DNA of 64,000 bases from assembly GCA_009839505.1 (NCBI GenBank), contig VXPO01000155.1, positions 62,001 through 126,000 of the forward strand, in the 5' to 3' direction. A program made the translations under genes and the position numbers. This document shows, in pieces, positions 1-64,000 of this stretch. Origin of the DNA: Gammaproteobacteria bacterium (GTDB taxonomy: Bacteria > Pseudomonadota > Gammaproteobacteria > Pseudomonadales > Azotimanducaceae). The first letter of the stretch is position 1, and each line of letters begins with the position of its first letter. The notes below the pieces were generated by a model, which searched no databases, was not told where the DNA came from, and saw only the letters and a list, made by a program, of their open reading frames with translations.

Positions 1-934
1 CGATCCCGATCCCCTCCCAGGATGCCAATTCCGGTGCCATGGCGAGACGCTCGAATACCTCGAGCGTGAGTTCGAGACGCTCGGCCTCTTCGGCGTCGAT
101 GGTCATGTGGATGTTGCGTGAGGCCGCCTCGTGTGCGAGGTCCAGCACCGTGGGGCCCAGTTCGCGCATCACCCGTTCGCGTTGCAGGGGCTCGAACCGG
201 GGATGCAGCGCCGAAAGCTTGATGGAGATACCCGAAGTCCCGGTCGGGGTAGCGTTCGGGTGGGCCTTGCCCACGGTGCGGATCGCCTGGCGGTATGCCT
301 CGGCATAGCGGTTGGCGTCTTCGTAGGTGCGCGCGCCCTCGCCCAGCATGTCGAACGAAGACAGGCCCGAACCCCTCGAAGGTTCCCGGGCGAGGGCTTC
401 CTCGATCGTGCGTCCCAGGACGAATTCGCCGCCCACGATGCGGACCGCGCGCGACATGGCCGCCCGAGCGACGGACTCGCCGACGCGAGCCGTCAAGCGA
501 TTTACCCACCCCGCGACGTCGCGCGTCACGTCGTCGCCGAGGCCGATCACGTTGCCCGTCAGCATCAGTGCCCACGTGGAGGCGTTGAGAAACACGGAGT
601 CCGAGTGGCCCACGTGCTCCGCCCAGTTCGCGGTGCCGATCTTCTCGGCGATCAACGCCTCCGCCGTGTCGTCGTCGGGAATCCGCAGCAGGGCCTCGCT
701 GATGCACAGCAGCGCGATACCCTCCTCGTTGGACAAGCCGTATTCCTGCAGGAACAGATCGAGCAGCGAGCGTTCGTCTGCACGGCTCCGACATCCCTCG
801 ACCAGGTCGCGCGCCCGGGTGAGCACCCGTTGGCGCTCGGCGTACGTGAACGGCGCCTCGGCGAGACGCGAGCGCACCGCTTCGCGTTCCGATTGCGAAC
901 CCGCGGCGGTGATGGCGGCCCAGGGATCGGACAC
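1..934 (-). CDS. putA: PutA-type proline dehydrogenase, N-terminal part (runs off the window)
   Basis: This is the first about 311 codons of a proline dehydrogenase of the PutA family, which oxidises proline to pyrroline-5-carboxylate with FAD. If it is the full bifunctional enzyme, it then makes glutamate through a C-terminal aldehyde dehydrogenase domain that would lie outside the window. I translated the minus strand by hand. It gives a PutA-like helical N-terminus (LLCISEALLRIPD, TANWAEHVGHSDS) and the ProDH core (SGISIKLSALHPRFEPLQ, then NIHMTIDAEEAERLELTLEV). The start chosen is a GTG at 934, five bases after the stop of the flavoprotein gene upstream, so the two are probably cotranscribed. 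Whether the protein is bifunctional cannot be seen here. Confidence 0.85.
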   Translation of the reverse strand, partial: MSDPWAAITAAGSQSEREAVRSRLAEAPFTYAERQRVLTRARDLVEGCRSRADERSLLDLFLQEYGLSNEEGIALLCISEALLRIPDDDTAEALIAEKIGTANWAEHVGHSDSVFLNASTWALMLTGNVIGLGDDVTRDVAGWVNRLTARVGESVARAAMSRAVRIVGGEFVLGRTIEEALAREPSRGSGLSSFDMLGEGARTYEDANRYAEAYRQAIRTVGKAHPNATPTGTSGISIKLSALHPRFEPLQRERVMRELGPTVLDLAHEAASRNIHMTIDAEEAERLELTLEVFERLAMAPELASWEGIGI

Positions 935-938
935 CCGC

Positions 939-2465
939 CTACCCCCGTCCCCGGGCGGCATTCGTCCCGGCTTGACGACCGAACACCGCGCCCGAAGTCA
1001 GTCCCGTCCCACCGGGATAGTTGAAGTAGTACAGCCCGCCGACAAGCTCGCCGGCGGCGAACAGGCCCGGGATGGGTTCGCCATCCTCTCCGAGAACGCG
1101 GGCCTCGGCATCGACCGCCAAGCCCCCAAAGGTGAACGTGATCCCGCAGGTCACCCCGTACGCCTCGAACGGCGGCGTGTCCAGGCGGTTGGCCCAGTTC
1201 GACTTCGGCACCTCGAGACCACGCGTTCCACGACCGTCCCGGACCGTGGGGTCGAAGGGCGTCCCGGTGTCGACGGCGGCATTGAAACGCTCGATCTCGG
1301 CGACGAGTTCCGGAGCGTTCATGGTCTCCATCGTCGCGATCCTCGTGGCCAAGGCGTCGAGGCTGTCGGCCGTCGCCTTGGTGACCCTGCCGATGCGGTA
1401 TTCGTCGCGCAACAGGGGCGAGACCTTGGCATCGAAAATCTGCCAGGCGCACTGCCCGGGCTGCCTGAGTACTTCGCCACCGTAGCGGGCATAGGTGTAG
1501 TTGCGAAAGTCAGCGCCCTCGTCCACGAAACGCCGTCCGTCCGTGTTGACCATGATGCCCAGCGGATAGGAGTGTTTCTGGAAATTGTCGCCGACGTCGA
1601 GGTCGCCGAACTCAGGCGCGTTGAGATCCCAGCCGACCGCATGGCAACCCGAATAGTTGCCCCGCGTCGCGGCACCGATGGCGACCGCCATGCGGATGCC
1701 GTCACCGGTGTTGAAGCGGCTGCCGCGCACCTTGGCCAAGTCCCAGCCGGGCCCCAGGTAGCGGGCTCGCCACGCCGGGTTCGCCTCGAACCCCCCGCAG
1801 GCGAGCACCACCGCATCCGCCGCCAAGGTGTTCGCTTCGGAACCGTTGCCTACACGCACGTCGAACCCGTCGGCGGTCCTGTCGAGGGCCGTGGCACGTG
1901 CGCCGAAACGCACGTCCACGCCGGCCTCGTCGGCGATGGCGCCCAGCGAATCCACGAGCCCCGGACCACCGCCCCAGGCCTCGACCGTGACGCCGCCCCA
2001 GAAGCGAACCTTGCCCCCGACTTCGAAGGACTGGCGACCGTACAACGGCAGGAAACGCACCCCCTTGTCCCGCATCCAGCACAGCGTCTCGAAGCTCGAG
2101 TCGATGAGCCGTTCCGCCAGTTCCGGATCGGTCCGGTACTGCGTGACCCGGCCGAGATCGTCGTAGAAGCGCTCGCGGCTGTAGCTGCCGAAATCAACGC
2201 GTTCGACCTCGTCGGCCGACAGGTCCGGCATAAGCCGCTTGAGATCGTCGACACCTGAGTACACGGTGCGCATGGCGCCGGCGGTGAACCGCGTATTGCC
2301 GCCCCGCAGCGCATGGGGCGCCCGTTCCAGCACCGTCACGTCGGCACCGGCTTCGCGCGCGGCAATGGCTGCATTGAGTGCCGCGTTGCCGGCGCCGATT
2401 ACAGCGACGTGGGTCAAGTCGGATTCCAGCTGCGACAACGGAGCGCAGACTACCGGGACGGGCAT
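939..2465 (-). CDS. FAD-dependent dehydrogenase, TcuA/fumarate-reductase flavoprotein family
   Basis: This is a 508-residue flavoprotein of the succinate dehydrogenase/fumarate reductase flavoprotein superfamily, closest in layout to FAD-dependent tricarballylate dehydrogenase (TcuA). The N-terminus has the dinucleotide-binding motif VIGAGNAALNAAIAAREAG followed by an acidic residue in VTVLERAP. The C-terminus has the typical GLFAAGELVGGLYYFNYPGG and GLTSGAVFGRQAG segments that bind FAD. No signal peptide is seen, so it is probably cytoplasmic. It lies just upstream of putA in the same direction with a four-base gap, which suggests coupled expression. The true substrate is unknown: related proteins act on tricarballylate, ketosteroids or other dicarboxylates, and no tcuB or tcuC partner is adjacent. 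Confidence 0.8.
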   Translation of the reverse strand: MPVPVVCAPLSQLESDLTHVAVIGAGNAALNAAIAAREAGADVTVLERAPHALRGGNTRFTAGAMRTVYSGVDDLKRLMPDLSADEVERVDFGSYSRERFYDDLGRVTQYRTDPELAERLIDSSFETLCWMRDKGVRFLPLYGRQSFEVGGKVRFWGGVTVEAWGGGPGLVDSLGAIADEAGVDVRFGARATALDRTADGFDVRVGNGSEANTLAADAVVLACGGFEANPAWRARYLGPGWDLAKVRGSRFNTGDGIRMAVAIGAATRGNYSGCHAVGWDLNAPEFGDLDVGDNFQKHSYPLGIMVNTDGRRFVDEGADFRNYTYARYGGEVLRQPGQCAWQIFDAKVSPLLRDEYRIGRVTKATADSLDALATRIATMETMNAPELVAEIERFNAAVDTGTPFDPTVRDGRGTRGLEVPKSNWANRLDTPPFEAYGVTCGITFTFGGLAVDAEARVLGEDGEPIPGLFAAGELVGGLYYFNYPGGTGLTSGAVFGRQAGTNAARGRG

Positions 2466-2541
2466 TCCTTAGAAACCCCATCCGCGACGACTAGCGGTTA
2501 GGCTATTCTCATCTCGTCAGACCGACCAATGGGTACTCGCC

Positions 2542-2910
2542 ATGCAAACGGTCACCATGCTCTACGCCGAGGACGTCGTGGATACGTCGCGGTGGTACCA
2601 GAACTTTCTCGGTCTCCGTTCCGGTCACGGCGGCCCGGAGTTCGAGATGCTGCTGGACGGCGACAACCTGCTACTCCAACTTCACGAACTCCAGGCCGAC
2701 CACGACCACGGAGCGACGACAACGCAACCCCTGGGCCACGGCGTGCTCGTGTTCGTGTACGTGGACGACGCCGACGCGGCCTACGCCCGCGCCAAGGAAC
2801 TGGATATCGAGATCGTAGGCGACATGCAGTACAACCCGATGGCGCGGATGAAGGAGTTCACTGTCAAGGATCCCAATGGCTACGCCATCGGTGTATGTGA
2901 AACGACCTAA
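2542..2910 (+). CDS. VOC-superfamily (glyoxalase/dioxygenase fold) protein
   Basis: This 122-residue single-module protein of the vicinal oxygen chelate superfamily starts MQTVTMLYAEDVVDTSRWYQ, the usual first beta strand and helix (the WYQNFLGL turn). It ends with KEFTVKDPNGYAIGVCE, the usual last strand with a DPNG turn and a glutamate in the metal-ligand position. The length fits one VOC domain of two beta-alpha-beta units. The function could be lyase, dioxygenase or antibiotic resistance, and nothing here decides between them. It is divergent from the TcuA-like gene and convergent with lpxC (17-base gap), so it is probably a single transcription unit. Confidence 0.75.
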   Translation: MQTVTMLYAEDVVDTSRWYQNFLGLRSGHGGPEFEMLLDGDNLLLQLHELQADHDHGATTTQPLGHGVLVFVYVDDADAAYARAKELDIEIVGDMQYNPMARMKEFTVKDPNGYAIGVCETT

Positions 2911-2927
2911 GTGCTCTCAGGGAGACG

Positions 2928-3905
2928 TCAAGCGCCGTTGCTTGATGCGGCGTGTCGGGTTGCACCGACCGGCGGGCAGAGCTGGATCGGTTGCCTAGCG
3001 CCGTTTTCGAAGGTCACCGACCGATAGGCGCCGGAATCCGCGAGGAGCTGCCGTAGCAACGCGATGTTGGAGCCGTGCCCCGACTGATAGCCGGTGAACG
3101 TGCCCATGATCGGGTGTCCGGCCAAGTAGAGGTCGCCAATCGCGTCGAGCATCTTGTGGCGGACGAACTCGTCCTCGTAGCGCAGGCCCTCGTGATTGAG
3201 GACACCGTCGTCGTCGACCACGACCGCGTTCTCCAAGCTCCCACCCCGAACGAGGTCCATCGCACGCAGTCGCTCGATGTCCGCGAGAAACCCAAAGGTC
3301 CGGGCCCGGCTCACATCGCGGATGAACGTACGGGACGAGAAGTCCAGCTCGGCGTGCTGGCACTGCCTGCGGAAGAACGGATGGTCGTAGTTCATCGTGT
3401 ACTCGACGCGAAACCCGTCGTGCGGAGCTAGGCGGGTCGATGCACTCCCATCGGTCCAGCAGACTTCCCCGGTGATTTCGATGAACCGCCGCGGGACAGG
3501 CTGCTCCACGATCCCGGCCGCACGGATGAGCCGCACGAACGGTGCCGCGCTGCCGTCCATGATGGGCAACTCCACGGCGTTAACCTCGACGAGTGCGTTG
3601 TCCACGCCTAAACCCGCGAAGGCGGCCATCAGGTGTTCCACGGTGGAGACCCGGACTTGCCCGCTGCCCAGGCTCGTGGCGAGCTGGGTGTCGACGACAT
3701 TCTCGGGACAGGCCTTGACGTGTGCATCGCAGCCGAGGTCGGAACGAACGAACACGATGCCGGTGTCGGGTGGCGCCGGTCGAATCGTCAACTCGACGTC
3801 GTCGCCCGTGTGCAGCCCCACCCCCGCCGTAGCAACCTCTTCCGAGAGGGTTCTCTGTCTTATCAAGTCACGCAACCAGTTTTTGGATCGGTCAACATCG
3901 GGCAC
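2928..3905 (-). CDS. lpxC: UDP-3-O-acyl-N-acetylglucosamine deacetylase (lipid A synthesis)
   Basis: LpxC is the zinc deacetylase that commits UDP-GlcNAc derivatives to lipid A, in the cytoplasm. Visible hallmarks are RQRTLSEEVATAGVGLHTG at the N-terminus, STVEHLMAAFAGLGVDN (first zinc His), and HKMLDAIGDLYLAGHP (second zinc His plus Asp), with the catalytic His region SGHGSN near residue 280. The frame opens at a GTG (3905), but a TTG at 3866 (M-IRQRTL...) aligns exactly with the E. coli LpxC start. The first 13 residues may therefore not be translated. Neither start has a strong ribosome site. In E. coli lpxC directly follows ftsZ; here two unrelated lipoprotein-type genes on the opposite strand separate them. 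Confidence 0.93.
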   Translation of the reverse strand: MPDVDRSKNWLRDLIRQRTLSEEVATAGVGLHTGDDVELTIRPAPPDTGIVFVRSDLGCDAHVKACPENVVDTQLATSLGSGQVRVSTVEHLMAAFAGLGVDNALVEVNAVELPIMDGSAAPFVRLIRAAGIVEQPVPRRFIEITGEVCWTDGSASTRLAPHDGFRVEYTMNYDHPFFRRQCQHAELDFSSRTFIRDVSRARTFGFLADIERLRAMDLVRGGSLENAVVVDDDGVLNHEGLRYEDEFVRHKMLDAIGDLYLAGHPIMGTFTGYQSGHGSNIALLRQLLADSGAYRSVTFENGARQPIQLCPPVGATRHAASSNGA

Positions 3906-4239
3906 CGCGTCTCGTCAATGGCAGACGGGTTCCTACGATGGTCGAACCCTGCTCCCCCAGCGTGTTTCCCCACCCATTCGTCGCGCCCAGATACTATCCG
4001 AACCGCCATTGGGCATTTGTAACATTGTGTGTCGGCTGGACTTTTTGTCGGCGCGTCCGTGACAGGCTGTACCCGTCGGATGCATCGCGATTTCGAAGCG
4101 CTCATGCCGAGGCCTGACCCGTTACACTGCCGCCGACTTCCCGATGGGTGCCGTGCAACGGATGGAACAGACTCGGCCATTCGACCGGCAGTAGCCGCCC
4201 TGCTGACCATCCATCGGCAGATGCAACGGACTTGAGCCG
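3906..4239. other. Intergenic region between divergent lpxC and the CRTAC1-type gene
   Basis: This 334-base gap has no convincing gene; the short open frames across it lack any recognisable protein pattern. It should hold the promoters of lpxC (leftward) and of the 4240 gene (rightward). The AT-richer stretch at about 3985-4050 is the most promoter-like part, but I cannot name a convincing -35/-10 pair. Confidence 0.4.
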
Positions 4240-5925
4240 ATGAGACCATCAATACGCGTCGTGGGCATGGCGCTGGTCGTTGTGCCGATCGGCTGCGAAC
4301 CCCCAGGCCAAGGCGAGGACTGGTTCGTCGACACGGCACCCGAAGTCGGTCTGCTCTTCCACCACACGTCGGGCGTCGAGGGCGAGTTCCTGTTGCCGGA
4401 AACGATGGGATCCGGCCTGGCGGTCTTCGACTATGACAACGACGGCGACCTCGACGTGTATTTCGTCAACGCCGACGCGGAAACCGACCCGGCGCTCGTC
4501 TCCGGCAACCGGTTGTTTCGTCAGGACGCTGACGGGGTCTTCCTCGACGCCACGGAAGAAGCCGGGTTGGGTGACACCGGTTTCGGCATGGGCGTGGCCC
4601 TTGGCGACATCGACAACGACGGTGACCTCGATCTCCTGGTCACGAACGTCGGTCCCAACCGGCTCTACCGGAACAACGCCGATGGCACCTTCTCCGACAT
4701 CACCGAGAACGCCGGTATCGAGGGCTCGCGCTGGTCCACGTCGGCCGCGTTCTGCGACATCGACGACGACGGGTTGTTGGATCTCTACATCGCGAACTAC
4801 GTCACCAACGAGCCGCCCCACGCCTGCGCGAGCGGCACGGGCGAGCCCGACTACTGCGGCCCCAACATCTACCGCGGCGTCCCCGACCGCCTGTATCGGA
4901 ACGATGGTGGCCGGTTTGACGACATCAGCGCCTCGAGCGGCATCGCCGAGACGGCCCGCAATGGGTTGGGGGTGGTGTGTTTCGATTTCGACGGCGATGC
5001 CAGGGATGATTTCCTCGTCGCCAACGACGGAGAGCGCAATCAACTCTGGCGAAACCAGGGCGGCGGCAGGTTCGTCGATCGCGCCGTGCGGTTCGGCGTC
5101 GCCACCAACATCGAAGGCGTTAACGAGGCCAGCATGGGCATCGCCCTGGGCGACGTCGACGGCGACCTGCGTGCAGATGCGCTCATGACGCATTTGGCCG
5201 GCGAGACCAATACCCTCTACGTCGCGGATTCGATGGGCATGCTGCTGGACTCCTCGGCGTTGTCCGGTGTCGGCTATCCGAGCATCGCGGACACCGGTTT
5301 CGGCGTCGCCCTGGCGGACCTTGACCAAGACGCGGACCTCGATCTGGCGGTGGCCAACGGCCGAGTACAGCGCAGTCCCGACTCGGCCGGCCCCGCGAAC
5401 GGCGAGTCGCCAACAGACATCTTCCGGCGTCTCTACGCCGAGCCGAACCTGCTCATGGTGAACGACGGCCAAGGCCGGTTCGACGACCACTGCCACCAAA
5501 GCCCTGGTTTCTGCACGGCCACCGAAGTGAGCCGCGGTCTGCTCACCGCCGACATCGATGCCGATGGCGACCTGGACATTCTGGTCACGAACGCCAACGG
5601 CCCGGCAAGCCTTTACCGGAACGACATTCCCCGCAAGGGAAACTGGCTCAAACTTCGCCTTGCCGACCCGGTCGTGCGTCGGGATGCCATCGGCGCCACG
5701 GTGAGTGTGCGGCTAGGCGATACCTGGCAGATGAGGCCCGTGGTCCACGCCACCAGCTATCTGTCGAGCGCCGACGCACAGGTGCACTTCGGACTAGGAA
5801 CGGCCGACGCTGTCGACGCCATCGAGGTGATCTGGCCCGACGGTACGCGCGAGCGGTTCCCTGGCAGCCCTGCAAACCTGTCGACCGTGATCCGCAAGGG
5901 CACGGGAAGCACGGTCGGCGCCTGA
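4240..5925 (+). CDS. CRTAC1-type FG-GAP/VCBS repeat protein with C-terminal ASPIC/UnbV domain
   Basis: This is a 561-residue exported protein. The N-terminus is hydrophobic and ends VVPIGCEPP, a weak lipobox, so it may be a lipoprotein. Seven calcium-loop-like repeats follow, for example DYDNDGDLDVYFVN, DIDNDGDLDLLVTN, DIDDDGLLDLYIANY, DLDQDADLDLAVANG and DIDADGDLDILVTN. They form the beta-propeller of FG-GAP/VCBS proteins. The last about 100 residues (GNWLKLRL..., then IEVIWPDGTRERF) are an ASPIC/UnbV domain. Proteins with this layout are thought to bind ligands or mediate adhesion outside the cell; no enzymatic role is established. The gene is followed after two bases by a TPR lipoprotein gene, a pairing that points to a joint role. 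It sits oddly between lpxC and ftsZ. Confidence 0.85.
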   Translation: MRPSIRVVGMALVVVPIGCEPPGQGEDWFVDTAPEVGLLFHHTSGVEGEFLLPETMGSGLAVFDYDNDGDLDVYFVNADAETDPALVSGNRLFRQDADGVFLDATEEAGLGDTGFGMGVALGDIDNDGDLDLLVTNVGPNRLYRNNADGTFSDITENAGIEGSRWSTSAAFCDIDDDGLLDLYIANYVTNEPPHACASGTGEPDYCGPNIYRGVPDRLYRNDGGRFDDISASSGIAETARNGLGVVCFDFDGDARDDFLVANDGERNQLWRNQGGGRFVDRAVRFGVATNIEGVNEASMGIALGDVDGDLRADALMTHLAGETNTLYVADSMGMLLDSSALSGVGYPSIADTGFGVALADLDQDADLDLAVANGRVQRSPDSAGPANGESPTDIFRRLYAEPNLLMVNDGQGRFDDHCHQSPGFCTATEVSRGLLTADIDADGDLDILVTNANGPASLYRNDIPRKGNWLKLRLADPVVRRDAIGATVSVRLGDTWQMRPVVHATSYLSSADAQVHFGLGTADAVDAIEVIWPDGTRERFPGSPANLSTVIRKGTGSTVGA

Positions 5926-5927
5926 GT

Positions 5928-7334
5928 ATGGTCATCGTCGGGAATCGCCGTCTGGTCGCGGCACTTGCTGCACTGGTTCTGTCCGGATGTGCGGAACAAA
6001 CGTCCGAATCCACCATCCCCAACATCCCTACCGTCGAAACCCGGGGTATGGAGGCACCCGTCCGGATCCTGATCGACGCCGTCGCACGTAACCTCGAGGG
6101 CGACCGCCACTCGGCCATCGCCTGGGGAAGGCTCGGGCGGGTCTACCACGCCCACGAGCTGTATACCCCGGCGCTCGTCTGCTACGAGCAGGCAATTCGG
6201 CTGGACCGAGACGACTACCAGTGGCCCTACCTCGCTGCCCACGCCGCCTCGCAGGTCGACAAGGACGCTGCGGTGGCGCTTTTCGAGCAGGCACGCAAGC
6301 GGGCGCCGCGCCATGCCACGGTTCTTGTCGCCCAGGGCGAGCTTCTTCGGCAGCTGGGTCGCTCAGACGACGCTCGTGATGCCTTCCTGGCAGCGCTCGA
6401 AGCCGATGACCGGTCCAGCTTTGCACGCGTGGGATTGGCCAGAGTGGCGCTCGTCGAGGGCGACTTGCCGCGAGCGCGGTCCCTGCTTGAACGAGCCGCC
6501 GAATTGACGCCGACCGACGGCAGCATCTATCCCCTGCTCACCCGGGTCCATGCACGGCTCGGCGAGTCCGATCTGGCCGTACGCGCCGAATGGCTCGCCA
6601 AGGTCCACGACACGCCGCTGGCACCCCGCGACCCGGCGCTCGACGCAATGCGAGGACTCGCCGCGAACTCGCACGCGCTGGCCTCGGCTGGGACGGCCCT
6701 CGCCGCACGCGGCGAACTACGCGCAGCCGAGGCGCAGTTCCGCAAGGTGCTCTCGATCCGTCCGGGCACACCCCAGGACCTCGGCAATCTCGCCACCGTG
6801 CTGTCACGCCAAGGTCGGCACGCCGAGGCGATGGAATTCTTCGCCCGGGGCCTCGCCGGGAGCCCCGACGACATCGTCCTGTTGAGCCACCAGGGACTGA
6901 CACAGATGATGATCGGCGACGTGGAAGCCGCGGAGGCCTCCCTTAAGCGCGCGGCGACCCTCGATCCGTCCTATCCGCAGGGACAGTTCAATCTCGGCAC
7001 GCTTCGCTTCGGTCAGGGCAGGCACCGGGATGCCATCGCTCTCTTCCAACGCACGCTGGCCCTCGATCCCGGACTGACGGACGCCTACCTCAACCTCGGT
7101 AGTGCCCATGCGGCTGTCGAAGAATTCGAAGCCGCACTCGAGCCTTGGAAGCGGTTGCGCGAGATCCAACCGGACAACGCATCGCTGATCCACAACATTG
7201 CGCTGGCGAACGCCCGACTCGGAAGGCTCGACACCGCCATAGCCGAGTTCCAGCGCGCCATCCAACTAGACCCCGACAGCCCCGCCAGCCGCCGCGAGCT
7301 GGCGCGTGCCCGAGCCCGCCAACGTCAAGACTAG
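5928..7334 (+). CDS. Tetratricopeptide-repeat lipoprotein
   Basis: This is a 468-residue TPR protein. Residues 1-21 (MVIVGNRRLVAALAALVLSGC) form a classical lipoprotein signal with lipobox LSGC, so the mature protein is probably membrane-anchored in the periplasm. TPR units run through most of the rest, for example AIAWGRLGRVYHAHELYTPA near residue 65 and AYLNLGSAHAAVEEFEAALE near 390, ending with ALANARLGRLDTAIAEFQRA. It follows the FG-GAP/UnbV gene by two bases and is surely in the same operon, so it may scaffold that protein. Its TAG stop lies in the CTAG tetramer that forms the left border of the multi-hairpin element at 7331. Confidence 0.85.
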   Translation: MVIVGNRRLVAALAALVLSGCAEQTSESTIPNIPTVETRGMEAPVRILIDAVARNLEGDRHSAIAWGRLGRVYHAHELYTPALVCYEQAIRLDRDDYQWPYLAAHAASQVDKDAAVALFEQARKRAPRHATVLVAQGELLRQLGRSDDARDAFLAALEADDRSSFARVGLARVALVEGDLPRARSLLERAAELTPTDGSIYPLLTRVHARLGESDLAVRAEWLAKVHDTPLAPRDPALDAMRGLAANSHALASAGTALAARGELRAAEAQFRKVLSIRPGTPQDLGNLATVLSRQGRHAEAMEFFARGLAGSPDDIVLLSHQGLTQMMIGDVEAAEASLKRAATLDPSYPQGQFNLGTLRFGQGRHRDAIALFQRTLALDPGLTDAYLNLGSAHAAVEEFEAALEPWKRLREIQPDNASLIHNIALANARLGRLDTAIAEFQRAIQLDPDSPASRRELARARARQRQD

Positions 7335-7482
7335 GGAAGCTCTGATTCAGAGCTTCCCTAGCGCGGCACAAGGATGTGCCGCCAAATTCGATGGCGCAAG
7401 CCATTGAATTTGTGAGCAAAACAAAACCGCGATTTTGTTTTGCTCCTGATCAAGCCCATGGACGGGCTTGATCAGAGGTTTG
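7331..7482 (+). mobile_element. Multi-hairpin MITE-like element, full-length copy 1
   Basis: Five hairpins stand in a row with almost no spacers: 7331-7361 (14-bp arms), 7363-7382 (8-bp arms, loop AGGA), 7384-7411 (12-bp arms with one G.T pair, GCAA loop), 7415-7444 (12-bp arms) and 7446-7475 (12-bp arms). AGGTTT follows. The ends carry imperfect inverted repeats (AAGCTCTGAT at the left, AACCTCTGAT read inward from the right). The element is flanked by CTAG at 7331-7334 and again at 7483-7486, which looks like a 4-bp target duplication. It lies between convergent genes and overlaps the stop codon of the TPR gene. About 97% identical to the copy at 24618. No transposase is present, so it would need one supplied in trans. 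Confidence 0.8.
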
Positions 7483-8622
7483 CTAGTCGGCTTGGCGCCG
7501 GAGGAACGCTGGAATGTCCAGGTAGTCCGCGTCCGCCGGTCGCGGCCGGGCCCCGGCGTCTTCGTCCGTTGCGCTCCTGCGCATCACCGTGGGACGGTCG
7601 AAATCGGCGTAGTCGAACGTTCCGGTCTTGGCCGGCACCGGCACGGGCTCCCTGACGAGCTCGGGTTTCCCGTCGGACAGCCCGGTGGCCACGATCGTGA
7701 TGCGCATCTCGTCGCCAAGGTCTTCGTCGTTGACGGTGCCGATCACCAACGTCGCACTCTTCGACGCAATGCCGCGGACCGCCTGGCCGATCTCGTGGAA
7801 TTCCCGAACCCCCACGCTCGGCGCGGTCGTGATGTTCACAACCACGCCTCGAGCCCCGCTCAGGTCGACGCCTTCTAGAAGGGGGCTGCGCACGGCCTCT
7901 TCGATCGCCACACTGGCCCGGTCGCTGCCCGAGGCTTGGCCCGTGCCCATGATGGCCATGCCACGCTCGGACATCACGGTCCGCACATCGGCGAAGTCGA
8001 CGTTCATCTTGCCGGGTCGGATGATGATGTCGGAAATTCCTCGGACGGCACCGAGCAGAACATCGTCGGCGGCGGCGAATGCCTCGTCCATGGAGGCGTT
8101 GTCGTCGAGAACGTCCTGCAGCTTGTCGTTGGATATGGCGATCACGGAATCCACGTGCTGGCTCACCTCGGCGATCCCCTGCTCGGCTACCTTGGTGCGA
8201 TTCTCGAACTCGAACGGCTTGGTCACCACGGCCACCGCCAAGGCACCGAGTTCCTTCGCCACCTCGGCGACCACCGGCGCCGCCCCCGTGCCCGTTCCAC
8301 CACCCATTCCAGCCGTCACGAACACCATGTCCGCGCCGGAGAGGGCTTCATGGATCCGGTCGCGATCCTCCATCGCCGCCTGGCGTCCCACCTCGGGGCT
8401 CGCGCCCGCGCCCAGACCCTTGGTGATGTTCGCTCCCAGCTGCAGCGTGGTCGGTGCGTGAACGTTGTCCAACGCCTGGGCATCGGTATTGGCGGCAATG
8501 AAGTCGACGCCTTCGACGCAGCTCCTCACCATGTGCTGGACCGCGTTGCCGCCGCCGCCGCCGACTCCGATCACCTTGATGACCGCACTGCGCGGCGGGG
8601 TGTCTACCATTTCGAATGACAT
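7483..8622 (-). CDS. ftsZ: Cell division GTPase FtsZ
   Basis: FtsZ is the tubulin homologue that forms the cytokinetic ring. The 379-residue protein shows the GTP-binding start VIGVGGGGGNAVQHM, the tubulin signature GGGTGTGAAPVVAEVA and the T7-loop region GKMNVDFADVRTVM. It ends with the conserved peptide DYLDIPAFLRRQAD, which binds FtsA and ZipA. The start ATG at 8622 has a good AAGGAG ribosome site about nine bases upstream. It is the last gene of the dcw operon, 57 bases after ftsA. Its TAG stop lies in the CTAG that borders the hairpin element. LpxC, the usual next gene, is more than 3.5 kb away. Confidence 0.97.
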   Translation of the reverse strand: MSFEMVDTPPRSAVIKVIGVGGGGGNAVQHMVRSCVEGVDFIAANTDAQALDNVHAPTTLQLGANITKGLGAGASPEVGRQAAMEDRDRIHEALSGADMVFVTAGMGGGTGTGAAPVVAEVAKELGALAVAVVTKPFEFENRTKVAEQGIAEVSQHVDSVIAISNDKLQDVLDDNASMDEAFAAADDVLLGAVRGISDIIIRPGKMNVDFADVRTVMSERGMAIMGTGQASGSDRASVAIEEAVRSPLLEGVDLSGARGVVVNITTAPSVGVREFHEIGQAVRGIASKSATLVIGTVNDEDLGDEMRITIVATGLSDGKPELVREPVPVPAKTGTFDYADFDRPTVMRRSATDEDAGARPRPADADYLDIPAFLRRQAD

Positions 8623-8679
8623 CTCATGACTCCTTGTCGTCTTATGCCTTCCTTAGCCAACCTGTGACCCGGGGCCGGA

Positions 8680-9909
8680 TCACAGGTTGTCGTTCCACCA
8701 ACTCCTGAGACGATCGAACGTTTTGTTGCGTCGCCCCCGGCGGATTCGCTGGCCGTCCTTGCTCTCCTGTTCCATACCGTACATCAGGAGGCCGACGCCC
8801 GTAGAGTAGATCGGATTTCTGACTATGTCGGCAAGTCCTGCCACACGCGTGGGCACGGCGAGTGCCACGGGCATGTGAAAGACCTCCTCCGCCAGTTCCA
8901 CTACCCCTTCCATCTTGGACGATCCTCCGGTCAACACAATGCCGGAGGCTACGAGTTCCTCGTAGCCTGATCGTCGGAGTTCGCCCTGAATCAGGGTGAA
9001 CAGCTCTTCATAGCGTGGTTCGACCACTTCGGCCAACGCCTGCCGCGACAGCTCCCGCGGAGCCCGACTCCCGGCTCCGGGCACCTGTATGGTTTCTTCC
9101 GGTCCGGCGAACTGGGTCAACGCGCACGCATACTTGATCTTGATCTCCTCGGCATGCTGGGTGGGCGTGCGCAGTGCCATGGCGATGTCGTTGGTCACCT
9201 GGTCGCCGGCGATGGGAATGACGGCCGTGTGTCGAATCGCGCCTTGGGTGAATACCGCGATGTCGGTCGTCCCTCCGCCGATGTCCACCAGACAGACGCC
9301 AAGATCCCGCTCGTCGTCATCGAGTACCGACATGCTCGACGCCAGCTGTTCGAGGATCACATCCCTCACCTGGAGCCCACAGCGTTCGATGCATTTCTCG
9401 ATGTTCTGCGCGGCATTGACCGCACAGGTGACCAGATGCACCTTGGCTTCTAGGCGAACGCCGGACATGCCGAGCGGTTCCCGAACGCCTTCCTGGTCGT
9501 CGACGATGTATTCCTGGCAAAGGGTGTGGAGTACCTTCTGGTCCGCCGGTATGGCAACCGCCCGGGCGGCATCGATGACCCGAGAGACGTCCTGACGCAG
9601 GACCTCTCGTTCGCGGATGGCAACGATGCCATGGGAGTTGATACCCCGGATATGACTGCCCGCAATTCCGGCGTACACGGAGTCGATCTCGCAGTCGGCC
9701 ATCAACTCGGCCTCGCCCACGGCCCGCTGGATGGACTGCACCGTGGATTCGATGTTAACGACCACTCCCTTGCGCAGACCGCGCGAATGATGGGAACCGA
9801 TGCCGATCACCTCGAGGTCGCCGCTCGGCGAGACTTCGCCGACGATCGCAGCCACCTTGCTCGTGCCTATATCGAGACCGACAATCCTGTGTCCGCTACT
9901 GTTGGTCAT
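8680..9909 (-). CDS. ftsA: Cell division protein FtsA (actin-like membrane tether)
   Basis: FtsA anchors FtsZ filaments to the inner membrane and recruits later division proteins. The 409-residue sequence has the actin-family phosphate motifs GLDIGTSKVAAIVGE (N-terminal), VDIGGGTTDIAVF (about residue 212) and the adenosine motif ILTGGSSKMEG (about residue 320). The C-terminal FDRLRSWWNDNL is a short amphipathic helix suited to membrane binding. The ATG at 9909 overlaps the ftsQ stop (ATGA), so translation is probably coupled. Confidence 0.96.
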   Translation of the reverse strand: MTNSSGHRIVGLDIGTSKVAAIVGEVSPSGDLEVIGIGSHHSRGLRKGVVVNIESTVQSIQRAVGEAELMADCEIDSVYAGIAGSHIRGINSHGIVAIREREVLRQDVSRVIDAARAVAIPADQKVLHTLCQEYIVDDQEGVREPLGMSGVRLEAKVHLVTCAVNAAQNIEKCIERCGLQVRDVILEQLASSMSVLDDDERDLGVCLVDIGGGTTDIAVFTQGAIRHTAVIPIAGDQVTNDIAMALRTPTQHAEEIKIKYACALTQFAGPEETIQVPGAGSRAPRELSRQALAEVVEPRYEELFTLIQGELRRSGYEELVASGIVLTGGSSKMEGVVELAEEVFHMPVALAVPTRVAGLADIVRNPIYSTGVGLLMYGMEQESKDGQRIRRGRRNKTFDRLRSWWNDNL

Positions 9910-10685
9910 CGCGCGTTACCTCCCGGCGCAAGGCCGTGCCCGACCGTCACCGACGCACGCGAGGGATTGTTTTCAGGGGCCGCGTGAACGGCCGCCAATT
10001 GCACGTTGCTGTTCCACCGCACCGAGACCCCTGCGCGGTAGCGGGCATCGATCCTCTCGACCTGCGCGACCGTGTCGCGAAGCACGCTTCGGTACACCGC
10101 GAGAAAGCGCTCGAAACGCGAACGCAACGCCGTCGTACCCAGGACCACTTCCGTGCCGTCGCCGAGTTCGACCGTCCAGCTTCCTGCGCGGTCCTCCTCG
10201 AGACGGGCAATACGCAGACCCGCATCCCTCGCGGAGCCACTCAGCAGGTTGTACACATCCATGGCCTGAAAGCCGTCCGACAGCGACGCTTTGAGCACCG
10301 GCAGGTCGTCCGGCGGCTGCCCGTCGTCGGGCGGCAAACGAACGACATCGCCGGCGGTGGTCAGAAAGCCCTCGCCACCCCACGAGGCCGCCAAGGTCCC
10401 GCGGACGATGGCGATGCGAAGATTGTCGGGCCATTCGCGGCGCACGCGCACCTCGCGAACCCACCCGAGACGCTCGACCGCCCGGGACACGTCCGCCACA
10501 CCGCGTACGCCCGGCCGTGCGAGTTCGGCCGCTACCGCGTGGCGTACCTGGCCGAGTTCCGACTCCGTCAAGTCGGCTTCAACGCTTACCCGGCTCACGC
10601 CCATCGTTGCCAACGCGTCGGCATAGCGAAGTCCACCGACAACCGCAGCGACCAGCACAACGATCCAAAGCGTCACGCGGACCAT
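9906..10685 (-). CDS. ftsQ: Cell division protein FtsQ
   Basis: This is a 259-residue bitopic inner-membrane protein of the divisome, linking FtsA/FtsZ with FtsB and FtsL. One N-terminal membrane segment (LWIVVLVAAVVGGLRYA) is followed by a POTRA-like domain (VSVEADLTESELGQVRHAV..., LGWVREVRVRREWPDNLRI) and a C-terminal FtsQ domain (VELGDGTEVVLG, FLAVYRSVL). Its start lies within the end of murC (13-base overlap) and its stop overlaps the ftsA start. MurB and ddl, which lie between murC and ftsQ in most gammaproteobacteria, are absent from this junction. Confidence 0.93.
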   Translation of the reverse strand: MVRVTLWIVVLVAAVVGGLRYADALATMGVSRVSVEADLTESELGQVRHAVAAELARPGVRGVADVSRAVERLGWVREVRVRREWPDNLRIAIVRGTLAASWGGEGFLTTAGDVVRLPPDDGQPPDDLPVLKASLSDGFQAMDVYNLLSGSARDAGLRIARLEEDRAGSWTVELGDGTEVVLGTTALRSRFERFLAVYRSVLRDTVAQVERIDARYRAGVSVRWNSNVQLAAVHAAPENNPSRASVTVGHGLAPGGNAR

Positions 10686-12085
10686 GGCTCTTCCCTAAGC
10701 GCATAGGCAATCAGGCTGACGTCCCCCGCACCCTGGACCAGGACGACATCGTCGTCCGCGATCTCCGCCCGCAGCTTTTCGGTCGCCTCGCCCGGATCAG
10801 GTGCGACCAACGGTTGGTCGTTGCCACGCGCGGCAACGTCGCGGGCAAGTGTTCGGCTGTCGGCACCTTCGATCGGTTCTTCACCGGCTGCGTAGACATC
10901 GAGGAGCAACAGTCTGTCGACGTCACCCAGCACGGCCACGAACTCGTCGTGCAGGTCCCGCGTACGCGTGTAGCGGTGCGGTTGGTAGGCCATCACCAAG
11001 CGGCGATCCGGCCAGAGCTCGCGGGCCGTCTCTACGACCCGCGCCACTTCCGTCGGGTGGTGTCCGTAGTCGTCCACCACGGTCACGCGATTGCCCGCGA
11101 CGATGCAGTCTGCCGTCTCGAAACGCCGTCCCACCCCCTTGAACCGCCGTAGACCATCGAGGATCGCTTCGTCTGCGATGCCTTCTTCCGCTGCCACGGC
11201 AATCGCCGCCATGGCGTTTTGTACGTTGTGACGGCCTGGCAACGGCAGCGACACCCGAAGAGCCGGGCCGCTCGGGCGCAAAGCGGTGAACCGCCAAGAA
11301 CCCTCGCCTCCTTCGAGGTCGACGGCACGGAAATCCGCTGCGGCGTTGAAGCCATAGCTACGCGCGGCCCGGTCGATGCGAGTCGGAATGGCGACAGCGT
11401 GGGGATCATCGGCACACACCACCAGCGTGCCGTAGAAGGGCAATCGTTGGCCGAAGGCGACGAATGCGTCCAGCAGCCGATCGAAGTTCTGGGCGTAGGC
11501 GTCCATGTGATCACGGTCGATATTGGTGACTACGGCGATCACCGGGCTGAGATGCAGGAACGAAGCGTCGCTCTCGTCCGCTTCGGCGATCAAGTGGCGA
11601 CCACGGCCGAGGCCGGCATTGCTCTCGGCAGGATTCAGCGCACTGCGCTCTGGTGTACTAGGTACCGGTGCACCGATCACGTAGGTCGGATCCAGCTCCC
11701 CGGCGCGAAACACGCTGGCGATCAGGCTCGCGGTGGTGGTCTTGCCGTGCGTCCCGGCCACCGCGATGCCGTGGCGGTGGCGCATCAGTTCGGCGAGCAT
11801 CTCCGCGCGCGCCACCACCGGCAGACCGAGGTCGCGCGCGTGAACGAGTTCGGTGTTGTCGCCGTCCACCGCGCTCGAGGTCACGACCACGTCCGCTCCG
11901 ACGACGGCCTCGGGCGCGTGGCCGACACGTATGGTCGCGCCCAGCGCGGCGAGCCGATCGGTCGCCTCCGATCGGACCAGGTCCGATCCGGTGACCGTAA
12001 AGCCGTCACGGACCAGCAGTTCCGCGATGCCGCACATGCCCGTACCGCCGATCCCCACGAAATGAACGCTTCGAACCGATCCCAT
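10673..12085 (-). CDS. murC: UDP-N-acetylmuramate-L-alanine ligase
   Basis: MurC adds L-alanine to UDP-MurNAc using ATP in the cytoplasmic peptidoglycan pathway. The 470-residue protein begins with a Rossmann motif (VHFVGIGGTGMCGIAELL), has the Mur-ligase P-loop GTHGKTTTASLIASV near residue 112, and ends with a ligase domain containing VDDYGHHPTEVARV. I prefer the ATG at 12085 because it puts the Rossmann strand at the usual distance and GAGAG lies upstream. The frame is open to 12133, overlapping ftsW. MurG, which normally lies between ftsW and murC, is missing; only about 37 bases separate them. Confidence 0.95.
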   Translation of the reverse strand: MGSVRSVHFVGIGGTGMCGIAELLVRDGFTVTGSDLVRSEATDRLAALGATIRVGHAPEAVVGADVVVTSSAVDGDNTELVHARDLGLPVVARAEMLAELMRHRHGIAVAGTHGKTTTASLIASVFRAGELDPTYVIGAPVPSTPERSALNPAESNAGLGRGRHLIAEADESDASFLHLSPVIAVVTNIDRDHMDAYAQNFDRLLDAFVAFGQRLPFYGTLVVCADDPHAVAIPTRIDRAARSYGFNAAADFRAVDLEGGEGSWRFTALRPSGPALRVSLPLPGRHNVQNAMAAIAVAAEEGIADEAILDGLRRFKGVGRRFETADCIVAGNRVTVVDDYGHHPTEVARVVETARELWPDRRLVMAYQPHRYTRTRDLHDEFVAVLGDVDRLLLLDVYAAGEEPIEGADSRTLARDVAARGNDQPLVAPDPGEATEKLRAEIADDDVVLVQGAGDVSLIAYALREEPWSA

Positions 12086-12122
12086 GGACACGAGACTCTC
12101 GGCACCCGGCGCGGAAGATTCC

Positions 12123-13280
12123 CTACACCGCATGGGGTTTCTCCGCCATCGGCGACGGGCCGTCGATCGAGCGGCCGCGGATCGGCGGACGGACCCGCCG
12201 ACGTTCGTAGTGGGCGCGGATCGCCAACCCGATCAGCGCCGAGCAGACCACCAGGCTGTTGCCGCCGAAACTCACGAAAGGGAGCGTCAGGCCCTTGGTG
12301 GGCAGTGCACCGGTGTTGACGCCGACGTTGATGACCGTCTGGATGCCCAGCAGCAACGCCACCCCGTAGGCGAGCATGCCGGCGAAGACGCGTCGCTCGG
12401 CAACGGCATCCCGCGCTATCCGACAGCAGCGGATCGTCACGAAGCCAAGCACCGCGAGTATCGCGATGGCACCCACGAGTCCCAGTTCCTCGGCAATCAC
12501 CGCGTAGATGAAGTCGTTGTGAGGCTCGGGCAGATAGAACAGCTTCTGCACACCTTCGCCGATCCCGACACCCAGGAACCCGCCGCGGCCAAAAGCGATC
12601 AGCGCCTGGGTCAGTTGATAGCCACCGCCGAACGCCGCCGCCCAGGGGTCGCGGAAGGTCAACAGGCGTTCCACCCGGTAGGGTTCCAAAACGGCGGCGG
12701 CGCCCAGGCAGAGACAGGTCACGATGGCGAGAACGCAGAAGTCCCGCGCGCGTACGCCGCCGAGAAACAGCATGCCGCCGGTCAACACAACGATCACCAG
12801 GACGCTGCCAAAGTCCTTCTGCAGCAGGATCAGCACACAGAGCAGCCCGATCCACCCCAGCGGCTTCAACAGCGCCGGCCAGCTATTCGCGAGGCGGTCG
12901 CCGGCACGAGCGACATATCCCGCGACGTAGACCACCACGAGCAACTTGGCCACTTCCGCGGGCTGGAGCTGGAAGAACCCGAGATCGATCCACCGCCTGC
13001 TGCCTTTCACCTCCTCGGACACGCCGGGCAACAGGACCACCACGCACATCGCGATGGCGAGCAGGATGCAAGGCTTGTGCACCACTTCCCAAAAGCGCAG
13101 GGGAACGCGCGCCAGCACCGCGACGACGATCACCGCGATTGCCGTAAAGAACACGAGCTTGGTCAGGTAGAACGTCGGCCCGCCGGAGAGCGCCGCCGTG
13201 GCCGAGACGACCATCACCAGGCCCGTCACGACGAGCATCAGCCAAGTCATGATCAGGGTCAGGTCGAGGCGCTCGCTCAT
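12123..13280 (-). CDS. ftsW: Cell division SEDS glycosyltransferase FtsW
   Basis: FtsW is the SEDS-family septal peptidoglycan glycosyltransferase that works with FtsI. The 385-residue polytopic protein has about ten membrane segments, the SEDS motifs GSRRWIDLGFFQLQPAE and KGLTLPFVSFGGNSLV, and the periplasmic segment LPEPHNDFIYAVIAEELGL. The ATG at 13280 overlaps the murD stop (ATGA). I chose this start over the longer open frame (to 13427), whose extra residues read as the murD antiphase. Its C-terminus (KPHAV) ends just before murC, with no murG in between. Confidence 0.95.
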   Translation of the reverse strand: MSERLDLTLIMTWLMLVVTGLVMVVSATAALSGGPTFYLTKLVFFTAIAVIVVAVLARVPLRFWEVVHKPCILLAIAMCVVVLLPGVSEEVKGSRRWIDLGFFQLQPAEVAKLLVVVYVAGYVARAGDRLANSWPALLKPLGWIGLLCVLILLQKDFGSVLVIVVLTGGMLFLGGVRARDFCVLAIVTCLCLGAAAVLEPYRVERLLTFRDPWAAAFGGGYQLTQALIAFGRGGFLGVGIGEGVQKLFYLPEPHNDFIYAVIAEELGLVGAIAILAVLGFVTIRCCRIARDAVAERRVFAGMLAYGVALLLGIQTVINVGVNTGALPTKGLTLPFVSFGGNSLVVCSALIGLAIRAHYERRRVRPPIRGRSIDGPSPMAEKPHAV

Positions 13281-14653
13281 GCCACCTCTCCCGTACGATC
13301 GAGGCCCGGCGCAGACGACCGCTTTGCCACCGCGCCGGGAGATGGGCAAGCCGCAAGCGCCCGGACGTGGGCCGCGAAGTCGTCCCCTCGTGCGTTGTAG
13401 TCGGCGTACATGTCGAAGCTGGCACACGCCGGCGAGAGCAGCACCGTGTCTCCGGGTCTGGCACTCGCACGGCAGAGGCGCACGGCCTGCTCCATGTCCG
13501 TGGCACGCAGGCTCGGCACCTCCTGCGCGACAGGTGCGGCGACCATCTCCGCATCCCGGCCGAGCAACACGAGGCGCGATACATGGCGGCGTAGATACGG
13601 GGCCAAGGCTTCGAATTCCGCACCCTTGGCGTCGCCCCCGGCAATCAGAACGATATTCCGTTCGCCGGCACCGAAGCCGTCGAGTGCGGCCTGGCAGGCA
13701 CCGACGTTCGTCGCCTTGGAGTCATCGATATAGGCCACACCGTCGATCTCGGCGACGAGCGCAGAGCGGTGGGGCAGTCCGCGGAACGATGCGAGCGCCT
13801 GCTCGTCCACCGCCATCCCCGCCTGGTGGACGATCGCAGCCGCTGCCAAGGCGTTCAATTGGTTGTGCCGACCCCGCAGGCCGAGGGAGGCGACTGCGAG
13901 CCGACGACCGTCGATCACCAACGCGTCGCCTTCGAGCCGCCATCGGGGCTCGCCATTCAGCGCAATGCTCGGAACGCGCAACAGGTCGGGTTCACCCGGC
14001 GCGGTGCGTGGATCGTCGGCGTTGTACACGAGCCGTGCGGCACCGGTGTAGATCCGCCGCTTGCACGCCGCATAGGCCGCGAGGCTCGCGTGCCGGTCGA
14101 GATGGTCCGGACTGACATTCAATAGCGCCGCCACGGCGAGTCCCGGGCATTCCAGCCTCTCCAACTGGAAGCTCGACAGCTCGAGCACGTAGATGTCGCA
14201 GTCCCCATCGAGGAGTTCGAGCGCCGGTGTACCGAGATTGCCGCCCACGGCCGCTCGGACACCGGTCGCGTTGATCAGCTCACCGACCAGCGTCGTGACC
14301 GTGCTCTTGCCGTTCGTGCCGGTCACGCCCACCACGGGCACCTCCTCCGCAGCCTCGAGAAACAGCTGGACATCGCTGGTGACGGGGACGCCCGCCGCGC
14401 GGGCCATACTCACCAGCGGGTGGTCGAGGGCGACACCGGGGCTGACGACGACGCGTTTCGCCCGCGCCAAGTCGCCGCGCCAATCGGATTCCTCGATTAC
14501 CGCGACATCCGGATAGTTCCTTCGCACGTCTTCGAGGTACGGCGGCTCCGGCCGCGTGTCGATGACACCCAGAGCCTCCTTGGGCGCCAGGTGGCGAACG
14601 CAGGAGTACCCCGTCGCCCCGAGGCCGATGACGACTGAAAGCTCGCCGCTCAT
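13277..14653 (-). CDS. murD: UDP-N-acetylmuramoyl-L-alanine-D-glutamate ligase
   Basis: MurD adds D-glutamate to UDP-MurNAc-L-Ala. The 458-residue protein starts [19 protein letters not shown] and carries the P-loop [20 protein letters not shown]. Further Mur-ligase motifs are [20 protein letters not shown] and [19 protein letters not shown], the carbamoylated-Lys and ATP regions. The ATG at 14653 overlaps the mraY stop as ATGA, and the murD stop in turn overlaps ftsW. A much longer frame runs upstream to 15439, but that part is antiphase to mraY and is not coding. Confidence 0.96.
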
Positions 14654-15732
14654 CTCAGCTTCAGCGTGGACAGACCGATCAGGACCAGCACGAGCGTGAT
14701 GATCCACAAGCGGACGATCACCCGGGGTTCCGGCCAACCCATGAGTTCGAAGTGGTGGTGGATGGGCGCCATGCGAAAGACCCGCCGGCCGGTGAGCCTG
14801 AACGACACCACCTGGATGATCACCGACACCGCCTCGACAACGAACAACCCGCCCATGATGAGCAGAACGATCTCGTGGCGAACCACGACGGCGACCACAC
14901 CCAAGGCCGCACCCAAGGCCAATGCGCCGATATCGCCCATGAAGACCTGGGCCGGGTAGGTGTTGAACCAGAGGAATCCGAGACCGGCACCGATCAGCGC
15001 GCCGCAGAACACCGCCAGCTCCCCGGCCCCGGGGATGTGGGGAATCTGCAGGTAGTTGGCGAACTCGATATGTCCCGTGAGGTAGGCGATCAACCCCAGC
15101 GCCGCCGCCACCATCACCGTCGGTAGGGTCGCCAACCCATCTAGGCCGTCGGTCAGGTTCACGGCGTTGCTCATGAACACGATCATCAGGTACGTCAGCA
15201 CGATGAAGCCGATGCCGAGGGGTAGCGCGGCCTCCTTGAAGAACGGCACGATAAGGGCCGTCTCCTGCGGCAAACCGGCGGTCTTGAACATCACCACGGC
15301 GGCTACGAGTCCGGCCAGGGACTGCCAGAGGAACTTCCTCCCCGCCGTCAGTCCGCGCGAGCTTTTTTCGCTCACCTTCAGGTAGTCGTCCATCCAGCCG
15401 ATCGCCCCGAAGGCCACGACGACACCCAGAACGATCCACACGTAGCGGTTGCCCAGGTCACACCAGAGCAGCGTCGCGGCGATGACCGAGACTAGGATGA
15501 GGGCCCCGCCCATGGTCGGCGTGCCGGCCTTCTGCAAGTGCGTCTCGGGTCCCACGTCGCGGACCACCTGACCGATCTGATGGTGGGAGAGCTTGCGGAT
15601 CATCGTCGGTCCAACCAGCAGCGAGATCGCCAAGGCGGTCATCGCTCCCACCATCGTCCGGAAGGTCAGGTAGTGGAACACGCCGAAGCCGCTGACATGG
15701 TTGGCGAGGAAGTCGGTGAACCAGAGCAGCAT
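14650..15732 (-). CDS. mraY: Phospho-N-acetylmuramoyl-pentapeptide transferase
   Basis: MraY transfers phospho-MurNAc-pentapeptide to undecaprenyl phosphate to give lipid I in the inner membrane. The 360-residue polytopic protein shows the family motifs [22 protein letters not shown] (paired aspartates), [14 protein letters not shown] and the histidine stretch [17 protein letters not shown]. The start ATG shares one base with the murE stop (TGATG). In most gammaproteobacteria murF lies between murE and mraY; here nothing does. Confidence 0.96.
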
Positions 15733-17243
15733 CAGGACACCCCGTTGGCGCTACCCGCGCGACCCCGGTCGCCATGCGAGCGACCCTCGCCGTGCGGGCT
15801 GCTTCCACCGAGCAGTTCAGCAACAACCTCGGCATCACTCCAAGGGCGCCGTTCTCCGCCGATGTCCTGGTAGTCTTCGTGGCCCTTGCCCGCCAGGACG
15901 ATCATATCGCCGATATCGGCCCGCTCGAGCGCCGTCTCAATGGCGATGCGCCGGTCCTCGATGCGCACCACGGAATGCGGATTCCAGAATCCGGCCATGA
16001 TGTCGTCGAGAATGCGCTCCGGGTCTTCCAAGCGCGGATTGTCCGAAGTGGCCACCACGAGGTCGGACCCCGCTTCGGCCGCCCGCGCCATGAACCGGCG
16101 CTTGCCTCGATCCCGGTCCCCGCCGCAACCGAATACGGTGATCACGCGTCCGGCAGTCCTGCCGGTACCGTCGAGGTGCGCCCGTACCGCCGCGAGCACC
16201 GCACGAAGTCCATCCGGCGTATGCGCGTAGTCCACCACCACCGTTGGCGACGAAGACACGGCTTGCATCCGACCGGGAACCCCTGGGAGCTTCGCCATGG
16301 TCTCAACCACATCGCCGAACCCCGCGCCCTGCACGCAGCAGACGGCTAAGGTGCATGCCGCATTGTAGACCGAGAATTCGCCGAAGAAGGCCGGCAGGGA
16401 GAACGCGCCGCGCCCCCACGGGGTCGACCACTCTCCGTCGATGCCATGGGCACCGAAGGCGAGATTCGACCATCGGACGGCACCCCGTTCGCCGATCGTA
16501 GTCGTTTCGACCTGCTGACGGATCGCGTCGCCGATGGCGCAGCCGGTGGCATCGTCCGCATTGATCACCGCGTGTCGCAGGCTCGGTTGGAAGAGCTTCC
16601 TCTTGGCCGCCGCGTAGCGCTCCATCGAACCGTGGTAGTCGAGATGGTCACGGCTCAGGTTGGTAAACACACCGATGTCGAAGTCGACCTTCTCCACGCG
16701 CCCCTGATCCAAGGCATGCGAGCTAACCTCCATGGCAACCCGCCGGATCCCCGCATCGGCCAGGGACCGCAGATGTGACTGCACGGTGATTGCATCTTCG
16801 GTAGTGAGGGCGGACGCCGACAGTGTCCGAGTCGGACCCCACCCCAGCGTGCCGATGTAGCCCGTCGGATCGCCAGCGTCGAGTACCTGGGCAATGCTGT
16901 ACGCGACGGTCGTCTTGCCGTTTGTCCCGGTAACGCCAATGACGTCCAGTTCTCCGCTCGGCGCAGCATAGAACCGGTGACCCAGTTCGCCGAGCCTGGC
17001 CACAATGTCCGGCACCACTTGGTTGGCGACGCCCGACTCCACGGGCCTTTCCGAGACGACGGCCGCGGCACCCGCCGCCTCTGCCTCGGAAACGTAGTCG
17101 TGGCCGTCGAAAACGCGTCCGCGCCAGGCGATGAACAAGTCGCCGGGCCGCACTCGGCGGGAGTCGCAGGCAATTCCCCCGACCACCACGTCCGGCGCCC
17201 TGTCATCGCCGAGCAGTTCGGCGAGATGCATCCCGGTCGTCAC
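15732..17243 (-). CDS. murE: UDP-N-acetylmuramoyl-L-alanyl-D-glutamate-meso-diaminopimelate ligase
   Basis: MurE adds the third stem-peptide residue. The P-loop [16 protein letters not shown] and the motif [13 protein letters not shown] are clear. The DNPR tetrapeptide marks meso-diaminopimelate specificity, so the wall is the Gram-negative type. The gene starts at a GTG (17243) that overlaps the ftsI stop as GTGA; an ATG at 17231 is the alternative. The protein is about 503 residues. The last about 20 (rich in Ser, Gly, Arg, His after VVAELLGG) are beyond the usual end and may mark where murF was lost, which is inference only. Confidence 0.95.
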
Positions 17244-18967
17244 GTTGGCTGGCTCTCCAAGTCCAGGCTGCGTTCACCACGGGCACCCCATTCCGCGGTG
17301 ACGGCATCCGGGGAAGGTCGCACACCGAGGATGCGGAGCGCCCGCTCGGCGACCGCGGCGAACACCGGTGCGGAGACGCTCCCGCCGCTGGACACGCCTC
17401 GGCTCGGTTCATTCACGACCACGACAATCACCACCCTAGGGCTCTCGACCGGCGCGAATCCCGCGAAGAACGCGACATGCGCCCGGTCGTCGTAGCCTCC
17501 CGCACGGACCTTTCGGGCTGTGCCCGTCTTGCCCGCCGCCGTGTATCCCGCTGGGCGCCCCTTGGGTGCCGTACCTCCGGGCGCCACGACACCGCGCATC
17601 ATGTCGACCACGGTGCGTACATCGTCGGGGTCGAACACCGCCCGTTCGTTCTCGCGCGCCACGCCGTCGGCGAGAATCCGCACTTCCTTGCGCACCCCGT
17701 CGTTCGCCAGAACCAAGTAGGCACGGGCAAGCTGCATCGGCGAGATCATCAGCCCGTAGCCGTAGGCGATGGTGGCTCTTCCGATGGGCTTGTCGAGGTC
17801 GGCCGTAGATACGGTCCCGATCTCTTCCCCCGGGAGATCGCAGCCGGTGTAGTCGCCGAAGCCCGCCCGGTGGAACGCCCCGACGACAGACTCGGGCGGC
17901 ATCTCCAACGCCATCTTGGCGATACCCACCTGGCTCGACTTCGCCAGCACCTGCGCGACCGTGAGCGCACCCCGGTCGGATGGATCCTCGATTCGCTTAC
18001 CGTCGACGTTCAAGTAACCCGGTGCCGTGTCGATCACGTCATCCGCCGCGAAGAAACCGCTCTCGAGAGCGGCAAGCACCGTCAACGGCTTGACCGTCGA
18101 ACCGGGTTCGTAGAGATCCGAGATGGCCCGGTTGCGGGCGTCCTGCTCGCCCCGGGCGCGCCAGTCGTTCGGGTTGAACGACGGCTGGTTGGCGAGTGCC
18201 AGGATCTCTCCGGTCGCCGCGTCCAGCATTACCAGCGATCCGGACTTCGCGCCGTTGGTCTGCACCGCGGCCTTTAGCTCCCGGTAGGCAAGGAACTGCA
18301 GCCGCAGGTCCAGCGACAACGCCACATCGCCACCGAAGTCGGGTGCCCGCAGATAGTCGAGATCCTTGACGTAGTCGAGATCCTTCACCGTGCCGCCCTT
18401 GCGGTCTCGGAGCACCCGCTTGGCGCCCGGCGTACCGGCGAGGTAGTCGTCGAACGCCAACTCGATGCCCTCGAGGCCCACATCGTCGATATTGGTACGG
18501 CCGACGATGTGGGCCACGGTCTCCCCGGCAGGGTAGAAACGATGGTAGGAGCGCCCGATTCGGACGCCGTCGATGGCGAGTCCGGCCACCTGTTTCGCAG
18601 TGCCCGGCGGCAGGCGGCGAGCCAAGTACGCGAATCGTCTGGCCCCCGAGTCGATGCGGCGGCGAAGCAACTCCGGCGAGGTTCCGAGGACGTCCCCCAG
18701 GCGTTCCAGGTCAGACGCCGTCAAAGCCGCATCCTGGGGATCCGTCCACAGGTAGTTCATGGGCGCGCTAACCGCCAGCGGCTCACCGTTGCGGTCGAAG
18801 ATCATGCCCCGGTGCACCGGGATGTCGACCACCCGTACGGACCGTGCTTCGCCCTGCTCCTTCAGGAAGTCGCGTTCGGTTACCGTCAGGTAGACCGTGC
18901 GGCCCGCCAAAGCACCAAACAGCGCCAGCAAGACAAGCAAGAGTGCGTGGTGGCGCCAGGCTGTCAT
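17240..18967 (-). CDS. ftsI: Septal peptidoglycan transpeptidase FtsI (PBP3)
   Basis: FtsI is the class B penicillin-binding protein that crosslinks septal peptidoglycan. The 575-residue protein has one N-terminal membrane segment (HHALLLVLLALFGALAG), a PBP-dimer domain starting PVHRGMIFDRNGEPLAVSAP, and the transpeptidase domain. The active-site SxxK is in YEPGSTVKPLTVLAALE and the KTGT motif is in YTAAGKTGTARKV. The second motif reads KSSQVGIAKMAL, so the usual SxN asparagine (SSN in E. coli) is glutamine. The ATG at 18967 overlaps the ftsL stop (ATGA); the frame is open 18 bases further. The end overlaps murE. Confidence 0.95.
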   Translation of the reverse strand: MTAWRHHALLLVLLALFGALAGRTVYLTVTERDFLKEQGEARSVRVVDIPVHRGMIFDRNGEPLAVSAPMNYLWTDPQDAALTASDLERLGDVLGTSPELLRRRIDSGARRFAYLARRLPPGTAKQVAGLAIDGVRIGRSYHRFYPAGETVAHIVGRTNIDDVGLEGIELAFDDYLAGTPGAKRVLRDRKGGTVKDLDYVKDLDYLRAPDFGGDVALSLDLRLQFLAYRELKAAVQTNGAKSGSLVMLDAATGEILALANQPSFNPNDWRARGEQDARNRAISDLYEPGSTVKPLTVLAALESGFFAADDVIDTAPGYLNVDGKRIEDPSDRGALTVAQVLAKSSQVGIAKMALEMPPESVVGAFHRAGFGDYTGCDLPGEEIGTVSTADLDKPIGRATIAYGYGLMISPMQLARAYLVLANDGVRKEVRILADGVARENERAVFDPDDVRTVVDMMRGVVAPGGTAPKGRPAGYTAAGKTGTARKVRAGGYDDRAHVAFFAGFAPVESPRVVIVVVVNEPSRGVSSGGSVSAPVFAAVAERALRILGVRPSPDAVTAEWGARGERSLDLESQPT

Positions 18968-19263
18968 CGCTCGCCGCGCCGCCACCGTTCAACCTGACGG
19001 ACTTCCTCGGGAAACTCCATGTCCAGTTCCTCAACCGCTATGCGCTCCACGTTCTGGTAGGCGGCCAGGGTGGCGCGTTCGAGCAAGAGCAGACGGTATT
19101 CCGCCAGCAACCCGTCTTGGGTCTGCTGGTTGGTCGACAGGCGCTGGAACAGATCGCGCATTTCCCCCGATTGTCGAGCCGACTGCACGCCGGTAACCGC
19201 CACTGAAAGCCACGCCAAGACGCCGACGAGCATCCACCGTCCCGGATGAGCCAGTTGCGTCAC
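18964..19263 (-). CDS. ftsL: Cell division protein FtsL
   Basis: This is a small (99-residue) bitopic divisome protein. It has a short cytoplasmic tail, one membrane segment (WMLVGVLAWLSVAVTGVQ) and a periplasmic coiled coil from about residue 30 (RDLFQRLSTNQQTQDGLLAE, then LERATLAAYQNVERIAVEEL). The family diverges strongly, so the call rests on size, topology and position between rsmH and ftsI. The start overlaps the rsmH stop by four bases. Confidence 0.9.
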   Translation of the reverse strand: MTQLAHPGRWMLVGVLAWLSVAVTGVQSARQSGEMRDLFQRLSTNQQTQDGLLAEYRLLLLERATLAAYQNVERIAVEELDMEFPEEVRQVERWRRGER

Positions 19264-20246
19264 TGGACGCGCTCCCCGGTCTTTTCCACCGCCTGTAGCA
19301 GAGCGCTACGCGCACGTGGGTTGGCATCGCGCTCGGCGTCGGAAGGCCGCACGCCCTTACCCACCGTGTCGATGCGCCGCGCCACCGGCTCCGCAGCATC
19401 CGTCGGGGGCATGCGTCGGGACAGCGCCGGGCCCTCGACCCAGCGGCGGAAGCGTTGTCTTACCAAGCGATGCTCGAGGCTGTGGAACGTGATCACCGCC
19501 ACGCGGCCGCCAACCTTGAGTGCACCGAAGGCCGCGTCCAGTCCACGGTCGAGCTCCTGCAGTTCGTCGTTGACATGGATGCGAACGGCTTGGAAGACGC
19601 GAGCGTAGGCACCGGCCATGGAGCCCCGCCTCGACGGAGACAGCGTAGTCGCGACCAACGACTTGAGATCCGCAGTCGTGTGAAGCGGTCGCGCGGCGAC
19701 GATGCGCTTGGCAAGCCGGGACGCGTACCGCTTCTCGCCGAAGCGCCGGATCACATCCGCGATCTCCGACTGCCGGGCGCCGTTCAGCCAGGTCGCGGCC
19801 GTGAGTTGGTCACGCTGATCCATGCGCATGTCCAGCGGACCTGTCCGGTCGAAGCTGAATCCCCGGCGAGCGTCTTCGATCTGGGGGGAGGACACGCCGA
19901 CGTCGAACATGACGCCCGATTGACGACCCCAGGCGCCGTCTTCCAGATGCTCCCGCAATGCGCCGAACCGGCCATGGCCGACGCGGACGCGGGAGTCCCG
20001 TGCGGCCAGTCGGCGGGCGTTCGCGATGGCGTCCATGTCTCGGTCGATGACTAGGACGTTCGCCCTTGGCGACAGGCAGGCGAGCAGGTGGCGTGCATGG
20101 CCGCCACGACCATAGGTGGCATCGACGTAGTCCCCATTTCGGTCAACGGCGATCGCGTTCACCGTTTCCTCCAGCATCACCGGCGCGTGGTCGGCTTCGG
20201 GGGAACCGTCCCCCGTCTTGTCAGGCGGACTAGAGGTGCACTCCAT
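19260..20246 (-). CDS. rsmH: 16S rRNA m4C1402 methyltransferase RsmH (MraW)
   Basis: RsmH N4-methylates C1402 of 16S rRNA using SAM. The 328-residue protein has HAPVMLEETVNAI at the start, the SAM-binding DATYGRGGHARHLL, GVSSPQIEDARRGFSFDRTG in the catalytic part, and AVRIHVNDELQELDRGLD plus VITFHSLEHRLVRQRFR near the C-terminus. I chose the ATG at 20246, which has GGAAGGG six bases upstream and overlaps the end of mraZ by 17 bases. An in-frame ATG at 20285 would overlap mraZ further. Confidence 0.96.
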   Translation of the reverse strand: MECTSSPPDKTGDGSPEADHAPVMLEETVNAIAVDRNGDYVDATYGRGGHARHLLACLSPRANVLVIDRDMDAIANARRLAARDSRVRVGHGRFGALREHLEDGAWGRQSGVMFDVGVSSPQIEDARRGFSFDRTGPLDMRMDQRDQLTAATWLNGARQSEIADVIRRFGEKRYASRLAKRIVAARPLHTTADLKSLVATTLSPSRRGSMAGAYARVFQAVRIHVNDELQELDRGLDAAFGALKVGGRVAVITFHSLEHRLVRQRFRRWVEGPALSRRMPPTDAAEPVARRIDTVGKGVRPSDAERDANPRARSALLQAVEKTGERVQ

Positions 20247-20682
20247 CGAGCCCTTCCAGATCATCCATGGCCTGACTTTGCTCATGCGCGTCGGCGAGGT
20301 GTGCCTTCAGCGCGTCCTCGTCCCACAGTTCCAGCTTGTTCGCTTGCCCGAGTACCGCGACCCGCTTGGCGAGCCCGGCGTACTCGCGCAGCGGCGGCGA
20401 CAGCAGGATCCTGCCAGCGTTGTCCATTTCCACGTCGAGGGCATGGCCCACGAGCGTGCGTTGCAGGTAGCGGGCCTGAGGCTTCAGGTTGGCCAGGTCC
20501 GTGAGCTCTTTCTCCACGGCCGACCAGTCTTCAAGGGCGTACAGCAGGAGGCACCTGTCCCGCGGGTCGATGGTGACCACCACCTTGCCGTTCGAGCGGG
20601 CACGGAGCATCTCGCGAACGCGAACCGGAACAGCGATCCGGCCGCGTTCGTCCAGACTGACCTTGTAAATGCCCCGAAACAC
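20230..20682 (-). CDS. mraZ: Transcriptional regulator MraZ
   Basis: MraZ is the DNA-binding repressor of the dcw operon and also localises to the nucleoid. The 150-residue protein has two SpoVT/AbrB-like halves: FRGIYKVSLDERGRIAVPVR at the start and GHALDVEMDNAGRILLSPPL near residue 80. The second half ends with VAVLGQANKLELWDEDA. It starts with GTG at 20682, after a leader of roughly 115 bases. Upstream lie a good sigma70 promoter and two TGGGN repeats with 10-bp spacing, which fit the known MraZ binding pattern. Autoregulation is therefore likely. Confidence 0.96.
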   Translation of the reverse strand: MFRGIYKVSLDERGRIAVPVRVREMLRARSNGKVVVTIDPRDRCLLLYALEDWSAVEKELTDLANLKPQARYLQRTLVGHALDVEMDNAGRILLSPPLREYAGLAKRVAVLGQANKLELWDEDALKAHLADAHEQSQAMDDLEGLDGVHL

Positions 20683-20776
20683 CGTTCCCAGTCGCGTTGG
20701 CGGGCCCCTCTCCGCCTCGAACGTGGGTGGTCGTCCCTGACCAACAGCACATCCTTGTCCAAACGAAGCCCGTCTA

Positions 20777-20791
20777 ACCCATTATTTCCCA
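20777..20791 (-). promoter_or_regulatory. MraZ boxes (two TGGGN direct repeats)
   Basis: Reading the minus strand, TGGGA (20791-20787) and TGGGT (20781-20777) are spaced 10 bases apart, the helical spacing reported for MraZ operators. An imperfect third box, CGGGT, lies at 20802-20798, one base out of register. The sites sit just downstream of the inferred transcript start, where bound MraZ would block transcription. Confidence 0.6.
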
Positions 20792-20803
20792 CATTTCACC
20801 CGG

Positions 20804-20832
20804 ACACTACCCCCGGAGAGGGGGCGCGTCAA
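20804..20832 (-). promoter_or_regulatory. Putative dcw operon promoter (Pmra)
   Basis: On the minus strand, TTGACG (20832-20827) and TAGTGT (20809-20804) are separated by exactly 17 bases. This is the only strong sigma70-like site upstream of mraZ. It would place the transcript start near 20797, just before the MraZ boxes. Confidence 0.65.
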
Positions 20833-20936
20833 CCACTTTCTATGTGTCCTTGGCCGGTCTGCAGCACCGCAGCTTCTGCAGTGTGACCGCGCCACGTTGC
20901 ACGATGTCCGTAGCGCGACCCGCATTCGCAGCTTTC

Positions 20937-22013
20937 CTAGTGCACGCAGCCCCTGGCCAAGGCCTCGAACACCGTCTCCACAACCCCGTTGCGAATACCG
21001 ACAAGACGGTCCCAACGGTTCACGGTGATGTCCTGCTGGTGGGTCAAGAGAAAGAAGCTATCGCCGAGCGCGAGGGGCATGTCCCCTTCAGAGGTCAGGG
21101 TCACCCCGTGGTGATCCAGTCCGGTGACGACCACGCCGGGAACGCCGTCGACGGTGGGTAGGCCGTTGGGCGCGCCGATGGCGTCGATGGGGACATCGCC
21201 CACGGCGGTACGTCGGTCGGGCTTCTCGACCACGCGCCCCATCATCTTGGCTGCGAAGCGGAACTCGGACATGTAGGCGTAGGGCACCTCCATCAGCGCA
21301 TAGGTGCCCGCCTCGATCTCGGTAACCTCGGGATGGGTCGCGGCGACATCGTAGGTCCACGACTCGCCCGTCGAGACCAACCCCACGGGGATGCCTGCGG
21401 CCTCGATGGCGCGCTTGACCTCGAGCACACGCCCGATGTAGCGCCCTCCCTCGGCGAAACGCTGGCGGCGGGTTGGCGGCCTTCGCGTGGGAACCTGGTG
21501 GCTCATGACACCCCGAAACTCAAGACCCGGCGTCCACACGATGCGCCGCGCGAGCGCCACCGCGGACTCGACGGTCCGCACACCACCCCGGCCCATCATC
21601 GTGTCTATCTCGACAACCACGCCCAGGGTCGCGTTGTTCGTCCTCGTTGCCAGCAGATCAACCTGCTCCAACGCATCCACGGCCACCATGGTGTCCGCCC
21701 GCTCGGCCAGCCGACCGAGTCTCGCGATCTTGTGCGCATCGACGACCTGGTTGGCGATCAGCAGGTTGTCCACGCCAACCTCGGCGAACACTTCGGCTTC
21801 CGACACCTTGGCTGCACAGACGCCCGACACCGTCGCGCCGGCGGCAATCTGCATCTGCAGAATCCTCGGCGACTTGTGGTTCTTGCCGTGGGGGCGAACG
21901 CGGATGGACTTGCCGTGGTAGTGGTCGGCGATGACGGCGAGGTTGTGCTCCAGAGAATCCAGTTCCACCACCAGCACGGGCGTCTCGAGTGTCTCGACCG
22001 GATCGCCTATCAC
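20937..22013 (-). CDS. D-threonine aldolase / D-serine dehydratase-like PLP enzyme (alanine racemase fold)
   Basis: This 358-residue protein belongs to the fold-type III PLP family of D-threonine aldolases and DSD1-like D-serine dehydratases. It opens ETLETPVLVVELDSLEHNLA and carries RVRPHGKNHKSPRI, with the PLP lysine in the HGKNHK region. It ends with a metal-site-like THQQDITVNRWDRL. These enzymes cleave or dehydrate D-3-hydroxy amino acids and usually need a divalent metal. The GTG at 22013 overlaps the stop of the shorter paralogue upstream (GTGA). The longer open frame to 22166 is antiphase to that gene. It belongs to an operon with the paralogue and a YejA-like binding protein, which suggests uptake and breakdown of a peptide or D-amino-acid compound. 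Confidence 0.82.
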   Translation of the reverse strand: MIGDPVETLETPVLVVELDSLEHNLAVIADHYHGKSIRVRPHGKNHKSPRILQMQIAAGATVSGVCAAKVSEAEVFAEVGVDNLLIANQVVDAHKIARLGRLAERADTMVAVDALEQVDLLATRTNNATLGVVVEIDTMMGRGGVRTVESAVALARRIVWTPGLEFRGVMSHQVPTRRPPTRRQRFAEGGRYIGRVLEVKRAIEAAGIPVGLVSTGESWTYDVAATHPEVTEIEAGTYALMEVPYAYMSEFRFAAKMMGRVVEKPDRRTAVGDVPIDAIGAPNGLPTVDGVPGVVVTGLDHHGVTLTSEGDMPLALGDSFFLLTHQQDITVNRWDRLVGIRNGVVETVFEALARGCVH

Positions 22014-22714
22014 GAGAAAGCGCCCCGAGCCGAGATTCGCCAAACCGCCTCCAGCACGCCGTCGCGGACACCGTAGGCGAAGTCGTGCAACGAGAATGCG
22101 GTGGCGACATCGCCCGGCGCTAGTTCCAGCCAGTCGCCGATGGCGAAGTCGGAGCCCTGCCGCCAACGCACGACACCGTGTTCCGCGCTACCGGAAGACG
22201 TCTCGCAGTCGTCGCGCCCCACCACCGCAGGGTCACCAAGGTCCCGGCCGATCGCCTTCTGGCCGCAATCGTGGATGGCGAGTCCCGCCTGGGGCACGCT
22301 GGTCACGCGGGCGGACACGGTGACGGCACCGCAAAGACTATCTTCGCCCCACAACGGCCCGTCGTCGTCGAGCGAGATGCGCACAGATGGGCGCAGCTGT
22401 TCGATGCGTTCGCGGGACCGCACGGTCACCGGCGGCCGCAGAATCCGGATGTCGTCGAAGCCCGCGGCGGCAAAGGCCTCCGCCTCGCCAACGCTACGCA
22501 CCGCAAGCCCGGCGAGGCCGAGGCCTTCAAGCTGGCGTCGGGCGATGGCGGGTGTCTTGTGGACCCAGGCCTCCACCCGGGTACTAGCATCGCGAGCCGG
22601 CCCACGCTTCGATGTCGCGAGGTTCGCATCTAGCTGCGAGATGTCGACGATCAACGCCGGCGTGTCGAGTTCCTCGACCGGCGTGCCGAGCGGCTTCTCG
22701 ATGGGACGTTGCAC
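22010..22714 (-). CDS. Shortened D-threonine-aldolase-like paralogue
   Basis: This 234-residue protein is related to its downstream neighbour but about 120 residues shorter. The N-terminal part matches (VEELDTPALIVDISQLDANL, then EAWVHKTPAIARRQ with the presumed PLP lysine, then AVRSVGEAEAFAAAGFDDI). It then passes from RERIEQLRPSVRISL straight into the C-terminal beta domain (GLAIHDCGQKAIGRDLGDP, SLHDFAYGVRDGVLEAVW). The middle of the TIM barrel appears to be missing. The GTG at 22714 is chosen because coding-like sequence starts there; the frame is open to 22849 inside the upstream gene. It overlaps the next gene by four bases and has no internal stop. It could be a degenerate enzyme, a partner subunit or a pseudogene. 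Confidence 0.65.
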   Translation of the reverse strand: MQRPIEKPLGTPVEELDTPALIVDISQLDANLATSKRGPARDASTRVEAWVHKTPAIARRQLEGLGLAGLAVRSVGEAEAFAAAGFDDIRILRPPVTVRSRERIEQLRPSVRISLDDDGPLWGEDSLCGAVTVSARVTSVPQAGLAIHDCGQKAIGRDLGDPAVVGRDDCETSSGSAEHGVVRWRQGSDFAIGDWLELAPGDVATAFSLHDFAYGVRDGVLEAVWRISARGAFS

Positions 22715-22754
22715 CGATGCTCCGTCAAAGCTCTGGCACGCAACTGCGACGCGC

Positions 22755-24782
22755 CTAGTCGCCGAGCGCTGCCAGTCCCTCCTCGACGCGGCGCGCCTTG
22801 TCCTCGTCCCACCACCAGGCATCGACGAACGGTACCCGGTTGAGATCATCCCGGCGCACTTCGCCGAACTTGTCCCAGTGCACCAGGCGGAAACCCGGTT
22901 GCGAGCCGAGTGGGATCAGGTAGAAGTTCCACAGGAAGACACGGTCGAGCGCGCGCGTTGCCGCGTACAGATCCTCCGCGGTCTTCGCGGAGATGATCGA
23001 CTCGATCAGGCTGTCGAGCACCGGATCGCGGATTCGTGCCCAGTTCTGGCCGTAGTCCTGGCCGGCCGATTCGCTGCCGAACCAATTGCGCAAGGCAAGC
23101 CCCGGCATATGGCCCGGTCCCCAGCGGTTGGAGTTGCCGTCGAACTTGCCCGTCCGGCTGCGGTAGAGCCACTGGGAGACTTCCGGCGACCGTCCAGAGG
23201 CCTTGATACCCACCCGCGCGAGATTGTCCATCAGCGACAGGTTCTGCCGGATGGAGTAGTACGACACGCCGATGAAGTTCAGGCTCAGCTGCTCGCCCGT
23301 CTCGATGTTGCGCATGTCGCCGTCGCGCATCTCCCATCCGGCTTCCTTGAAGAGCGCGAGCGCACGCTTGATCCGGTCCCGCCGCAGACCGTAGCCCGTG
23401 CTCGGCGGATGATCGAAAGCCTCCGTGAAGACCCGCGACGGCACTTGGTCGCGCCAGGGTTCCAACAACTGCAGTTCCCTTTCGCTCGGCAGACCGCTGT
23501 GTGCCATGGGTGAGTTCTGGAACAGGCTCACACCCTTTAGGTAGAAGTTGTAGAACAGCACCCGGTTAGTCCACCCGAAGTCGTACAGAAGCCACAGGGC
23601 TTCGCGCACGCGAACGTCGTTCAAAGGCGGCTTTTCGGTGTTCCAGAAAATGGGCCACCAGAGTCCCTCCACGCGCGTCAGCTTGCGCAGATCCCGCTTG
23701 AAGAGCCCCGCGCGAACGGCAGGGAAGTCGTACTGGGTCGCCCAGTTCTTGGATACGCCCTCCTCGCGGATGTCGAAGACGTCACTCTTGTGCGCCTCCA
23801 ACATCACGCCGTCGTCCTTGAAGTAGTCGAACTTGATGCGAGAGAAGTTGTATCGGCCGCGGTTCACCGGGATGTCGCGGCCCCAGTAGTCCTCGTCGAG
23901 TTCGAACTCCAGCAGCCGCCCGGTCTCCGCGCGCTTCAACCGGTAGGGACCACTACCCATCGGCGGCTCGACCGTGGTCTTGGTGATGTCGCGGGTTTCC
24001 CAGTAGTGCTTCGGCAGGATGCTGTAGCCACCGATGGCGAACGGCAGGGCGGGATTGACCTCCCGTTCCGTGTTGCGCACAAAGCAGACCTCGCGCTCGC
24101 CGAACGCGAACACGCGCTCAAGGTCCGACAAGGCGGTACGGATCGCCACCGAGCCGTGTTCGAGGAACATCTCGAAAGTGAAGAGCACGTCGTCCACCGT
24201 GATCGGCTCGCCGTCGTGCCAGTAGGCGTTGTCGCGCAGCTTGAAGGCGACCCAGTCGAGATCAGGTCCCTTCGCCACTCCCTCGGCCAGCCGGCCGTAG
24301 GCGCTCACCGGCTCATCGGCAGCCCCTTCGAGCAGCTTGTCGTAGACCAGTCCACCACCGACATCGAATCCGGCGGCCATCCGGCCCTTCTCCAGGATGT
24401 TGTTGTAGTTGTCGAAGGTGCCGAGCGACGGCAGACGCATCGTGCCCGTCTTCGGCGCATCCGGATTGGTCCACTCGAAATGGGTGAAATCCGCGCCGTA
24501 CTTGAGGGGCAGCAGGTAGGCGATGCCGTGCTTGTAGTCGGGATTCGAACATGGGGGCTCGGTGGCGGCGACCGTCAATGTCGTCAACAACGCGACGAAA
24601 CCCAGGAACTTGCCCTGTAGGGCAGCTCTGATTAAGAGCTTCCCTAGCGCGGCACAGGGATGTGCCGCCAAATTCGATGGCGCAAGCCATTGAATTTGTG
24701 AGCAAAACAAAACCGCGCTTTTGTTTTGCTCCTGATCAAGCCCATGGACGGGCTTGATCAGAGGTTTCTTAGCACTGTCCAT
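22755..24782 (-). CDS. YejA-like peptide ABC transporter substrate-binding protein with repeat-disrupted start
   Basis: This periplasmic family-5 solute-binding protein resembles YejA (oligopeptide/microcin C uptake). It shows KYGADFTHFEWTNPDAPKTG after the signal peptide, WHDGEPITVDDVLFTFEMFL, SILPKHYWETRDITKTTVEP and MGSGPYRL. No permease or ATPase is adjacent. The signal peptide (GKFLGFVALLTTLTVAA) has no ATG/GTG/TTG just before it, because a multi-hairpin element sits there (24618-24769). Without the element, GTG (24775) CTA CAG GGC AAG TTC would begin the signal peptide directly. With it, the only open route is the ATG at 24782, which reads in frame through the element and adds about 50 residues. 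The gene may be expressed with an odd N-terminus or be impaired. Confidence 0.8.
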   Translation of the reverse strand: MDSAKKPLIKPVHGLDQEQNKSAVLFCSQIQWLAPSNLAAHPCAALGKLLIRAALQGKFLGFVALLTTLTVAATEPPCSNPDYKHGIAYLLPLKYGADFTHFEWTNPDAPKTGTMRLPSLGTFDNYNNILEKGRMAAGFDVGGGLVYDKLLEGAADEPVSAYGRLAEGVAKGPDLDWVAFKLRDNAYWHDGEPITVDDVLFTFEMFLEHGSVAIRTALSDLERVFAFGEREVCFVRNTEREVNPALPFAIGGYSILPKHYWETRDITKTTVEPPMGSGPYRLKRAETGRLLEFELDEDYWGRDIPVNRGRYNFSRIKFDYFKDDGVMLEAHKSDVFDIREEGVSKNWATQYDFPAVRAGLFKRDLRKLTRVEGLWWPIFWNTEKPPLNDVRVREALWLLYDFGWTNRVLFYNFYLKGVSLFQNSPMAHSGLPSERELQLLEPWRDQVPSRVFTEAFDHPPSTGYGLRRDRIKRALALFKEAGWEMRDGDMRNIETGEQLSLNFIGVSYYSIRQNLSLMDNLARVGIKASGRSPEVSQWLYRSRTGKFDGNSNRWGPGHMPGLALRNWFGSESAGQDYGQNWARIRDPVLDSLIESIISAKTAEDLYAATRALDRVFLWNFYLIPLGSQPGFRLVHWDKFGEVRRDDLNRVPFVDAWWWDEDKARRVEEGLAALGD
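24618..24769 (-). mobile_element. Multi-hairpin MITE-like element, full-length copy 2
   Basis: This is the same five-hairpin element as at 7331, differing at about four positions over 150 bp. Two changes are in hairpin loops (AGGA to GGGA; CCGCGA to CCGCGC). One shortens the first stem by a pair and one creates a mismatch in it. It has inserted at the 5' end of the YejA-like gene. TAG occurs on both sides (24618-24620 and 24770-24772), consistent with a short target duplication. In the direction of the gene it contains no stop in one frame, so a continuous open frame crosses it. Confidence 0.8.
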
Positions 24783-24874
24783 CGATGAGCCCGTTGCGTC
24801 CTTGGGCGGTATGCCCGAACCCCTTCGCGCGGAGCCTAACAGATCAGGGGTCGCGTGCAGCGCCCGCTGATAAG

Positions 24875-25675
24875 ATGACGCGGGGAACGGTGAAGGGACG
24901 ACACTTGACAGCCGAATCGGAAGGCATTCGCAAGGCGGCAACGGTACTCCTTGTCCGACAAGGCGTTGGCGGCATCGAGGTCTTCATGGTGCAGCGCCCC
25001 GGTCGGGGCATTTTCCCGAACCTGCACGTGTTTCCCGGCGGCAAGGTGGACGGCGACGACGATGGTCTGGCCCACCTCTGCCACGGACTGGGCGACCCCT
25101 CGGCGTCCTACATCCTCGGCATCGACAGCGGCGGCTTGCGGTACTGGGTGACGGCGATTCGCGAGTGCTTCGAGGAATGCGGCGTACTGCTCGCCTACCG
25201 GTCCGGGTCGCTATTCGAGCCCGCGAGCGACGCCGAGGCGGCCCGGTTCGAGGCGTACCGGAACGCGCTGATCGGTGGCGACGAGAGCATCGCCTCGCTG
25301 GCACGGCGCGAGAATCTCACGCTGGCCACCGACCGCGTCATGTACTTCAGCCACTGGATCACACCGGAGTCCGCCCCCGCCCGCTTCGATACCCGCTTCT
25401 TCGTGACCGCGATGCCGAAGGGACAACGCGCCGTCGGTCACCGTGGCGAGACGGTTTCCGGCTCCTGGATTACGGCCAACGACGCGCTGGCCAACTTCGA
25501 TGCCGATCGCTGGCAGATGATCCATCCCACGTTGACGACCCTGCGCACCGTGGCGCGCTATTCCAATGTTGCCGAATTGCTGGGGGCCGTGAGCACAGGA
25601 CGCCATCTCGGCGAGGTCAGCGACGCGCTCCATCAGCAAGGGCTGCAACGCGACCGCTTCTCGATCGCACCCTGA
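24875..25675 (+). CDS. Nudix hydrolase, NUDT7/NUDT19-like
   Basis: This protein of about 266 residues has a split Nudix layout like the eukaryotic CoA/acyl-CoA diphosphatases NUDT7 and NUDT19. VFMVQRPGRGIFPNLHVFPGG opens the domain and KVDGDD...AIRECFEECGVLL holds the Nudix-box glutamates, with a long insert between glycine and REx2E. The C-terminal part (YFSHWITPESAPARFDTRFF) is also typical of that group. The likely substrate is a CoA ester or another nucleotide diphosphate. The start is uncertain: ATG 24875 is used, and a TTG about 30 bases downstream follows AAGGGA. It is divergent from the YejA-like gene. Confidence 0.78.
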   Translation: MTRGTVKGRHLTAESEGIRKAATVLLVRQGVGGIEVFMVQRPGRGIFPNLHVFPGGKVDGDDDGLAHLCHGLGDPSASYILGIDSGGLRYWVTAIRECFEECGVLLAYRSGSLFEPASDAEAARFEAYRNALIGGDESIASLARRENLTLATDRVMYFSHWITPESAPARFDTRFFVTAMPKGQRAVGHRGETVSGSWITANDALANFDADRWQMIHPTLTTLRTVARYSNVAELLGAVSTGRHLGEVSDALHQQGLQRDRFSIAP

Positions 25676-25803
25676 CGACGCGACCGCTGCCGCGGTCGAC
25701 TCGAAATCGCTGACGCGAATTCGTTGGGGGACGAACGGCTGAGTGGCCGCGGAGTTCGCCGGCGGTGACAATAGCGGGTACGAAGCTGGTCAGTCGGGCA
25801 TTC

Positions 25804-26460
25804 ATGCTCAAGGTTCTTGGCGCGGCGAAGCGCTTCGAAGACGGGGACACCGTGCGGCGGGTGCCGGGGACCGTCGAGTTCGATCTGGTCCCGGGTCGGG
25901 CCGCGGCGCTTTGGGGTCCGAGTGGATCGGGCAAGTCCACACTGCTCAATCTTGTCGCCGGCGTGCTCGTGCCCGACGAGGGTGAGGTCCGGTTCGAGGT
26001 GTCCGGGGAGGAACCCTTCCTGGTCTCTACCGCATCCGAGCGGCAGCGCGTCCGCTATCGGCGTCGGCACCTCGGCTTCGTCTTCCAGTTCTTCAACCTC
26101 GTGCCGACGTTGACCGTGGTCGAGAACGTTCTTCTGCCCTTGGAACTCAATCGCCTGCCGACCGATCGAGAAACGGCCCTCGCGAGGCTCGCAGCGCTCG
26201 GAGTCGCGGAATGCGCCGAGCGATTCCCGGCGACCCTCTCCGGTGGCGAGCAGCAACGCGTCGCCATCGCGCGGGCGCTGGTCCATGAACCAGCCGTCGT
26301 TCTCGCCGACGAACCCACTGGCAATCTGGATGCCGCCAACGCCGGCCGGGTAACCGACCTGCTTTGGCAGGCTGTCGCAGAGGCAGGTTGCGCACTGCTG
26401 GTCGCGACCCACAACGAGCGGATCGCCGAGCGAGCCGACGAAGTCGTCGCCTTGGCGTGA
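25804..26460 (+). CDS. ABC transporter ATP-binding protein, LolD/MacB/AttE-like
   Basis: This 218-residue ATPase has Walker A GPSGSGKSTLLNLVAGVL, a Q-loop FQFFNLVPTLTVVENV, the signature LSGGEQQRVAIARAL, Walker B AVVLADEPTGNLD and the H-loop ATHNERIAERAD. The TGNLD form and compact size fit the LolD/FtsE/MacB group, which work with FtsX-type permeases. The permease gene follows after four bases, then an AttH-like lipoprotein, the same order as attEFGH-type systems. The ATG at 25804 matches the usual family start (MLKVLG...). Confidence 0.9.
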   Translation: MLKVLGAAKRFEDGDTVRRVPGTVEFDLVPGRAAALWGPSGSGKSTLLNLVAGVLVPDEGEVRFEVSGEEPFLVSTASERQRVRYRRRHLGFVFQFFNLVPTLTVVENVLLPLELNRLPTDRETALARLAALGVAECAERFPATLSGGEQQRVAIARALVHEPAVVLADEPTGNLDAANAGRVTDLLWQAVAEAGCALLVATHNERIAERADEVVALA

Positions 26461-26464
26461 GGCC

Positions 26465-28858
26465 ATGATCCCACTCCTCGTGAAGAGCCAGGCACGGTTT
26501 GCCATCCGCCACCCGGTGGGACCCACAGCGTCCTTCGTGGGCGTCGTGCTGGCCGTATTGGCCATCGTCACCGTGCACGTGGTAAGCCAGTCGATCAGGG
26601 CCGGCCTCGATGACCCGACCGTCGGGGGGCACACCCATGTCGTGTCGGCACAGACCCTCGACGAAGCCGACTATTTCGAACTGCGGCGGCGCTGGCGGAG
26701 CGGCGACGACCCGCTCCGCGGCATCCAAGCGATGTTCCCGGTGATCGAGGGATTCGTCTCCGTGCGCGGCCAGCCACGGCGGATCATGGGATTCGATCCG
26801 CTGGCGGTCTGCGTGGAATGCGATATCAAGGACGGTGGCTCGCAAAGGGGTTGGCGGCCGGGTGGTGAAGGAGAACCGTACGACGGCACAAAACTGACCC
26901 GCTACCTGGTCGACGACGTGGTGATCGTCTCGCCCGCGACGGCCGTCGACATCGCCGCCGACGGCGGCACCATCGCCGGAACTCCTGTCACGTTGGTCGA
27001 GTCCGACACGAGCATCATCATGGCCGATCTGCCCACGGCCCAACGACTGCTTGGTCGGCAACAGCAGCTTGACGCCATCTGGATCCGCACCGCGGGTGTC
27101 CGCCCGAGCCTCCTCGACTGGGTCGATGGCCTGCTTCCGGGAATCGCCGCCAGCCTGCCCCGCTACGCTGATCCGGTCATTGACGGCTACACCGTGACGG
27201 CCAGGAGCCGTTGGAACCCGTCCCGGCGGTTCGCCGACGCCATCGTCTTCAATCTCGGCATGCTCTCCCTGCTCTGCTTGCTGATGGCCGCGTTCATCGC
27301 ATTCCAAGCGAGCGTCTCCAATGCGGCGCGCCGACGAACCGAACAGGAACGCCTGCTCGCCCTCGGCGCATCCCGCGGAGCCCTACATCTGACGGCCTGC
27401 GCCGAAGGGCTGATCATCGGCGTCCTCGGCTCGGTCGCGGGAATGGCGCTGGGCATGCTATTGGCCGACACCCTGCTGCAGTCCGCTGGCGTCGGCGCGG
27501 CGGCACTACTTGGATCGGGCGCGTCGTTGGACGCCTGGGTGGTCGGAAAGTCACTGGTGTGCGGCGTACTGGTGTCGGTCCTAGGACCGCTGGTGGTTCG
27601 GGGCGACCGCCCGTCGCGGCCCCTGCTTCGCGTCGTCATCGGGCTCGTCGCCGCACTCGTGGCCGTCGCCAGCCTGGCGAGCGGCTCCCTGGCAGCGGCC
27701 TTCGTCGCCCTGTTCGCAGTCTGCCTCGTTCAGGTAGTTCATGTTGTGCCGGCGGCCGGTGCGGCCGTGCGGCGGCTGGCCGCGTTCGGTCGTTCGCTCA
27801 GCACCCGTTCGGGTCTGCGGGCGGCAGCGGTACGCAGCGGCGAGATTCGTCTCGCACTCGGGGCGTTGTCGATCGCCGTGGCGGTGGCGATCGGCATGGA
27901 CCTGATGGTGGAAAGTCTGCGCAGGGACTTCGCGGCCATGCTCGACGTGCGCCTCTGGGAAGGCATCAGCGTAAGCGTCACGGACGACCTCGACACCACT
28001 GGTCTTGCCGAGCTCCCCGGCGCCAGGGAAATCCGCCGCTACGGCGACTTCCGGGCGCGCATCGAACAGGGCCCTGTCGACGTGCGCGTCGCCCGCCTCG
28101 ATGCCGCCGAAACCGCGCGCTACGGCTTCGACGGCCCGTTGAGCCACCGCGTCATGTTGAACGAAGTGGGCGCGCGTCTGTTTGACCTCGAGCCGGGGGA
28201 CACCGTTGTGATCGCCAGCGCCGGCAGCCGCCTCGCGGTTCGCGTGGCTCACGTGTTCCGCGACTTCGGCGCCCCGGCACCAAGAATCATCGTGCCGGAC
28301 GCGTTCCTGTCGTCGTTCGAGAGCACAACGATCGGATGGCGGCGGGCGTCCGTGCTTGCCGATCCGGAGGCTCTGCCGCGATTGACCGCTGTCTTGAGCG
28401 AGCGCTTCGGCGTCGACCGGGTCAGCGACCGTTCCGCTGTGCGCGAATTGGCGATGGCGGTGTTCGATCGCACATTCGTGGTCAGTCGCTCGCTCACCTC
28501 CGTCGCGTTGTTCGTCGCGGCCTTGGGCCTCTACGCCGCACTGACCGCATTGCAGGCGAGCCGCGCCCCGGAATTCCGGCTGCTGTCCGCGGTCGGACAT
28601 TCGCGGGCCGGGCTGTGGCGCTTGGGGATGTCCGAGGCCGTGGCGCTCGGCGGCATCGCGGTCGGCGCCGCAGTGCCGTTGGGATTCGTCGTCGCGTGGG
28701 TGCTGTGCGACTTCGTCAATCCCGCCGCATTCGGCTGGACCATCGACCTTCGCGTGGTTCCGTCATCCGTCGTGGTTCCCGTGCTGGTCGGCTTGGGGGG
28801 TGCGGTCGCCGCTGGCGCAGTCCCTGCCTACCGCGCATCGTTTCGTGGCGAGGTTTGA
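26465..28858 (+). CDS. FtsX-like ABC permease (large, two FtsX modules)
   Basis: This is a 797-residue inner-membrane permease. One N-terminal membrane segment (ASFVGVVLAVLAIVTVHVV) leads into a large periplasmic domain. A four-helix FtsX module then spans about residues 255-430 (FNLGMLSLLCLLMAAFIAFQ..., with RTEQERLLALGASRGAL). Another periplasmic domain and a second FtsX module at the C-terminus follow (SVALFVAALGLYAALTALQ, FRLLSAVGHSRAGLWRL, ending in a Pro/Ala-rich helix). It probably fuses the two permeases that are separate in attF/attG-type systems. Such transporters move lipids or lipoproteins, or power secretion of the attached lipocalin-like partner; the substrate here is unknown. 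Confidence 0.88.
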   Translation: MIPLLVKSQARFAIRHPVGPTASFVGVVLAVLAIVTVHVVSQSIRAGLDDPTVGGHTHVVSAQTLDEADYFELRRRWRSGDDPLRGIQAMFPVIEGFVSVRGQPRRIMGFDPLAVCVECDIKDGGSQRGWRPGGEGEPYDGTKLTRYLVDDVVIVSPATAVDIAADGGTIAGTPVTLVESDTSIIMADLPTAQRLLGRQQQLDAIWIRTAGVRPSLLDWVDGLLPGIAASLPRYADPVIDGYTVTARSRWNPSRRFADAIVFNLGMLSLLCLLMAAFIAFQASVSNAARRRTEQERLLALGASRGALHLTACAEGLIIGVLGSVAGMALGMLLADTLLQSAGVGAAALLGSGASLDAWVVGKSLVCGVLVSVLGPLVVRGDRPSRPLLRVVIGLVAALVAVASLASGSLAAAFVALFAVCLVQVVHVVPAAGAAVRRLAAFGRSLSTRSGLRAAAVRSGEIRLALGALSIAVAVAIGMDLMVESLRRDFAAMLDVRLWEGISVSVTDDLDTTGLAELPGAREIRRYGDFRARIEQGPVDVRVARLDAAETARYGFDGPLSHRVMLNEVGARLFDLEPGDTVVIASAGSRLAVRVAHVFRDFGAPAPRIIVPDAFLSSFESTTIGWRRASVLADPEALPRLTAVLSERFGVDRVSDRSAVRELAMAVFDRTFVVSRSLTSVALFVAALGLYAALTALQASRAPEFRLLSAVGHSRAGLWRLGMSEAVALGGIAVGAAVPLGFVVAWVLCDFVNPAAFGWTIDLRVVPSSVVVPVLVGLGGAVAAGAVPAYRASFRGEV

Positions 28859-28860
28859 AA

Positions 28861-29984
28861 TGAGTCCACGACGTGCATTGATGACGACCGTCGGTGCCCA
28901 CGTTTTCGCCTGCGCCCTCCTCGCCGGTTGCTCCGAACCTACACCCTCGGCTTCCAGGAGCCTGCGATCGGTACTCGGTGCCGACGATGCTCGGAACGCG
29001 GGCTTCGCCGTGGCGGACCGGCCCCACGACTTCGCGTTTCCCCGGGACCACGGTCCGCACCCCGCCTATCGAAGCGAATGGTGGTACCTGACAGCGGTCG
29101 TCGCCACGACCGCGGGTCGCGAGTACGGCATTCAGTTCACGTTGTTCCGCCAAGGCATCGAACCACGGGCCGGCAACGACGTCGTCGTCGACGGCACCGA
29201 GGCATGGCGAACCGGACAGGTCTACATGGGGCACTTGGCGGTCTCGGACGTCACCCGCCAGCGCCACTACGAGGCCGAGCGTTTCAGCCGCGGCCATACC
29301 GCCCTTGCAGGCGTGGACGCAACGCCCTTCCGCGCGCACATCGACGGCTGGACCCTCGCCTCGGCCGCCATCGACTTCTGGCCGCTTCGCCTTGAAGCCG
29401 CGACTCCGGAGTTCGGGGTCGAGCTGACGTTGTCGGGCACCCGGCCGTTTGTTCGCCAAGGCGAGAACGGTCTCTCGCGCAAGGGCGCGAACAACGCTTC
29501 CCACTACTACTCCGCCCCTCGGATCGAAGCTCGGGGGAACGTCTCCATCGGCGGCGAAACCCACGCCGTCGCCGGCAACGCGTGGCTGGACCGGGAGTGG
29601 AGCACGAGCGTGCTCGCGCCGGAGTACGCTGGGTGGGACTGGTTCGCCCTGCATCTCGACGATGGCCGCGACCTCATGCTCTACCAACTGCGCCGCATCG
29701 ACGGCCAGACCGATGCCTTCAACGCAGGGACGCTCTCGTTCGCCGACGCGCCGCCCCGGAAACTCACCGCCGGCGACTTCACGATGAAGGCGACGGAGCA
29801 CTGGCGCGGCTGGCCCGTGGCCTGGGCTCTCGCTCTGGGCGACGACGAGCGGTTCACGATCCGTGCAGCGTTCGAGGATCAGGTCATGGACACCTCGGTT
29901 CGATACTGGGAGGGCGTGGCGTATCTTGAGGACGAGGATGGCATACGCGCGGGGCGCGGCTACATGGAACTGACGGGGTATTGA
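28861..29984 (+). CDS. AttH/CrtC-like lipocalin-fold lipoprotein
   Basis: This 374-residue protein has a lipoprotein signal (VGAHVFACALLAGCSEP, lipobox LAGC) followed by the AttH/hydroxyneurosporene-synthase-like domain. Typical motifs are FPRDHGPHPAYRSEWWYLTA, GNAWLDREWSTSVL and YAGWDWFALHLDDGRDLMLY, ending YWEGVAYLEDEDG near the C-terminus. Proteins of this type sit next to LolD/FtsX-like ABC transporters. Their fold resembles two lipocalin barrels that bind hydrophobic ligands. A true carotenoid hydratase role is unlikely, as no carotenoid genes are nearby. It starts two bases after the permease stop. Confidence 0.85.
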
Positions 29985-30547
29985 TGAACCCAGACACGAC
30001 ACTCGATTGGCACCGGGTCCGCTCCGAACGGGGTCCGAACCTGGGCATCCTGGACGTCCGTTTCGACTGGATGCGGCATCCGGCGGGCGATCCGGTCCTG
30101 AAACGCCTGGTGCTGGAATCGGTGGATTGGATCAACATCGTCGCGCTCACCGCGGACGGTCTCTCGGTAATGGTCGACCAATACCGCTTCGGCATCGGCG
30201 CACGCACGTTGGAGACCCCCGGCGGTATGGTCGATCCGGGCGAGACGCCCCTTGCTGCCGCGAAGCGGGAACTTCTCGAAGAGACCGGCTACGGCGGCGG
30301 CGAATGGACCTACCTCGGCGCCGTGGAACCGAATCCGGCCATCCATCCGCATCTCTGCCATCACTACCTCGCCGACGGCGTTGAACGCGTCGCCGACCCG
30401 GAACCCGGTCCAGGGGAAGCCATCGGTCTCGAGCTTATGTCCTTGGCCGACATGCGCATCGCCATGAACGACGGGCGATTGCGGCATGCCCTCGCCCTGT
30501 CGGCGCTGGCGCGCGTGTTCCCGCTGTTCGAAGACCTGCATCGATAG
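29984..30547 (+). CDS. Nudix hydrolase, ADP-ribose pyrophosphatase-like
   Basis: This 187-residue Nudix protein contains the complete box GGMVDPGETPLAAAKRELLEETG (GX5EX7REUXEEXGU pattern; E and REx2EE present). It opens with a strand-rich N-terminal domain as in ADP-ribose pyrophosphatases. It probably hydrolyses ADP-ribose or another nucleoside diphosphate derivative. The ATG shares a base with the AttH-like stop (TGATG), so it is the last gene of the ABC-AttH operon. That link may be only transcriptional. Confidence 0.85.
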   Translation: MNPDTTLDWHRVRSERGPNLGILDVRFDWMRHPAGDPVLKRLVLESVDWINIVALTADGLSVMVDQYRFGIGARTLETPGGMVDPGETPLAAAKRELLEETGYGGGEWTYLGAVEPNPAIHPHLCHHYLADGVERVADPEPGPGEAIGLELMSLADMRIAMNDGRLRHALALSALARVFPLFEDLHR

Positions 30548-30583
30548 CGCTATAGTCCGCCTCCCCGTCACACGACGAAGGTC

Positions 30584-31813
30584 ATGCCCGGCTTCACTAC
30601 ATCCACACTCCACTCCGACCGGCGGGGCGGCGTCGAGCACGGCTCTCTCCACAAGCCGATCCACGCCAACGTGGCCTACGGTTACGAAGACGTGCAGGAC
30701 CTCGTCGACGTCTTCCAGGGAAGGAGCAGCAACTACTCGTACACGCGCCAAGTCAATCCGACGGTATCGGCCCTCGAAGCCAAGATCGACGCCATGGAGC
30801 GCGGTGTCGCCACGGTCTGCTTCGCCACGGGCATGGCTGCCATCGGCACGGCGTTGTTCGCGCTGCTGCGTCGCGGCGACCACTTCGTGTCGAGCGCTTA
30901 CCTGTTCGGCAACACCACCAGCCTGTTCCAGACTTTCGCCGCCCAGGGCGTGGACGTGACCTTCGTCGACGCCACGCGTACGGATGCGGTGGAGGAGGCC
31001 CTACGACCGGAGACCCGACTCGTATTCGTCGAAACCATCGCCAATCCGCGAACCCAGGTTACGGACCTCGAAGGAATCGGCACGCTGTGCCGCGAACGCG
31101 GCCTGATCTACGTCGTCGACAACACCATGACCTCGCCGTACCTGTTCCAGCCCGTGGACGTGGATGCTTCGCTCATCGTCAACAGTCTGACCAAGTACAT
31201 CGGCGGCCACGGCAATGCCGTGGGGGGTGCCATCACCGAGATGGGTCGGTACGACTGGACCACGTTCGACAACATCGACGACACCTACAAGAGGGGCGAC
31301 CCTTCAAGGTGGGCCATCACCCAGATTCGCAAGAAGGGCCTGCGCGACTTCGGCGCCACGCTCGGCCCCGAGTCGGCGCACCACCTGGCGGTCGGCGCCG
31401 AGACGCTGGCGCTGCGCATGGAACGCCAATGCGCCAACGCCCGCGCCCTCGTGGACTTTCTCGCCGCTCACGACAAGATCGCCAAGGTCTACTACCCCGG
31501 GCTTCCCGATCATCCCCAGCATGGCCGGACAACACGCTTGTTCCGCCATCCCGGCGCACTGTTCAGCTTCGAACCGACGGACGATGTGGACGCGTTCGCG
31601 CTACTCAATCGCCTCGAGTTGGTCGTCAAGTCAACCAACCTCGGGGACAACCGCACGCTGGCGATTCCCGTTGCCCACACGATCTACCACGAGATAGGAC
31701 CCGAACGCCGCGCCGAGATGGGTATCGCCGACTCGCTGATCCGGATCTCCGCCGGCATCGAGGACATCGACGATCTGATCGAGGACTTCGCCCAAGCGCT
31801 TGGAGGTATGTAG
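30584..31813 (+). CDS. Cystathionine gamma-synthase/lyase-family PLP enzyme
   Basis: This 409-residue protein belongs to the Cys/Met-metabolism PLP family (gamma-synthases, lyases, sulfhydrylases). The opening RGGVEHGSLHKPIHANVAYG and YTRQVNPTVSALEAKI are family hallmarks. The PLP lysine is in VNSLTKYIGGHGNAVGG, and RISAGIEDIDDLIEDF closes the protein. The HGSLHKPIH start places it in a subgroup often annotated cystathionine gamma-synthase, but O-acetylhomoserine sulfhydrylase or methionine gamma-lyase activity cannot be excluded. Its TAG stop is the first base triplet of a hairpin repeat (31811-31860). Confidence 0.88.
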   Translation: MPGFTTSTLHSDRRGGVEHGSLHKPIHANVAYGYEDVQDLVDVFQGRSSNYSYTRQVNPTVSALEAKIDAMERGVATVCFATGMAAIGTALFALLRRGDHFVSSAYLFGNTTSLFQTFAAQGVDVTFVDATRTDAVEEALRPETRLVFVETIANPRTQVTDLEGIGTLCRERGLIYVVDNTMTSPYLFQPVDVDASLIVNSLTKYIGGHGNAVGGAITEMGRYDWTTFDNIDDTYKRGDPSRWAITQIRKKGLRDFGATLGPESAHHLAVGAETLALRMERQCANARALVDFLAAHDKIAKVYYPGLPDHPQHGRTTRLFRHPGALFSFEPTDDVDAFALLNRLELVVKSTNLGDNRTLAIPVAHTIYHEIGPERRAEMGIADSLIRISAGIEDIDDLIEDFAQALGGM

Positions 31814-31860
31814 GAGCGACCGCGCGTCCTGGCGGACGCGTTGCGGTCGCCCGTCTTGGC
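31811..31860 (+). repeat. Intergenic hairpin repeat ending GGTCGCCCGTCTTGGC
   Basis: TAGGAGCGACCGC is followed by an inner hairpin (GCGTCC/GGACGC) and closed by GCGGTCGC, giving 8-bp outer arms. The tail GGTCGCCCGTCTTGGC is identical over 16 bp to the repeat at 51939-51954. It overlaps the stop codon of the upstream gene and could act as a transcript-end structure. Confidence 0.55.
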
Positions 31861-31968
31861 GAACCGACCCTCCCTGTGACAGACACGGGCGGCAGGCATT
31901 TGCAGTGGGCGCGGATGTCAAGCAATCTTGGCTGCTTCGGTCGATGTCCGGACTTACAAGGAGAACGC

Positions 31969-32892
31969 GTGCCGACACTCGTGATGGAGACGAATCTGTC
32001 TCTCCCCAACAAGCGCAGCGGCAAGATCCGCGACCTCTACGACGTCGAGTTGGCCGACGGCAGCGAAGCGCTGCTCATCGTCGCCACCGACCGCATCAGC
32101 GCCTTCGACGTTGTCCTCGCAAATGGCGCGGCCGGCAAGGGCGTCGCGCTCACCCAGATATCCAAGTTCTGGTTCGACCACTTCGCAGGCGTGGTCGACG
32201 ATCACCTGATCTCCACCGACGCCGCAGACATTCCGGGACTCACCGACGAGGAGCGTCGGCAACTCGACGGCCGCGTCATGCTCTGCCGCAAGACCCGTGT
32301 CCTGCCGGTGGAATGCATCGCCCGAGGCTACCTGGCGGGCAGTGGCTGGAGGGACTACCAGCGTACCGGCCAAGTGTGCGGCATCGACCTTCCCCGGGGT
32401 CTGCGGAACGGCGACCGCCTGGAGACGCCGCTGTTCACACCTTCGACCAAGGCGGAGACCGGCCACGACGAAAACATCAGCTTCGCCGAGGGCGCAAAGG
32501 TCGTCGGCGAGGAGACGATGCTGTGGCTCGAGGAGAAGACCCTGACGCTGTACCGCCTGGCGCGCGACTACGCCGTTGACCGTGGCATTGTTCTGGCGGA
32601 CACGAAGTTCGAGTTCGGCGTGCTGGACGGCGCCGACGAACCGCTTCTGATCGACGAGATCTTCACGCCCGACAGTTCCCGGTTCTGGCCCGCCGACGAG
32701 TGGCAGCCGGGCGGCGAGCAACCGAGTTTCGACAAGCAGTACGTGCGCAACTACCTGGAGACGCTGGTCGACGATGGCCGCTGGGACAAGACCCCGCCGG
32801 GACCCGCGCTGCCCGACGAGGTGATCGCCAACACCATGTCCCGCTATCTCGAAGCCTATCGGCGCCTGACGGGCGCGGAACTCTTCGCCTAG
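31969..32892 (+). CDS. purC: Phosphoribosylaminoimidazole-succinocarboxamide synthase
   Basis: PurC (SAICAR synthase) joins aspartate to CAIR with ATP in purine synthesis. The 307-residue protein is the longer single-domain form, with KRSGKIRDLYDV (ATP-binding Gly-rich loop), ATDRISAFDVVLANG, PVECIARGYLAGSGW and LIDEIFTPDSSRFWP. The GTG at 31969 is chosen because AGGAGA lies six bases upstream; no ATG is nearby except one inside the first strand. A stand-alone AICAR transformylase gene follows after nine bases, so the two form a purine operon. Confidence 0.95.
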   Translation: MPTLVMETNLSLPNKRSGKIRDLYDVELADGSEALLIVATDRISAFDVVLANGAAGKGVALTQISKFWFDHFAGVVDDHLISTDAADIPGLTDEERRQLDGRVMLCRKTRVLPVECIARGYLAGSGWRDYQRTGQVCGIDLPRGLRNGDRLETPLFTPSTKAETGHDENISFAEGAKVVGEETMLWLEEKTLTLYRLARDYAVDRGIVLADTKFEFGVLDGADEPLLIDEIFTPDSSRFWPADEWQPGGEQPSFDKQYVRNYLETLVDDGRWDKTPPGPALPDEVIANTMSRYLEAYRRLTGAELFA

Positions 32893-32901
32893 CGACTGTC
32901 C

Positions 32902-34068
32902 GTGGCGACCGCACTCGTGCCGACCGAGCTCAAGTACGGCTGCAATCCCCATCAGGGCAGGGCCGCGTTCGAATCCGGCGCGGTTCGAATCCGGTCGGGC
33001 ACGCCTTCGATGATCAACATGCTGGACGCGCTGAACGGCTGGCAGCTCGTCTCCGAACTGGCCGGAGCGCTGGGCATGCCGGCCGCCGCCTCGTTCAAGC
33101 ACGTATCGCCCGCCGGCGCGGCCGTCGGCACGCCGTTACCGGAGGATCTGATCGGGGTGTACGAAGTGGCCGGGCGCGAGCTGACCCCGCTCGCAACCGC
33201 CTATGTGCGCGCCCGGGGCGCCGATCCCAAGTCATCCTTCGGCGACTTCGCGGCGCTGTCGCATCCCGTCGATGCGGCCACCGCCGACTACCTGAAGAGC
33301 GTAGTCAGCGATGGGGTGGTGGCACCGGGCTTCGAGGAGGGTACGCTCGCGACCTTGGCCGCGAAGAAGGGCGGCTCGTTCGTGGTCGTGGAGACCGATC
33401 CCGACTTCCGGCCGCCGGAGCTCGAGTCGCGCGAGGTGTACGGCGTCAAGCTCGTCCAGGAACGCAACAACCGACAGGTGCACGAAGCCGACCTCGACTC
33501 GGTGGTCTGCGGCGAACTTACCGCCGACGCGCGCCGCGACCTGCTGCTCGGGCTCGTGACGTTGAAGTACACCCAGTCGAATTCGGTGGGATTCGCCCTC
33601 GACGGCCAGATGATCGGCATCGGCGCCGGCCAGCAGTCGCGCGTGGACTGCACCAAGCTTGCCGGCGCCAAGGCGGACGTCTGGCACTTGGGCCGGCACC
33701 CGCAAGTGCTCGGTCTCGACTTCGCCGGTGGGGTCCGACGCCAGGAACGGATCAACTGGCGCGTGCGCTACATCGAGGGCGACCTGACGGCCGGTGAGCA
33801 GGAGGCGTTCGCCGAGGCCATCGACCGCCAAGCGCCGGCAGCGCTCACGGTGGATGAACGCGACGCCTGGATGGACAGACTCCGCGATGTGGCACTCGTC
33901 AGCGACGGGTTCATCCCGTTCCGCGACAACGTCGACCACGCGAGTCGACACGGCGTTGCCTTCATCGCCCAGCCCGGAGGTTCGACCCGCGACGACGAGG
34001 TGATCGCCGCCTGCCGCGAACACGGCATCGCCATGGCGCACACCGACCTCAGACTCTTCCACCACTGA
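32902..34068 (+). CDS. Stand-alone AICAR transformylase (PurH C-terminal domain type)
   Basis: This 388-residue protein corresponds to the formyltransferase half of PurH, which turns AICAR and 10-formyl-THF into FAICAR, without the IMP cyclohydrolase half. Hallmarks are ELKYGCNPHQGRAAF, AAASFKHVSPAGAAVG (Lys-His catalytic pair), VTLKYTQSNSVGFALDGQ and IGIGAGQQSRVDCTKLAG. The GTG at 32902 is the start. Single-domain versions are known in several bacteria; the cell would then need a separate IMP cyclohydrolase, which is not in this window. Its position after purC supports a role in de novo purine synthesis. Confidence 0.9.
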   Translation: MATALVPTELKYGCNPHQGRAAFESGAVRIRSGTPSMINMLDALNGWQLVSELAGALGMPAAASFKHVSPAGAAVGTPLPEDLIGVYEVAGRELTPLATAYVRARGADPKSSFGDFAALSHPVDAATADYLKSVVSDGVVAPGFEEGTLATLAAKKGGSFVVVETDPDFRPPELESREVYGVKLVQERNNRQVHEADLDSVVCGELTADARRDLLLGLVTLKYTQSNSVGFALDGQMIGIGAGQQSRVDCTKLAGAKADVWHLGRHPQVLGLDFAGGVRRQERINWRVRYIEGDLTAGEQEAFAEAIDRQAPAALTVDERDAWMDRLRDVALVSDGFIPFRDNVDHASRHGVAFIAQPGGSTRDDEVIAACREHGIAMAHTDLRLFHH

Positions 34069-34122
34069 GCCGAGCGGCCCATAGACTGGCAACGCTACAA
34101 GGCGCTGTGCGACCAGCCGAAT

Positions 34123-34410
34123 GTGTTGTCCCGCTGGATGCTGGTGGAGACGGCGTCGCTCCTTGACGACCCCTTACGCGCCACGTTGCTCGCGAACTGC
34201 CAAGGTACACCGCTACCCAAACCGGGGGACCACAAGGGCGGCGTCGACACGGACATGTTCGAGGTTGGATTGTCACCGGTCGAAGTCGCCGCGATCCTCG
34301 GCGTCGTCGAGGCCGCGGCGCAGCGCGGCGCGACGACGCCCCGCAGTGCAAAGCTCGGCGGCTTCGTGGCGGCGTGGCGGGAACTCAAGGAGTGGCACCG
34401 GAATGTTTGA
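34123..34410 (+). CDS. Small conserved-looking protein upstream of biotin carboxylase, function unknown
   Basis: This reading frame of at least 95 residues (SRWMLVETASLLDDPLRATL at the start, FEVGLSPVEVAAILGVVEAA mid-protein) is mostly helical and without signal peptide or cysteines. The frame is open and coding-like back to 34081 (reading I/M-DWQRYKALCDQPNVLSRW), just after the purH stop. That extension has no ATG: an ATA occupies the likely first codon, so the start is either ATA 34081 or GTG 34123. Its stop overlaps the biotin carboxylase ATG (ATGTTTGA), pointing to coupled translation and a role with the carboxylase. I do not recognise the family. Confidence 0.6.
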   Translation: MLSRWMLVETASLLDDPLRATLLANCQGTPLPKPGDHKGGVDTDMFEVGLSPVEVAAILGVVEAAAQRGATTPRSAKLGGFVAAWRELKEWHRNV

Positions 34411-35722
34411 CCGCGTCTTCATCGCCAACCGCGCCACCGTCGCAAGACGCGTAGCCCGCGCCTGCCGCGATCTGGGTATCGACAGCGTTGCCGTCTACGC
34501 CGACATCGACGCCGCGGCACCCCACCTCGGCGAAGCCACCGCCACTGCCCGTCTGCCGGGTTACCGCGCCCAAGACACGTACCTCAACGCAACGCGGCTG
34601 ATCGAGACCGCGAAACAGTCCCGCTGCGATGCCCTGCACCCGGGCTACGGTTTCCTGGCCGAAAATGCCGCCTTTGCCCGCGCGGTGGAAGATGCCGGAA
34701 TCCGGTTCATCGGGCCCGACCCCCGGTGGATCGAGACCCTCGGCGACAAGACCCGGGCTCGCCAGGCGATGGCTGAGGCGGGGTTTCCCGTCCACGCGGG
34801 CAGCGGTGTTCTGAACGACCTCGACGCTGCCATGGAGGCGGCCCGCGAAATCGGTCTTCCGGCATTGCTGAAGCCCGCCGCCGGGGGTGGCGGCATTGGC
34901 ATGGTTCGCGTGTCCAGCGAGGCCGAGTTGGCCAACGCCTACGCCGCAGCCCGCACACAGGCCGCCAATGCCTTCGGCAACGACGCGGTCTATGTCGAGA
35001 CGTGGCTCGATCGGCCGAGGCATATCGAGTTCCAAGTCATCGGCGATGGCGACACGACCCTCGGCGTGCTGGAACGGGAGTGCTCCGTGCAGCGACGCCA
35101 CCAGAAGGTCATCGAGGAAGCGCCGGCACCCGGACTCGACCGGTCGGTGCTCGCCGGGATCGAAGCCGCCGCGACGAGCGCCCTAGACGGCTACGACAGC
35201 CTCGGCACCGTCGAAACCCTGTACGCCGATGGCGAATTCGGGTTCCTGGAGGTGAACACCCGACTGCAGGTCGAACACGGCGTCACCGAAGCCATCACCG
35301 GCATCGATCTCGTCAGAGCGCAGATCCGCATCGCCGCGGGCGAACATCTGAGCGAGGTGATGCCCGCCACGGTCGCAGCACAAGGGCATGCGGTCGAGGC
35401 GAGAATCTACGCCGAGGACTCACGGCGGCGGCTGCCCTCCACGGGCCGGCTGTCGGTCTATCGACCACCCGACCTCACGGGCGTGCGCATCGAGTCGGGC
35501 TACGCGGAGGGCCAGTGGGTGACGCCGTACTTCGATCCCCTGCTCGCCAAGGTCATCGGCACCGGGGCCACCCGCGAACAAGCCATCGGTCGTACGCTCG
35601 TCGGCGTCAAGGCGTTCGACATCCAAGGCATCGACACGAACCGCGAACTGTTGCAGAACGTCCTCGGCAGCGAGCCGTTCATCGCCGGCCGCCTGCACAC
35701 CGGGATGCTGGGGAAGCTCTGA
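34403..35722 (+). CDS. Biotin carboxylase subunit of an acyl-CoA carboxylase
   Basis: This is a 439-residue ATP-grasp biotin carboxylase, which carboxylates the biotin of the carrier protein with bicarbonate and ATP. The N-terminus MFDRVFIANRATVARRVARA, HPGYGFLAENAAFARA, LKPAAGGGGIGMVRV (glycine-rich ATP lid), ERECSVQRRHQKVIEEAPAP and EVNTRLQVEHGVTEAITGID are all diagnostic. The carrier and carboxyltransferase lie 1.3 kb downstream, separated by a hairpin element and an antisense Uma2 gene. The last residues (GKL) and the TGA stop are provided by the element at 35708, so the original C-terminus has been altered. Confidence 0.92.
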   Translation: MFDRVFIANRATVARRVARACRDLGIDSVAVYADIDAAAPHLGEATATARLPGYRAQDTYLNATRLIETAKQSRCDALHPGYGFLAENAAFARAVEDAGIRFIGPDPRWIETLGDKTRARQAMAEAGFPVHAGSGVLNDLDAAMEAAREIGLPALLKPAAGGGGIGMVRVSSEAELANAYAAARTQAANAFGNDAVYVETWLDRPRHIEFQVIGDGDTTLGVLERECSVQRRHQKVIEEAPAPGLDRSVLAGIEAAATSALDGYDSLGTVETLYADGEFGFLEVNTRLQVEHGVTEAITGIDLVRAQIRIAAGEHLSEVMPATVAAQGHAVEARIYAEDSRRRLPSTGRLSVYRPPDLTGVRIESGYAEGQWVTPYFDPLLAKVIGTGATREQAIGRTLVGVKAFDIQGIDTNRELLQNVLGSEPFIAGRLHTGMLGKL

Positions 35723-35792
35723 TTAAGAGCTTCCCCAGCGCGGCACAGGGATGTGCCGCCAAGCCCATGGACGGGCTTGATCAGAGGTTTCC
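35708..35792 (+). mobile_element. Multi-hairpin MITE-like element, copy 3 (internal deletion)
   Basis: This copy keeps hairpin 1 (CTGGGGAAGCTCT/AGAGCTTCCCCAG), hairpin 2 (GCGGCACA/TGTGCCGC) and the right arm of hairpin 5 with AGAGGTTT. It has lost about 68 bases covering hairpins 3 and 4 and the left arm of 5. The junction lies at a CAA that occurs at both ends of the missing part, so deletion by microhomology is likely. In stem 1 an A-T pair of copy 1 (CTAGGG/CCCTAG) is G-C here on both arms (CTGGGG/CCCCAG), a compensating change. It supplies the stop codon of the biotin carboxylase gene. Confidence 0.7.
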
Positions 35793-35809
35793 GGGAGGAA
35801 CCGACGTAG

Positions 35810-36712
35810 TCAGCGTTCGTCGACCAGGTTCCCTATCCTGTGCAGAAGATCGCTCGAATTCTCCACGACAACCAGCCACTCGCCGACCCGAAGCAGGTCG
35901 TCCGTCGAGGTCAGCCCTTCCAGCAACGCCGCCACCGACTTCGCCGTCGCCCCATCGAACTTCGACTCCGCCTGGCGGACGAGAATGGAACGCTCGCCCG
36001 CAAGCCGGTCTGCTTCCAGCGCTCGGCGTGCCGCCGCTTCCTCCCGGGCACGTTTCTCCGCCGTGTGTCGTGCGGCCGCTTCCTCGCTGGCACGCTCCTC
36101 CGCCGTATGTCGTGCGGCCGCCTCCTCCTCCGGTGTGGGCAGGTTCTCACCCACGACCGGGTCGTAGAGTCTGAGCACCCTACCGTCGAGCCACAGGTCA
36201 AGGCCCAGCGTCTCGCTGTGGAAGCCTCGCGTGCCGTTCGCCAAGACCGACTCCCGCATCGCCCGATAGCGCTTGCCGTTGAGTTCCAAACCCTGGAGCG
36301 AGGGCGTCAGCCACTCGGCGCGCGGGTCGTAGAGGAAGTACTCGGCAACGCCCCACTGCGCGTAGCGCCGCCTCTTCGTCCGCTCGTCCTCCCGCCGTGT
36401 CGAAGCCGAGGTGAGTTCGAGCGTGAACGCGGGAGGCTTCTCCTCCCAGATCTTGAACAGGTCCCTCGGACCCGCCTCGACCCCGAACGCGACGAAGATA
36501 TCCGGTGACAGGTGGCTTCGGGGATTGCCCTGCTCATCGTAGACCAGCAGGTTGGACCCGACGTAGACGTCCTCGCGTCCCGCCATGAACTTCCGGATGC
36601 CGTAGGCAACGTCGGTCAGGCGCAGAAAGTGTAGGTCGGTCTCCGCCACCGGTCTGCCGTCCGACGTCGGGTACTCAACGGCATCCGGTTCGACAACGAC
36701 GGCTTCGCTCAT
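35810..36712 (-). CDS. Uma2-family (DUF820) putative endonuclease with repeat-rich C-terminus
   Basis: This 300-residue protein has a PD-(D/E)XK nuclease-like Uma2/DUF820 domain at about residues 10-190, including LSPDIFVAFG, AFTLELTSASTR with the E-x-T core, and RYAQWGVAEYFLYDPR. A charged helical stretch follows, built of near-identical units (EEAAARHTAEERAS, EEAAARHTAEKRAR, EEAAARRALEADRL). The tail ends LRVGEWLVVVENSSDLLHRI. The family is abundant and often mobile, but its role is unclear. It lies antisense between two halves of the carboxylase gene set, next to a hairpin element. ATG 36712 (MSEAVVVEP) is preferred over the in-frame ATG at 36727. Confidence 0.8.
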   Translation of the reverse strand: MSEAVVVEPDAVEYPTSDGRPVAETDLHFLRLTDVAYGIRKFMAGREDVYVGSNLLVYDEQGNPRSHLSPDIFVAFGVEAGPRDLFKIWEEKPPAFTLELTSASTRREDERTKRRRYAQWGVAEYFLYDPRAEWLTPSLQGLELNGKRYRAMRESVLANGTRGFHSETLGLDLWLDGRVLRLYDPVVGENLPTPEEEAAARHTAEERASEEAAARHTAEKRAREEAAARRALEADRLAGERSILVRQAESKFDGATAKSVAALLEGLTSTDDLLRVGEWLVVVENSSDLLHRIGNLVDER

Positions 36713-36727
36713 GGGCCGATCCTCCAA

Positions 36728-37036
36728 AACCCCCTAGTACCGGTCACGCGCACGCGGCGGGCCGGCGGCACCTTGCGGCACGCGCGGCAAAACGTAGCAC
36801 GAGATCGGAAAGCCGCCAATCGGTGGAAGACTCTGTCCATGCTCAGCCTCGAACGGCTCTCAATACCCGACCGATTGTCTTCGCCCGCCATGCGTTCGTG
36901 TGTAGGCCGATGTCTCGGCAAGGTGTAGGTGAACTGCCCGATTCGACCAACCGCTTGCGGCCGACAGCGAAGCGGTCGCGCGACCGATCTGCTATAAACG
37001 CGCCGCGCTTCAGCGCGTGAGTGGGAGGGGCAAACC
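36728..37036 (+). promoter_or_regulatory. Upstream region of the BCCP gene: palindrome, -10-like site, leader hairpin
   Basis: This 309-base gap carries no gene that I can support. Near its right end are a perfect 14-bp palindrome CGGTCGCGCGACCG (36973-36986) and, six bases on, TATAAA (36993-36998), a good -10 without a good -35. A small hairpin CGCGC-TTCA-GCGCG (37004-37017) and a strong GGGAGGGG ribosome site (37022-37029) follow. The palindrome sits where the -35 should be, so activator-dependent control is possible. Confidence 0.4.
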
Positions 37037-37258
37037 ATGGCGAAGCTTGAGATCGAGAGCGAGGTCACCGGCAACGTGTGGAAGGTCGAGGTGGAAGCCG
37101 GCGCTCGGGTCGACGCGGGCGACGTGTTGATGATCCTCGAGTCCATGAAGATGGAGATTCCGGTAGAGGCTCCGGAAGACGGGACCGTGGCCGAGCTGCG
37201 GGTGACCGAGGAAGACGCCGTCGAGGAAGACCAGGTGATCGCGATCCTCGAAACCTAG
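37037..37258 (+). CDS. Biotin carboxyl carrier protein (short form)
   Basis: This 73-residue biotinyl/lipoyl domain is the swinging carrier of the acyl-CoA carboxylase. The biotinylation motif is ESMKMEIPV with the target Lys at about position 38, flanked by the usual beta strands (VWKVEVEAGARVDAGDVLMI, EDGTVAELRVTEEDAVEEDQ). It lacks the Pro/Ala-rich N-terminal region of AccB and so resembles carriers of propionyl-CoA carboxylase-type or decarboxylase systems. The carboxyltransferase gene follows after 22 bases. Confidence 0.93.
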   Translation: MAKLEIESEVTGNVWKVEVEAGARVDAGDVLMILESMKMEIPVEAPEDGTVAELRVTEEDAVEEDQVIAILET

Positions 37259-37280
37259 GGTTCGAGTACGGGACACGCCG

Positions 37281-38837
37281 ATGAGCTGGGAAGAGGAAGT
37301 TCGAGAGATCCAACGGCGCCGGCGGCTGGCGAAACAGCAGGGCGGCAAGGACGGGATCGCCAAGCAGCATGCCCGCGGCCGGCTCACCATCCGCGAACGC
37401 ATCGACGCGCTGCTCGATCCCGGGTCGTTCCAGGAACAGGGTCAGGCCACGGCCATCCCCGACTACGACGACAACGATGAACTGACTGGCTTCGTGCCGG
37501 CCAACTACGTCGTCGGTTTCGGACGCATCGAGGGACGCCGGGTGGTGGTCGGGGGTGAGGACTTCACCCTGAAGGGCGGTTCACCCAACGCCGCCGGATT
37601 GCGCAAGAGCGTCTACGCCGAACACCTCGCGGTGCAGTACAAGATACCGCTGGTGCGGTCTCTCGAAGGCGGGGGCGGCAGCGTCAGGGGTGGCGGCGGA
37701 CGGCGCGGCGGCACCGTCGGCGAGCCGGTGTACGCCACGCCCCGGTTCCGCATCATCGCCGACGCCATGGGCGAGGTTCCCGTGGTGTCGATGGCGGCGG
37801 GGGCCGTGGCCGGATTCCCGGCCGGACGCCTGGTCGCGTCGCACTTCTCCATCATGACGCGCCACACCGCGCAGGTGATGATCGGCGGCCCGGCCCTGGT
37901 GGAGCGCGCACTGGGCGTCAGCCTCACCAAGGACGAGCTTGGCGGCGCTCACATCCACGCCAAGAGCGGCATCGTCGACAACATCGCCGAGGACGAGTAC
38001 GACCTGTTCAGCAAGGTCCGCCGGTTTCTCAGCTACCTGCCCACCAACATTCACCAGCGCGCACCCCGGATCGCCTCGGAGGATGATCCCGAACGCATGG
38101 AGGAGGAACTGCTGACCGCCGTTCCGCGAGACTCCAACGCCCCCTTCGACATGCGCGAGATCATCGCCATGATCATGGACCGAGACTCGTTCTTCGAGAT
38201 CGCGCCGGGCTACGGCACCAGCCAGATCGCCGGCCTCGCCCGCCTCGACGGGCAGCCGGTCGGTGTACTCGCCAACGACAACCGCGTGTACGCCGGCGCG
38301 ATGACCGCGGACGCGGGTCAGAAGTACCGCCGCTTCGTGGAGATGTGCGACACCTTCCACCTGCCGGTGGTCAACTTCATCGACCAACCCGGCTTCATGA
38401 TCGGCCCCGAGGCAGAGCGCAACGGGACCATCCGTTACGGCATGGCCGCTGTCTGTGCGGCCGCCCAGGCGAGCGTGCCGTGGGCGGCAATCCAGGTGCA
38501 CAAGGGTTTCGGCGTCGCCACCGCCGCGCATTACGCCCCGGACAACTACGTCCTTGCCTGGCCCTCCGTGGAGAGCGGTGCGCTACCCTTGGAAGGCGGT
38601 GTCGCGGTGGCCTTCCACCGCGAGATCGCGGCCGCCGACGATCCCGACGCCAAGCGGCGGGAACTGGAGGAACGTCTGCGCAGTGCCCGTTCGCCCTACC
38701 CCCGCGCCGAGTCGTTCGCGGTGCACGAACTCATCGACCCGCGCGAGACCCGACCGACGCTGTGCCGCTGGGTCGATTGGATCCAGCCCCGCCTGGACGA
38801 GTTGAAGGGACCGACCCGTTTCCCAATGCGACCCTGA
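37281..38837 (+). CDS. Acyl-CoA carboxylase carboxyltransferase subunit
   Basis: This 518-residue carboxyltransferase of the propionyl-/methylcrotonyl-CoA carboxylase beta family moves the carboxyl group from biotin to an acyl-CoA. It has two crotonase-like halves. The first shows KQHARGRLTIRERIDALLDP and IPLVRSLEGGGGSVRGGGG with the oxyanion glycines. The second shows GTSQIAGLARLDGQPVGVLAND, VNFIDQPGFMIGPEAE and MAAVCAAAQASVPWAAIQVH. The substrate (acetyl-, propionyl- or other acyl-CoA) cannot be read from the sequence. It works with the carrier at 37037 and presumably the biotin carboxylase at 34403. Confidence 0.9.
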   Translation: MSWEEEVREIQRRRRLAKQQGGKDGIAKQHARGRLTIRERIDALLDPGSFQEQGQATAIPDYDDNDELTGFVPANYVVGFGRIEGRRVVVGGEDFTLKGGSPNAAGLRKSVYAEHLAVQYKIPLVRSLEGGGGSVRGGGGRRGGTVGEPVYATPRFRIIADAMGEVPVVSMAAGAVAGFPAGRLVASHFSIMTRHTAQVMIGGPALVERALGVSLTKDELGGAHIHAKSGIVDNIAEDEYDLFSKVRRFLSYLPTNIHQRAPRIASEDDPERMEEELLTAVPRDSNAPFDMREIIAMIMDRDSFFEIAPGYGTSQIAGLARLDGQPVGVLANDNRVYAGAMTADAGQKYRRFVEMCDTFHLPVVNFIDQPGFMIGPEAERNGTIRYGMAAVCAAAQASVPWAAIQVHKGFGVATAAHYAPDNYVLAWPSVESGALPLEGGVAVAFHREIAAADDPDAKRRELEERLRSARSPYPRAESFAVHELIDPRETRPTLCRWVDWIQPRLDELKGPTRFPMRP

Positions 38838-38852
38838 CTCGAACGTGGCCGG

Positions 38853-40385
38853 TCAATACCACGGCCTGTTGTTCACCTCGGCTTTGAACAGCATGTAGTC
38901 GCGTAGTCGACGGGCCGTGTCGTGGTCGATGAACGGTACCGAGACATTGCCCGAGGCGAGGGAGACCGACAGGGTGGCGAGTCCCCTGCGTCGCTGCAGA
39001 GGCGATTGCCGGACGGTCACCCGCTGCACCTTGCGGAACCCGAACGCGTCCACGCGCCTGGCAAGCAATCCGGATCGGGACGCCAAGCCGTCGTCGTCGT
39101 GCAGGTACGCCTGACGGCGCCAGCGCAGCCACGCCAACGGTACCGAGAGCCCGATCCAGGCGAGACACACAAGACCTGCGGCGCCCCAAAAAAGCGACAG
39201 CACGATGGTAGCGACGACGGCCGGGACCAGACCTCCCCATAGGACTCCCGGCCACATGAAGTACGGCGAGACCGCCACATAGGCATCGCACTCGGGGGCG
39301 ATCCGCATGGCCGGGTTTTCGTCGGCGATGGTTCGCCTGCGCACCTCCTCCACCTGCCGCTCGTTCAACAGCGGAACCCTGAGTTTCTCCACGGCATCGG
39401 ACGAGGGGGCGGCATTGCCGCTGGTGGCGGGCACGGCATCCAGACGAAACCGCTGCAACCGGCGCATGATCAATCCCTGGACGACATGCAGCTGCTGGAT
39501 CTTGCTCACCTCCACGACCACGTCCCTACGCGTCAGCAGGCCGGCGTGGGAGCTCACGGCACTCGCTTCCTGGCGCAACTCGAAGCCGTGGTAGCGGAGG
39601 AAGGCCCACGCGATGGAAGCAAGGATCAGCAGCCCGACCACGCCGATCACCAACCCCACCGCGACAACAAGGCCAGCAAGGAAACCGAGGCCCACGACCC
39701 CCACGACCGCCTCGCGTGCGACGTTGAACAGAGCGTCCAGCACCTCCCTGGACCCTTGGTAGAGGAACGACAGCACGGCAACCCCCGCGACCAGTATCTG
39801 GGTCACCCTGGGGTCCGTCAGGCCGACGAGCGCCACGTCCCGTGGTTCAAGACGGAGGATGACCGCGCCGCGGGTCTCCGCAACCGATTCGGAGGGTGCC
39901 ACTGCGCTGGTGTCGACCCGCTCCCGCAACAGGTCGGTGAATTCGGGTGTGACGGCGGGTAGATAACCTTCGTTGCCGGTGGAACCCGCGGTGTCGAAGC
40001 GAATCGTGACGAGGCCAAGCATCCGGTAGACGAGGGATTGTTCCGTGCTTATTCCCTGGATGCGATCGAACCGCATGTCGAGCTGGGTCTTCCTTACGAC
40101 GCCCTGCCGGATGAGCACCCGCTCGTCGTCCACCTTGAATCGGAAGTGCAGGTAGCGGATCACTGCGACGACCGCCAGCACCAGCAGCACGAGGACCACG
40201 GCGGTAGCCGCAAGCAGCACATGCTGTTTCAGTAGTACGAACAGGCCCGCAGCGGACGCCAGCACGTTGGTGCCGTTGGCGACGAGCTTCCTGACGGTAC
40301 GACCGAAGAAGAACAGCACCGCAACTGGTGCCGTTCGTCGCCAGGCAGTTCCTGTTCCAGCCTTGGGCTCGTGGAGATTCAGCAC
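38853..40385 (-). CDS. PH-domain membrane protein, YdbT-like
   Basis: This 510-residue inner-membrane protein has three bacterial PH (bPH2, DUF304) domains and about six membrane helices in pairs: NVLASAAGLFVLLKQHVLLA/AVVLVLLVLAVVAVIRYL, a middle set (VGLGFLAGLVVAVGLVIGVV), and VLWGGLVPAVVATIVLSLFW. PH signatures are RQGVVRKTQLDMRFDRIQGI, SHAGLLTRRDVVVEVSKIQQ and ARRVDAFGFRKVQRVTVRQS. The size matches E. coli YdbT, but the usual small partner YdbS is not adjacent. A GTG at 40385, overlapping the hydrolase stop, is chosen as start; the open frame further upstream is antiphase to that gene. Confidence 0.82.
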   Translation of the reverse strand: MLNLHEPKAGTGTAWRRTAPVAVLFFFGRTVRKLVANGTNVLASAAGLFVLLKQHVLLAATAVVLVLLVLAVVAVIRYLHFRFKVDDERVLIRQGVVRKTQLDMRFDRIQGISTEQSLVYRMLGLVTIRFDTAGSTGNEGYLPAVTPEFTDLLRERVDTSAVAPSESVAETRGAVILRLEPRDVALVGLTDPRVTQILVAGVAVLSFLYQGSREVLDALFNVAREAVVGVVGLGFLAGLVVAVGLVIGVVGLLILASIAWAFLRYHGFELRQEASAVSSHAGLLTRRDVVVEVSKIQQLHVVQGLIMRRLQRFRLDAVPATSGNAAPSSDAVEKLRVPLLNERQVEEVRRRTIADENPAMRIAPECDAYVAVSPYFMWPGVLWGGLVPAVVATIVLSLFWGAAGLVCLAWIGLSVPLAWLRWRRQAYLHDDDGLASRSGLLARRVDAFGFRKVQRVTVRQSPLQRRRGLATLSVSLASGNVSVPFIDHDTARRLRDYMLFKAEVNNRPWY

Positions 40386-41257
40386 TTGGCCAAGGCACGC
40401 TTGAGTGCCGTCTCGAAGTCCGCCGGTTGATCGATCCAAGCCGCGTGGCCGGCGTCCTTGAGAACAACCAACTCCACGTTCGGCAAAGGCTCGAGCGTCC
40501 TTTGCCAGAACGGCAGGCCTATGCGGATGTGCTCCTGATCGCCATTGATGACGGTGACGGGGTTGCCAAACGCCTTCAGCACAGGTGTGAAGTCCTGTCC
40601 ATGTGGAGCCGTCTTGGCGGTGGCAATGCCCACCGCCTCGTTGTAGTGGATGCGGCCACCCCGCAGCTGTCGCCAGCGGTCCACGTGGTAGAGGTTGCCT
40701 GCAGCGAATTGGATCCGCCACTGCCGCGTCCGATCCTTGGCGGAGAGCACGTCGCCACCGAGCCCTTCGACGTCAAGCTGCTGCCGGGCGCGCCTCTCGT
40801 AGCGCTCCTGCGAGTCGTCGGTCAACGGGATCGAGAGCTCCTCGAACTCGTCGGGCGTCGGGTAGCGGATGGGCAACGAGCCCACCAGTACGAGTCCCCG
40901 TGCGCCCTGCGGGTAGCGTTCCACGTAGCTCATCGCCAGCATGGCGCCGGCGGAGTGCGCGATGATCGGCACCGGTTCGTCGCCCGCCAACTCCCGGCGA
41001 AGCAGCTCGAGGTCTTCAACGTTGCTGCTGTGCGAAATGTGCGCCTCGTCGCAGGGCGACAGCAGCGCGCCGCGCTGGTCGTAGAGCACGACCCGGAACT
41101 CGGGCTCGAGGCACCTGACCGCGTCCGCCAGGTAGCTGTGGCTGTGGCCGGGACCCCCGTGCAGCACCACCACGGGCGGGCCTTCGCCGCGCTCCACGAC
41201 GCATAGGGTGCAGTGCCTGTCCGCGGTGTCGAGATACCACTCTTCCGGCAGCGTCAT
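40379..41257 (-). CDS. Alpha/beta hydrolase, proline iminopeptidase-like
   Basis: This 292-residue alpha/beta-hydrolase has the oxyanion motif VVLHGGPGHSHSYLA, the DQRG segment VVLYDQRGALLSP, the nucleophile elbow IIAHSAGAMLAMSY (Ser in H-S-A-G) and the catalytic His in LKDAGHAAWIDQP. HGGPG together with DQRG is characteristic of prolyl aminopeptidases and related amidases. No signal peptide is seen. It overlaps the YdbT-like gene by seven bases and lies about 95 bases after thyX. Confidence 0.83.
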   Translation of the reverse strand: MTLPEEWYLDTADRHCTLCVVERGEGPPVVVLHGGPGHSHSYLADAVRCLEPEFRVVLYDQRGALLSPCDEAHISHSSNVEDLELLRRELAGDEPVPIIAHSAGAMLAMSYVERYPQGARGLVLVGSLPIRYPTPDEFEELSIPLTDDSQERYERRARQQLDVEGLGGDVLSAKDRTRQWRIQFAAGNLYHVDRWRQLRGGRIHYNEAVGIATAKTAPHGQDFTPVLKAFGNPVTVINGDQEHIRIGLPFWQRTLEPLPNVELVVLKDAGHAAWIDQPADFETALKRALAKC

Positions 41258-41353
41258 GACCGCACTTCGTTGAGGAAGTCCCGAACAGGCCGTCGGCGTA
41301 ACCGCACCCCCCGAGGGACGGGTTGTGATAGGCCGTGAGCGCGAACGACTCGG

Positions 41354-42361
41354 TCAGTCAACGCCTTGGCGCTCCGTGCGCCGTTCCGGCTCGGGCACCG
41401 CAGCCAGCATCTTCTCTTCCATCTCTTCGGCGCTGCGCATGTCCGCCAGGTCCAGGCTGAAGTCCGGTCGATCCGGGGCCTCGATCTTGGCAAGGAGTTC
41501 GCGAATCTCGCGCGGTGCGAGTCCCAGTTCCCGGAGTTCGGCGCGGCCGAGGCCCGAGACGCCGTCGCGCACCCCGATCCCGCCGTCCTCGACGCGCAGC
41601 AGCTTGGCGAGCGCCATTCGTTCGGCGTGGCTCAACCGAGCGCCGAGGACGTTGTAGTCGAGCCACGCCTCGTACGCGATGGGGGCGACCCGGGCCAGCA
41701 TGCCAGCCATCACCCGGCCGTACTCCTGGATTTCCCACTGGGCGTGGTCGTCCACCCGCAGGGTCAGGAAGTGCAGCAGGTTGTGCAGATCGATCTTCCA
41801 GTACCACTGGGTGTAGGTCGACAGCGGCAGGTCGATCCGGGCGAGCTCCCGGGCCACGTCCTCGGCCAGCAGCCAGCCGTACGTGTCGGCGGCGTGTTGG
41901 CGGAGTTCCTGCCAGCGACCGACGGCGTCGGCGTGGAGTTCGACAGGTGCCGGGTCGGCCTCGCGGCCCTGGTTGTTGACGCTGCTCTGATGCGCGAAGT
42001 GAGCGTGCTCGGGCTCGTAGAACAGCAGCGGCAGGAGGCTGTAGCGGGCGCTGTACTCGTTCACCGACGCCGTTCGATGACGCACCCACTGGCGGGCCAC
42101 GAACATCGGCATGGAGCAGTGGAACTTGAACTCGACCATCTCGCTGGGCGTGGTATGGGCGTGGCGCTGCAGGTAGCGGACCAGGCCGCGGGTCTGGCTG
42201 ACCCGGCGCGTCCCCGCGCCGTAGCTCACCCGGGCGGCGCTCTCGATGTCCTGGTCCGTGCCCATGTAATCCACGAGCGCCACGAAACCGTGGTCGAGCA
42301 CCGGAAAGTAGCCGCCGAGGATCTCCTCGGCCGCCTCGGCGGTGGGACGTTTGGTTTCCAT
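41354..42361 (-). CDS. thyX: Flavin-dependent thymidylate synthase
   Basis: ThyX makes dTMP from dUMP with methylene-THF and FADH2. The signature RHRTASVNEYSARYS (RHRxxSxNExSxRY) is present near residue 95, with HTTPSEMVEFKFHCSMPMFV before it and PLSTYTQWYWKIDLHNLLHFL after it. The 335-residue protein is longer than the minimal ThyX. The extra C-terminal about 90 residues (from HAERMALAKLL) are charged and helical. The ATG at 42361 gives METKRP...; the longer open frame upstream overlaps the divergent promoter region. No thyA is seen here. Confidence 0.93.
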   Translation of the reverse strand: METKRPTAEAAEEILGGYFPVLDHGFVALVDYMGTDQDIESAARVSYGAGTRRVSQTRGLVRYLQRHAHTTPSEMVEFKFHCSMPMFVARQWVRHRTASVNEYSARYSLLPLLFYEPEHAHFAHQSSVNNQGREADPAPVELHADAVGRWQELRQHAADTYGWLLAEDVARELARIDLPLSTYTQWYWKIDLHNLLHFLTLRVDDHAQWEIQEYGRVMAGMLARVAPIAYEAWLDYNVLGARLSHAERMALAKLLRVEDGGIGVRDGVSGLGRAELRELGLAPREIRELLAKIEAPDRPDFSLDLADMRSAEEMEEKMLAAVPEPERRTERQGVD

Positions 42362-42534
42362 CGGACTCGGCGCACAGTGCTTTGCCGGCGACAGTAGCAC
42401 GGTCGCGCCGCGTGCGGGCATGTTGAGAGCGACGACCGAAGGCCATGCGTACATTGCCTTGCGCCCGGTGTGCGTCACATTGACAATCACCGCTCTTGGA
42501 CATAGAGGCTCGGAGCCCCGGCTTCGGTCGACAG

Positions 42535-45500
42535 ATGCAGATGAGACCCTCACCGAATCGCCCTTGGCCGCTGGCCGCGCTGCTGCTGGTAGTCGCAGCG
42601 CACGCCGGTGTGCAAGCCGCCGAGCAGAGAACCGAGTATTCGACTGTCGACCTGATCGCCGAGCAGACCTCTCTGCCGGCAGACGGCGGCACGGTGACCC
42701 TCGGTTTACACCTCGAACCGGATTCCGGCTGGCACGCCTACTGGACCAATCCCGGCGACGCCGGCAAGGAGGCGTCCATCCGCTGGACCCTGCCGGAAGG
42801 CTTCGAGGCGGGCGAACTGCAGTTTCCCGCGCCCCACGTCATCCCGTTCGACGTGTTCAACACCTACGCCTTCGACGAAGCCATCCTGCTACTCGCCGAC
42901 ATTGCCGTTCCTTCGCTGGCGGGGGGCGACGTCGAACTCAAGGGTCGGGCGAGCTGGGTCGTCTGCGACGACGAGCTATGCGTGCCGGAGCGCGCTGAAC
43001 TGAACTTGACGCTGCCGGTCGGCGACGGCGCCCTCGCCACCGACAACGAAGCGCGCTTCGCCGCAGCAAGGGCAAAGCAGCCCGAAGCCGTCGACTGGCC
43101 GGCCCGTTTCGAGGTCGTGGGCGATCGGGTCAACATCGGCGTCGCCCTGCCCCACGCGGCACTGGACCCGTACCTGTTCGTCGAGACCCGGCGCCTTGTC
43201 CGCTACGACGAGCAGTCGAGTGCCGAGACCGCCAACGGTTTGCGCTTCTCCATGGCCGCCGGCACGCGGGCAGACAGCATCGAAGCCACGCGGGCCGTTC
43301 TCAGCCACCAGGACGCCGACGGCCAACCGCACAGCGTGCTGCTCGACATCACCCGCGCCGAAGGGACGCTGGACGATGCCATGGCTGCGGCCGGGACGGC
43401 ATCGCAGGCTAGCGGCGGCGGTGCGGGTGCGGGTACGACGGGCGTGACCACGACGGTGGCCGGCGTCGCCACGGCCATGCTGTTCGGCCTGCTTGGCGGC
43501 ATCATCCTGAACCTGATGCCCTGCGTCTTTCCGATCCTAAGCATGAAAGCGCTCGGCCTCGTCGAGATGTCCGGCGCGGACCGCCGGACCGCCCGGTCGA
43601 GCGGCGTGTTCTACACCATCGGCATCCTGGTTGCATTCGCCGCCATCGCCGTCGCGCTCATCGCGCTGCGCGAAGCAGGTTCTGCGGCCGGTTGGGGCTT
43701 TCAGATGCAGTTGCCGCTGGTCAACCTCGGTCTCGGCCTGCTGATGGTCGCCATCGGCCTCAACCTCGCGGGCGTGTTCGAGTTCGGCACGCGGCTGATG
43801 GGCGTCGGCCAGTCGCTAACCGCCGACGACGCCGGTAGCGAACAACGCAAGGCTTTCTTCACCGGGCTGTTGGCGGTGATGGTCGCCACGCCTTGTACCG
43901 CACCGTTCATGGCGGGCGCCCTCGGCTACGCCCTGTCGCAACCGGCGGTCGTGGCGCTGGCCGTGTTCCTTGCCCTGGGCCTAGGTCTCGCGTTGCCTTA
44001 CCTGCTGCTGTCCTTCGTCCCGGCGCTCGGCCGAGTTCTGCCGCGACCGGGGCCGTGGATGGCGAAGCTTCGAGCCGTGCTCGCGTTCCCGATGTTCGCC
44101 ACCGCGTTGTGGCTGTTTTGGATCGTCGGTCGCCAACTCGGCGCTTCTTCCATGGCCGTCGCGATTCTCGCCGCGCTGCTGCTGGCGTTCGGGCTGTGGG
44201 CCTACGGCCAGGCGGCCGGTGCCACGCGACGCTGGGCCTGGCATGCCACAGCCCTGGTGGGCGCTGTCGCCTGCGTGGTCGCCAGCGTCCAGCTCGAGGA
44301 TTTCCGTGCCGAGCCCCAGGTCGCTGGTGAAGTCTCGGCGGGCACCCTGGGCAACCTCGAGCTGGAACACTTCGATGCCGAACGGCTTGTGGGCTACATT
44401 GAGGAGGGCCAACCGGCGTTCGTCTACTTCACCGCCGACTGGTGCTTGAGCTGCAAGGCCAACGAGCGGGCCGCACTCGCCACCGATGCCGTGGGCGAGG
44501 CCATGACCGAACGCGGCATCAAGGTGGTGGAAGCCGACTGGACCACCGAAGATCCGGTGATCACCGAGTGGCTCGAGATGTACGACCGCGTCGGCGTGCC
44601 GCTGTACCTGTACTTCCCGCAGGGCTCGACGCCCGAGACCGCCGCGGTGCTGCCGCAGATCCTCCTGCCGCAGATCGTCATCGACGCCATCGACGCCGCC
44701 GATACGGCGGCAACGGTGGCGTTGGCCGATTGGGGCCCGGTGCAGAACTACCTGGACCTCGACAAGGTGTGGCATGAAATCGACGACGAGATCACCGCAT
44801 CGGACGCCACCGACGAAGAGAAGGACCGTCGCCGCGAGGAGGAGCGCGGGCCGCATCCGGACATCGAGCCGGCGGCGGCAGCGGCCAAGGCCATCGTCGC
44901 TCTTGGCGAGCACGAGCGGACGGTGGACGCTGCGGTCTTTCTGGCCGAACAGACTGCCGAAACCGACGACGTGGCGGCAGGCGCACTCGCTCTCATGCGC
45001 CATGCCCCGGACCACGAGGACTGGCCGCTGCTGCTCTGGAACGTCGACTTCCGCGTAGGTCCCGGCGAGAACGAAGCCGTCGACGCGCTGTTCGAGACCC
45101 TGGCCGGCGACTCCACCAACGCCGTGCGCCGCGCCACGGCCCGCTACTACCTGGCATCGAGGCACATCCGCCAAGTCAACGACATCGCTACGGCTCCTGA
45201 GGATCGCGAGAAGCACCGAGAGGCCGCCTTCGCCGCGGCCGAGGGGCTAAGCAACGACGTCGAGAACGAACCGTTCAGGACACGGAGGGACCGGGATCCA
45301 ATTACGCTGGCCGAGGCCCAGAAGAACCTGTTGAACAGCTTCGGCTTCGCGGTCGGAGGAGCCTTGCCAGACGTCAAGGCGGCGACCCTGGACGGCGGCG
45401 AGGAGAGCTTTTCCGCCTACGCCGACCAGGTGGTCCTGCTCGACTTCTGGGCGACCTGGTGCGGGCCGTGCGTCCAATCGCTACCCAAGCTACGCGAGCT

Positions 45501-45774
45501 GGACGAGTCGTTGCCGGATGAGCGCTTCGAGATCCTTTCCATCAGTGTCGACGAGGAACTCGACACGGTCGCCGAATTCCAGGTCGACGAGCCGATGCCC
45601 TGGGCGAACTGGCACATCGGACCGAAGAGCGAGATCCTGAAGACTTGGGTGATCCGCGGCTACCCGACCTACCTCCTGGTGGACGGCGAAGGCACGGTAC
45701 TGGCGCGAACCCACGACCTGGACGAGAATCTTACCGCGCTGATCGAGCGCACGGTGAACGGCACGACCGGCTGA
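42535..45774 (+). CDS. DsbD-like thiol:disulfide reductase fused to a C-terminal TlpA-like thioredoxin
   Basis: This is a very long (about 1,079-residue) redox protein. A signal peptide (PLAALLLVVAAHAGVQAA) leads to a DsbD/ScsB-type periplasmic domain with WVVCDDELCVPERAEL. A DsbD membrane domain of eight helices carries the two transfer cysteines in NLMPCVFPILSMKALG and MVATPCTAPFMAGALG. A first thioredoxin domain follows with YFTADWCLSCKANERA (about residue 637). A helical linker of about 200 residues then leads to a second, TlpA-like thioredoxin domain with LLDFWATWCGPCVQSLPKLR (about 975) and the cis-Pro GYPTYLLVDGEG. DsbD is normally about 570-700 residues, so the last 330 are an addition. 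It passes electrons from the cytoplasm to periplasmic thiols. Confidence 0.85.
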   Translation: MQMRPSPNRPWPLAALLLVVAAHAGVQAAEQRTEYSTVDLIAEQTSLPADGGTVTLGLHLEPDSGWHAYWTNPGDAGKEASIRWTLPEGFEAGELQFPAPHVIPFDVFNTYAFDEAILLLADIAVPSLAGGDVELKGRASWVVCDDELCVPERAELNLTLPVGDGALATDNEARFAAARAKQPEAVDWPARFEVVGDRVNIGVALPHAALDPYLFVETRRLVRYDEQSSAETANGLRFSMAAGTRADSIEATRAVLSHQDADGQPHSVLLDITRAEGTLDDAMAAAGTASQASGGGAGAGTTGVTTTVAGVATAMLFGLLGGIILNLMPCVFPILSMKALGLVEMSGADRRTARSSGVFYTIGILVAFAAIAVALIALREAGSAAGWGFQMQLPLVNLGLGLLMVAIGLNLAGVFEFGTRLMGVGQSLTADDAGSEQRKAFFTGLLAVMVATPCTAPFMAGALGYALSQPAVVALAVFLALGLGLALPYLLLSFVPALGRVLPRPGPWMAKLRAVLAFPMFATALWLFWIVGRQLGASSMAVAILAALLLAFGLWAYGQAAGATRRWAWHATALVGAVACVVASVQLEDFRAEPQVAGEVSAGTLGNLELEHFDAERLVGYIEEGQPAFVYFTADWCLSCKANERAALATDAVGEAMTERGIKVVEADWTTEDPVITEWLEMYDRVGVPLYLYFPQGSTPETAAVLPQILLPQIVIDAIDAADTAATVALADWGPVQNYLDLDKVWHEIDDEITASDATDEEKDRRREEERGPHPDIEPAAAAAKAIVALGEHERTVDAAVFLAEQTAETDDVAAGALALMRHAPDHEDWPLLLWNVDFRVGPGENEAVDALFETLAGDSTNAVRRATARYYLASRHIRQVNDIATAPEDREKHREAAFAAAEGLSNDVENEPFRTRRDRDPITLAEAQKNLLNSFGFAVGGALPDVKAATLDGGEESFSAYADQVVLLDFWATWCGPCVQSLPKLRELDESLPDERFEILSISVDEELDTVAEFQVDEPMPWANWHIGPKSEILKTWVIRGYPTYLLVDGEGTVLARTHDLDENLTALIERTVNGTTG

Positions 45775-45805
45775 GAGCCCGAAACGCGGGAGGGGACAAG
45801 CGGCC

Positions 45806-46846
45806 ATGACCAGCTACTTCATTCGCCGCTTCCTGCTCATCGTCCCGACGTTCATCGGCGTCACGATCCTCGTCTTCACGCTCACCCGGCTCGTCCCGGG
45901 CGGACCCATCGAGCGGATGATGAGCGAGGCCAGGCTTGCCGGCGACGAGACCGCGGCCTCCAGCTACGACAGCCAGGGCGGCAGCACGTTGTCCGACGCG
46001 CAACTCGAGGATCTCAAGGCCTACTACGGCTTCGACAAGCCCGTTGTCGTGTCCTACTTCGAGTGGCTGGGCAAGGTGCTGGTGCTCGACCTCGGCCGGT
46101 CGACGCGTTACAGCGACCCCGTCTGGGATACCATCACGGACCGTCTCCCGGTGTCGATCTTCTACGGCATCTGGACACTCATTCTTACCTACGGCGTGTG
46201 CATACCGCTCGGCATGTACAAGGCCATCCGGCACAAAACGGCCTTCGACAACGTGACGTCCGCCGTCATCTTCGCCGGCTACGCCATCCCGAGCTACGTC
46301 GTCGCCCTGCTGCTGTTGACCATCTTCGCCGCCAACCTGGAGTGGTTCCCGCTCGGCGGATTCGTCGGGCCCGACTTCGACGAACTGTCATTGATTGGCA
46401 AAGCCGGCGACCTGTTCATCCATGCGGTGCTGCCCTTGATCGCCTACACGGCGGGCAGCTTCGCGTTCTCGACGATCCTCATGAAGAACTCGCTGATGGA
46501 CAACCTCGCCGCGGAGTACGTGCGAACCGCCGTGGCAAAGGGGATGGACTTCAAGCGCGCCATCTTCGGTCACGCCTTCCGCAACAGCCTGATACCGCTC
46601 GCCACGGGCTTCGGAAACAACATCTCGTTGATCCTCACCGGGTCGTTCCTGATCGAGAAGATCTTCAACATCGACGGTTTCGGCCTGCTCGGCTTCGAGT
46701 CGCTCGTGGAGCGCGACTATCCGGTGGTCATGGGCATTCTCGTGCTGTCGTCGCTGCTGTTCCTCATCGGCAACATCCTGTCCGACATCTGCGTCGCCCT
46801 GGTCGACCCACGGGTCAAGTTCGGCAGCGGAGAAACCAGTCAGTGA
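45806..46846 (+). CDS. Peptide ABC transporter permease, YejB/DppB family
   Basis: This 346-residue inner-membrane permease of the binding-protein-dependent peptide importers opens YFIRRFLLIVPTFIGVTILV. It carries the EAA loop AEYVRTAVAKGMDFKRAIFGHAFRNSLIPL before LTGSFLIEKIFNIDGFGLLG. The long periplasmic insert between helices 1 and 2 (residues about 30-100) and overall match point to YejB rather than OppB. It is the first of five genes forming a complete importer, 31 bases after the DsbD-like gene with a GGAGGGG ribosome site. Substrates of YejABEF-type importers include oligopeptides and peptide-nucleotide antibiotics. Confidence 0.92.
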   Translation: MTSYFIRRFLLIVPTFIGVTILVFTLTRLVPGGPIERMMSEARLAGDETAASSYDSQGGSTLSDAQLEDLKAYYGFDKPVVVSYFEWLGKVLVLDLGRSTRYSDPVWDTITDRLPVSIFYGIWTLILTYGVCIPLGMYKAIRHKTAFDNVTSAVIFAGYAIPSYVVALLLLTIFAANLEWFPLGGFVGPDFDELSLIGKAGDLFIHAVLPLIAYTAGSFAFSTILMKNSLMDNLAAEYVRTAVAKGMDFKRAIFGHAFRNSLIPLATGFGNNISLILTGSFLIEKIFNIDGFGLLGFESLVERDYPVVMGILVLSSLLFLIGNILSDICVALVDPRVKFGSGETSQ

Positions 46847-47973
46847 AGACCGCGACCACAGATTCTCGCCTCGCAGATTCGGCGTCCGGCCGGAGCCCAC
46901 AGCGCCCTAGCCGGCTACGCGAGGGTTTCACAATCAACCCGCAAACCGTCAAGCAGTGGCGGCGGTTCAGGTCGATCAAGCGCGGCTACTACTCCGCCGT
47001 GGCGCTCGTCGTCGCCCTCATCCTGTCGGCCGGTGCGGAACTTCTCGTCAACGGTCGCGCGCTCATCGTGTCCTACGACGGCGAGCTGTACTTCCCCACC
47101 TACGGCGACATCATTCCGGGTAACACCTTCGGCCGGGACTACGAGTACGAGACGGACTATCGAGATCTCAAGGCGTTGTTCAAGGAGCAGGACCGCGGCA
47201 ACTGGGTGTTGATGCCGCCCGTCCCCTACGGCCCGCTGGAGAACGACCTGATACCGGGCTACTTCCCGCCGTACGCACCGTCGTTCGAGTCCGGTCACTA
47301 TCTCGGCACCGACCAGACGGGGCGCGACGTGCTCGCGCGGCTGATCTACGGCTTCCGGATCGCCTTCGCCTTCGCCTTCCTACTGCTGCTGTGCAACTAC
47401 CTCATCGGTATCGCGGTGGGATGCGCCATGGGATTCTGGGGGGGTGTCTTCGACCTGCTGTTCCAGCGCGTGATCGAGATCTGGAACATGGTGCCGAGCC
47501 TCTACGTGATCATGATCGTGACCAGCATCGTCATACCCAACTTCTGGACGCTGGCGGTCGTGATGGTCATCTTCGGCTGGACCCAGATGACCTGGAACAT
47601 GCGCACGTCGACCTACAAGGAGAAGACCCGCGAGTACGTCCTCGCCGCACGCGCCCTCGGCGCATCCAACACCCGCCAGATCGGCAGCCACGTGATCCCC
47701 AACACGATCTCGGTGATCGTCAGTTTCATTCCCTTCTCGATCGCCGGCGGCATCTTCCTACTCACCGCGCTGGACTACCTCGGATTCGGACTGCCACCGC
47801 CGACGCCGAGTTGGGGAGAACTTCTCGCCCAAGGCCAGAACCACATCGTCACGGCACCGTGGATCATCCTCTCGGTGGGTATCTCGATCTCGATCGTGCT
47901 GATCATGGTCAACTACATCGGCGAGGCGGTTCGCGAAGCCTTCGACCCCAAGAAGCACGCCTACTACCAGTAA
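46843..47973 (+). CDS. Peptide ABC transporter permease, YejE/DppC family
   Basis: This 376-residue permease partners the gene before it. A GTG at 46843 overlaps the previous stop (GTGA). The N-terminal region has one helix (AVALVVALILSAGAELLVNG) and a YejE-type periplasmic stretch with YDGELYFPTYGDIIPGNTFG. The motif GHYLGTDQTGRDVLARLIYG follows, then five helices with the EAA loop REYVLAARALGASNTRQIGS and LTALDYLGFGLPPPTPSWGE. Coupled translation suggests equal amounts of both permeases. Confidence 0.92.
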   Translation: MKTATTDSRLADSASGRSPQRPSRLREGFTINPQTVKQWRRFRSIKRGYYSAVALVVALILSAGAELLVNGRALIVSYDGELYFPTYGDIIPGNTFGRDYEYETDYRDLKALFKEQDRGNWVLMPPVPYGPLENDLIPGYFPPYAPSFESGHYLGTDQTGRDVLARLIYGFRIAFAFAFLLLLCNYLIGIAVGCAMGFWGGVFDLLFQRVIEIWNMVPSLYVIMIVTSIVIPNFWTLAVVMVIFGWTQMTWNMRTSTYKEKTREYVLAARALGASNTRQIGSHVIPNTISVIVSFIPFSIAGGIFLLTALDYLGFGLPPPTPSWGELLAQGQNHIVTAPWIILSVGISISIVLIMVNYIGEAVREAFDPKKHAYYQ

Positions 47974-47988
47974 CAGGAGTTGGACGAC

Positions 47989-49923
47989 ATGGACTGCCCA
48001 GCCAAGAACATCGCCGCTCTCGCCTTTGGCGCCCTGCTCACCGCGGGCTGCGGCAGCGAGACAAACATCCACCTCGAACTGGGCACCACGCACGAACCCT
48101 ACGCCCCACCGGAGACTGCCGTGGTGCTGCCCCCCATCGAAGTCAGGGAGGGGGATGGGCTGCCGGACACGCTGCCAGAAGACCTGGTCTGGATCACCAA
48201 CGACGAGGATCCGGTGTTCGCCTCGCCCGATGCCAAGCGCGGCGGCACGTTCCACACCTCGATCTCCGGTTTCCCACTCACCCTGCGTCGGGTCGGGCCG
48301 GACTCCAACGGATCGTTCGCAGGCTTTCTGCGTCCCAACCAATTCGGCCCCATCGCCCTTCATCCGGATACCCGCAGGGCGATCCCCGCGCTGGCCACGC
48401 ATTGGGCCTTCGGTGCCGACGGCCGGAGCATCTACTACCGGCTGAACCCGAAGGCGCGCTGGTCGGACGGCGTCCCGGTCACCGCCGACGACTTCGTGTT
48501 CGCGGTCCAGTTCATGCGTTCCAAGGCAATCGTCGCCCCCTGGTACAACAACTACTACACCGAACGCATCCGCGACCTGAAGCGCTACGACGACCACACC
48601 TACGGCGTCCAGGGGGCGAACGCGATGCCTGGCGCCGAGATGCATGGCAGCTACGGCATCGGCCCCCAACCACGCCACTTCCACGTCCTCAACGAAGACT
48701 GGGTGGCGAACACCAACTGGCAGATCGAACCGAACACGGGACCCTACCAGGTTACCAAGGTCCGCAAGGGCAAGTACCTCGAGATGACCCGCAAGGCCGA
48801 CTGGTGGGGCAACGACCTCAGGTACTTCAAGCACCGCTTCAACCCGGACAAGATCCGGGTCGACGTCATTCGCGACCCCAACGTCGCGTTCCAACATTTC
48901 CTCAAGGGCAACCTGGACACCATGGGCCTAGTGCTTCCCCAGTACTGGCACGACAAGGCGACTGGCGCGGCGTTCGACCGCGGGTACATCGTCAAGTACT
49001 GGTTCTACAACGAACAGCCCGAGGCGTCGGGCATGTACCTGAACATGAGCGACCCGATTCTCGCGGATGAACGCGTGCGTTTCGGTATAGCCCACTCCAT
49101 GGACTTCGAACGCGTCATCACCACCGTGCTGCGCAACGACTACGACAGGCTGTCGACCTTCCAGATCGGCTTCGGCGACTACGACAACAACGACATCCAG
49201 CCGCGCGAGTTCGACCTCGACAAGGCCGACGCCTACTTCGACGCCGCCGGCTTCGAGACCCGCGGCGGCGACGGGATCCGCATCAACGACGCCGGCCAGC
49301 GCCTGTCGTTCCAGGTGACCTACGGATGGCCGCAGCACACCGACAGGCTGGTGGTGCTGCAGGAGGAGGCGCGAAAAGCAGGTCTGGAACTCGTTCTGGA
49401 CCTAAAGGACGGTCCGGGGTCGTTCAAGAAGATGCTGGAGAAGAAACATCAGATCGCGTGGTCCGGCTGGGCCGCGGGGGGACTGGCGCCGGGCTACTGG
49501 GAGCACTTCCACTCGGTAAACGCCAACAAGACGCAGACCAACAACATAACGAATCACGCCAATCCGAGGATGGATCCGCTGATCATGCAGTACCGGGCTT
49601 CCACCAGCCTTGAGGAACGCGTGAGGCTAGCGAGGATTCTCGAACAGATGGTGCACGACTCCGGGGTCGTGGTTCCGACCTTCCGGGTACCCTACACGCG
49701 CGCTGGCGCGTGGCGTTGGGTCAAGCTTCCCGAGTCGCTGGCACCACGCACGTCAGCGTCGATGTTCAGTGCTTTCGCCGACACGGGCGGGTTCTCCGGC
49801 GGCGGCCTGTTCTGGATCGACCTCGAGGAGAAGGAGCGCACCCTCGAGGCCAAGAGCGACGGCGAGAGCTTCGGGCCCACCACGATCGTCAACACGACCT
49901 ATCGGGTCCAGCCGGCAAGCTGA
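47989..49923 (+). CDS. Peptide-binding lipoprotein of the ABC importer (family 5)
   Basis: This 644-residue substrate-binding protein has a lipoprotein signal ([16 protein letters not shown], lipobox LTAGC). The SBP family 5 body includes [20 protein letters not shown] and [20 protein letters not shown], with the YejA-like [20 protein letters not shown] early on. ATG 47989, about nine bases after AGGAG, is preferred to a TTG nine bases upstream. It is the binding component of the importer encoded around it and is only distantly like the orphan YejA-like protein at 22755. Confidence 0.9.
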
Positions 49924-49930
49924 GGACGAC

Positions 49931-50907
<977 letters not shown>

Positions 50908-50911
<4 letters not shown>

Positions 50912-51894
50912 GCGACGTGTACGGCGAACCGCTGCTTCGGGTCGACGGACTCACCAAGCACTTCCCGATCCGCGCCGGGATCCTCCTGCGCACCGTCGGC
51001 CAGGTTCACGCCGTGGACGAGGTGTCGTTCCAACTCGATCCCGGGGAGACCCTGGGGCTCGTCGGCGAGTCTGGCTGCGGCAAGAGCACCGTCGGCAAGA
51101 CCCTGCTGCGGCTCTACGAGCCGACCGCCGGCGGCGTGTTCTTCGAAGGCCGGGACATCACCACCATGGGTCGTTCGGAGCTGCGCGCCTTGCGGCGAGA
51201 CATCCAGATCATCCTGCAGGATCCGTCCGAGTCCCTGAACGCCCGACACACCGTCGGCAAGATCATCGAGGAACCCTTCGTCATCCACCGCCTCGGCACC
51301 GCCGATGAGCGTCGCCGCTGGGTTGGCGAGCTGCTCGAGCGGGTGGGCTTGAGCCCCGCCGCCGCCAGCCGCTTTCCCCACGAGTTCTCCGGCGGCCAGC
51401 GCCAACGCATCGGCATCGCCCGCGCCATCGCGCTGCGGCCCAAGCTCATCGTCTGCGACGAGGCGGTCTCCGCCCTCGACGTATCCATCCAGTCGCAGAT
51501 CATCAACCTGCTGCTAGACCTGCAGCGGGAGATGAACCTCGCACTCATCTTCATCGCGCACGATCTCGCCGTGGTCAAGCATGTCTCCGACCGCATCGCG
51601 GTGATGTACCTCGGCGAGGTCGTCGAGACCGCGACGGCCAAGGACATCTATGCCGCACCGCGTCATCCCTACACCCAAGCGTTGATCTCCGCGATCCCCA
51701 TGCCGGACCCCACCGCCGACCGCGACCGCATCGTCCTAGTCGGCGACGTACCCTCCCCCATCGACCCACCGAGCGGCTGCCGGTTCCACACCCGCTGCCG
51801 CTACGCCCGCGAGGACTGCCGTCAGAGGAAGCCGGAGGTCGAGTCGGTGGGGAACGGAGCCTCGGTGGCTTGCCACTATTGGCGGGGGTTGTAA
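50908..51894 (+). CDS. Peptide ABC transporter ATPase, OppF/DppF family
   Basis: This 328-residue partner ATPase has Walker [22 protein letters not shown]-loop IQIILQDPSESLNARHTVG, signature EFSGGQRQRIGIARAI and Walker B LIVCDEAVSALDVSIQSQI. The C-terminal PPSGCRFHTRCRYAREDC carries the Opp-type cysteines. The ATG overlaps the oppD-like stop (ATGA). It is the last gene of the importer operon; a block of hairpin repeats follows. Confidence 0.93.
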
Positions 51895-51922
51895 GTCCGC
51901 TCCGGGGTGTCTGAACAAGCCG

Positions 51923-52055
51923 TAGGGGCGACCCTTGTGGTCGCCCGTCTTGGCCCAATCGACACCTTCCGGTGACTGGCAGGGTCGGCGTGGCTGGGCC
52001 GGAGGCGAACCCCGGGGCACAGCGAAGCGCCGGGGACGGCTTTGCGGCGCTACGG
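51923..52055 (+). repeat. Two intergenic hairpin repeats
   Basis: The first (51923-51954) is TAGGGGCGACC-CTTGT-GGTCGCCC plus GTCTTGGC, with a perfect 8-bp stem. It shares 16 identical bases with the repeat at 31845-31860. The second (about 51992-52055) reads GGCTGGGCCGGAGGCG, then a stem CCCCGG/CCGGGG, then TTTGCGGCGCTACGG. It resembles the repeat unit at 62837 (GGCTGGGGCCGGACGCCG ... TTGGCGGCGCTAGC). They fill most of the gap between the importer and amine dehydrogenase operons. Confidence 0.5.
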
Positions 52056-52159
52056 GCCGCAATCATCGCTCGATTACGTCTTCTGGTCTCACGCACCTTG
52101 CCGTCCTGCGCGCAACCCGACACACTCAGGTGATCCACACGGTCCCGGTATCGACCGCC

Positions 52160-53263
52160 ATGCTCCAATCCCTCCTCCGTTGCACGGCCACCGGCGCCGT
52201 CTGTCTGTTCGCCAGCGCCGCTTCCGGTGCCGGCGTCGAGACGGAGACCGTGTCCGCTGCGGAGTTGGGACCTGCCGCACCCACGTGGTTCGTCGTCAAG
52301 GCCGGTCTCGGTTCGGCCTACGTGTTCGATGCAGCCGATGGAGAGATGATCGGCACGCTGTCGCTCACCCCCTGGACACCCACCCTGCGGCGCCACGCCG
52401 AGCGCGGCGAGATTTACGCGGCCGAAACGCACTACGCACGCCGCCTCGACGGCGAGCGTACGGACGTCCTGCGCATCTACGCACACGCCACGTTGTCGCC
52501 GGTGGGGGAGATCCCGGTGCCGGAGAAGATCGCCGCCCTGCACGACCACTACCTCGCGGTTCTAGAGGACGGTCGCTACGTGACGGTGTACAACCTGACG
52601 CCGGCGCAGTCGGTGTCGGTGGTGGATGTGGAGAACCGCCGTTTCGTCGGCGAGATTTCCACCCCAGGATGCGCGCTCACGCTTCCGGCGGGCGAGCGCG
52701 GCTTCCTGATGATCTGCGGCGACGGCACGCTGCAGTGGATCGGCCTCGATGAGAGCGGTGCCGAGGTGGCGCGTGTCCGCACCGATGTCTTCTTCTCCGT
52801 CGAGGACGATCCGCTGTTCGACCAGCCAACCCCGACGACGGCGGGCTGGCAGTTTCTCAGCTTCGGTGGTCTGACCATGGAAGCCGTGGTCGAAGACGGC
52901 CAGATCGTGATCGGCGAGTCGTGGTCGATTCTGGGCGACGGGGACGACGGCTGGCGCCCGGGCGGTAGCCAACCCCTTGCGTTCCATGCCAGCCATGACC
53001 TGTTGCTCGTACTGATGCACCAGGGAGGCGTCGATACGCAGGACGAAGACGGCACCGAAGCCTGGCTAGTCGACCGCGGCAGCCAGCGGCGCATCGGCCG
53101 GATCACCTTCGAGGCTCCGGCCTCGGGACTGTTGGTGGTGGAAGGCGACGAGCCGTTGCTCCTCGCAGGCGTCGGCGGCAGCGTCCACGTCTACGAACCG
53201 GCAACCGGTCGCCGGGTACGTGTTGTCCAGACCGGGCGCGGCGGCTCGCTATTGCGCTATTGA
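52160..53263 (+). CDS. mauB: Quinoprotein amine dehydrogenase, large (beta-propeller) subunit
   Basis: This is the heavy subunit of a tryptophan-tryptophylquinone amine dehydrogenase (methylamine or aralkylamine type), 367 residues, periplasmic. A signal peptide (ATGAVCLFASAASGAGVE) is followed by a seven-bladed propeller pattern with WFVVKAGLGSAYVFDAADGE, DVLRIYAHATLSPVGEIPVP, CALTLPAGERGFLMICGDGT and LLVLMHQGGVDTQDEDGTEA, the last typical of MauB/AauB. ATG 52160 is chosen; a GTG 30 bases upstream is possible. It heads the operon B-E-D-A-cytochrome. Whether the substrate is methylamine or an aromatic amine cannot be told. Confidence 0.88.
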   Translation: MLQSLLRCTATGAVCLFASAASGAGVETETVSAAELGPAAPTWFVVKAGLGSAYVFDAADGEMIGTLSLTPWTPTLRRHAERGEIYAAETHYARRLDGERTDVLRIYAHATLSPVGEIPVPEKIAALHDHYLAVLEDGRYVTVYNLTPAQSVSVVDVENRRFVGEISTPGCALTLPAGERGFLMICGDGTLQWIGLDESGAEVARVRTDVFFSVEDDPLFDQPTPTTAGWQFLSFGGLTMEAVVEDGQIVIGESWSILGDGDDGWRPGGSQPLAFHASHDLLLVLMHQGGVDTQDEDGTEAWLVDRGSQRRIGRITFEAPASGLLVVEGDEPLLLAGVGGSVHVYEPATGRRVRVVQTGRGGSLLRY

Positions 53264-53265
53264 GC

Positions 53266-53808
53266 ATGGACGGTTCACCGATACTTGCCGCCGCGGCGGG
53301 GTTCGCGCTCCTGCTGGGCACCGCTTCCTGGCAGAAGCTCAACGGACTTGTCGAGTTCCGCGAGCTGTTGGCGGACTACCGGTTGGTTCCCGCGGTGCTG
53401 CTTCGGCCTGCGGCGCTGGTCATCGTCATCGCGGAAGCTGCGCTCGCGGCAGCCTGGATCGTCGCACCATGGCATGTCGGAGTCGCCGGTGTCGCTGGCG
53501 TGGGCACGACGATCCTGATGGCTGCCTACGGTGGGGGGATTGCCGCCAACCTGGTGCGCGGCCGGTCGTGGATCGACTGCGGCTGCGGTGGCGGCGAGCA
53601 ACTGTCCTGGGTCCTGGTGGCTCGCAATGCCGTGCTCGCCATGTTCGCGCTCGCACCCCTCGCGATCGCGGACTCAGGACGCCCGACATGGTCGGATCTG
53701 GCGGTGTCGGCACCGGTCTTCGCGGTGGCCACGCTGCTCTATCTAGCAACGCGCACGCTGCTTCTGAACACCGCGGCCATGGCATCGCTTGGTGGCGCGC
53801 GACGATGA
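53266..53808 (+). CDS. mauE: MauE-like membrane protein for amine dehydrogenase maturation
   Basis: This 180-residue polytopic protein has about four to five helices (ILAAAAGFALLLGTASWQKL, LRPAALVIVIAEAALAAAWI, VLVARNAVLAMFALAPLAIA). It has the conserved cysteine pair in SWIDCGCGGGEQLSW, as in MauE/DoxX-related methylamine utilisation proteins. MauE is needed, with MauD, for formation of the disulfide-rich small subunit. It starts two bases after the large-subunit stop and overlaps mauD by four bases. Confidence 0.87.
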   Translation: MDGSPILAAAAGFALLLGTASWQKLNGLVEFRELLADYRLVPAVLLRPAALVIVIAEAALAAAWIVAPWHVGVAGVAGVGTTILMAAYGGGIAANLVRGRSWIDCGCGGGEQLSWVLVARNAVLAMFALAPLAIADSGRPTWSDLAVSAPVFAVATLLYLATRTLLLNTAAMASLGGARR

Positions 53809-54458
53809 CCGCGGCTCTGGTCGTCGACATTCTGCTGTGGCTGCTCGTCGGTCTGCTGACCATCGCTGTTCTCGCGCTGGCCCGCCAGGTGGGCGTACTG
53901 AGCCAACGGGTTGCGCCCGCCGGGGCGCTCACTCCCACCACGGGACCGAAAGTCGGTGAACTCACCGACGCGCTGGAAATGGACGACCTGGCAGGATCGC
54001 GAATCACCATCGGAGGCACAGAGTCCGAACGAGGTGCCCTGGTGCTGTTCGTTTCGCCGACCTGCCCGGTGTGCAAGGCCCTGCTACCGGCGGCGAAGTC
54101 GTTGGCGAATACCGAGAAACTTAATCTCGTCTTCGCCAGCGACGGTTTCGAGCCAGCCCGTCACCGCGCTTTCGCCAACGATGCCGGCATCGGCGCATAT
54201 CCCTATGTCATCTCGCAGGAACTTGGCCTACGCTACGGTGTCAGCCGGTTGCCTTTCGCGGTTCTCATCGGCGCCGACGGCGTGCTGCGAGGACGTGGGT
54301 TGGTGAACACACGGGAGCACTTGGAGAGTCTCGTCGAGTCGTGGCATGCCGGTGTCGCAAGCCTGCAGGACTACCTCCGCGACGCCCAGCCTGTTGGCCA
54401 GTTCGACCCCGGGGTCGACGCCGTCCGGAACTCCGGCTTGAAGGAGGAGGCTTCGTGA
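53805..54458 (+). CDS. mauD: MauD-like thioredoxin-fold protein
   Basis: This 217-residue membrane-anchored protein has one N-terminal helix (VVDILLWLLVGLLTIAVLAL) and a periplasmic thioredoxin-like domain with the active site FVSPTCPVCKALLPAAKSLA and the cis-Pro loop YGVSRLPFAVLIGADG. In methylamine utilisation MauD works as a disulfide-handling factor for the small subunit, which carries many cysteines. The ATG at 53805 overlaps mauE (ATGA) and its stop overlaps mauA (GTGA). Confidence 0.9.
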   Translation: MTAALVVDILLWLLVGLLTIAVLALARQVGVLSQRVAPAGALTPTTGPKVGELTDALEMDDLAGSRITIGGTESERGALVLFVSPTCPVCKALLPAAKSLANTEKLNLVFASDGFEPARHRAFANDAGIGAYPYVISQELGLRYGVSRLPFAVLIGADGVLRGRGLVNTREHLESLVESWHAGVASLQDYLRDAQPVGQFDPGVDAVRNSGLKEEAS

Positions 54459-55084
54459 GCGACGCCATGCCAACGACGCTTGGCCGATGGTTCGACAAGG
54501 CGACGGGACGCGCCACCCATGGACTCGCCCAGCGCACTTCACGCCGCGGCTTTCTCGGCCGCGTCGGCATCCTGATCACCGGTGCGGGTGCCTTGCCCCT
54601 GTTGCCGGTGTCGCGCGCCTTCGGCGCCGAAGGCGACGAGGAATCCGAGGGCGACGATGCGGGGGTAGAGCGTTTGCGCGAGTTCGGCGATCCCAAGTCC
54701 TGCGACTACTGGCGCTATTGTGCTCTGGGGGGTGCGCTCTGCTCCTGCTGCGGTGGCGGCCCGAGCAGTTGTCCACCCGGCGCCGAGCCGTCGCCCATCA
54801 CCTGGATCGGCACCTGCCGCAATCCCGTGGACGGCAAGCAGTACCTGATCTCCTACAACGACTGCTGCGGCAAGGAGGTCTGTCCGCGTTGTTTCTGCCA
54901 CCGCACGGAAGGTGCCAAACCGGTGTACTTCCCGAGCAAGAGCAACAACGTGCTGTGGTGCTTCGGCGTCCACAGCAACGCCTACCACTGCACCGTCGCG
55001 GCAGTGATCGGCGAGGCACCGCCGGAGGCGACCTTGGACGAGGATTCACGGACCGACTCCGAGGAGGCGGCCACCGAGCAATGA
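54455..55084 (+). CDS. mauA: Quinoprotein amine dehydrogenase, small subunit with TTQ tryptophans
   Basis: This 209-residue light subunit carries the cofactor. A twin-arginine signal (QRTSRRGFLGRVGIL) exports it folded. The mature part is cysteine-rich (CDYWRYCALGGALCSCCGGG, YNDCCGKEVCPRCFCH). By alignment with Paracoccus MADH from memory, the two TTQ tryptophans are W117 (ITWIGTC) and W168 (NVLWCFG), and the essential Asp is D136 (NDCCG). The start GTG at 54455 is preceded by AAGGAGGAGG. The acidic C-terminal tail after AVIGEAPP is longer than in characterised MADH. TTQ formation in Paracoccus needs the di-heme enzyme MauG, which is not in this window. Confidence 0.93.
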   Translation: MSDAMPTTLGRWFDKATGRATHGLAQRTSRRGFLGRVGILITGAGALPLLPVSRAFGAEGDEESEGDDAGVERLREFGDPKSCDYWRYCALGGALCSCCGGGPSSCPPGAEPSPITWIGTCRNPVDGKQYLISYNDCCGKEVCPRCFCHRTEGAKPVYFPSKSNNVLWCFGVHSNAYHCTVAAVIGEAPPEATLDEDSRTDSEEAATEQ

Positions 55085-55572
55085 AGGCCGCGCCGTTGTC
55101 AGCGCGCGGGCACACGGGGCGACCTGCGGCAATGGCGATTGCCGTCGCGGTCTGCGCTGGTCTGCATGCCGATACCGACGACAATGGCCCGGCAAAGCGG
55201 ACGGACGCGGCAGCGCGCTTCGACTACCTGCTTCACTGCTCGGGTTGCCATCGGCCAGATGGTTCCGGGTCTCCGCCCGAGGTTCCCTCGTTGCGCGGTT
55301 CCTTGGGGACGCTCGTGGCTTCCCCCGAGGGTCGGGCGTACATCGCGCGGGTGCCCGAAGTGGCCCAGTCCCCGCTCGATGACGACGACCTGGCGCGACT
55401 GCTCAACTGGGTGCTCGAAGAGTTCAACCCCACCGCCCTGCCCAAGGAGTTTAAGCCCTTGGACGGTCCGGAAGTCGGTGAGGCGCGTACGCGTGTCCTC
55501 GCCGACCCCTTGCGAACCCGCGCCGAGATTCTCGGCTCCTACGAAGCCACGGACCCGCCCGAGTCCGGTTGA
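55081..55572 (+). CDS. Mono-heme cytochrome c of the amine dehydrogenase operon
   Basis: This 163-residue exported protein has one heme-c site (FDYLLHCSGCHRPDGSGSPP) after an N-terminal hydrophobic stretch (PAAMAIAVAVCAGLHADT). The methionine that usually forms the sixth heme ligand is not obvious, and the C-terminus lacks further CxxCH. Its ATG overlaps the mauA stop, so it is probably coexpressed as the electron acceptor or as an accessory. It replaces amicyanin (mauC) or azurin, which are not present. Confidence 0.8.
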   Translation: MKAAPLSARGHTGRPAAMAIAVAVCAGLHADTDDNGPAKRTDAAARFDYLLHCSGCHRPDGSGSPPEVPSLRGSLGTLVASPEGRAYIARVPEVAQSPLDDDDLARLLNWVLEEFNPTALPKEFKPLDGPEVGEARTRVLADPLRTRAEILGSYEATDPPESG

Positions 55573-55660
55573 CGGCAGCTCCCTTCGCCAAGATAATCGC
55601 GCGCCTTGCCCTCGGTGGTTAAAGTCCGCCGGACCACCAGACCGCAACGCCGGCCGTCCT

Positions 55661-57772
55661 ATGTTGTTGCCACGTTCGTCATTCGCCCTGCTCGCTCTCG
55701 CCTTGTCGGCGTCAGTCGCTGCACAATCCAACGACCGCCCCCAAGGCACCGCTGTTCGCCTCGAGCAAGCCCCGACCCTGGACGGCGACGTGATCGGCGA
55801 TCCGGCATGGAACGGACTGACCCCGTTCACAGGTTTCTCCCAACTCAGACCCGACAACGGCGCGCCAGCGTCCCAGCGTACGGAGGTCTACTTCGGCTTC
55901 ACCGACGACGCGCTCCACGTCGGCGTGATCTGCCACGAGACGGACCCCGAGGCGATCACCGTCTCCAACGACGGTTTCCAGTCCGATTCCTTCTCGATGG
56001 TCCTCGACACCTTCGGCACGGGGCTGGCCGGCATGACATTCGGCAGCAATCCGGTTGGAGCGGAGTACGACGCCCAGGTTGCCGACGAGTTCGCGGACTG
56101 GAACTGGAGCACCCGGTGGGAGGTGCGCTCCCGAGTCCACGACAAGGGCTGGAGCGCCGAGTTCGCGATCCCCTTCCAGTCCCTGCGCTACGGTGCCGGC
56201 GAGGTGCAATCCTGGCGCGTCAACTTCGCCCGTGTGATCCGGCGAAACAACGAGATCTCGTACTGGTCGCCGGTGCCCCGACAATTCAGCATGTACCGCC
56301 TGTCGCTCGCCGGGCGGATCGACGGAATCCATGTACCGCCGCAGCGGCGGAATCTCGAGGTCACGCCGTACGTGCTCGGGAGGGCGAACCGGGGCGGCAA
56401 CCTGGAAGCCGTTCAGCATGACGACGAATTCGGCTTCGACGTGAAGTACTCGATCACCCCAAGCCTCACCCTCGACCTGACCTACAACACCGATTTCGCG
56501 CAGGTCGAGTCCGACCAGCAGCAGGTCAACCTGGGCCGCTTCAGCCTCTTCTTCCCCGAGACGCGACCGTTTTTCCTCGAGAATGCCGCCCTGTTCCAGG
56601 TCGGCATTCCGGGGAACGCCCAGGTGTTCCACAGCCGCCGCATCGGGATTGCGTCCGACGGGCGGAGACTACCCATCGACGGCGGCGTTCGCGTCTCGGG
56701 CAAGCTGGGTCCGGCGACTAACCTGGGTCTGCTGCACATGCGGGTGGACGGCGTCGTGGATGGCGATCCGGAGAGCGAGTTCACCGTCGCCCGGGTGAGT
56801 CGGGACCTGCCCAACCGCTCCTCGGTGGGCTTCATCGGTACCGACCGTCGAGGAGCCGGGCCCGATGGCCAGACCTATGGCCTGGATGGCAGCCTCGGCC
56901 TCGGCGCGAACACCCAGTTGCACGCCTTCGCCGCACGGTCGAACACCCCGGGCCTCGACGACGAGTACGCCGCCTCGGTGTTCGGCGTCTACAACTCCAC
57001 AACCTGGACCGCCGACGCCAGCTATACGGAAGTCGGCAGCGGCTTCAATCCCGCCGTGGGCTTCGTCGCCCGTCGCAACTACCGCGCCGTCCAGCTGTTC
57101 GCGCAGCGCAACGTCGTCAACGGCGAGACCCTGAACGAGTGGCGTCCGCTCGTCATCTACCGCAGCCACTGGGACTTCGACGGGTTCCACGAGAGCGGCA
57201 ACCTGCACCTCGAGAGTTGGTACATCTGGAAGAGCGGCGCCGACATCTGGCCCTCCGTCAACTTCAGTCACGAAGGCGTGAAGGAGCCGTTCGCCATTGC
57301 CGGCGTCGAGGTACCGGCAGGCAACTACCGCAACCGAGACTTCGAGATGGGCGTGAACTCAGCACCCAACCGCAAGTGGAGCGGTGGGACGCACCTGGTG
57401 GCCGGCGGCTTCTACAACGGCAAGCGCGTGAGTTTCGCTCCCTACGTCAACTACCGTCGGGACGAGACGTTCAATGCCTGGGCGGGTCTCAACCACAACA
57501 CCATCGACCTCGGCGGCGAAGAGGGCTCGTTCGACGTCAACGTGATGCGGGCGGGCCTGAACTACTCGTTCACACCGAAGGTCGGCATCGGAACGTTGGT
57601 GCAGTACAACGATGCCGACGATGTGTTCTCGGCGAACATCCGGTTCTCGTGGTTGCGCTCGGCCAGCGCCGGCCTCTATGTCGTCTACAACGAGGTCGAC
57701 GCACGCTCGGGCCTCGGCGAGCCCCGGCGCGAGTTCGTGCTCAAGTACAGTCACATATTCAACGTGCACTAA
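55661..57772 (+). CDS. DUF5916 protein: carbohydrate-binding-like N-terminus plus outer-membrane barrel
   Basis: This 703-residue protein has a cleaved signal peptide (SSFALLALALSASVAAQS) and a CBM9-like domain over about residues 25-210 (AVRLEQAPTLDGDVIGDPAW, EVYFGFTDDALHVGVICHE, WSAEFAIPFQSLRYGAG). A long beta-rich part ends in an aromatic C-terminus (EFVLKYSHIFNVH), as expected for an outer-membrane barrel. SLFFPETRPFFLENAALFQV is a DUF5916 hallmark. The function of the family is unknown; some members sit with polysaccharide or peptide uptake genes. It lies 88 bases after the cytochrome gene, so a link with amine oxidation is possible but unproven. Confidence 0.82.
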   Translation: MLLPRSSFALLALALSASVAAQSNDRPQGTAVRLEQAPTLDGDVIGDPAWNGLTPFTGFSQLRPDNGAPASQRTEVYFGFTDDALHVGVICHETDPEAITVSNDGFQSDSFSMVLDTFGTGLAGMTFGSNPVGAEYDAQVADEFADWNWSTRWEVRSRVHDKGWSAEFAIPFQSLRYGAGEVQSWRVNFARVIRRNNEISYWSPVPRQFSMYRLSLAGRIDGIHVPPQRRNLEVTPYVLGRANRGGNLEAVQHDDEFGFDVKYSITPSLTLDLTYNTDFAQVESDQQQVNLGRFSLFFPETRPFFLENAALFQVGIPGNAQVFHSRRIGIASDGRRLPIDGGVRVSGKLGPATNLGLLHMRVDGVVDGDPESEFTVARVSRDLPNRSSVGFIGTDRRGAGPDGQTYGLDGSLGLGANTQLHAFAARSNTPGLDDEYAASVFGVYNSTTWTADASYTEVGSGFNPAVGFVARRNYRAVQLFAQRNVVNGETLNEWRPLVIYRSHWDFDGFHESGNLHLESWYIWKSGADIWPSVNFSHEGVKEPFAIAGVEVPAGNYRNRDFEMGVNSAPNRKWSGGTHLVAGGFYNGKRVSFAPYVNYRRDETFNAWAGLNHNTIDLGGEEGSFDVNVMRAGLNYSFTPKVGIGTLVQYNDADDVFSANIRFSWLRSASAGLYVVYNEVDARSGLGEPRREFVLKYSHIFNVH

Positions 57773-57784
57773 AGGACGGCACCC

Positions 57785-58414
57785 ATGCCCGACGACTACT
57801 CCCTGACCTTCTACACCCATCCGAGATCCCGCGGTCGAGTCGCACGCTGGATGCTCGAGGAAGTGGGCGCGCGGTACGACACCGTGGTGATGGATATCAG
57901 CAAGAAGATCGCTGATCCGGAGTTTTTGGACTTGAACCCGATGGCCAAGGTCCCCGTGATCGTCCACGACGGCGTCGTCGTTACCGAGTGCGCGGCGATC
58001 TGCGCCTATCTTGCCGACGTGTTCCCCGAAGCCGGCCTCGCACCGGCACCCTCGGCACGAGGCCCCTACTACCGGTGGCTGATGTTCGGCGCAGGCTGTC
58101 TCGAAGCCGCCGCGATCAACCACGGCCTAGGCGTCGAGATTGCTCCCGAGCAGGAAGGCATGGTCGGCTATCGGAACCTTGCCGCGACCCTCGACGCTCT
58201 GGAAGGGCAACTCGACCGGTCACCCCACATCGCGGGAGAGACCTTCACGGCCGCTGATGTCTACGTTGGCGCTCAATTGGGATGGGGTCTGGAGTTCGGC
58301 GCAATCGAGGATCGACCTCGGATTGCGGACTACGTCGAGAGATTGGATGCGCGTCCCGCCCGGGTACGCGCCCTAGAGCTGGACGATGCGCTCGCGGCAT
58401 CACTGACGGGCTAG
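57785..58414 (+). CDS. Glutathione S-transferase family protein
   Basis: This 209-residue protein has an N-terminal thioredoxin-fold GST domain (SLTFYTHPRSRGRVARWMLE, NPMAKVPVIVHDGVVVTECA with the VPV cis-Pro and the E/C-A glutathione site). The helical C-terminal domain includes IAGETFTAADVYVGAQLGWG. The catalytic residue is probably the Ser or Arg of HPRSRG rather than Tyr. Substrate unknown. It starts 12 bases after the DUF5916 gene with AAGGACGG upstream. Confidence 0.87.
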   Translation: MPDDYSLTFYTHPRSRGRVARWMLEEVGARYDTVVMDISKKIADPEFLDLNPMAKVPVIVHDGVVVTECAAICAYLADVFPEAGLAPAPSARGPYYRWLMFGAGCLEAAAINHGLGVEIAPEQEGMVGYRNLAATLDALEGQLDRSPHIAGETFTAADVYVGAQLGWGLEFGAIEDRPRIADYVERLDARPARVRALELDDALAASLTG

Positions 58415-58462
58415 GAAGCCCTGGCGGGCGCGCGGCCGGCCCTACGGGTTTGTTCGGAGCTC

Positions 58463-59341
58463 CTAGGTGGCCAACCGCCTGGCCAGTGCCCGGATATCCG
58501 AGGGTCCAATCCCGCAGCAGCCGCCGACGATGGTGGCGCCCGCCTCGATGCTGCGCAGGATCGAGGCCACGTAGAGCTCTTCCGGAAGGTCGCCACGCAG
58601 ACCCGTGGTTATCTCGTTGTCGAGCGTCCAGCCGTCGGGAACCTTGTTGAGCCGGTTCGGATAGCAGCCGAGGGGCTTGGTGGTCAGCTTCTTGAGCTCC
58701 TTGAGGGCAACCTCGATGGCTTCAGGATGGGTGCAATTGAAGAGGTAGCCGTCGACATCCAACCCCGAGAGCGCGTGCACGGCTTGCTTGACGGACTCGC
58801 CGCTTCGTAGCCCGCGACCCGGGATCTCGTCCAGCGTCCACGCCACGTATACCGGCTTTCCCTGACCATGGGCGAGTGCTACGCCGGCGGCGGTATGCGC
58901 CTCCACCGCCGACGACATCGTCTCGCAGATGTAGAGGTCGACGTCATCCCGGAGCGCCTCGACGACACCTTGGTAGATCGGCCGCGCGACCTCCGGGGAC
59001 GGCACGAGATCGGCACGATAGCTTTCTTCCAGCGGCGGCAGCGAGCCGGCGACCGCGGCATCCTTGCCGCTTTCCCGAACGGCCCGGCGCGCCAGTGTCG
59101 CGGCGAGCTTGGTGAGCTCTCGGTACTGGTCTTCCATGTCAGCCTTTCCCAGGTAGCTCGGAATAGTCGAATAGTTGTTTGTGGTGATGACCTCAGCGCC
59201 GGCGTCGATGTACTCGCAGTGGATCTCCACGACAAGCTCGGGTTCGTCGAGCAGCACGCTGGCGGACCAAAGACCGTGCGCCGCATGCGGCCGGCGCTCC
59301 TGGATCTCGCGGCCCGTGCCGCCGTCGAGAAGCATCACCAT
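58463..59341 (-). CDS. Homocysteine S-methyltransferase family protein
   Basis: This 292-residue TIM-barrel enzyme of the MmuM/BHMT family uses zinc to activate homocysteine or a similar thiol. It opens LLDGGTGREIQERRP. The zinc cysteines are visible: C203 in LFNCTHPEAIE and C275-C276 in ATIVGGCCGIGPSDI. S-methylmethionine or betaine could be the methyl donor. It lies 16 bases downstream of an oxidoreductase gene in the same direction. Confidence 0.88.
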   Translation of the reverse strand: MVMLLDGGTGREIQERRPHAAHGLWSASVLLDEPELVVEIHCEYIDAGAEVITTNNYSTIPSYLGKADMEDQYRELTKLAATLARRAVRESGKDAAVAGSLPPLEESYRADLVPSPEVARPIYQGVVEALRDDVDLYICETMSSAVEAHTAAGVALAHGQGKPVYVAWTLDEIPGRGLRSGESVKQAVHALSGLDVDGYLFNCTHPEAIEVALKELKKLTTKPLGCYPNRLNKVPDGWTLDNEITTGLRGDLPEELYVASILRSIEAGATIVGGCCGIGPSDIRALARRLAT

Positions 59342-59357
59342 GTCGAGGATCCTAGGT

Positions 59358-60341
59358 TCATGGGCGGACGCGCACCGGCTTGCCCACTTCCGCAGAACGG
59401 TAGGCGGCCTCGGTGAGCCGCGAGACCTGCAGCGCGAAGTCCGGGGCCTCGTATCGTGCGAGCCCGTTGCGGATCCAGGCGAAGAACGCGCGGTCGGGCG
59501 ACGACGGACGGATGCGCTTCGGCGGCTGAACCGGCTCGTCGTTGAGCAGCATCGAGCGAACGCGCCACTGGTGCTGGTGCAGCACCAGCGATCCCTTGCT
59601 GCCGCTGATGACCAACCGTTCGTCGTGGCGCGAGGCGTTGCCGGTGCTTGTCAGCGTGCCGATGGCGTCGTTGGCGAAGCGCACCACCACGCCGCCGTTG
59701 ATGTCGACGGCGCGGCCCACGTTGTCGAACGACCCCGAGACGAACTTCGGCTGCAGGCCCGTGACCCACAGGGTGGACGCAACGAGATGGCTGCCCGTAT
59801 CCATGAACATCCCGCCGCCGGACAACTCCGGGTCGAGTCGCCAACCACCTATACCGAGCCAGTTCTGCGTCACATAGGCGACGACACCTCGAATCTCGCC
59901 CAGGGTGCCGTTGTGAACCAGTTCCCGGGCGTAGACGAAGTGCGGCATCCAGTGGCGCTGGTAGGCAACCACCAGCGCTAGTCCGCTGTCGGCGGAAAGG
60001 GCCAGCAGGCGCTTGGCCTGGGTGGGCTGGATAACCAACGGCTTTTCGATCAGGACGTGCATTCCGCCTTCGAGACATGCCTTCGCCTGGGGGTAGTGGT
60101 CTTTGTGCGGGGTGCTGATCAATACCCCGTCGGCCTGGGTTTCGCGGAGCATCGATCGCCAGTTGGAGAAGTAGGGGATCTCGTGGCCCGCCCTCGCCAT
60201 AAGCGCCTGTGCCTGGCGCTCGACCGGATCCGCAACCCCGACGATCTCTACGGCACCATCGGCCGCGATGCGGGGAACATGGGCGCCACGCATGTTCCCC
60301 CCCGCCCCCATGAGCATGACGTTCAGACGCTTCTTCGGCAT
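59358..60341 (-). CDS. Gfo/Idh/MocA-family NAD(P)-dependent oxidoreductase
   Basis: This 327-residue protein has the N-terminal Rossmann motif VMLMGAGGNMRGAHVPRIAA, the EKP motif CLEGGMHVLIEKPLV, and the C-terminal alpha/beta domain with GGWRLDPELSGGGMFMDTGS, where D and H-type catalytic residues fall (MDTGSHL). It probably oxidises a sugar, inositol or related polyol. ATG 60341 is preferred because GGAAGGA lies about seven bases upstream. The partial sugar-phosphate isomerase at the right edge could belong to the same kind of pathway. Confidence 0.88.
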   Translation of the reverse strand: MPKKRLNVMLMGAGGNMRGAHVPRIAADGAVEIVGVADPVERQAQALMARAGHEIPYFSNWRSMLRETQADGVLISTPHKDHYPQAKACLEGGMHVLIEKPLVIQPTQAKRLLALSADSGLALVVAYQRHWMPHFVYARELVHNGTLGEIRGVVAYVTQNWLGIGGWRLDPELSGGGMFMDTGSHLVASTLWVTGLQPKFVSGSFDNVGRAVDINGGVVVRFANDAIGTLTSTGNASRHDERLVISGSKGSLVLHQHQWRVRSMLLNDEPVQPPKRIRPSSPDRAFFAWIRNGLARYEAPDFALQVSRLTEAAYRSAEVGKPVRVRP

Positions 60342-60435
60342 GGCGCATCCTTCCTGAGCGGGCATTGGTCTTGTTCCTCACGAGTATGGGGATCGGCCAT
60401 CGGCCTGACAACGCCGTGACGGCCGCGAACCCGGC

Positions 60436-62100
60436 GTGTCAATATCCGCGGTCGATCTCGATGCGCGAACAGCCATGACCCACTGGTATCCCAAGCGTCG
60501 CTTCGGTGACCTCCCCGACGAGATGGCCGCTAGGTTCCCCAATCGAGAGGCGCTGGTCTTCGAGGACGATCGCTACACCTTCGCCGAGCTGAGGTCCGAG
60601 ATCGACGGTGCCGCCAAGGCGCTGATGGCCCTCGGCGTCGCCCGGGGCGACCACGTCTCGCTGTGGCTTAACAACCGCTCGGAGTGGATCTTCCTCATGT
60701 ACGCACTGGCCAAGGTCGGTGCGGTGCAGGTGCCGGTCAACACGCGGTTCCGCACCAACGACCTCGAGTACGTGCTGCGCCAGTCCGACAGTGCGATGCT
60801 GATCACCCACGACACCTCCGGCCCCATCGACTACCTGGACATGGTGCGTCAGGTGGTCGACCTGCCGGACGAGGGCGAGCAGGTCGACGACGAGTCGTTC
60901 CCGGAGCTCGGCCGTGTGGTCATCGTTGGCGATGGTGACTACGAAGGTACGGTTTCTTGGGCGACCGGGCTGTCACGCGCCGAGGAGGTCTCGGACGATG
61001 AGCTCGCCGAACGCGCCGCCGCCGTGGACCCCGACGATGCGGTGTTCATGATGTACACCTCCGGCACGACCGGATTCCCAAAGGGCGTGCTCCACGACCA
61101 CCGGCTCATCCGCAATGTCGAGGAGCGCGCGTTCCGCATGGCGGTCACCGAGAACGACACGATCATGAGCTACCTGCCGCTGTTCCACGCCTTCGGTTAC
61201 TCGGAGGCGGCGTTGATGTCCATGGCGACAGGTGCCAGGCAGATCCTCACGGAGACCTTCGACCCCGACGAGTCGTTGGATCTCGTCGAGCGCGAACGCG
61301 CCACCATCGCCCACGGCTTCGAGGCCCATATGCAGATGCTGTGCGACGCCCAGGAAGCCCGGCCGCGCGACCTGTCGAGCCTGCGCACGGGCGTCTTCGC
61401 CGCCGGCATGCACAGCGCAACGCCGGTCGCGCGGCGGGGCGAGCGGGTGATGGCACCCTTGAAGGCGCTCTCCGCTTACGGCATGACCGAGATGTGGGTG
61501 GGCGCGGCGCTGTCGGCGTTGGACGACGACCGCCCGCACCGCCTAGAGACCTCGGGCTATCCGGCGCCGGGCTACGAGTTCAAGGTGGTCGACCCGGAGA
61601 CCGGCGAGCAGCAGCCGGATGGCGTGGCAGGCGAGTTGCGGGTCAAGAGCTACGCGCTCATGAAGGGCTACTACAATAAGCCCAAGGAAACGGCCGAGTC
61701 CTACGATGCCGACGGCTGGTTCTGCACCGGCGACATGGCCGAACACCACGCCGACGGCTACATCCGCTTCCTAGGCCGTTTCAAGGACATGCTCAAGGTC
61801 GGCGGCGAGAACGTCGACCCGATGGAAGTGGAAGGACTATTGCTCGAACACCCGGCCGTGCAGCAGGTCGCCGTGGTCGGCCTGCCGGACCGACGGCTGG
61901 CGGAAGTACCGGTGGCCTTCGTCGAACCAAAACCCGGTGCCGAAGTCGAAGCCGGCGATATCCTCGCCTACTGTCGCGGCAAGGTCGCGAGCTTCAAGAT
62001 TCCCCGCCATGCGGTCTTTCTCGACGAGTTTCCCATGACGGCGTCCGGCAAGATCCGCAAGGTGGAACTACGGGAAGAGGCCAAACGCCGGTTGCCGTAG
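60436..62100 (+). CDS. Acyl-CoA synthetase (AMP-forming), FadD-like
   Basis: This protein of about 554 residues is an adenylate-forming enzyme. It has the AMP/P-loop motif VFMMYTSGTTGFPKGVLHDH, LSAYGMTEMWVGAALSAL, DGWFCTGDMAEHHADGYIRF (hinge Asp) and the catalytic Lys in FPMTASGKIRKVELREEA. It activates a carboxylic acid, probably a fatty or aromatic acid, to its CoA thioester. The start is uncertain: GTG at 60436 gives MSISAVDLDARTAM, whereas the ATG at 60475 (MTHWYPKRRFG) begins where family similarity begins. Confidence 0.87.
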   Translation: MSISAVDLDARTAMTHWYPKRRFGDLPDEMAARFPNREALVFEDDRYTFAELRSEIDGAAKALMALGVARGDHVSLWLNNRSEWIFLMYALAKVGAVQVPVNTRFRTNDLEYVLRQSDSAMLITHDTSGPIDYLDMVRQVVDLPDEGEQVDDESFPELGRVVIVGDGDYEGTVSWATGLSRAEEVSDDELAERAAAVDPDDAVFMMYTSGTTGFPKGVLHDHRLIRNVEERAFRMAVTENDTIMSYLPLFHAFGYSEAALMSMATGARQILTETFDPDESLDLVERERATIAHGFEAHMQMLCDAQEARPRDLSSLRTGVFAAGMHSATPVARRGERVMAPLKALSAYGMTEMWVGAALSALDDDRPHRLETSGYPAPGYEFKVVDPETGEQQPDGVAGELRVKSYALMKGYYNKPKETAESYDADGWFCTGDMAEHHADGYIRFLGRFKDMLKVGGENVDPMEVEGLLLEHPAVQQVAVVGLPDRRLAEVPVAFVEPKPGAEVEAGDILAYCRGKVASFKIPRHAVFLDEFPMTASGKIRKVELREEAKRRLP

Positions 62101-62112
62101 GTCGGAATCGCA

Positions 62113-62168
62113 TTGCACCCCGTTGCTACAATATCCTATGATTTGTCCAAGATAGACATTCTGGACAA
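62113..62168 (+). promoter_or_regulatory. Promoter and operator of the toxin-antitoxin pair
   Basis: TTGCAC (62113-62118) and TATGAT (62137-62142) are 18 bases apart, a fair sigma70 promoter. Directly after the -10 comes the inverted repeat TTGTCCA (62143-62149) / TGGACAA (62162-62168), with perfect 7-bp arms and a 12-base spacer, ending five bases before the antitoxin ATG. A bound antitoxin would cover the transcript start, as in other Phd/YefM operons. Confidence 0.6.
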
Positions 62169-62173
62169 CACCA

Positions 62174-62419
62174 ATGCGCTACGTGTCCGCGTCCGAAGCC
62201 AAGCAGCGACTGGCGGCGGTTCTCGATGCGGTTCAGCGGGAGCCCGTCACGATTCGCCGACAGAATCGGGAGGTCGCCGTGGTCATCTCACCCTTGGACT
62301 ATCGGCGGCTCACCACGACCAACGTCGCCGAGTTCCAGCGCTTCTGTGATCGTGTATCCGAGGTGGCCAAGGCGCGCGGACTGACCGAGGACGCGCTCGA
62401 CGGGTTGCTCGGCACCTGA
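62174..62419 (+). CDS. Phd/YefM-family antitoxin
   Basis: This 81-residue protein has the Phd/YefM DNA-binding N-terminus (RYVSASEAKQRLAAVLDAVQ, PVTIRRQNREVAVVISPLDY) and a short C-terminal tail (VAKARGLTEDALDGLLGT) suited to toxin binding. The PIN toxin gene follows after one base. It probably represses its own promoter through the inverted repeat at 62143-62168. Confidence 0.88.
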   Translation: MRYVSASEAKQRLAAVLDAVQREPVTIRRQNREVAVVISPLDYRRLTTTNVAEFQRFCDRVSEVAKARGLTEDALDGLLGT

Positions 62420-62420
62420 G

Positions 62421-62825
62421 TTGGTGCGCGTCGTCATCGACACGAATGTTTGGGTCAGTCGTCTGTTGCTGGCTGGCTCCGATCCGGCACGGGCCATCGA
62501 CAAGGCCCTGGCGACGGCCGACGTCGTAGTATCCGAGCCGTTGGTCGAAGAACTGGCGGAAGTGCTGTCGCGGGCGAAGTTCGATCGGTACGTAACGCTT
62601 CCCGATCGCGAAGAGTTCCTGCGTCGCGTCTTGCAGGTCGCCACCACCGTGCCGGTCTTGTCCGAGATCAACGACTGCCGTGATCCCGACGACAATCGGC
62701 TATTGGCACTGGCGTTGGATTCGCAAAGCGACTACATCGTTACCGGTGATCGCGACCTTCTGTCGATGAACCCATGGCGGGGAATCGCGATCATGTCGCC
62801 AAGCGACTTCCTCGACCCAGCCTAG
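62421..62825 (+). CDS. PIN-domain toxin
   Basis: This protein of about 134 residues is a PIN-domain ribonuclease (COG1569-like). Acidic active-site residues are visible in RVVIDTNVWVSRLLL (D), VSEPLVEELAEVL (E) and INDCRDPDDNRLLALALD (D...D), with SDYIVTGDRDLLSM closing the site. Such toxins cleave RNA when not held by the antitoxin. The start is TTG 62421 or GTG 62424, placing it one to four bases after the antitoxin stop. Confidence 0.88.
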   Translation: MVRVVIDTNVWVSRLLLAGSDPARAIDKALATADVVVSEPLVEELAEVLSRAKFDRYVTLPDREEFLRRVLQVATTVPVLSEINDCRDPDDNRLLALALDSQSDYIVTGDRDLLSMNPWRGIAIMSPSDFLDPA

Positions 62826-62993
62826 GGTGATCGGTCGGTGGGGGCTGGGGCCGGACGCCGAGCCCGCGAGGCGTCTTGGCGGCGCTAGCAGCCTGTCGGA
62901 CTTCGGCGCGCCACCGGCGAAGTCGACAGGGTGATAGGCAGGTGGGGGCTGGGGCCGGACGCCGAGCCCGCGAGGCGTCTTGGCGGCGCTAGC
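62824..62993 (+). repeat. Direct repeat of 53 identical bases, period 104, each unit with a hairpin
   Basis: The 53-base unit occurs at 62837-62889 and 62941-62993 without a mismatch. It runs from GGTGGGGGCTGGGG to TTGGCGGCGCTAGC. A partly conserved lead-in AGGGTGAT stands before each (62824 and 62928). Each unit contains a GACGCC/GGCGTC hairpin with a 10-base loop. The spacer holds another near-perfect hairpin (CCTGTCG-G-ACTTCG ... CGAAGTCGACAGG). It lies between the toxin gene and a convergent VOC gene and has no coding potential. Confidence 0.75.
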
Positions 62994-63015
62994 CCGGATA
63001 TCTCACCACGGATCG

Positions 63016-63450
63016 TCAAGTGACCTCGAAGCCGCTGACGCGACTGCGAAGTTCCTCCTTCGTCACGTCTTCGACCTTCTGGCCGATCATCCACCGGTAG
63101 CCGAAGGGATCGACGAACACGCCGCGTCGTTCCCCGTCGGCCTGTTCGGCCACTACGCGCTCCGTCGTTGCGCCCGCCTCCACAAGGCGAGCCGCGGCCG
63201 CGTCCGCATCCGGAACCTCGAGGTGCAGGGCGACGGCGGCACCACCCAAGGTCTTGGGGCTCAGCGCGTTGAAGTCCGGGTACTCGTCCGACAGGAAGAG
63301 CCTGGTGCCGTCGATGGAGATCTCGGCATGGCCGATCCGGCCTTCGGGGTCGGTGAACCGTGGTCCCGTCTCCTCGGCACCGAAGGCCCGACGATAGAAG
63401 TCGATGGCGGCCGCCCCGTCGTGGACGCAGAGGTAGGCTGTGATGCTCAT
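63016..63450 (-). CDS. VOC-superfamily protein, PhnB-like
   Basis: This protein of about 144 residues begins MSITAYLCVHDGAAAIDFYR and contains FGAEETGPRFTDPEGRIGHA, LFLSDEYPDF and VALHLEVPDADAAAARLVEA, ending GVFVDPFGYRWMIGQKVEDV. These features match PhnB/YdcH-like glyoxalase-fold proteins of unknown substrate. ATG 63450 is chosen because family similarity begins there; the open frame further upstream has no such signal. Confidence 0.82.
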   Translation of the reverse strand: MSITAYLCVHDGAAAIDFYRRAFGAEETGPRFTDPEGRIGHAEISIDGTRLFLSDEYPDFNALSPKTLGGAAVALHLEVPDADAAAARLVEAGATTERVVAEQADGERRGVFVDPFGYRWMIGQKVEDVTKEELRSRVSGFEVT

Positions 63451-63550
63451 GCCAGACGCGATCGCTTCGCGGTCGCCCCGAGAATTCGCTCCGCGAGTTC
63501 TCCCGGCGGCGAGGCGGCGTTGACCGCCAGGCAATATAGGACAGATTGTT

Positions 63551-64000
63551 TCATTGGAGGCCGAGCACCGTACGGTTGCCCGCGTCGTCCGTTCCCGCCG
63601 CGGCGAAGTCGTCGAACGCCTTGTCGGTGACCCGGATGATGTGGTCGCGGATGAACTCGGCGCCTTCGCGCGCGCCGTCTTCCTGGTGCTTCAGGCAGCA
63701 CTCCCACTCCAGCACCGCCCAGCCGTCGAAGTCGTGGGCGGCGAACTTCGAGAAGATCGAGCGGAAGTCGATCTGGCCGTCGCCGAGGCTGCGAAAGCGG
63801 CCCGGGCGGTCGACCCAGTCTTGGTAGCCGCCGTAGACGCCGGCCCGGCCGTTGGCATTGAACTCCGCATCCTTGACGTGAAACATCTTGATCCGCTCGT
63901 GGTAGATGTCGATGAACGCCAAGTAGTCGAGCTGCTGCAGGATGAAGTGGCTCGGGTCGTAGAGGATGTTCGCCCGCGGATGGCCGTCCACCTCCGCAAG
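63551..64000 (-). CDS. Sugar phosphate isomerase/epimerase, C-terminal part (runs off the window)
   Basis: This is the last 150 residues of a xylose-isomerase-like TIM-barrel protein (COG1082). The visible part has NILYDPSHFILQQLDYLAFI, RIKMFHVKDAEFNANGRAG and FDGWAVLEWECCLKHQEDGA. These carry the metal-binding His/Asp/Glu residues typical of the barrel's second half. The frame stays open to the window edge, so the start lies outside. Proteins of this family often work with Gfo/Idh/MocA oxidoreductases such as the one at 59358. Confidence 0.85.
   Translation of the reverse strand, partial: LAEVDGHPRANILYDPSHFILQQLDYLAFIDIYHERIKMFHVKDAEFNANGRAGVYGGYQDWVDRPGRFRSLGDGQIDFRSIFSKFAAHDFDGWAVLEWECCLKHQEDGAREGAEFIRDHIIRVTDKAFDDFAAAGTDDAGNRTVLGLQ

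Follow-up and report, generated by a model that had tools for sequence, protein, structure and literature searches.

Bacterial MITEs, which are non-autonomous transposable elements, are usually regarded as dead remnants of insertion sequences (ISs), and the REP and REPIN sequences that go with RAYT transposases are dispersed intergenic palindromes. In the available portion of a review of prokaryotic MITEs (PMC10969869), sRNA roles are treated as open and CsrA does not occur; the name is likewise absent from the main text, so far as accessible, of the paper on the QMITE elements (PMC5896051). According to the excerpted text of Duss et al. 2014 (PMC4005645), the high-affinity CsrA/RsmE site is an ANGGAX hexaloop placed directly on a stem, with a C-G closing pair in the structure shown, and an A(N)GGAX loop lacking the N is weaker. 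In Pseudomonas putida, RNAs that adjoin ISPpu8 and a long palindrome are listed among the in vivo targets of RsmA, RsmE and RsmI (PMC7937890, in part). This remark on ISPpu8 was the only case of a MITE or repeat with CsrA sites in the literature searched, as far as its texts were available. The element described below was not found in that literature, which was mostly open-access and had ISfinder outside its scope.

The DNA analyzed here, referred to as the window, is a 64-kb stretch of the gammaproteobacterial genome G000 (4.7 Mb in 181 contigs). The first-pass annotation had reported three copies of a multi-hairpin repeat at 7331, 24618 and 35708, and all three were recovered there. Copy 1 (7335..7482, plus strand; GGAAGC...GGTTTG), as delimited by its sequence, the genome search and its flanks, is bordered on either side by CTAG, as had been stated. 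Comparison of the flanks identifies these tetramers (7331..7334 on the left and 7483..7486 on the right, without strand) as a target duplication, and the ends thus read CTAG-GGAAGCTCTGATT...TTGATCAGAGGTTTG-CTAG; the TAG stop of a plus-strand open frame ending at 7334 is part of the left CTAG. The five adjacent hairpins described earlier are present on the plus strand with arms of 14, 8, 13, 13 and 12 bp; the earlier values of 12 bp for the third and fourth arms were too short. Hairpin 1 (7331..7361) consists of the left inverted repeat and its complement, and its 14 bp extend into the CTAG target. It is followed by hairpin 2 (7363..7382), which is supported by folding, covariation and a kept loop, by hairpin 3 (7383..7412, loop GCAA) and hairpin 4 (7414..7445), both from the fold, and by hairpin 5 (7446..7475), from the fold and covariation. 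The right inverted repeat is made of the 3' arm of hairpin 5 and the tail at 7476-7482. Hairpin 2 carries the hexaloop AAGGAT (7370..7375, plus strand), a predicted CsrA/Rsm site of the form C-ANGGAN-G, and hairpin 5 carries ATGGAC (7458..7463, plus strand), a predicted second site. When copy 1 was folded with DNA parameters, the minimum free energy was -62.4 and that of shuffled sequences averaged -20.3 (z -14.05); none of 200 shuffles folded as well. No sigma-70-like promoter was found in this copy.

Copy 2 (24621..24768, plus strand; hexaloops at 24656-24661 and 24744-24749) shares the 97% identity with copy 1 that had been noted. Copy 3 (35712..35791, plus strand) is deleted as claimed, having lost hairpins 3 and 4 and kept hairpins 1, 2 and a shortened 5. 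Unlike copy 1, these two have non-identical flanks, GTAG/TTAG and CTGG/CGGG, respectively. Copy 3 adjoins the 3' end of an open frame (window 34121-35722) whose stop now lies inside the element (the TGA of CTCTGA); the allele of this frame in G001 is without the element.

The host genome contains at least 27 matching places, nine of them full length or nearly so; this count was read from 57 rows, with 40 of 53 candidates scored and with palindromic self-matches and the second halves of deleted copies removed. The loss of hairpins 3 and 4 is common to copy 3 and one other place in G000 (L022 and L024), and both retain the two GGA hairpins. Matches occurred in six of the 58 genomes searched, G000 included (the others being G001, G006, G011, G014 and G028); that in G014 was a single short one, and G028 belongs to another genus. 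G011 holds 13 copies of 142 bp with equal scores at different sites, nine of which, when compared, averaged 99.8% identity. Judged from their sequences, these near-identical copies at different sites are the product of a recent burst. No match was found in plasmids (single-sequence searches), in phages (a single-sequence search) or in viral contigs (one pattern search). Three features had escaped the first reading of the window, namely the spread past one genome, the CsrA motif and the lack of an RNA-level bias within genomes. A set of 76 copies was made up of those pattern copies, out of 122, in which hairpins 1 and 5 were recognized, plus the copies from the first 46 loci. One tandem (L216:1445-1800) consists of two element copies with one TTAA in common, as if the target duplication of one had received the other.

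The element is short, repeated and free of genes and has terminal inverted repeats, as is typical of MITEs. Target duplications were counted in copies with both ends readable. Among copies with CAGCCCGTTGAAAAA ends, 16 of 20 had the same tetramer on the left and the right, where shuffles averaged 2.05; for the right end AGAATAC, the flanking tetramers were identical in 13 of 25 against 3.74. The signal was weakest in the subfamily of the window (12 of 20 against 8.75, p 0.02) since CTAG makes up almost all of its sites, and in a small fourth end group the count (1/3) was the same as in the shuffles. The duplicated sequence has the form NTAN and is often CTAG. Copies flanked on both sides by CAAG or by CAAA, among others, exclude a duplication of TA alone and with it an IS630 origin. 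The IS630-type transposase PF13358 had one match above the cut-off in each of G001, G011 and G028 and a fragment below it in G000, and no matching ends were seen in the PF13358 loci of these three carriers.

Empty sites were sought by searching the joined flanks of 11 G000 copies against 16 genomes of the genus, one of them G000. Matches crossed the junction in G001 for L006, L007, L022 (copy 3), L005 (copy 2) and L002, and in G004 for L024. Upon alignment, the sister-species sites for L006 and L022, the latter being that of copy 3, were cleanly without the element. The element is also absent in G001 at L007 and at L005, the site of window copy 2, where the flanks have diverged; the alignment yielded a short match only for L024 and none for L002. 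The site of copy 1 in G001 (L338, G001:C122:34690-35400) is occupied, at the same CTAG, by a damaged element that points the other way and has a run of N.

ISs with matching ends were found for the CTCTGA end type only. They belong to the IS5 family (NF033581), are about 1.2 kb long and have the following ends: TTAG-GGAATCTCTGAACAA...TTGTTCAGAGGTTCC-TTAG in G001 (L323), TAAG-GGAGCCTCTGAACAA...GGTTCC-TAAG in G142 (L306), TATA-GAGACCTCTGAA...GGTCCC-TATA in G388 (L309), and GGAACCTCTGAT at either end, one of them at a contig edge, in G070 (L305). One IS with element-like ends comes from the window host's own genus. An IS and a MITE with closely matching ends occur together in two genomes: in G001, where the MITE in L040 starts with GGGAAGCTCTGAACAA and the frame of the IS is broken, and in G142, where GGAGCCTCTGA is common to the MITE in L234 and the IS. 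The elements seen in G388 and G070 have ends unlike those of the resident IS. For elements with CAGCCCGTTGAAAAA or GTGTCGCAAAA ends the search gave no mobilizer, and IS1182-type ISs with similar, not equal, ends occur (L199, L276). As for the search itself, 11 pairs of element-like ends lay 600-3000 bp apart in the loci, and the pair in L040 spans a long open frame. No matching ends were recognized among the terminal repeats of 36 transposase loci, two of them (L198, L202) containing the IS that was recognized later in L323; 32 further loci gave one IS5-like match (L290/L299), and 29 more gave the remaining ones. The RNA body of the element was not found in 13 IS loci with the covariance model described below (one match, E 0.97, was not credible), and the body is therefore not a simple deletion derivative of these ISs. 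Separately, a transposase frame in G028 (L193/L317) is bracketed by inverted copies of CTAGGAGCCTGCGCCGTAGGAA or a near version of it, a second repeat that also adjoins element copies in L075, L084 and L118. In G000, CTAG also immediately borders both ends of the transposase loci L199/L279 (CAGCCCCTGGCAAAA, IS1182-like) and L194 (GGCCTGTTGACATT), which are other ISs at CTAG sites in the element's own genome.

Because the ends are shared, we infer that the element is moved by IS5-family transposases. The earlier proposal of a non-autonomous element mobilized in this way is thus supported by the 4-bp duplications, the empty sites in the sister species and the IS5-family ISs with equal ends. The strong folding of the DNA and the palindromic ends would also suit hairpins that act as single-stranded DNA and form during replication as a step of transposition, on the model of REP-RAYT or IS200/IS605 systems. 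We consider this highly improbable in view of the target duplications, the matching IS5-family ends and the strand-asymmetric tolerance of G-U pairs reported below; in addition, the Y1 transposase had no match in the carriers G001, G006, G011 and G028 and nothing above sub-threshold matches in G000. Membership in the REP/RAYT or IS200/IS605 groups was rejected on the same grounds of target duplications and no fitting Y1 partner.

The body of the element, about 110 nt long, is found with several different end types. The pattern of hairpin 2 occurs in at least 116 stretches of species genomes, with matches in metagenome-assembled genomes labelled Pseudomonadales, Pseudohongiella, Gammaproteobacteria and Deltaproteobacteria. 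A covariance model was built from 22 copies; alignment A2 is the 25-row alignment A1 minus L009, L137 and L141. At E 0.001 per genome, a threshold at which a few matches are weak and the E-values rough, the model matched 64 of 369 genomes of the host's class, in 48 of 272 genera, and 50 of these 64 carriers have two or more matches. In the class of the deltaproteobacterial host, 21 of 257 genomes were matched, 12 of them at least twice; both counts include the source genomes. In the training alignment 99.1% of 550 cells are paired, the covariation score is 0.377 against 0.112 when shuffled, and both partners vary in 11 of 25 pairs against 8.1 in shuffles. The arms covary and vary from host to host, and the body of the element carries a conserved RNA structure. 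An RNA-level function, suggested in passing by the first-pass annotation, gains support from this covariation, from the near-invariant CsrA-type loops and from the strand-specific tolerance of G-U pairs. No match to Rfam 15 at gathering scores was found in the window, and 18 carrier loci gave tRNA matches only. Hairpin 3 has an optional extra domain of about 70-80 nt in gammaproteobacterial (L051, L109, L126, L148) and deltaproteobacterial (L055, L110, L162) copies.

The loops were examined in one copy from each of 49 genomes outside the training of the model, in which hairpin 2 was in register in 46 and out of register in three. Over these 46 genomes, C7, A8, G10, G11, A12 and G14 of hairpin 2 are kept at 98-100%. 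The arm positions 4-6 are kept at 61-74%, positions 4-6 and 15-17 taken together at 61-76%, and the outer ones (1-3, 18-20) at 89-100%, with 22 distinct arm pairs in total. The model slightly favors the loop letters, but it favored arm letters as much, the arm positions of hairpin 2 being equally or nearly as invariant as the loop letters in the training set. In hairpin 5, GGA lies in the loop in 48 of the 49 genomes on 28 distinct arms; by reading, the loop is A(N)GGA in 43 of 49, and a regular expression gives 46 but counts flanking letters. Its form is mostly ANGGAN or AGGAN, that of hairpin 2 is C-ANGGAN-G, and the two GGA motifs are 85-97 nt apart (54 copies). GGA in hairpin loops with the CsrA consensus is a property of CsrA-titrating RNAs, and the transcript is predicted to bind the host's CsrA/Rsm through hairpins 2 and 5. 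The loops might instead bind another partner, such as the ribosomal anti-Shine-Dalgarno sequence or a different protein, with the selfish logic unchanged. AGGA is also Shine-Dalgarno-like, and carriers are not enriched in csrA: 57 of the 64 have the gene, as do 256 of the 305 genomes that do not carry the element (Fisher p 0.34), where absence means that a genome is missing from the list of csrA-positive genomes. Nine of 10 genomes in a smaller set had csrA, and none was found in either genome of the carrier genus g168 (G184, 95% complete; G298, 55%). Against such a partner, which we regard as unlikely, the hexaloop form, the free N positions, the first A, the C-G closing pair and the doubled site all match CsrA/RsmE.

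If selection acted on DNA only, G-T and A-C mismatches in the stems should be about equally frequent. On the GGA strand, hairpins 1 and 4, which the model leaves unpaired, show 50 G-U against 7 A-C distinct events between families, and all element hairpins together show 65 against 11. The control of 743 other hairpins of the same loci gave 205 G-U versus 232 A-C. These strand tests exclude L263-L265, and their p-values overstate the evidence because the events share ancestry. The excess of G-U over A-C on the GGA strand between families indicates that the RNA is selected.

Comparison of copies to the majority sequence of their own genome gave a different picture, with 20 G-U versus 25 A-C events (53 copies in four genomes, hairpin 2 excluded); an earlier version that pooled several genomes gave 37 versus 38. 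These nearly equal gains bear on the possibility that the RNA serves the host, with resident copies in mRNAs acting as REP-like stabilizers, terminators or regulators of neighboring genes. Such a role would fit the dense folding and the position of copies 1 and 3, each of which sits in sense orientation at an open frame's 3' end. It would also fit the rates of change: in three of four genomes the stems have lower rates than the unpaired positions (0.029 v 0.049, 0.056 v 0.072 and 0.001 v 0.003), so that some selection could act on resident copies; in the fourth genome the stems change more (0.108 v 0.087). On the other side, no orientation bias was found in tandem-gene contexts (21 sense versus 26 antisense among 132 copies, with 27 in convergent and 26 in divergent contexts), and copy 1 has no terminator match. 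Together with the balanced within-genome gains, this makes a host function quite unlikely. The remaining copies comprise 22 of 132 inside predicted frames (18 antisense, 4 sense) and 10 of 132 without a usable flank. Stop codons are scarcer on the element's antisense strand in three of four subfamilies, and we therefore take most of the frames that contain copies to be spurious. With neither a G-U bias within genomes nor an orientation bias in tandem contexts, selection seems to act on source copies. The structure appears to be kept mainly in their lineage, a pattern that suggests that the RNA is selfish and not a regulator working for the host.

Our favored explanation, which we hold with somewhat more confidence than doubt, is that these are short transposase-less elements, likely mobilized by IS5 transposases, with a conserved RNA body of about 110 nt predicted to bind CsrA/Rsm via two A(N)GGAN hairpins. 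Source copies would be transcribed, probably by read-through, and hairpins 2 and 5 would hold a CsrA dimer in the manner of RsmZ-type RNAs. Titration of CsrA at or near the source copy would then favor the element, which is the least certain step; the benefit may be relief of repression on transposase messages, or an insertion made less harmful. Counting against this explanation are the lack of csrA enrichment among carriers, the negative promoter search in copy 1, the balanced orientation in tandem contexts, the end types with no matching IS, the broken IS frame in G001, the differing ends in G388 and G070, and the slower change of stems in three genomes of four. As a tentative extension, which we hold to be less likely than not, the elements may be selfish RNA parasites in at least two bacterial classes. 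A mobile CsrA decoy would disarm a global post-transcriptional repressor at the time and place of transposition and only source copies with a working RNA would multiply, as a counterpart to the source genes of SINEs, with the RNA kept and the transposase-recognized ends swapped.

The body of a MITE is here a conserved RNA structure with a recognizable protein-binding motif, present in a second class and, within that of the host, in about one sixth of the genomes sampled, and selection at the RNA level is visible between families and not among the copies within one genome. If the RNA binds CsrA, mobile DNA would plug directly into the global regulatory circuit of its hosts; even without such binding, it is a widespread structured RNA with no match in Rfam 15.

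Compared with known systems, the element resembles IS5-family MITEs in being short and gene-free, in its imperfect inverted ends and 4-bp NTAN duplication, and in having ends in common with IS5-family ISs. It differs from them in that its body is no internally deleted form of the ISs identified and in its RNA structure, which is conserved across several end types. Like REP and REPIN it consists of dispersed palindromes; unlike them it has target duplications and no fitting Y1-type partner. With CsrA-titrating RNAs of the CsrB/RsmY/RsmZ type, as far as the sources available describe them, it shares ANGGAN or AGGAN loops on stems, whereas it has just two sites, many copies, mobility and no Rfam match. 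The accessible text on QMITE1 and QMITE2 of Coxiella burnetii (PMC5896051) likewise presents MITEs that yield structured sRNAs, the RNA of our element being a predicted one; QMITE1 differs in its 300-400 bp length and 2-3 nt repeats, and QMITE2 in its repeats of 7-9 bp. The palindromes associated with ISPpu8 are, as here, IS-linked palindromic intergenic RNAs, and those are bound by all three Rsm proteins in the part of the study available (PMC7937890). Since ISPpu8 belongs to the IS4 family and has 11-bp repeats (PMC3056050, in excerpt), it is no known relative of the element and serves as a precedent for mobile palindromes that bind Rsm proteins.
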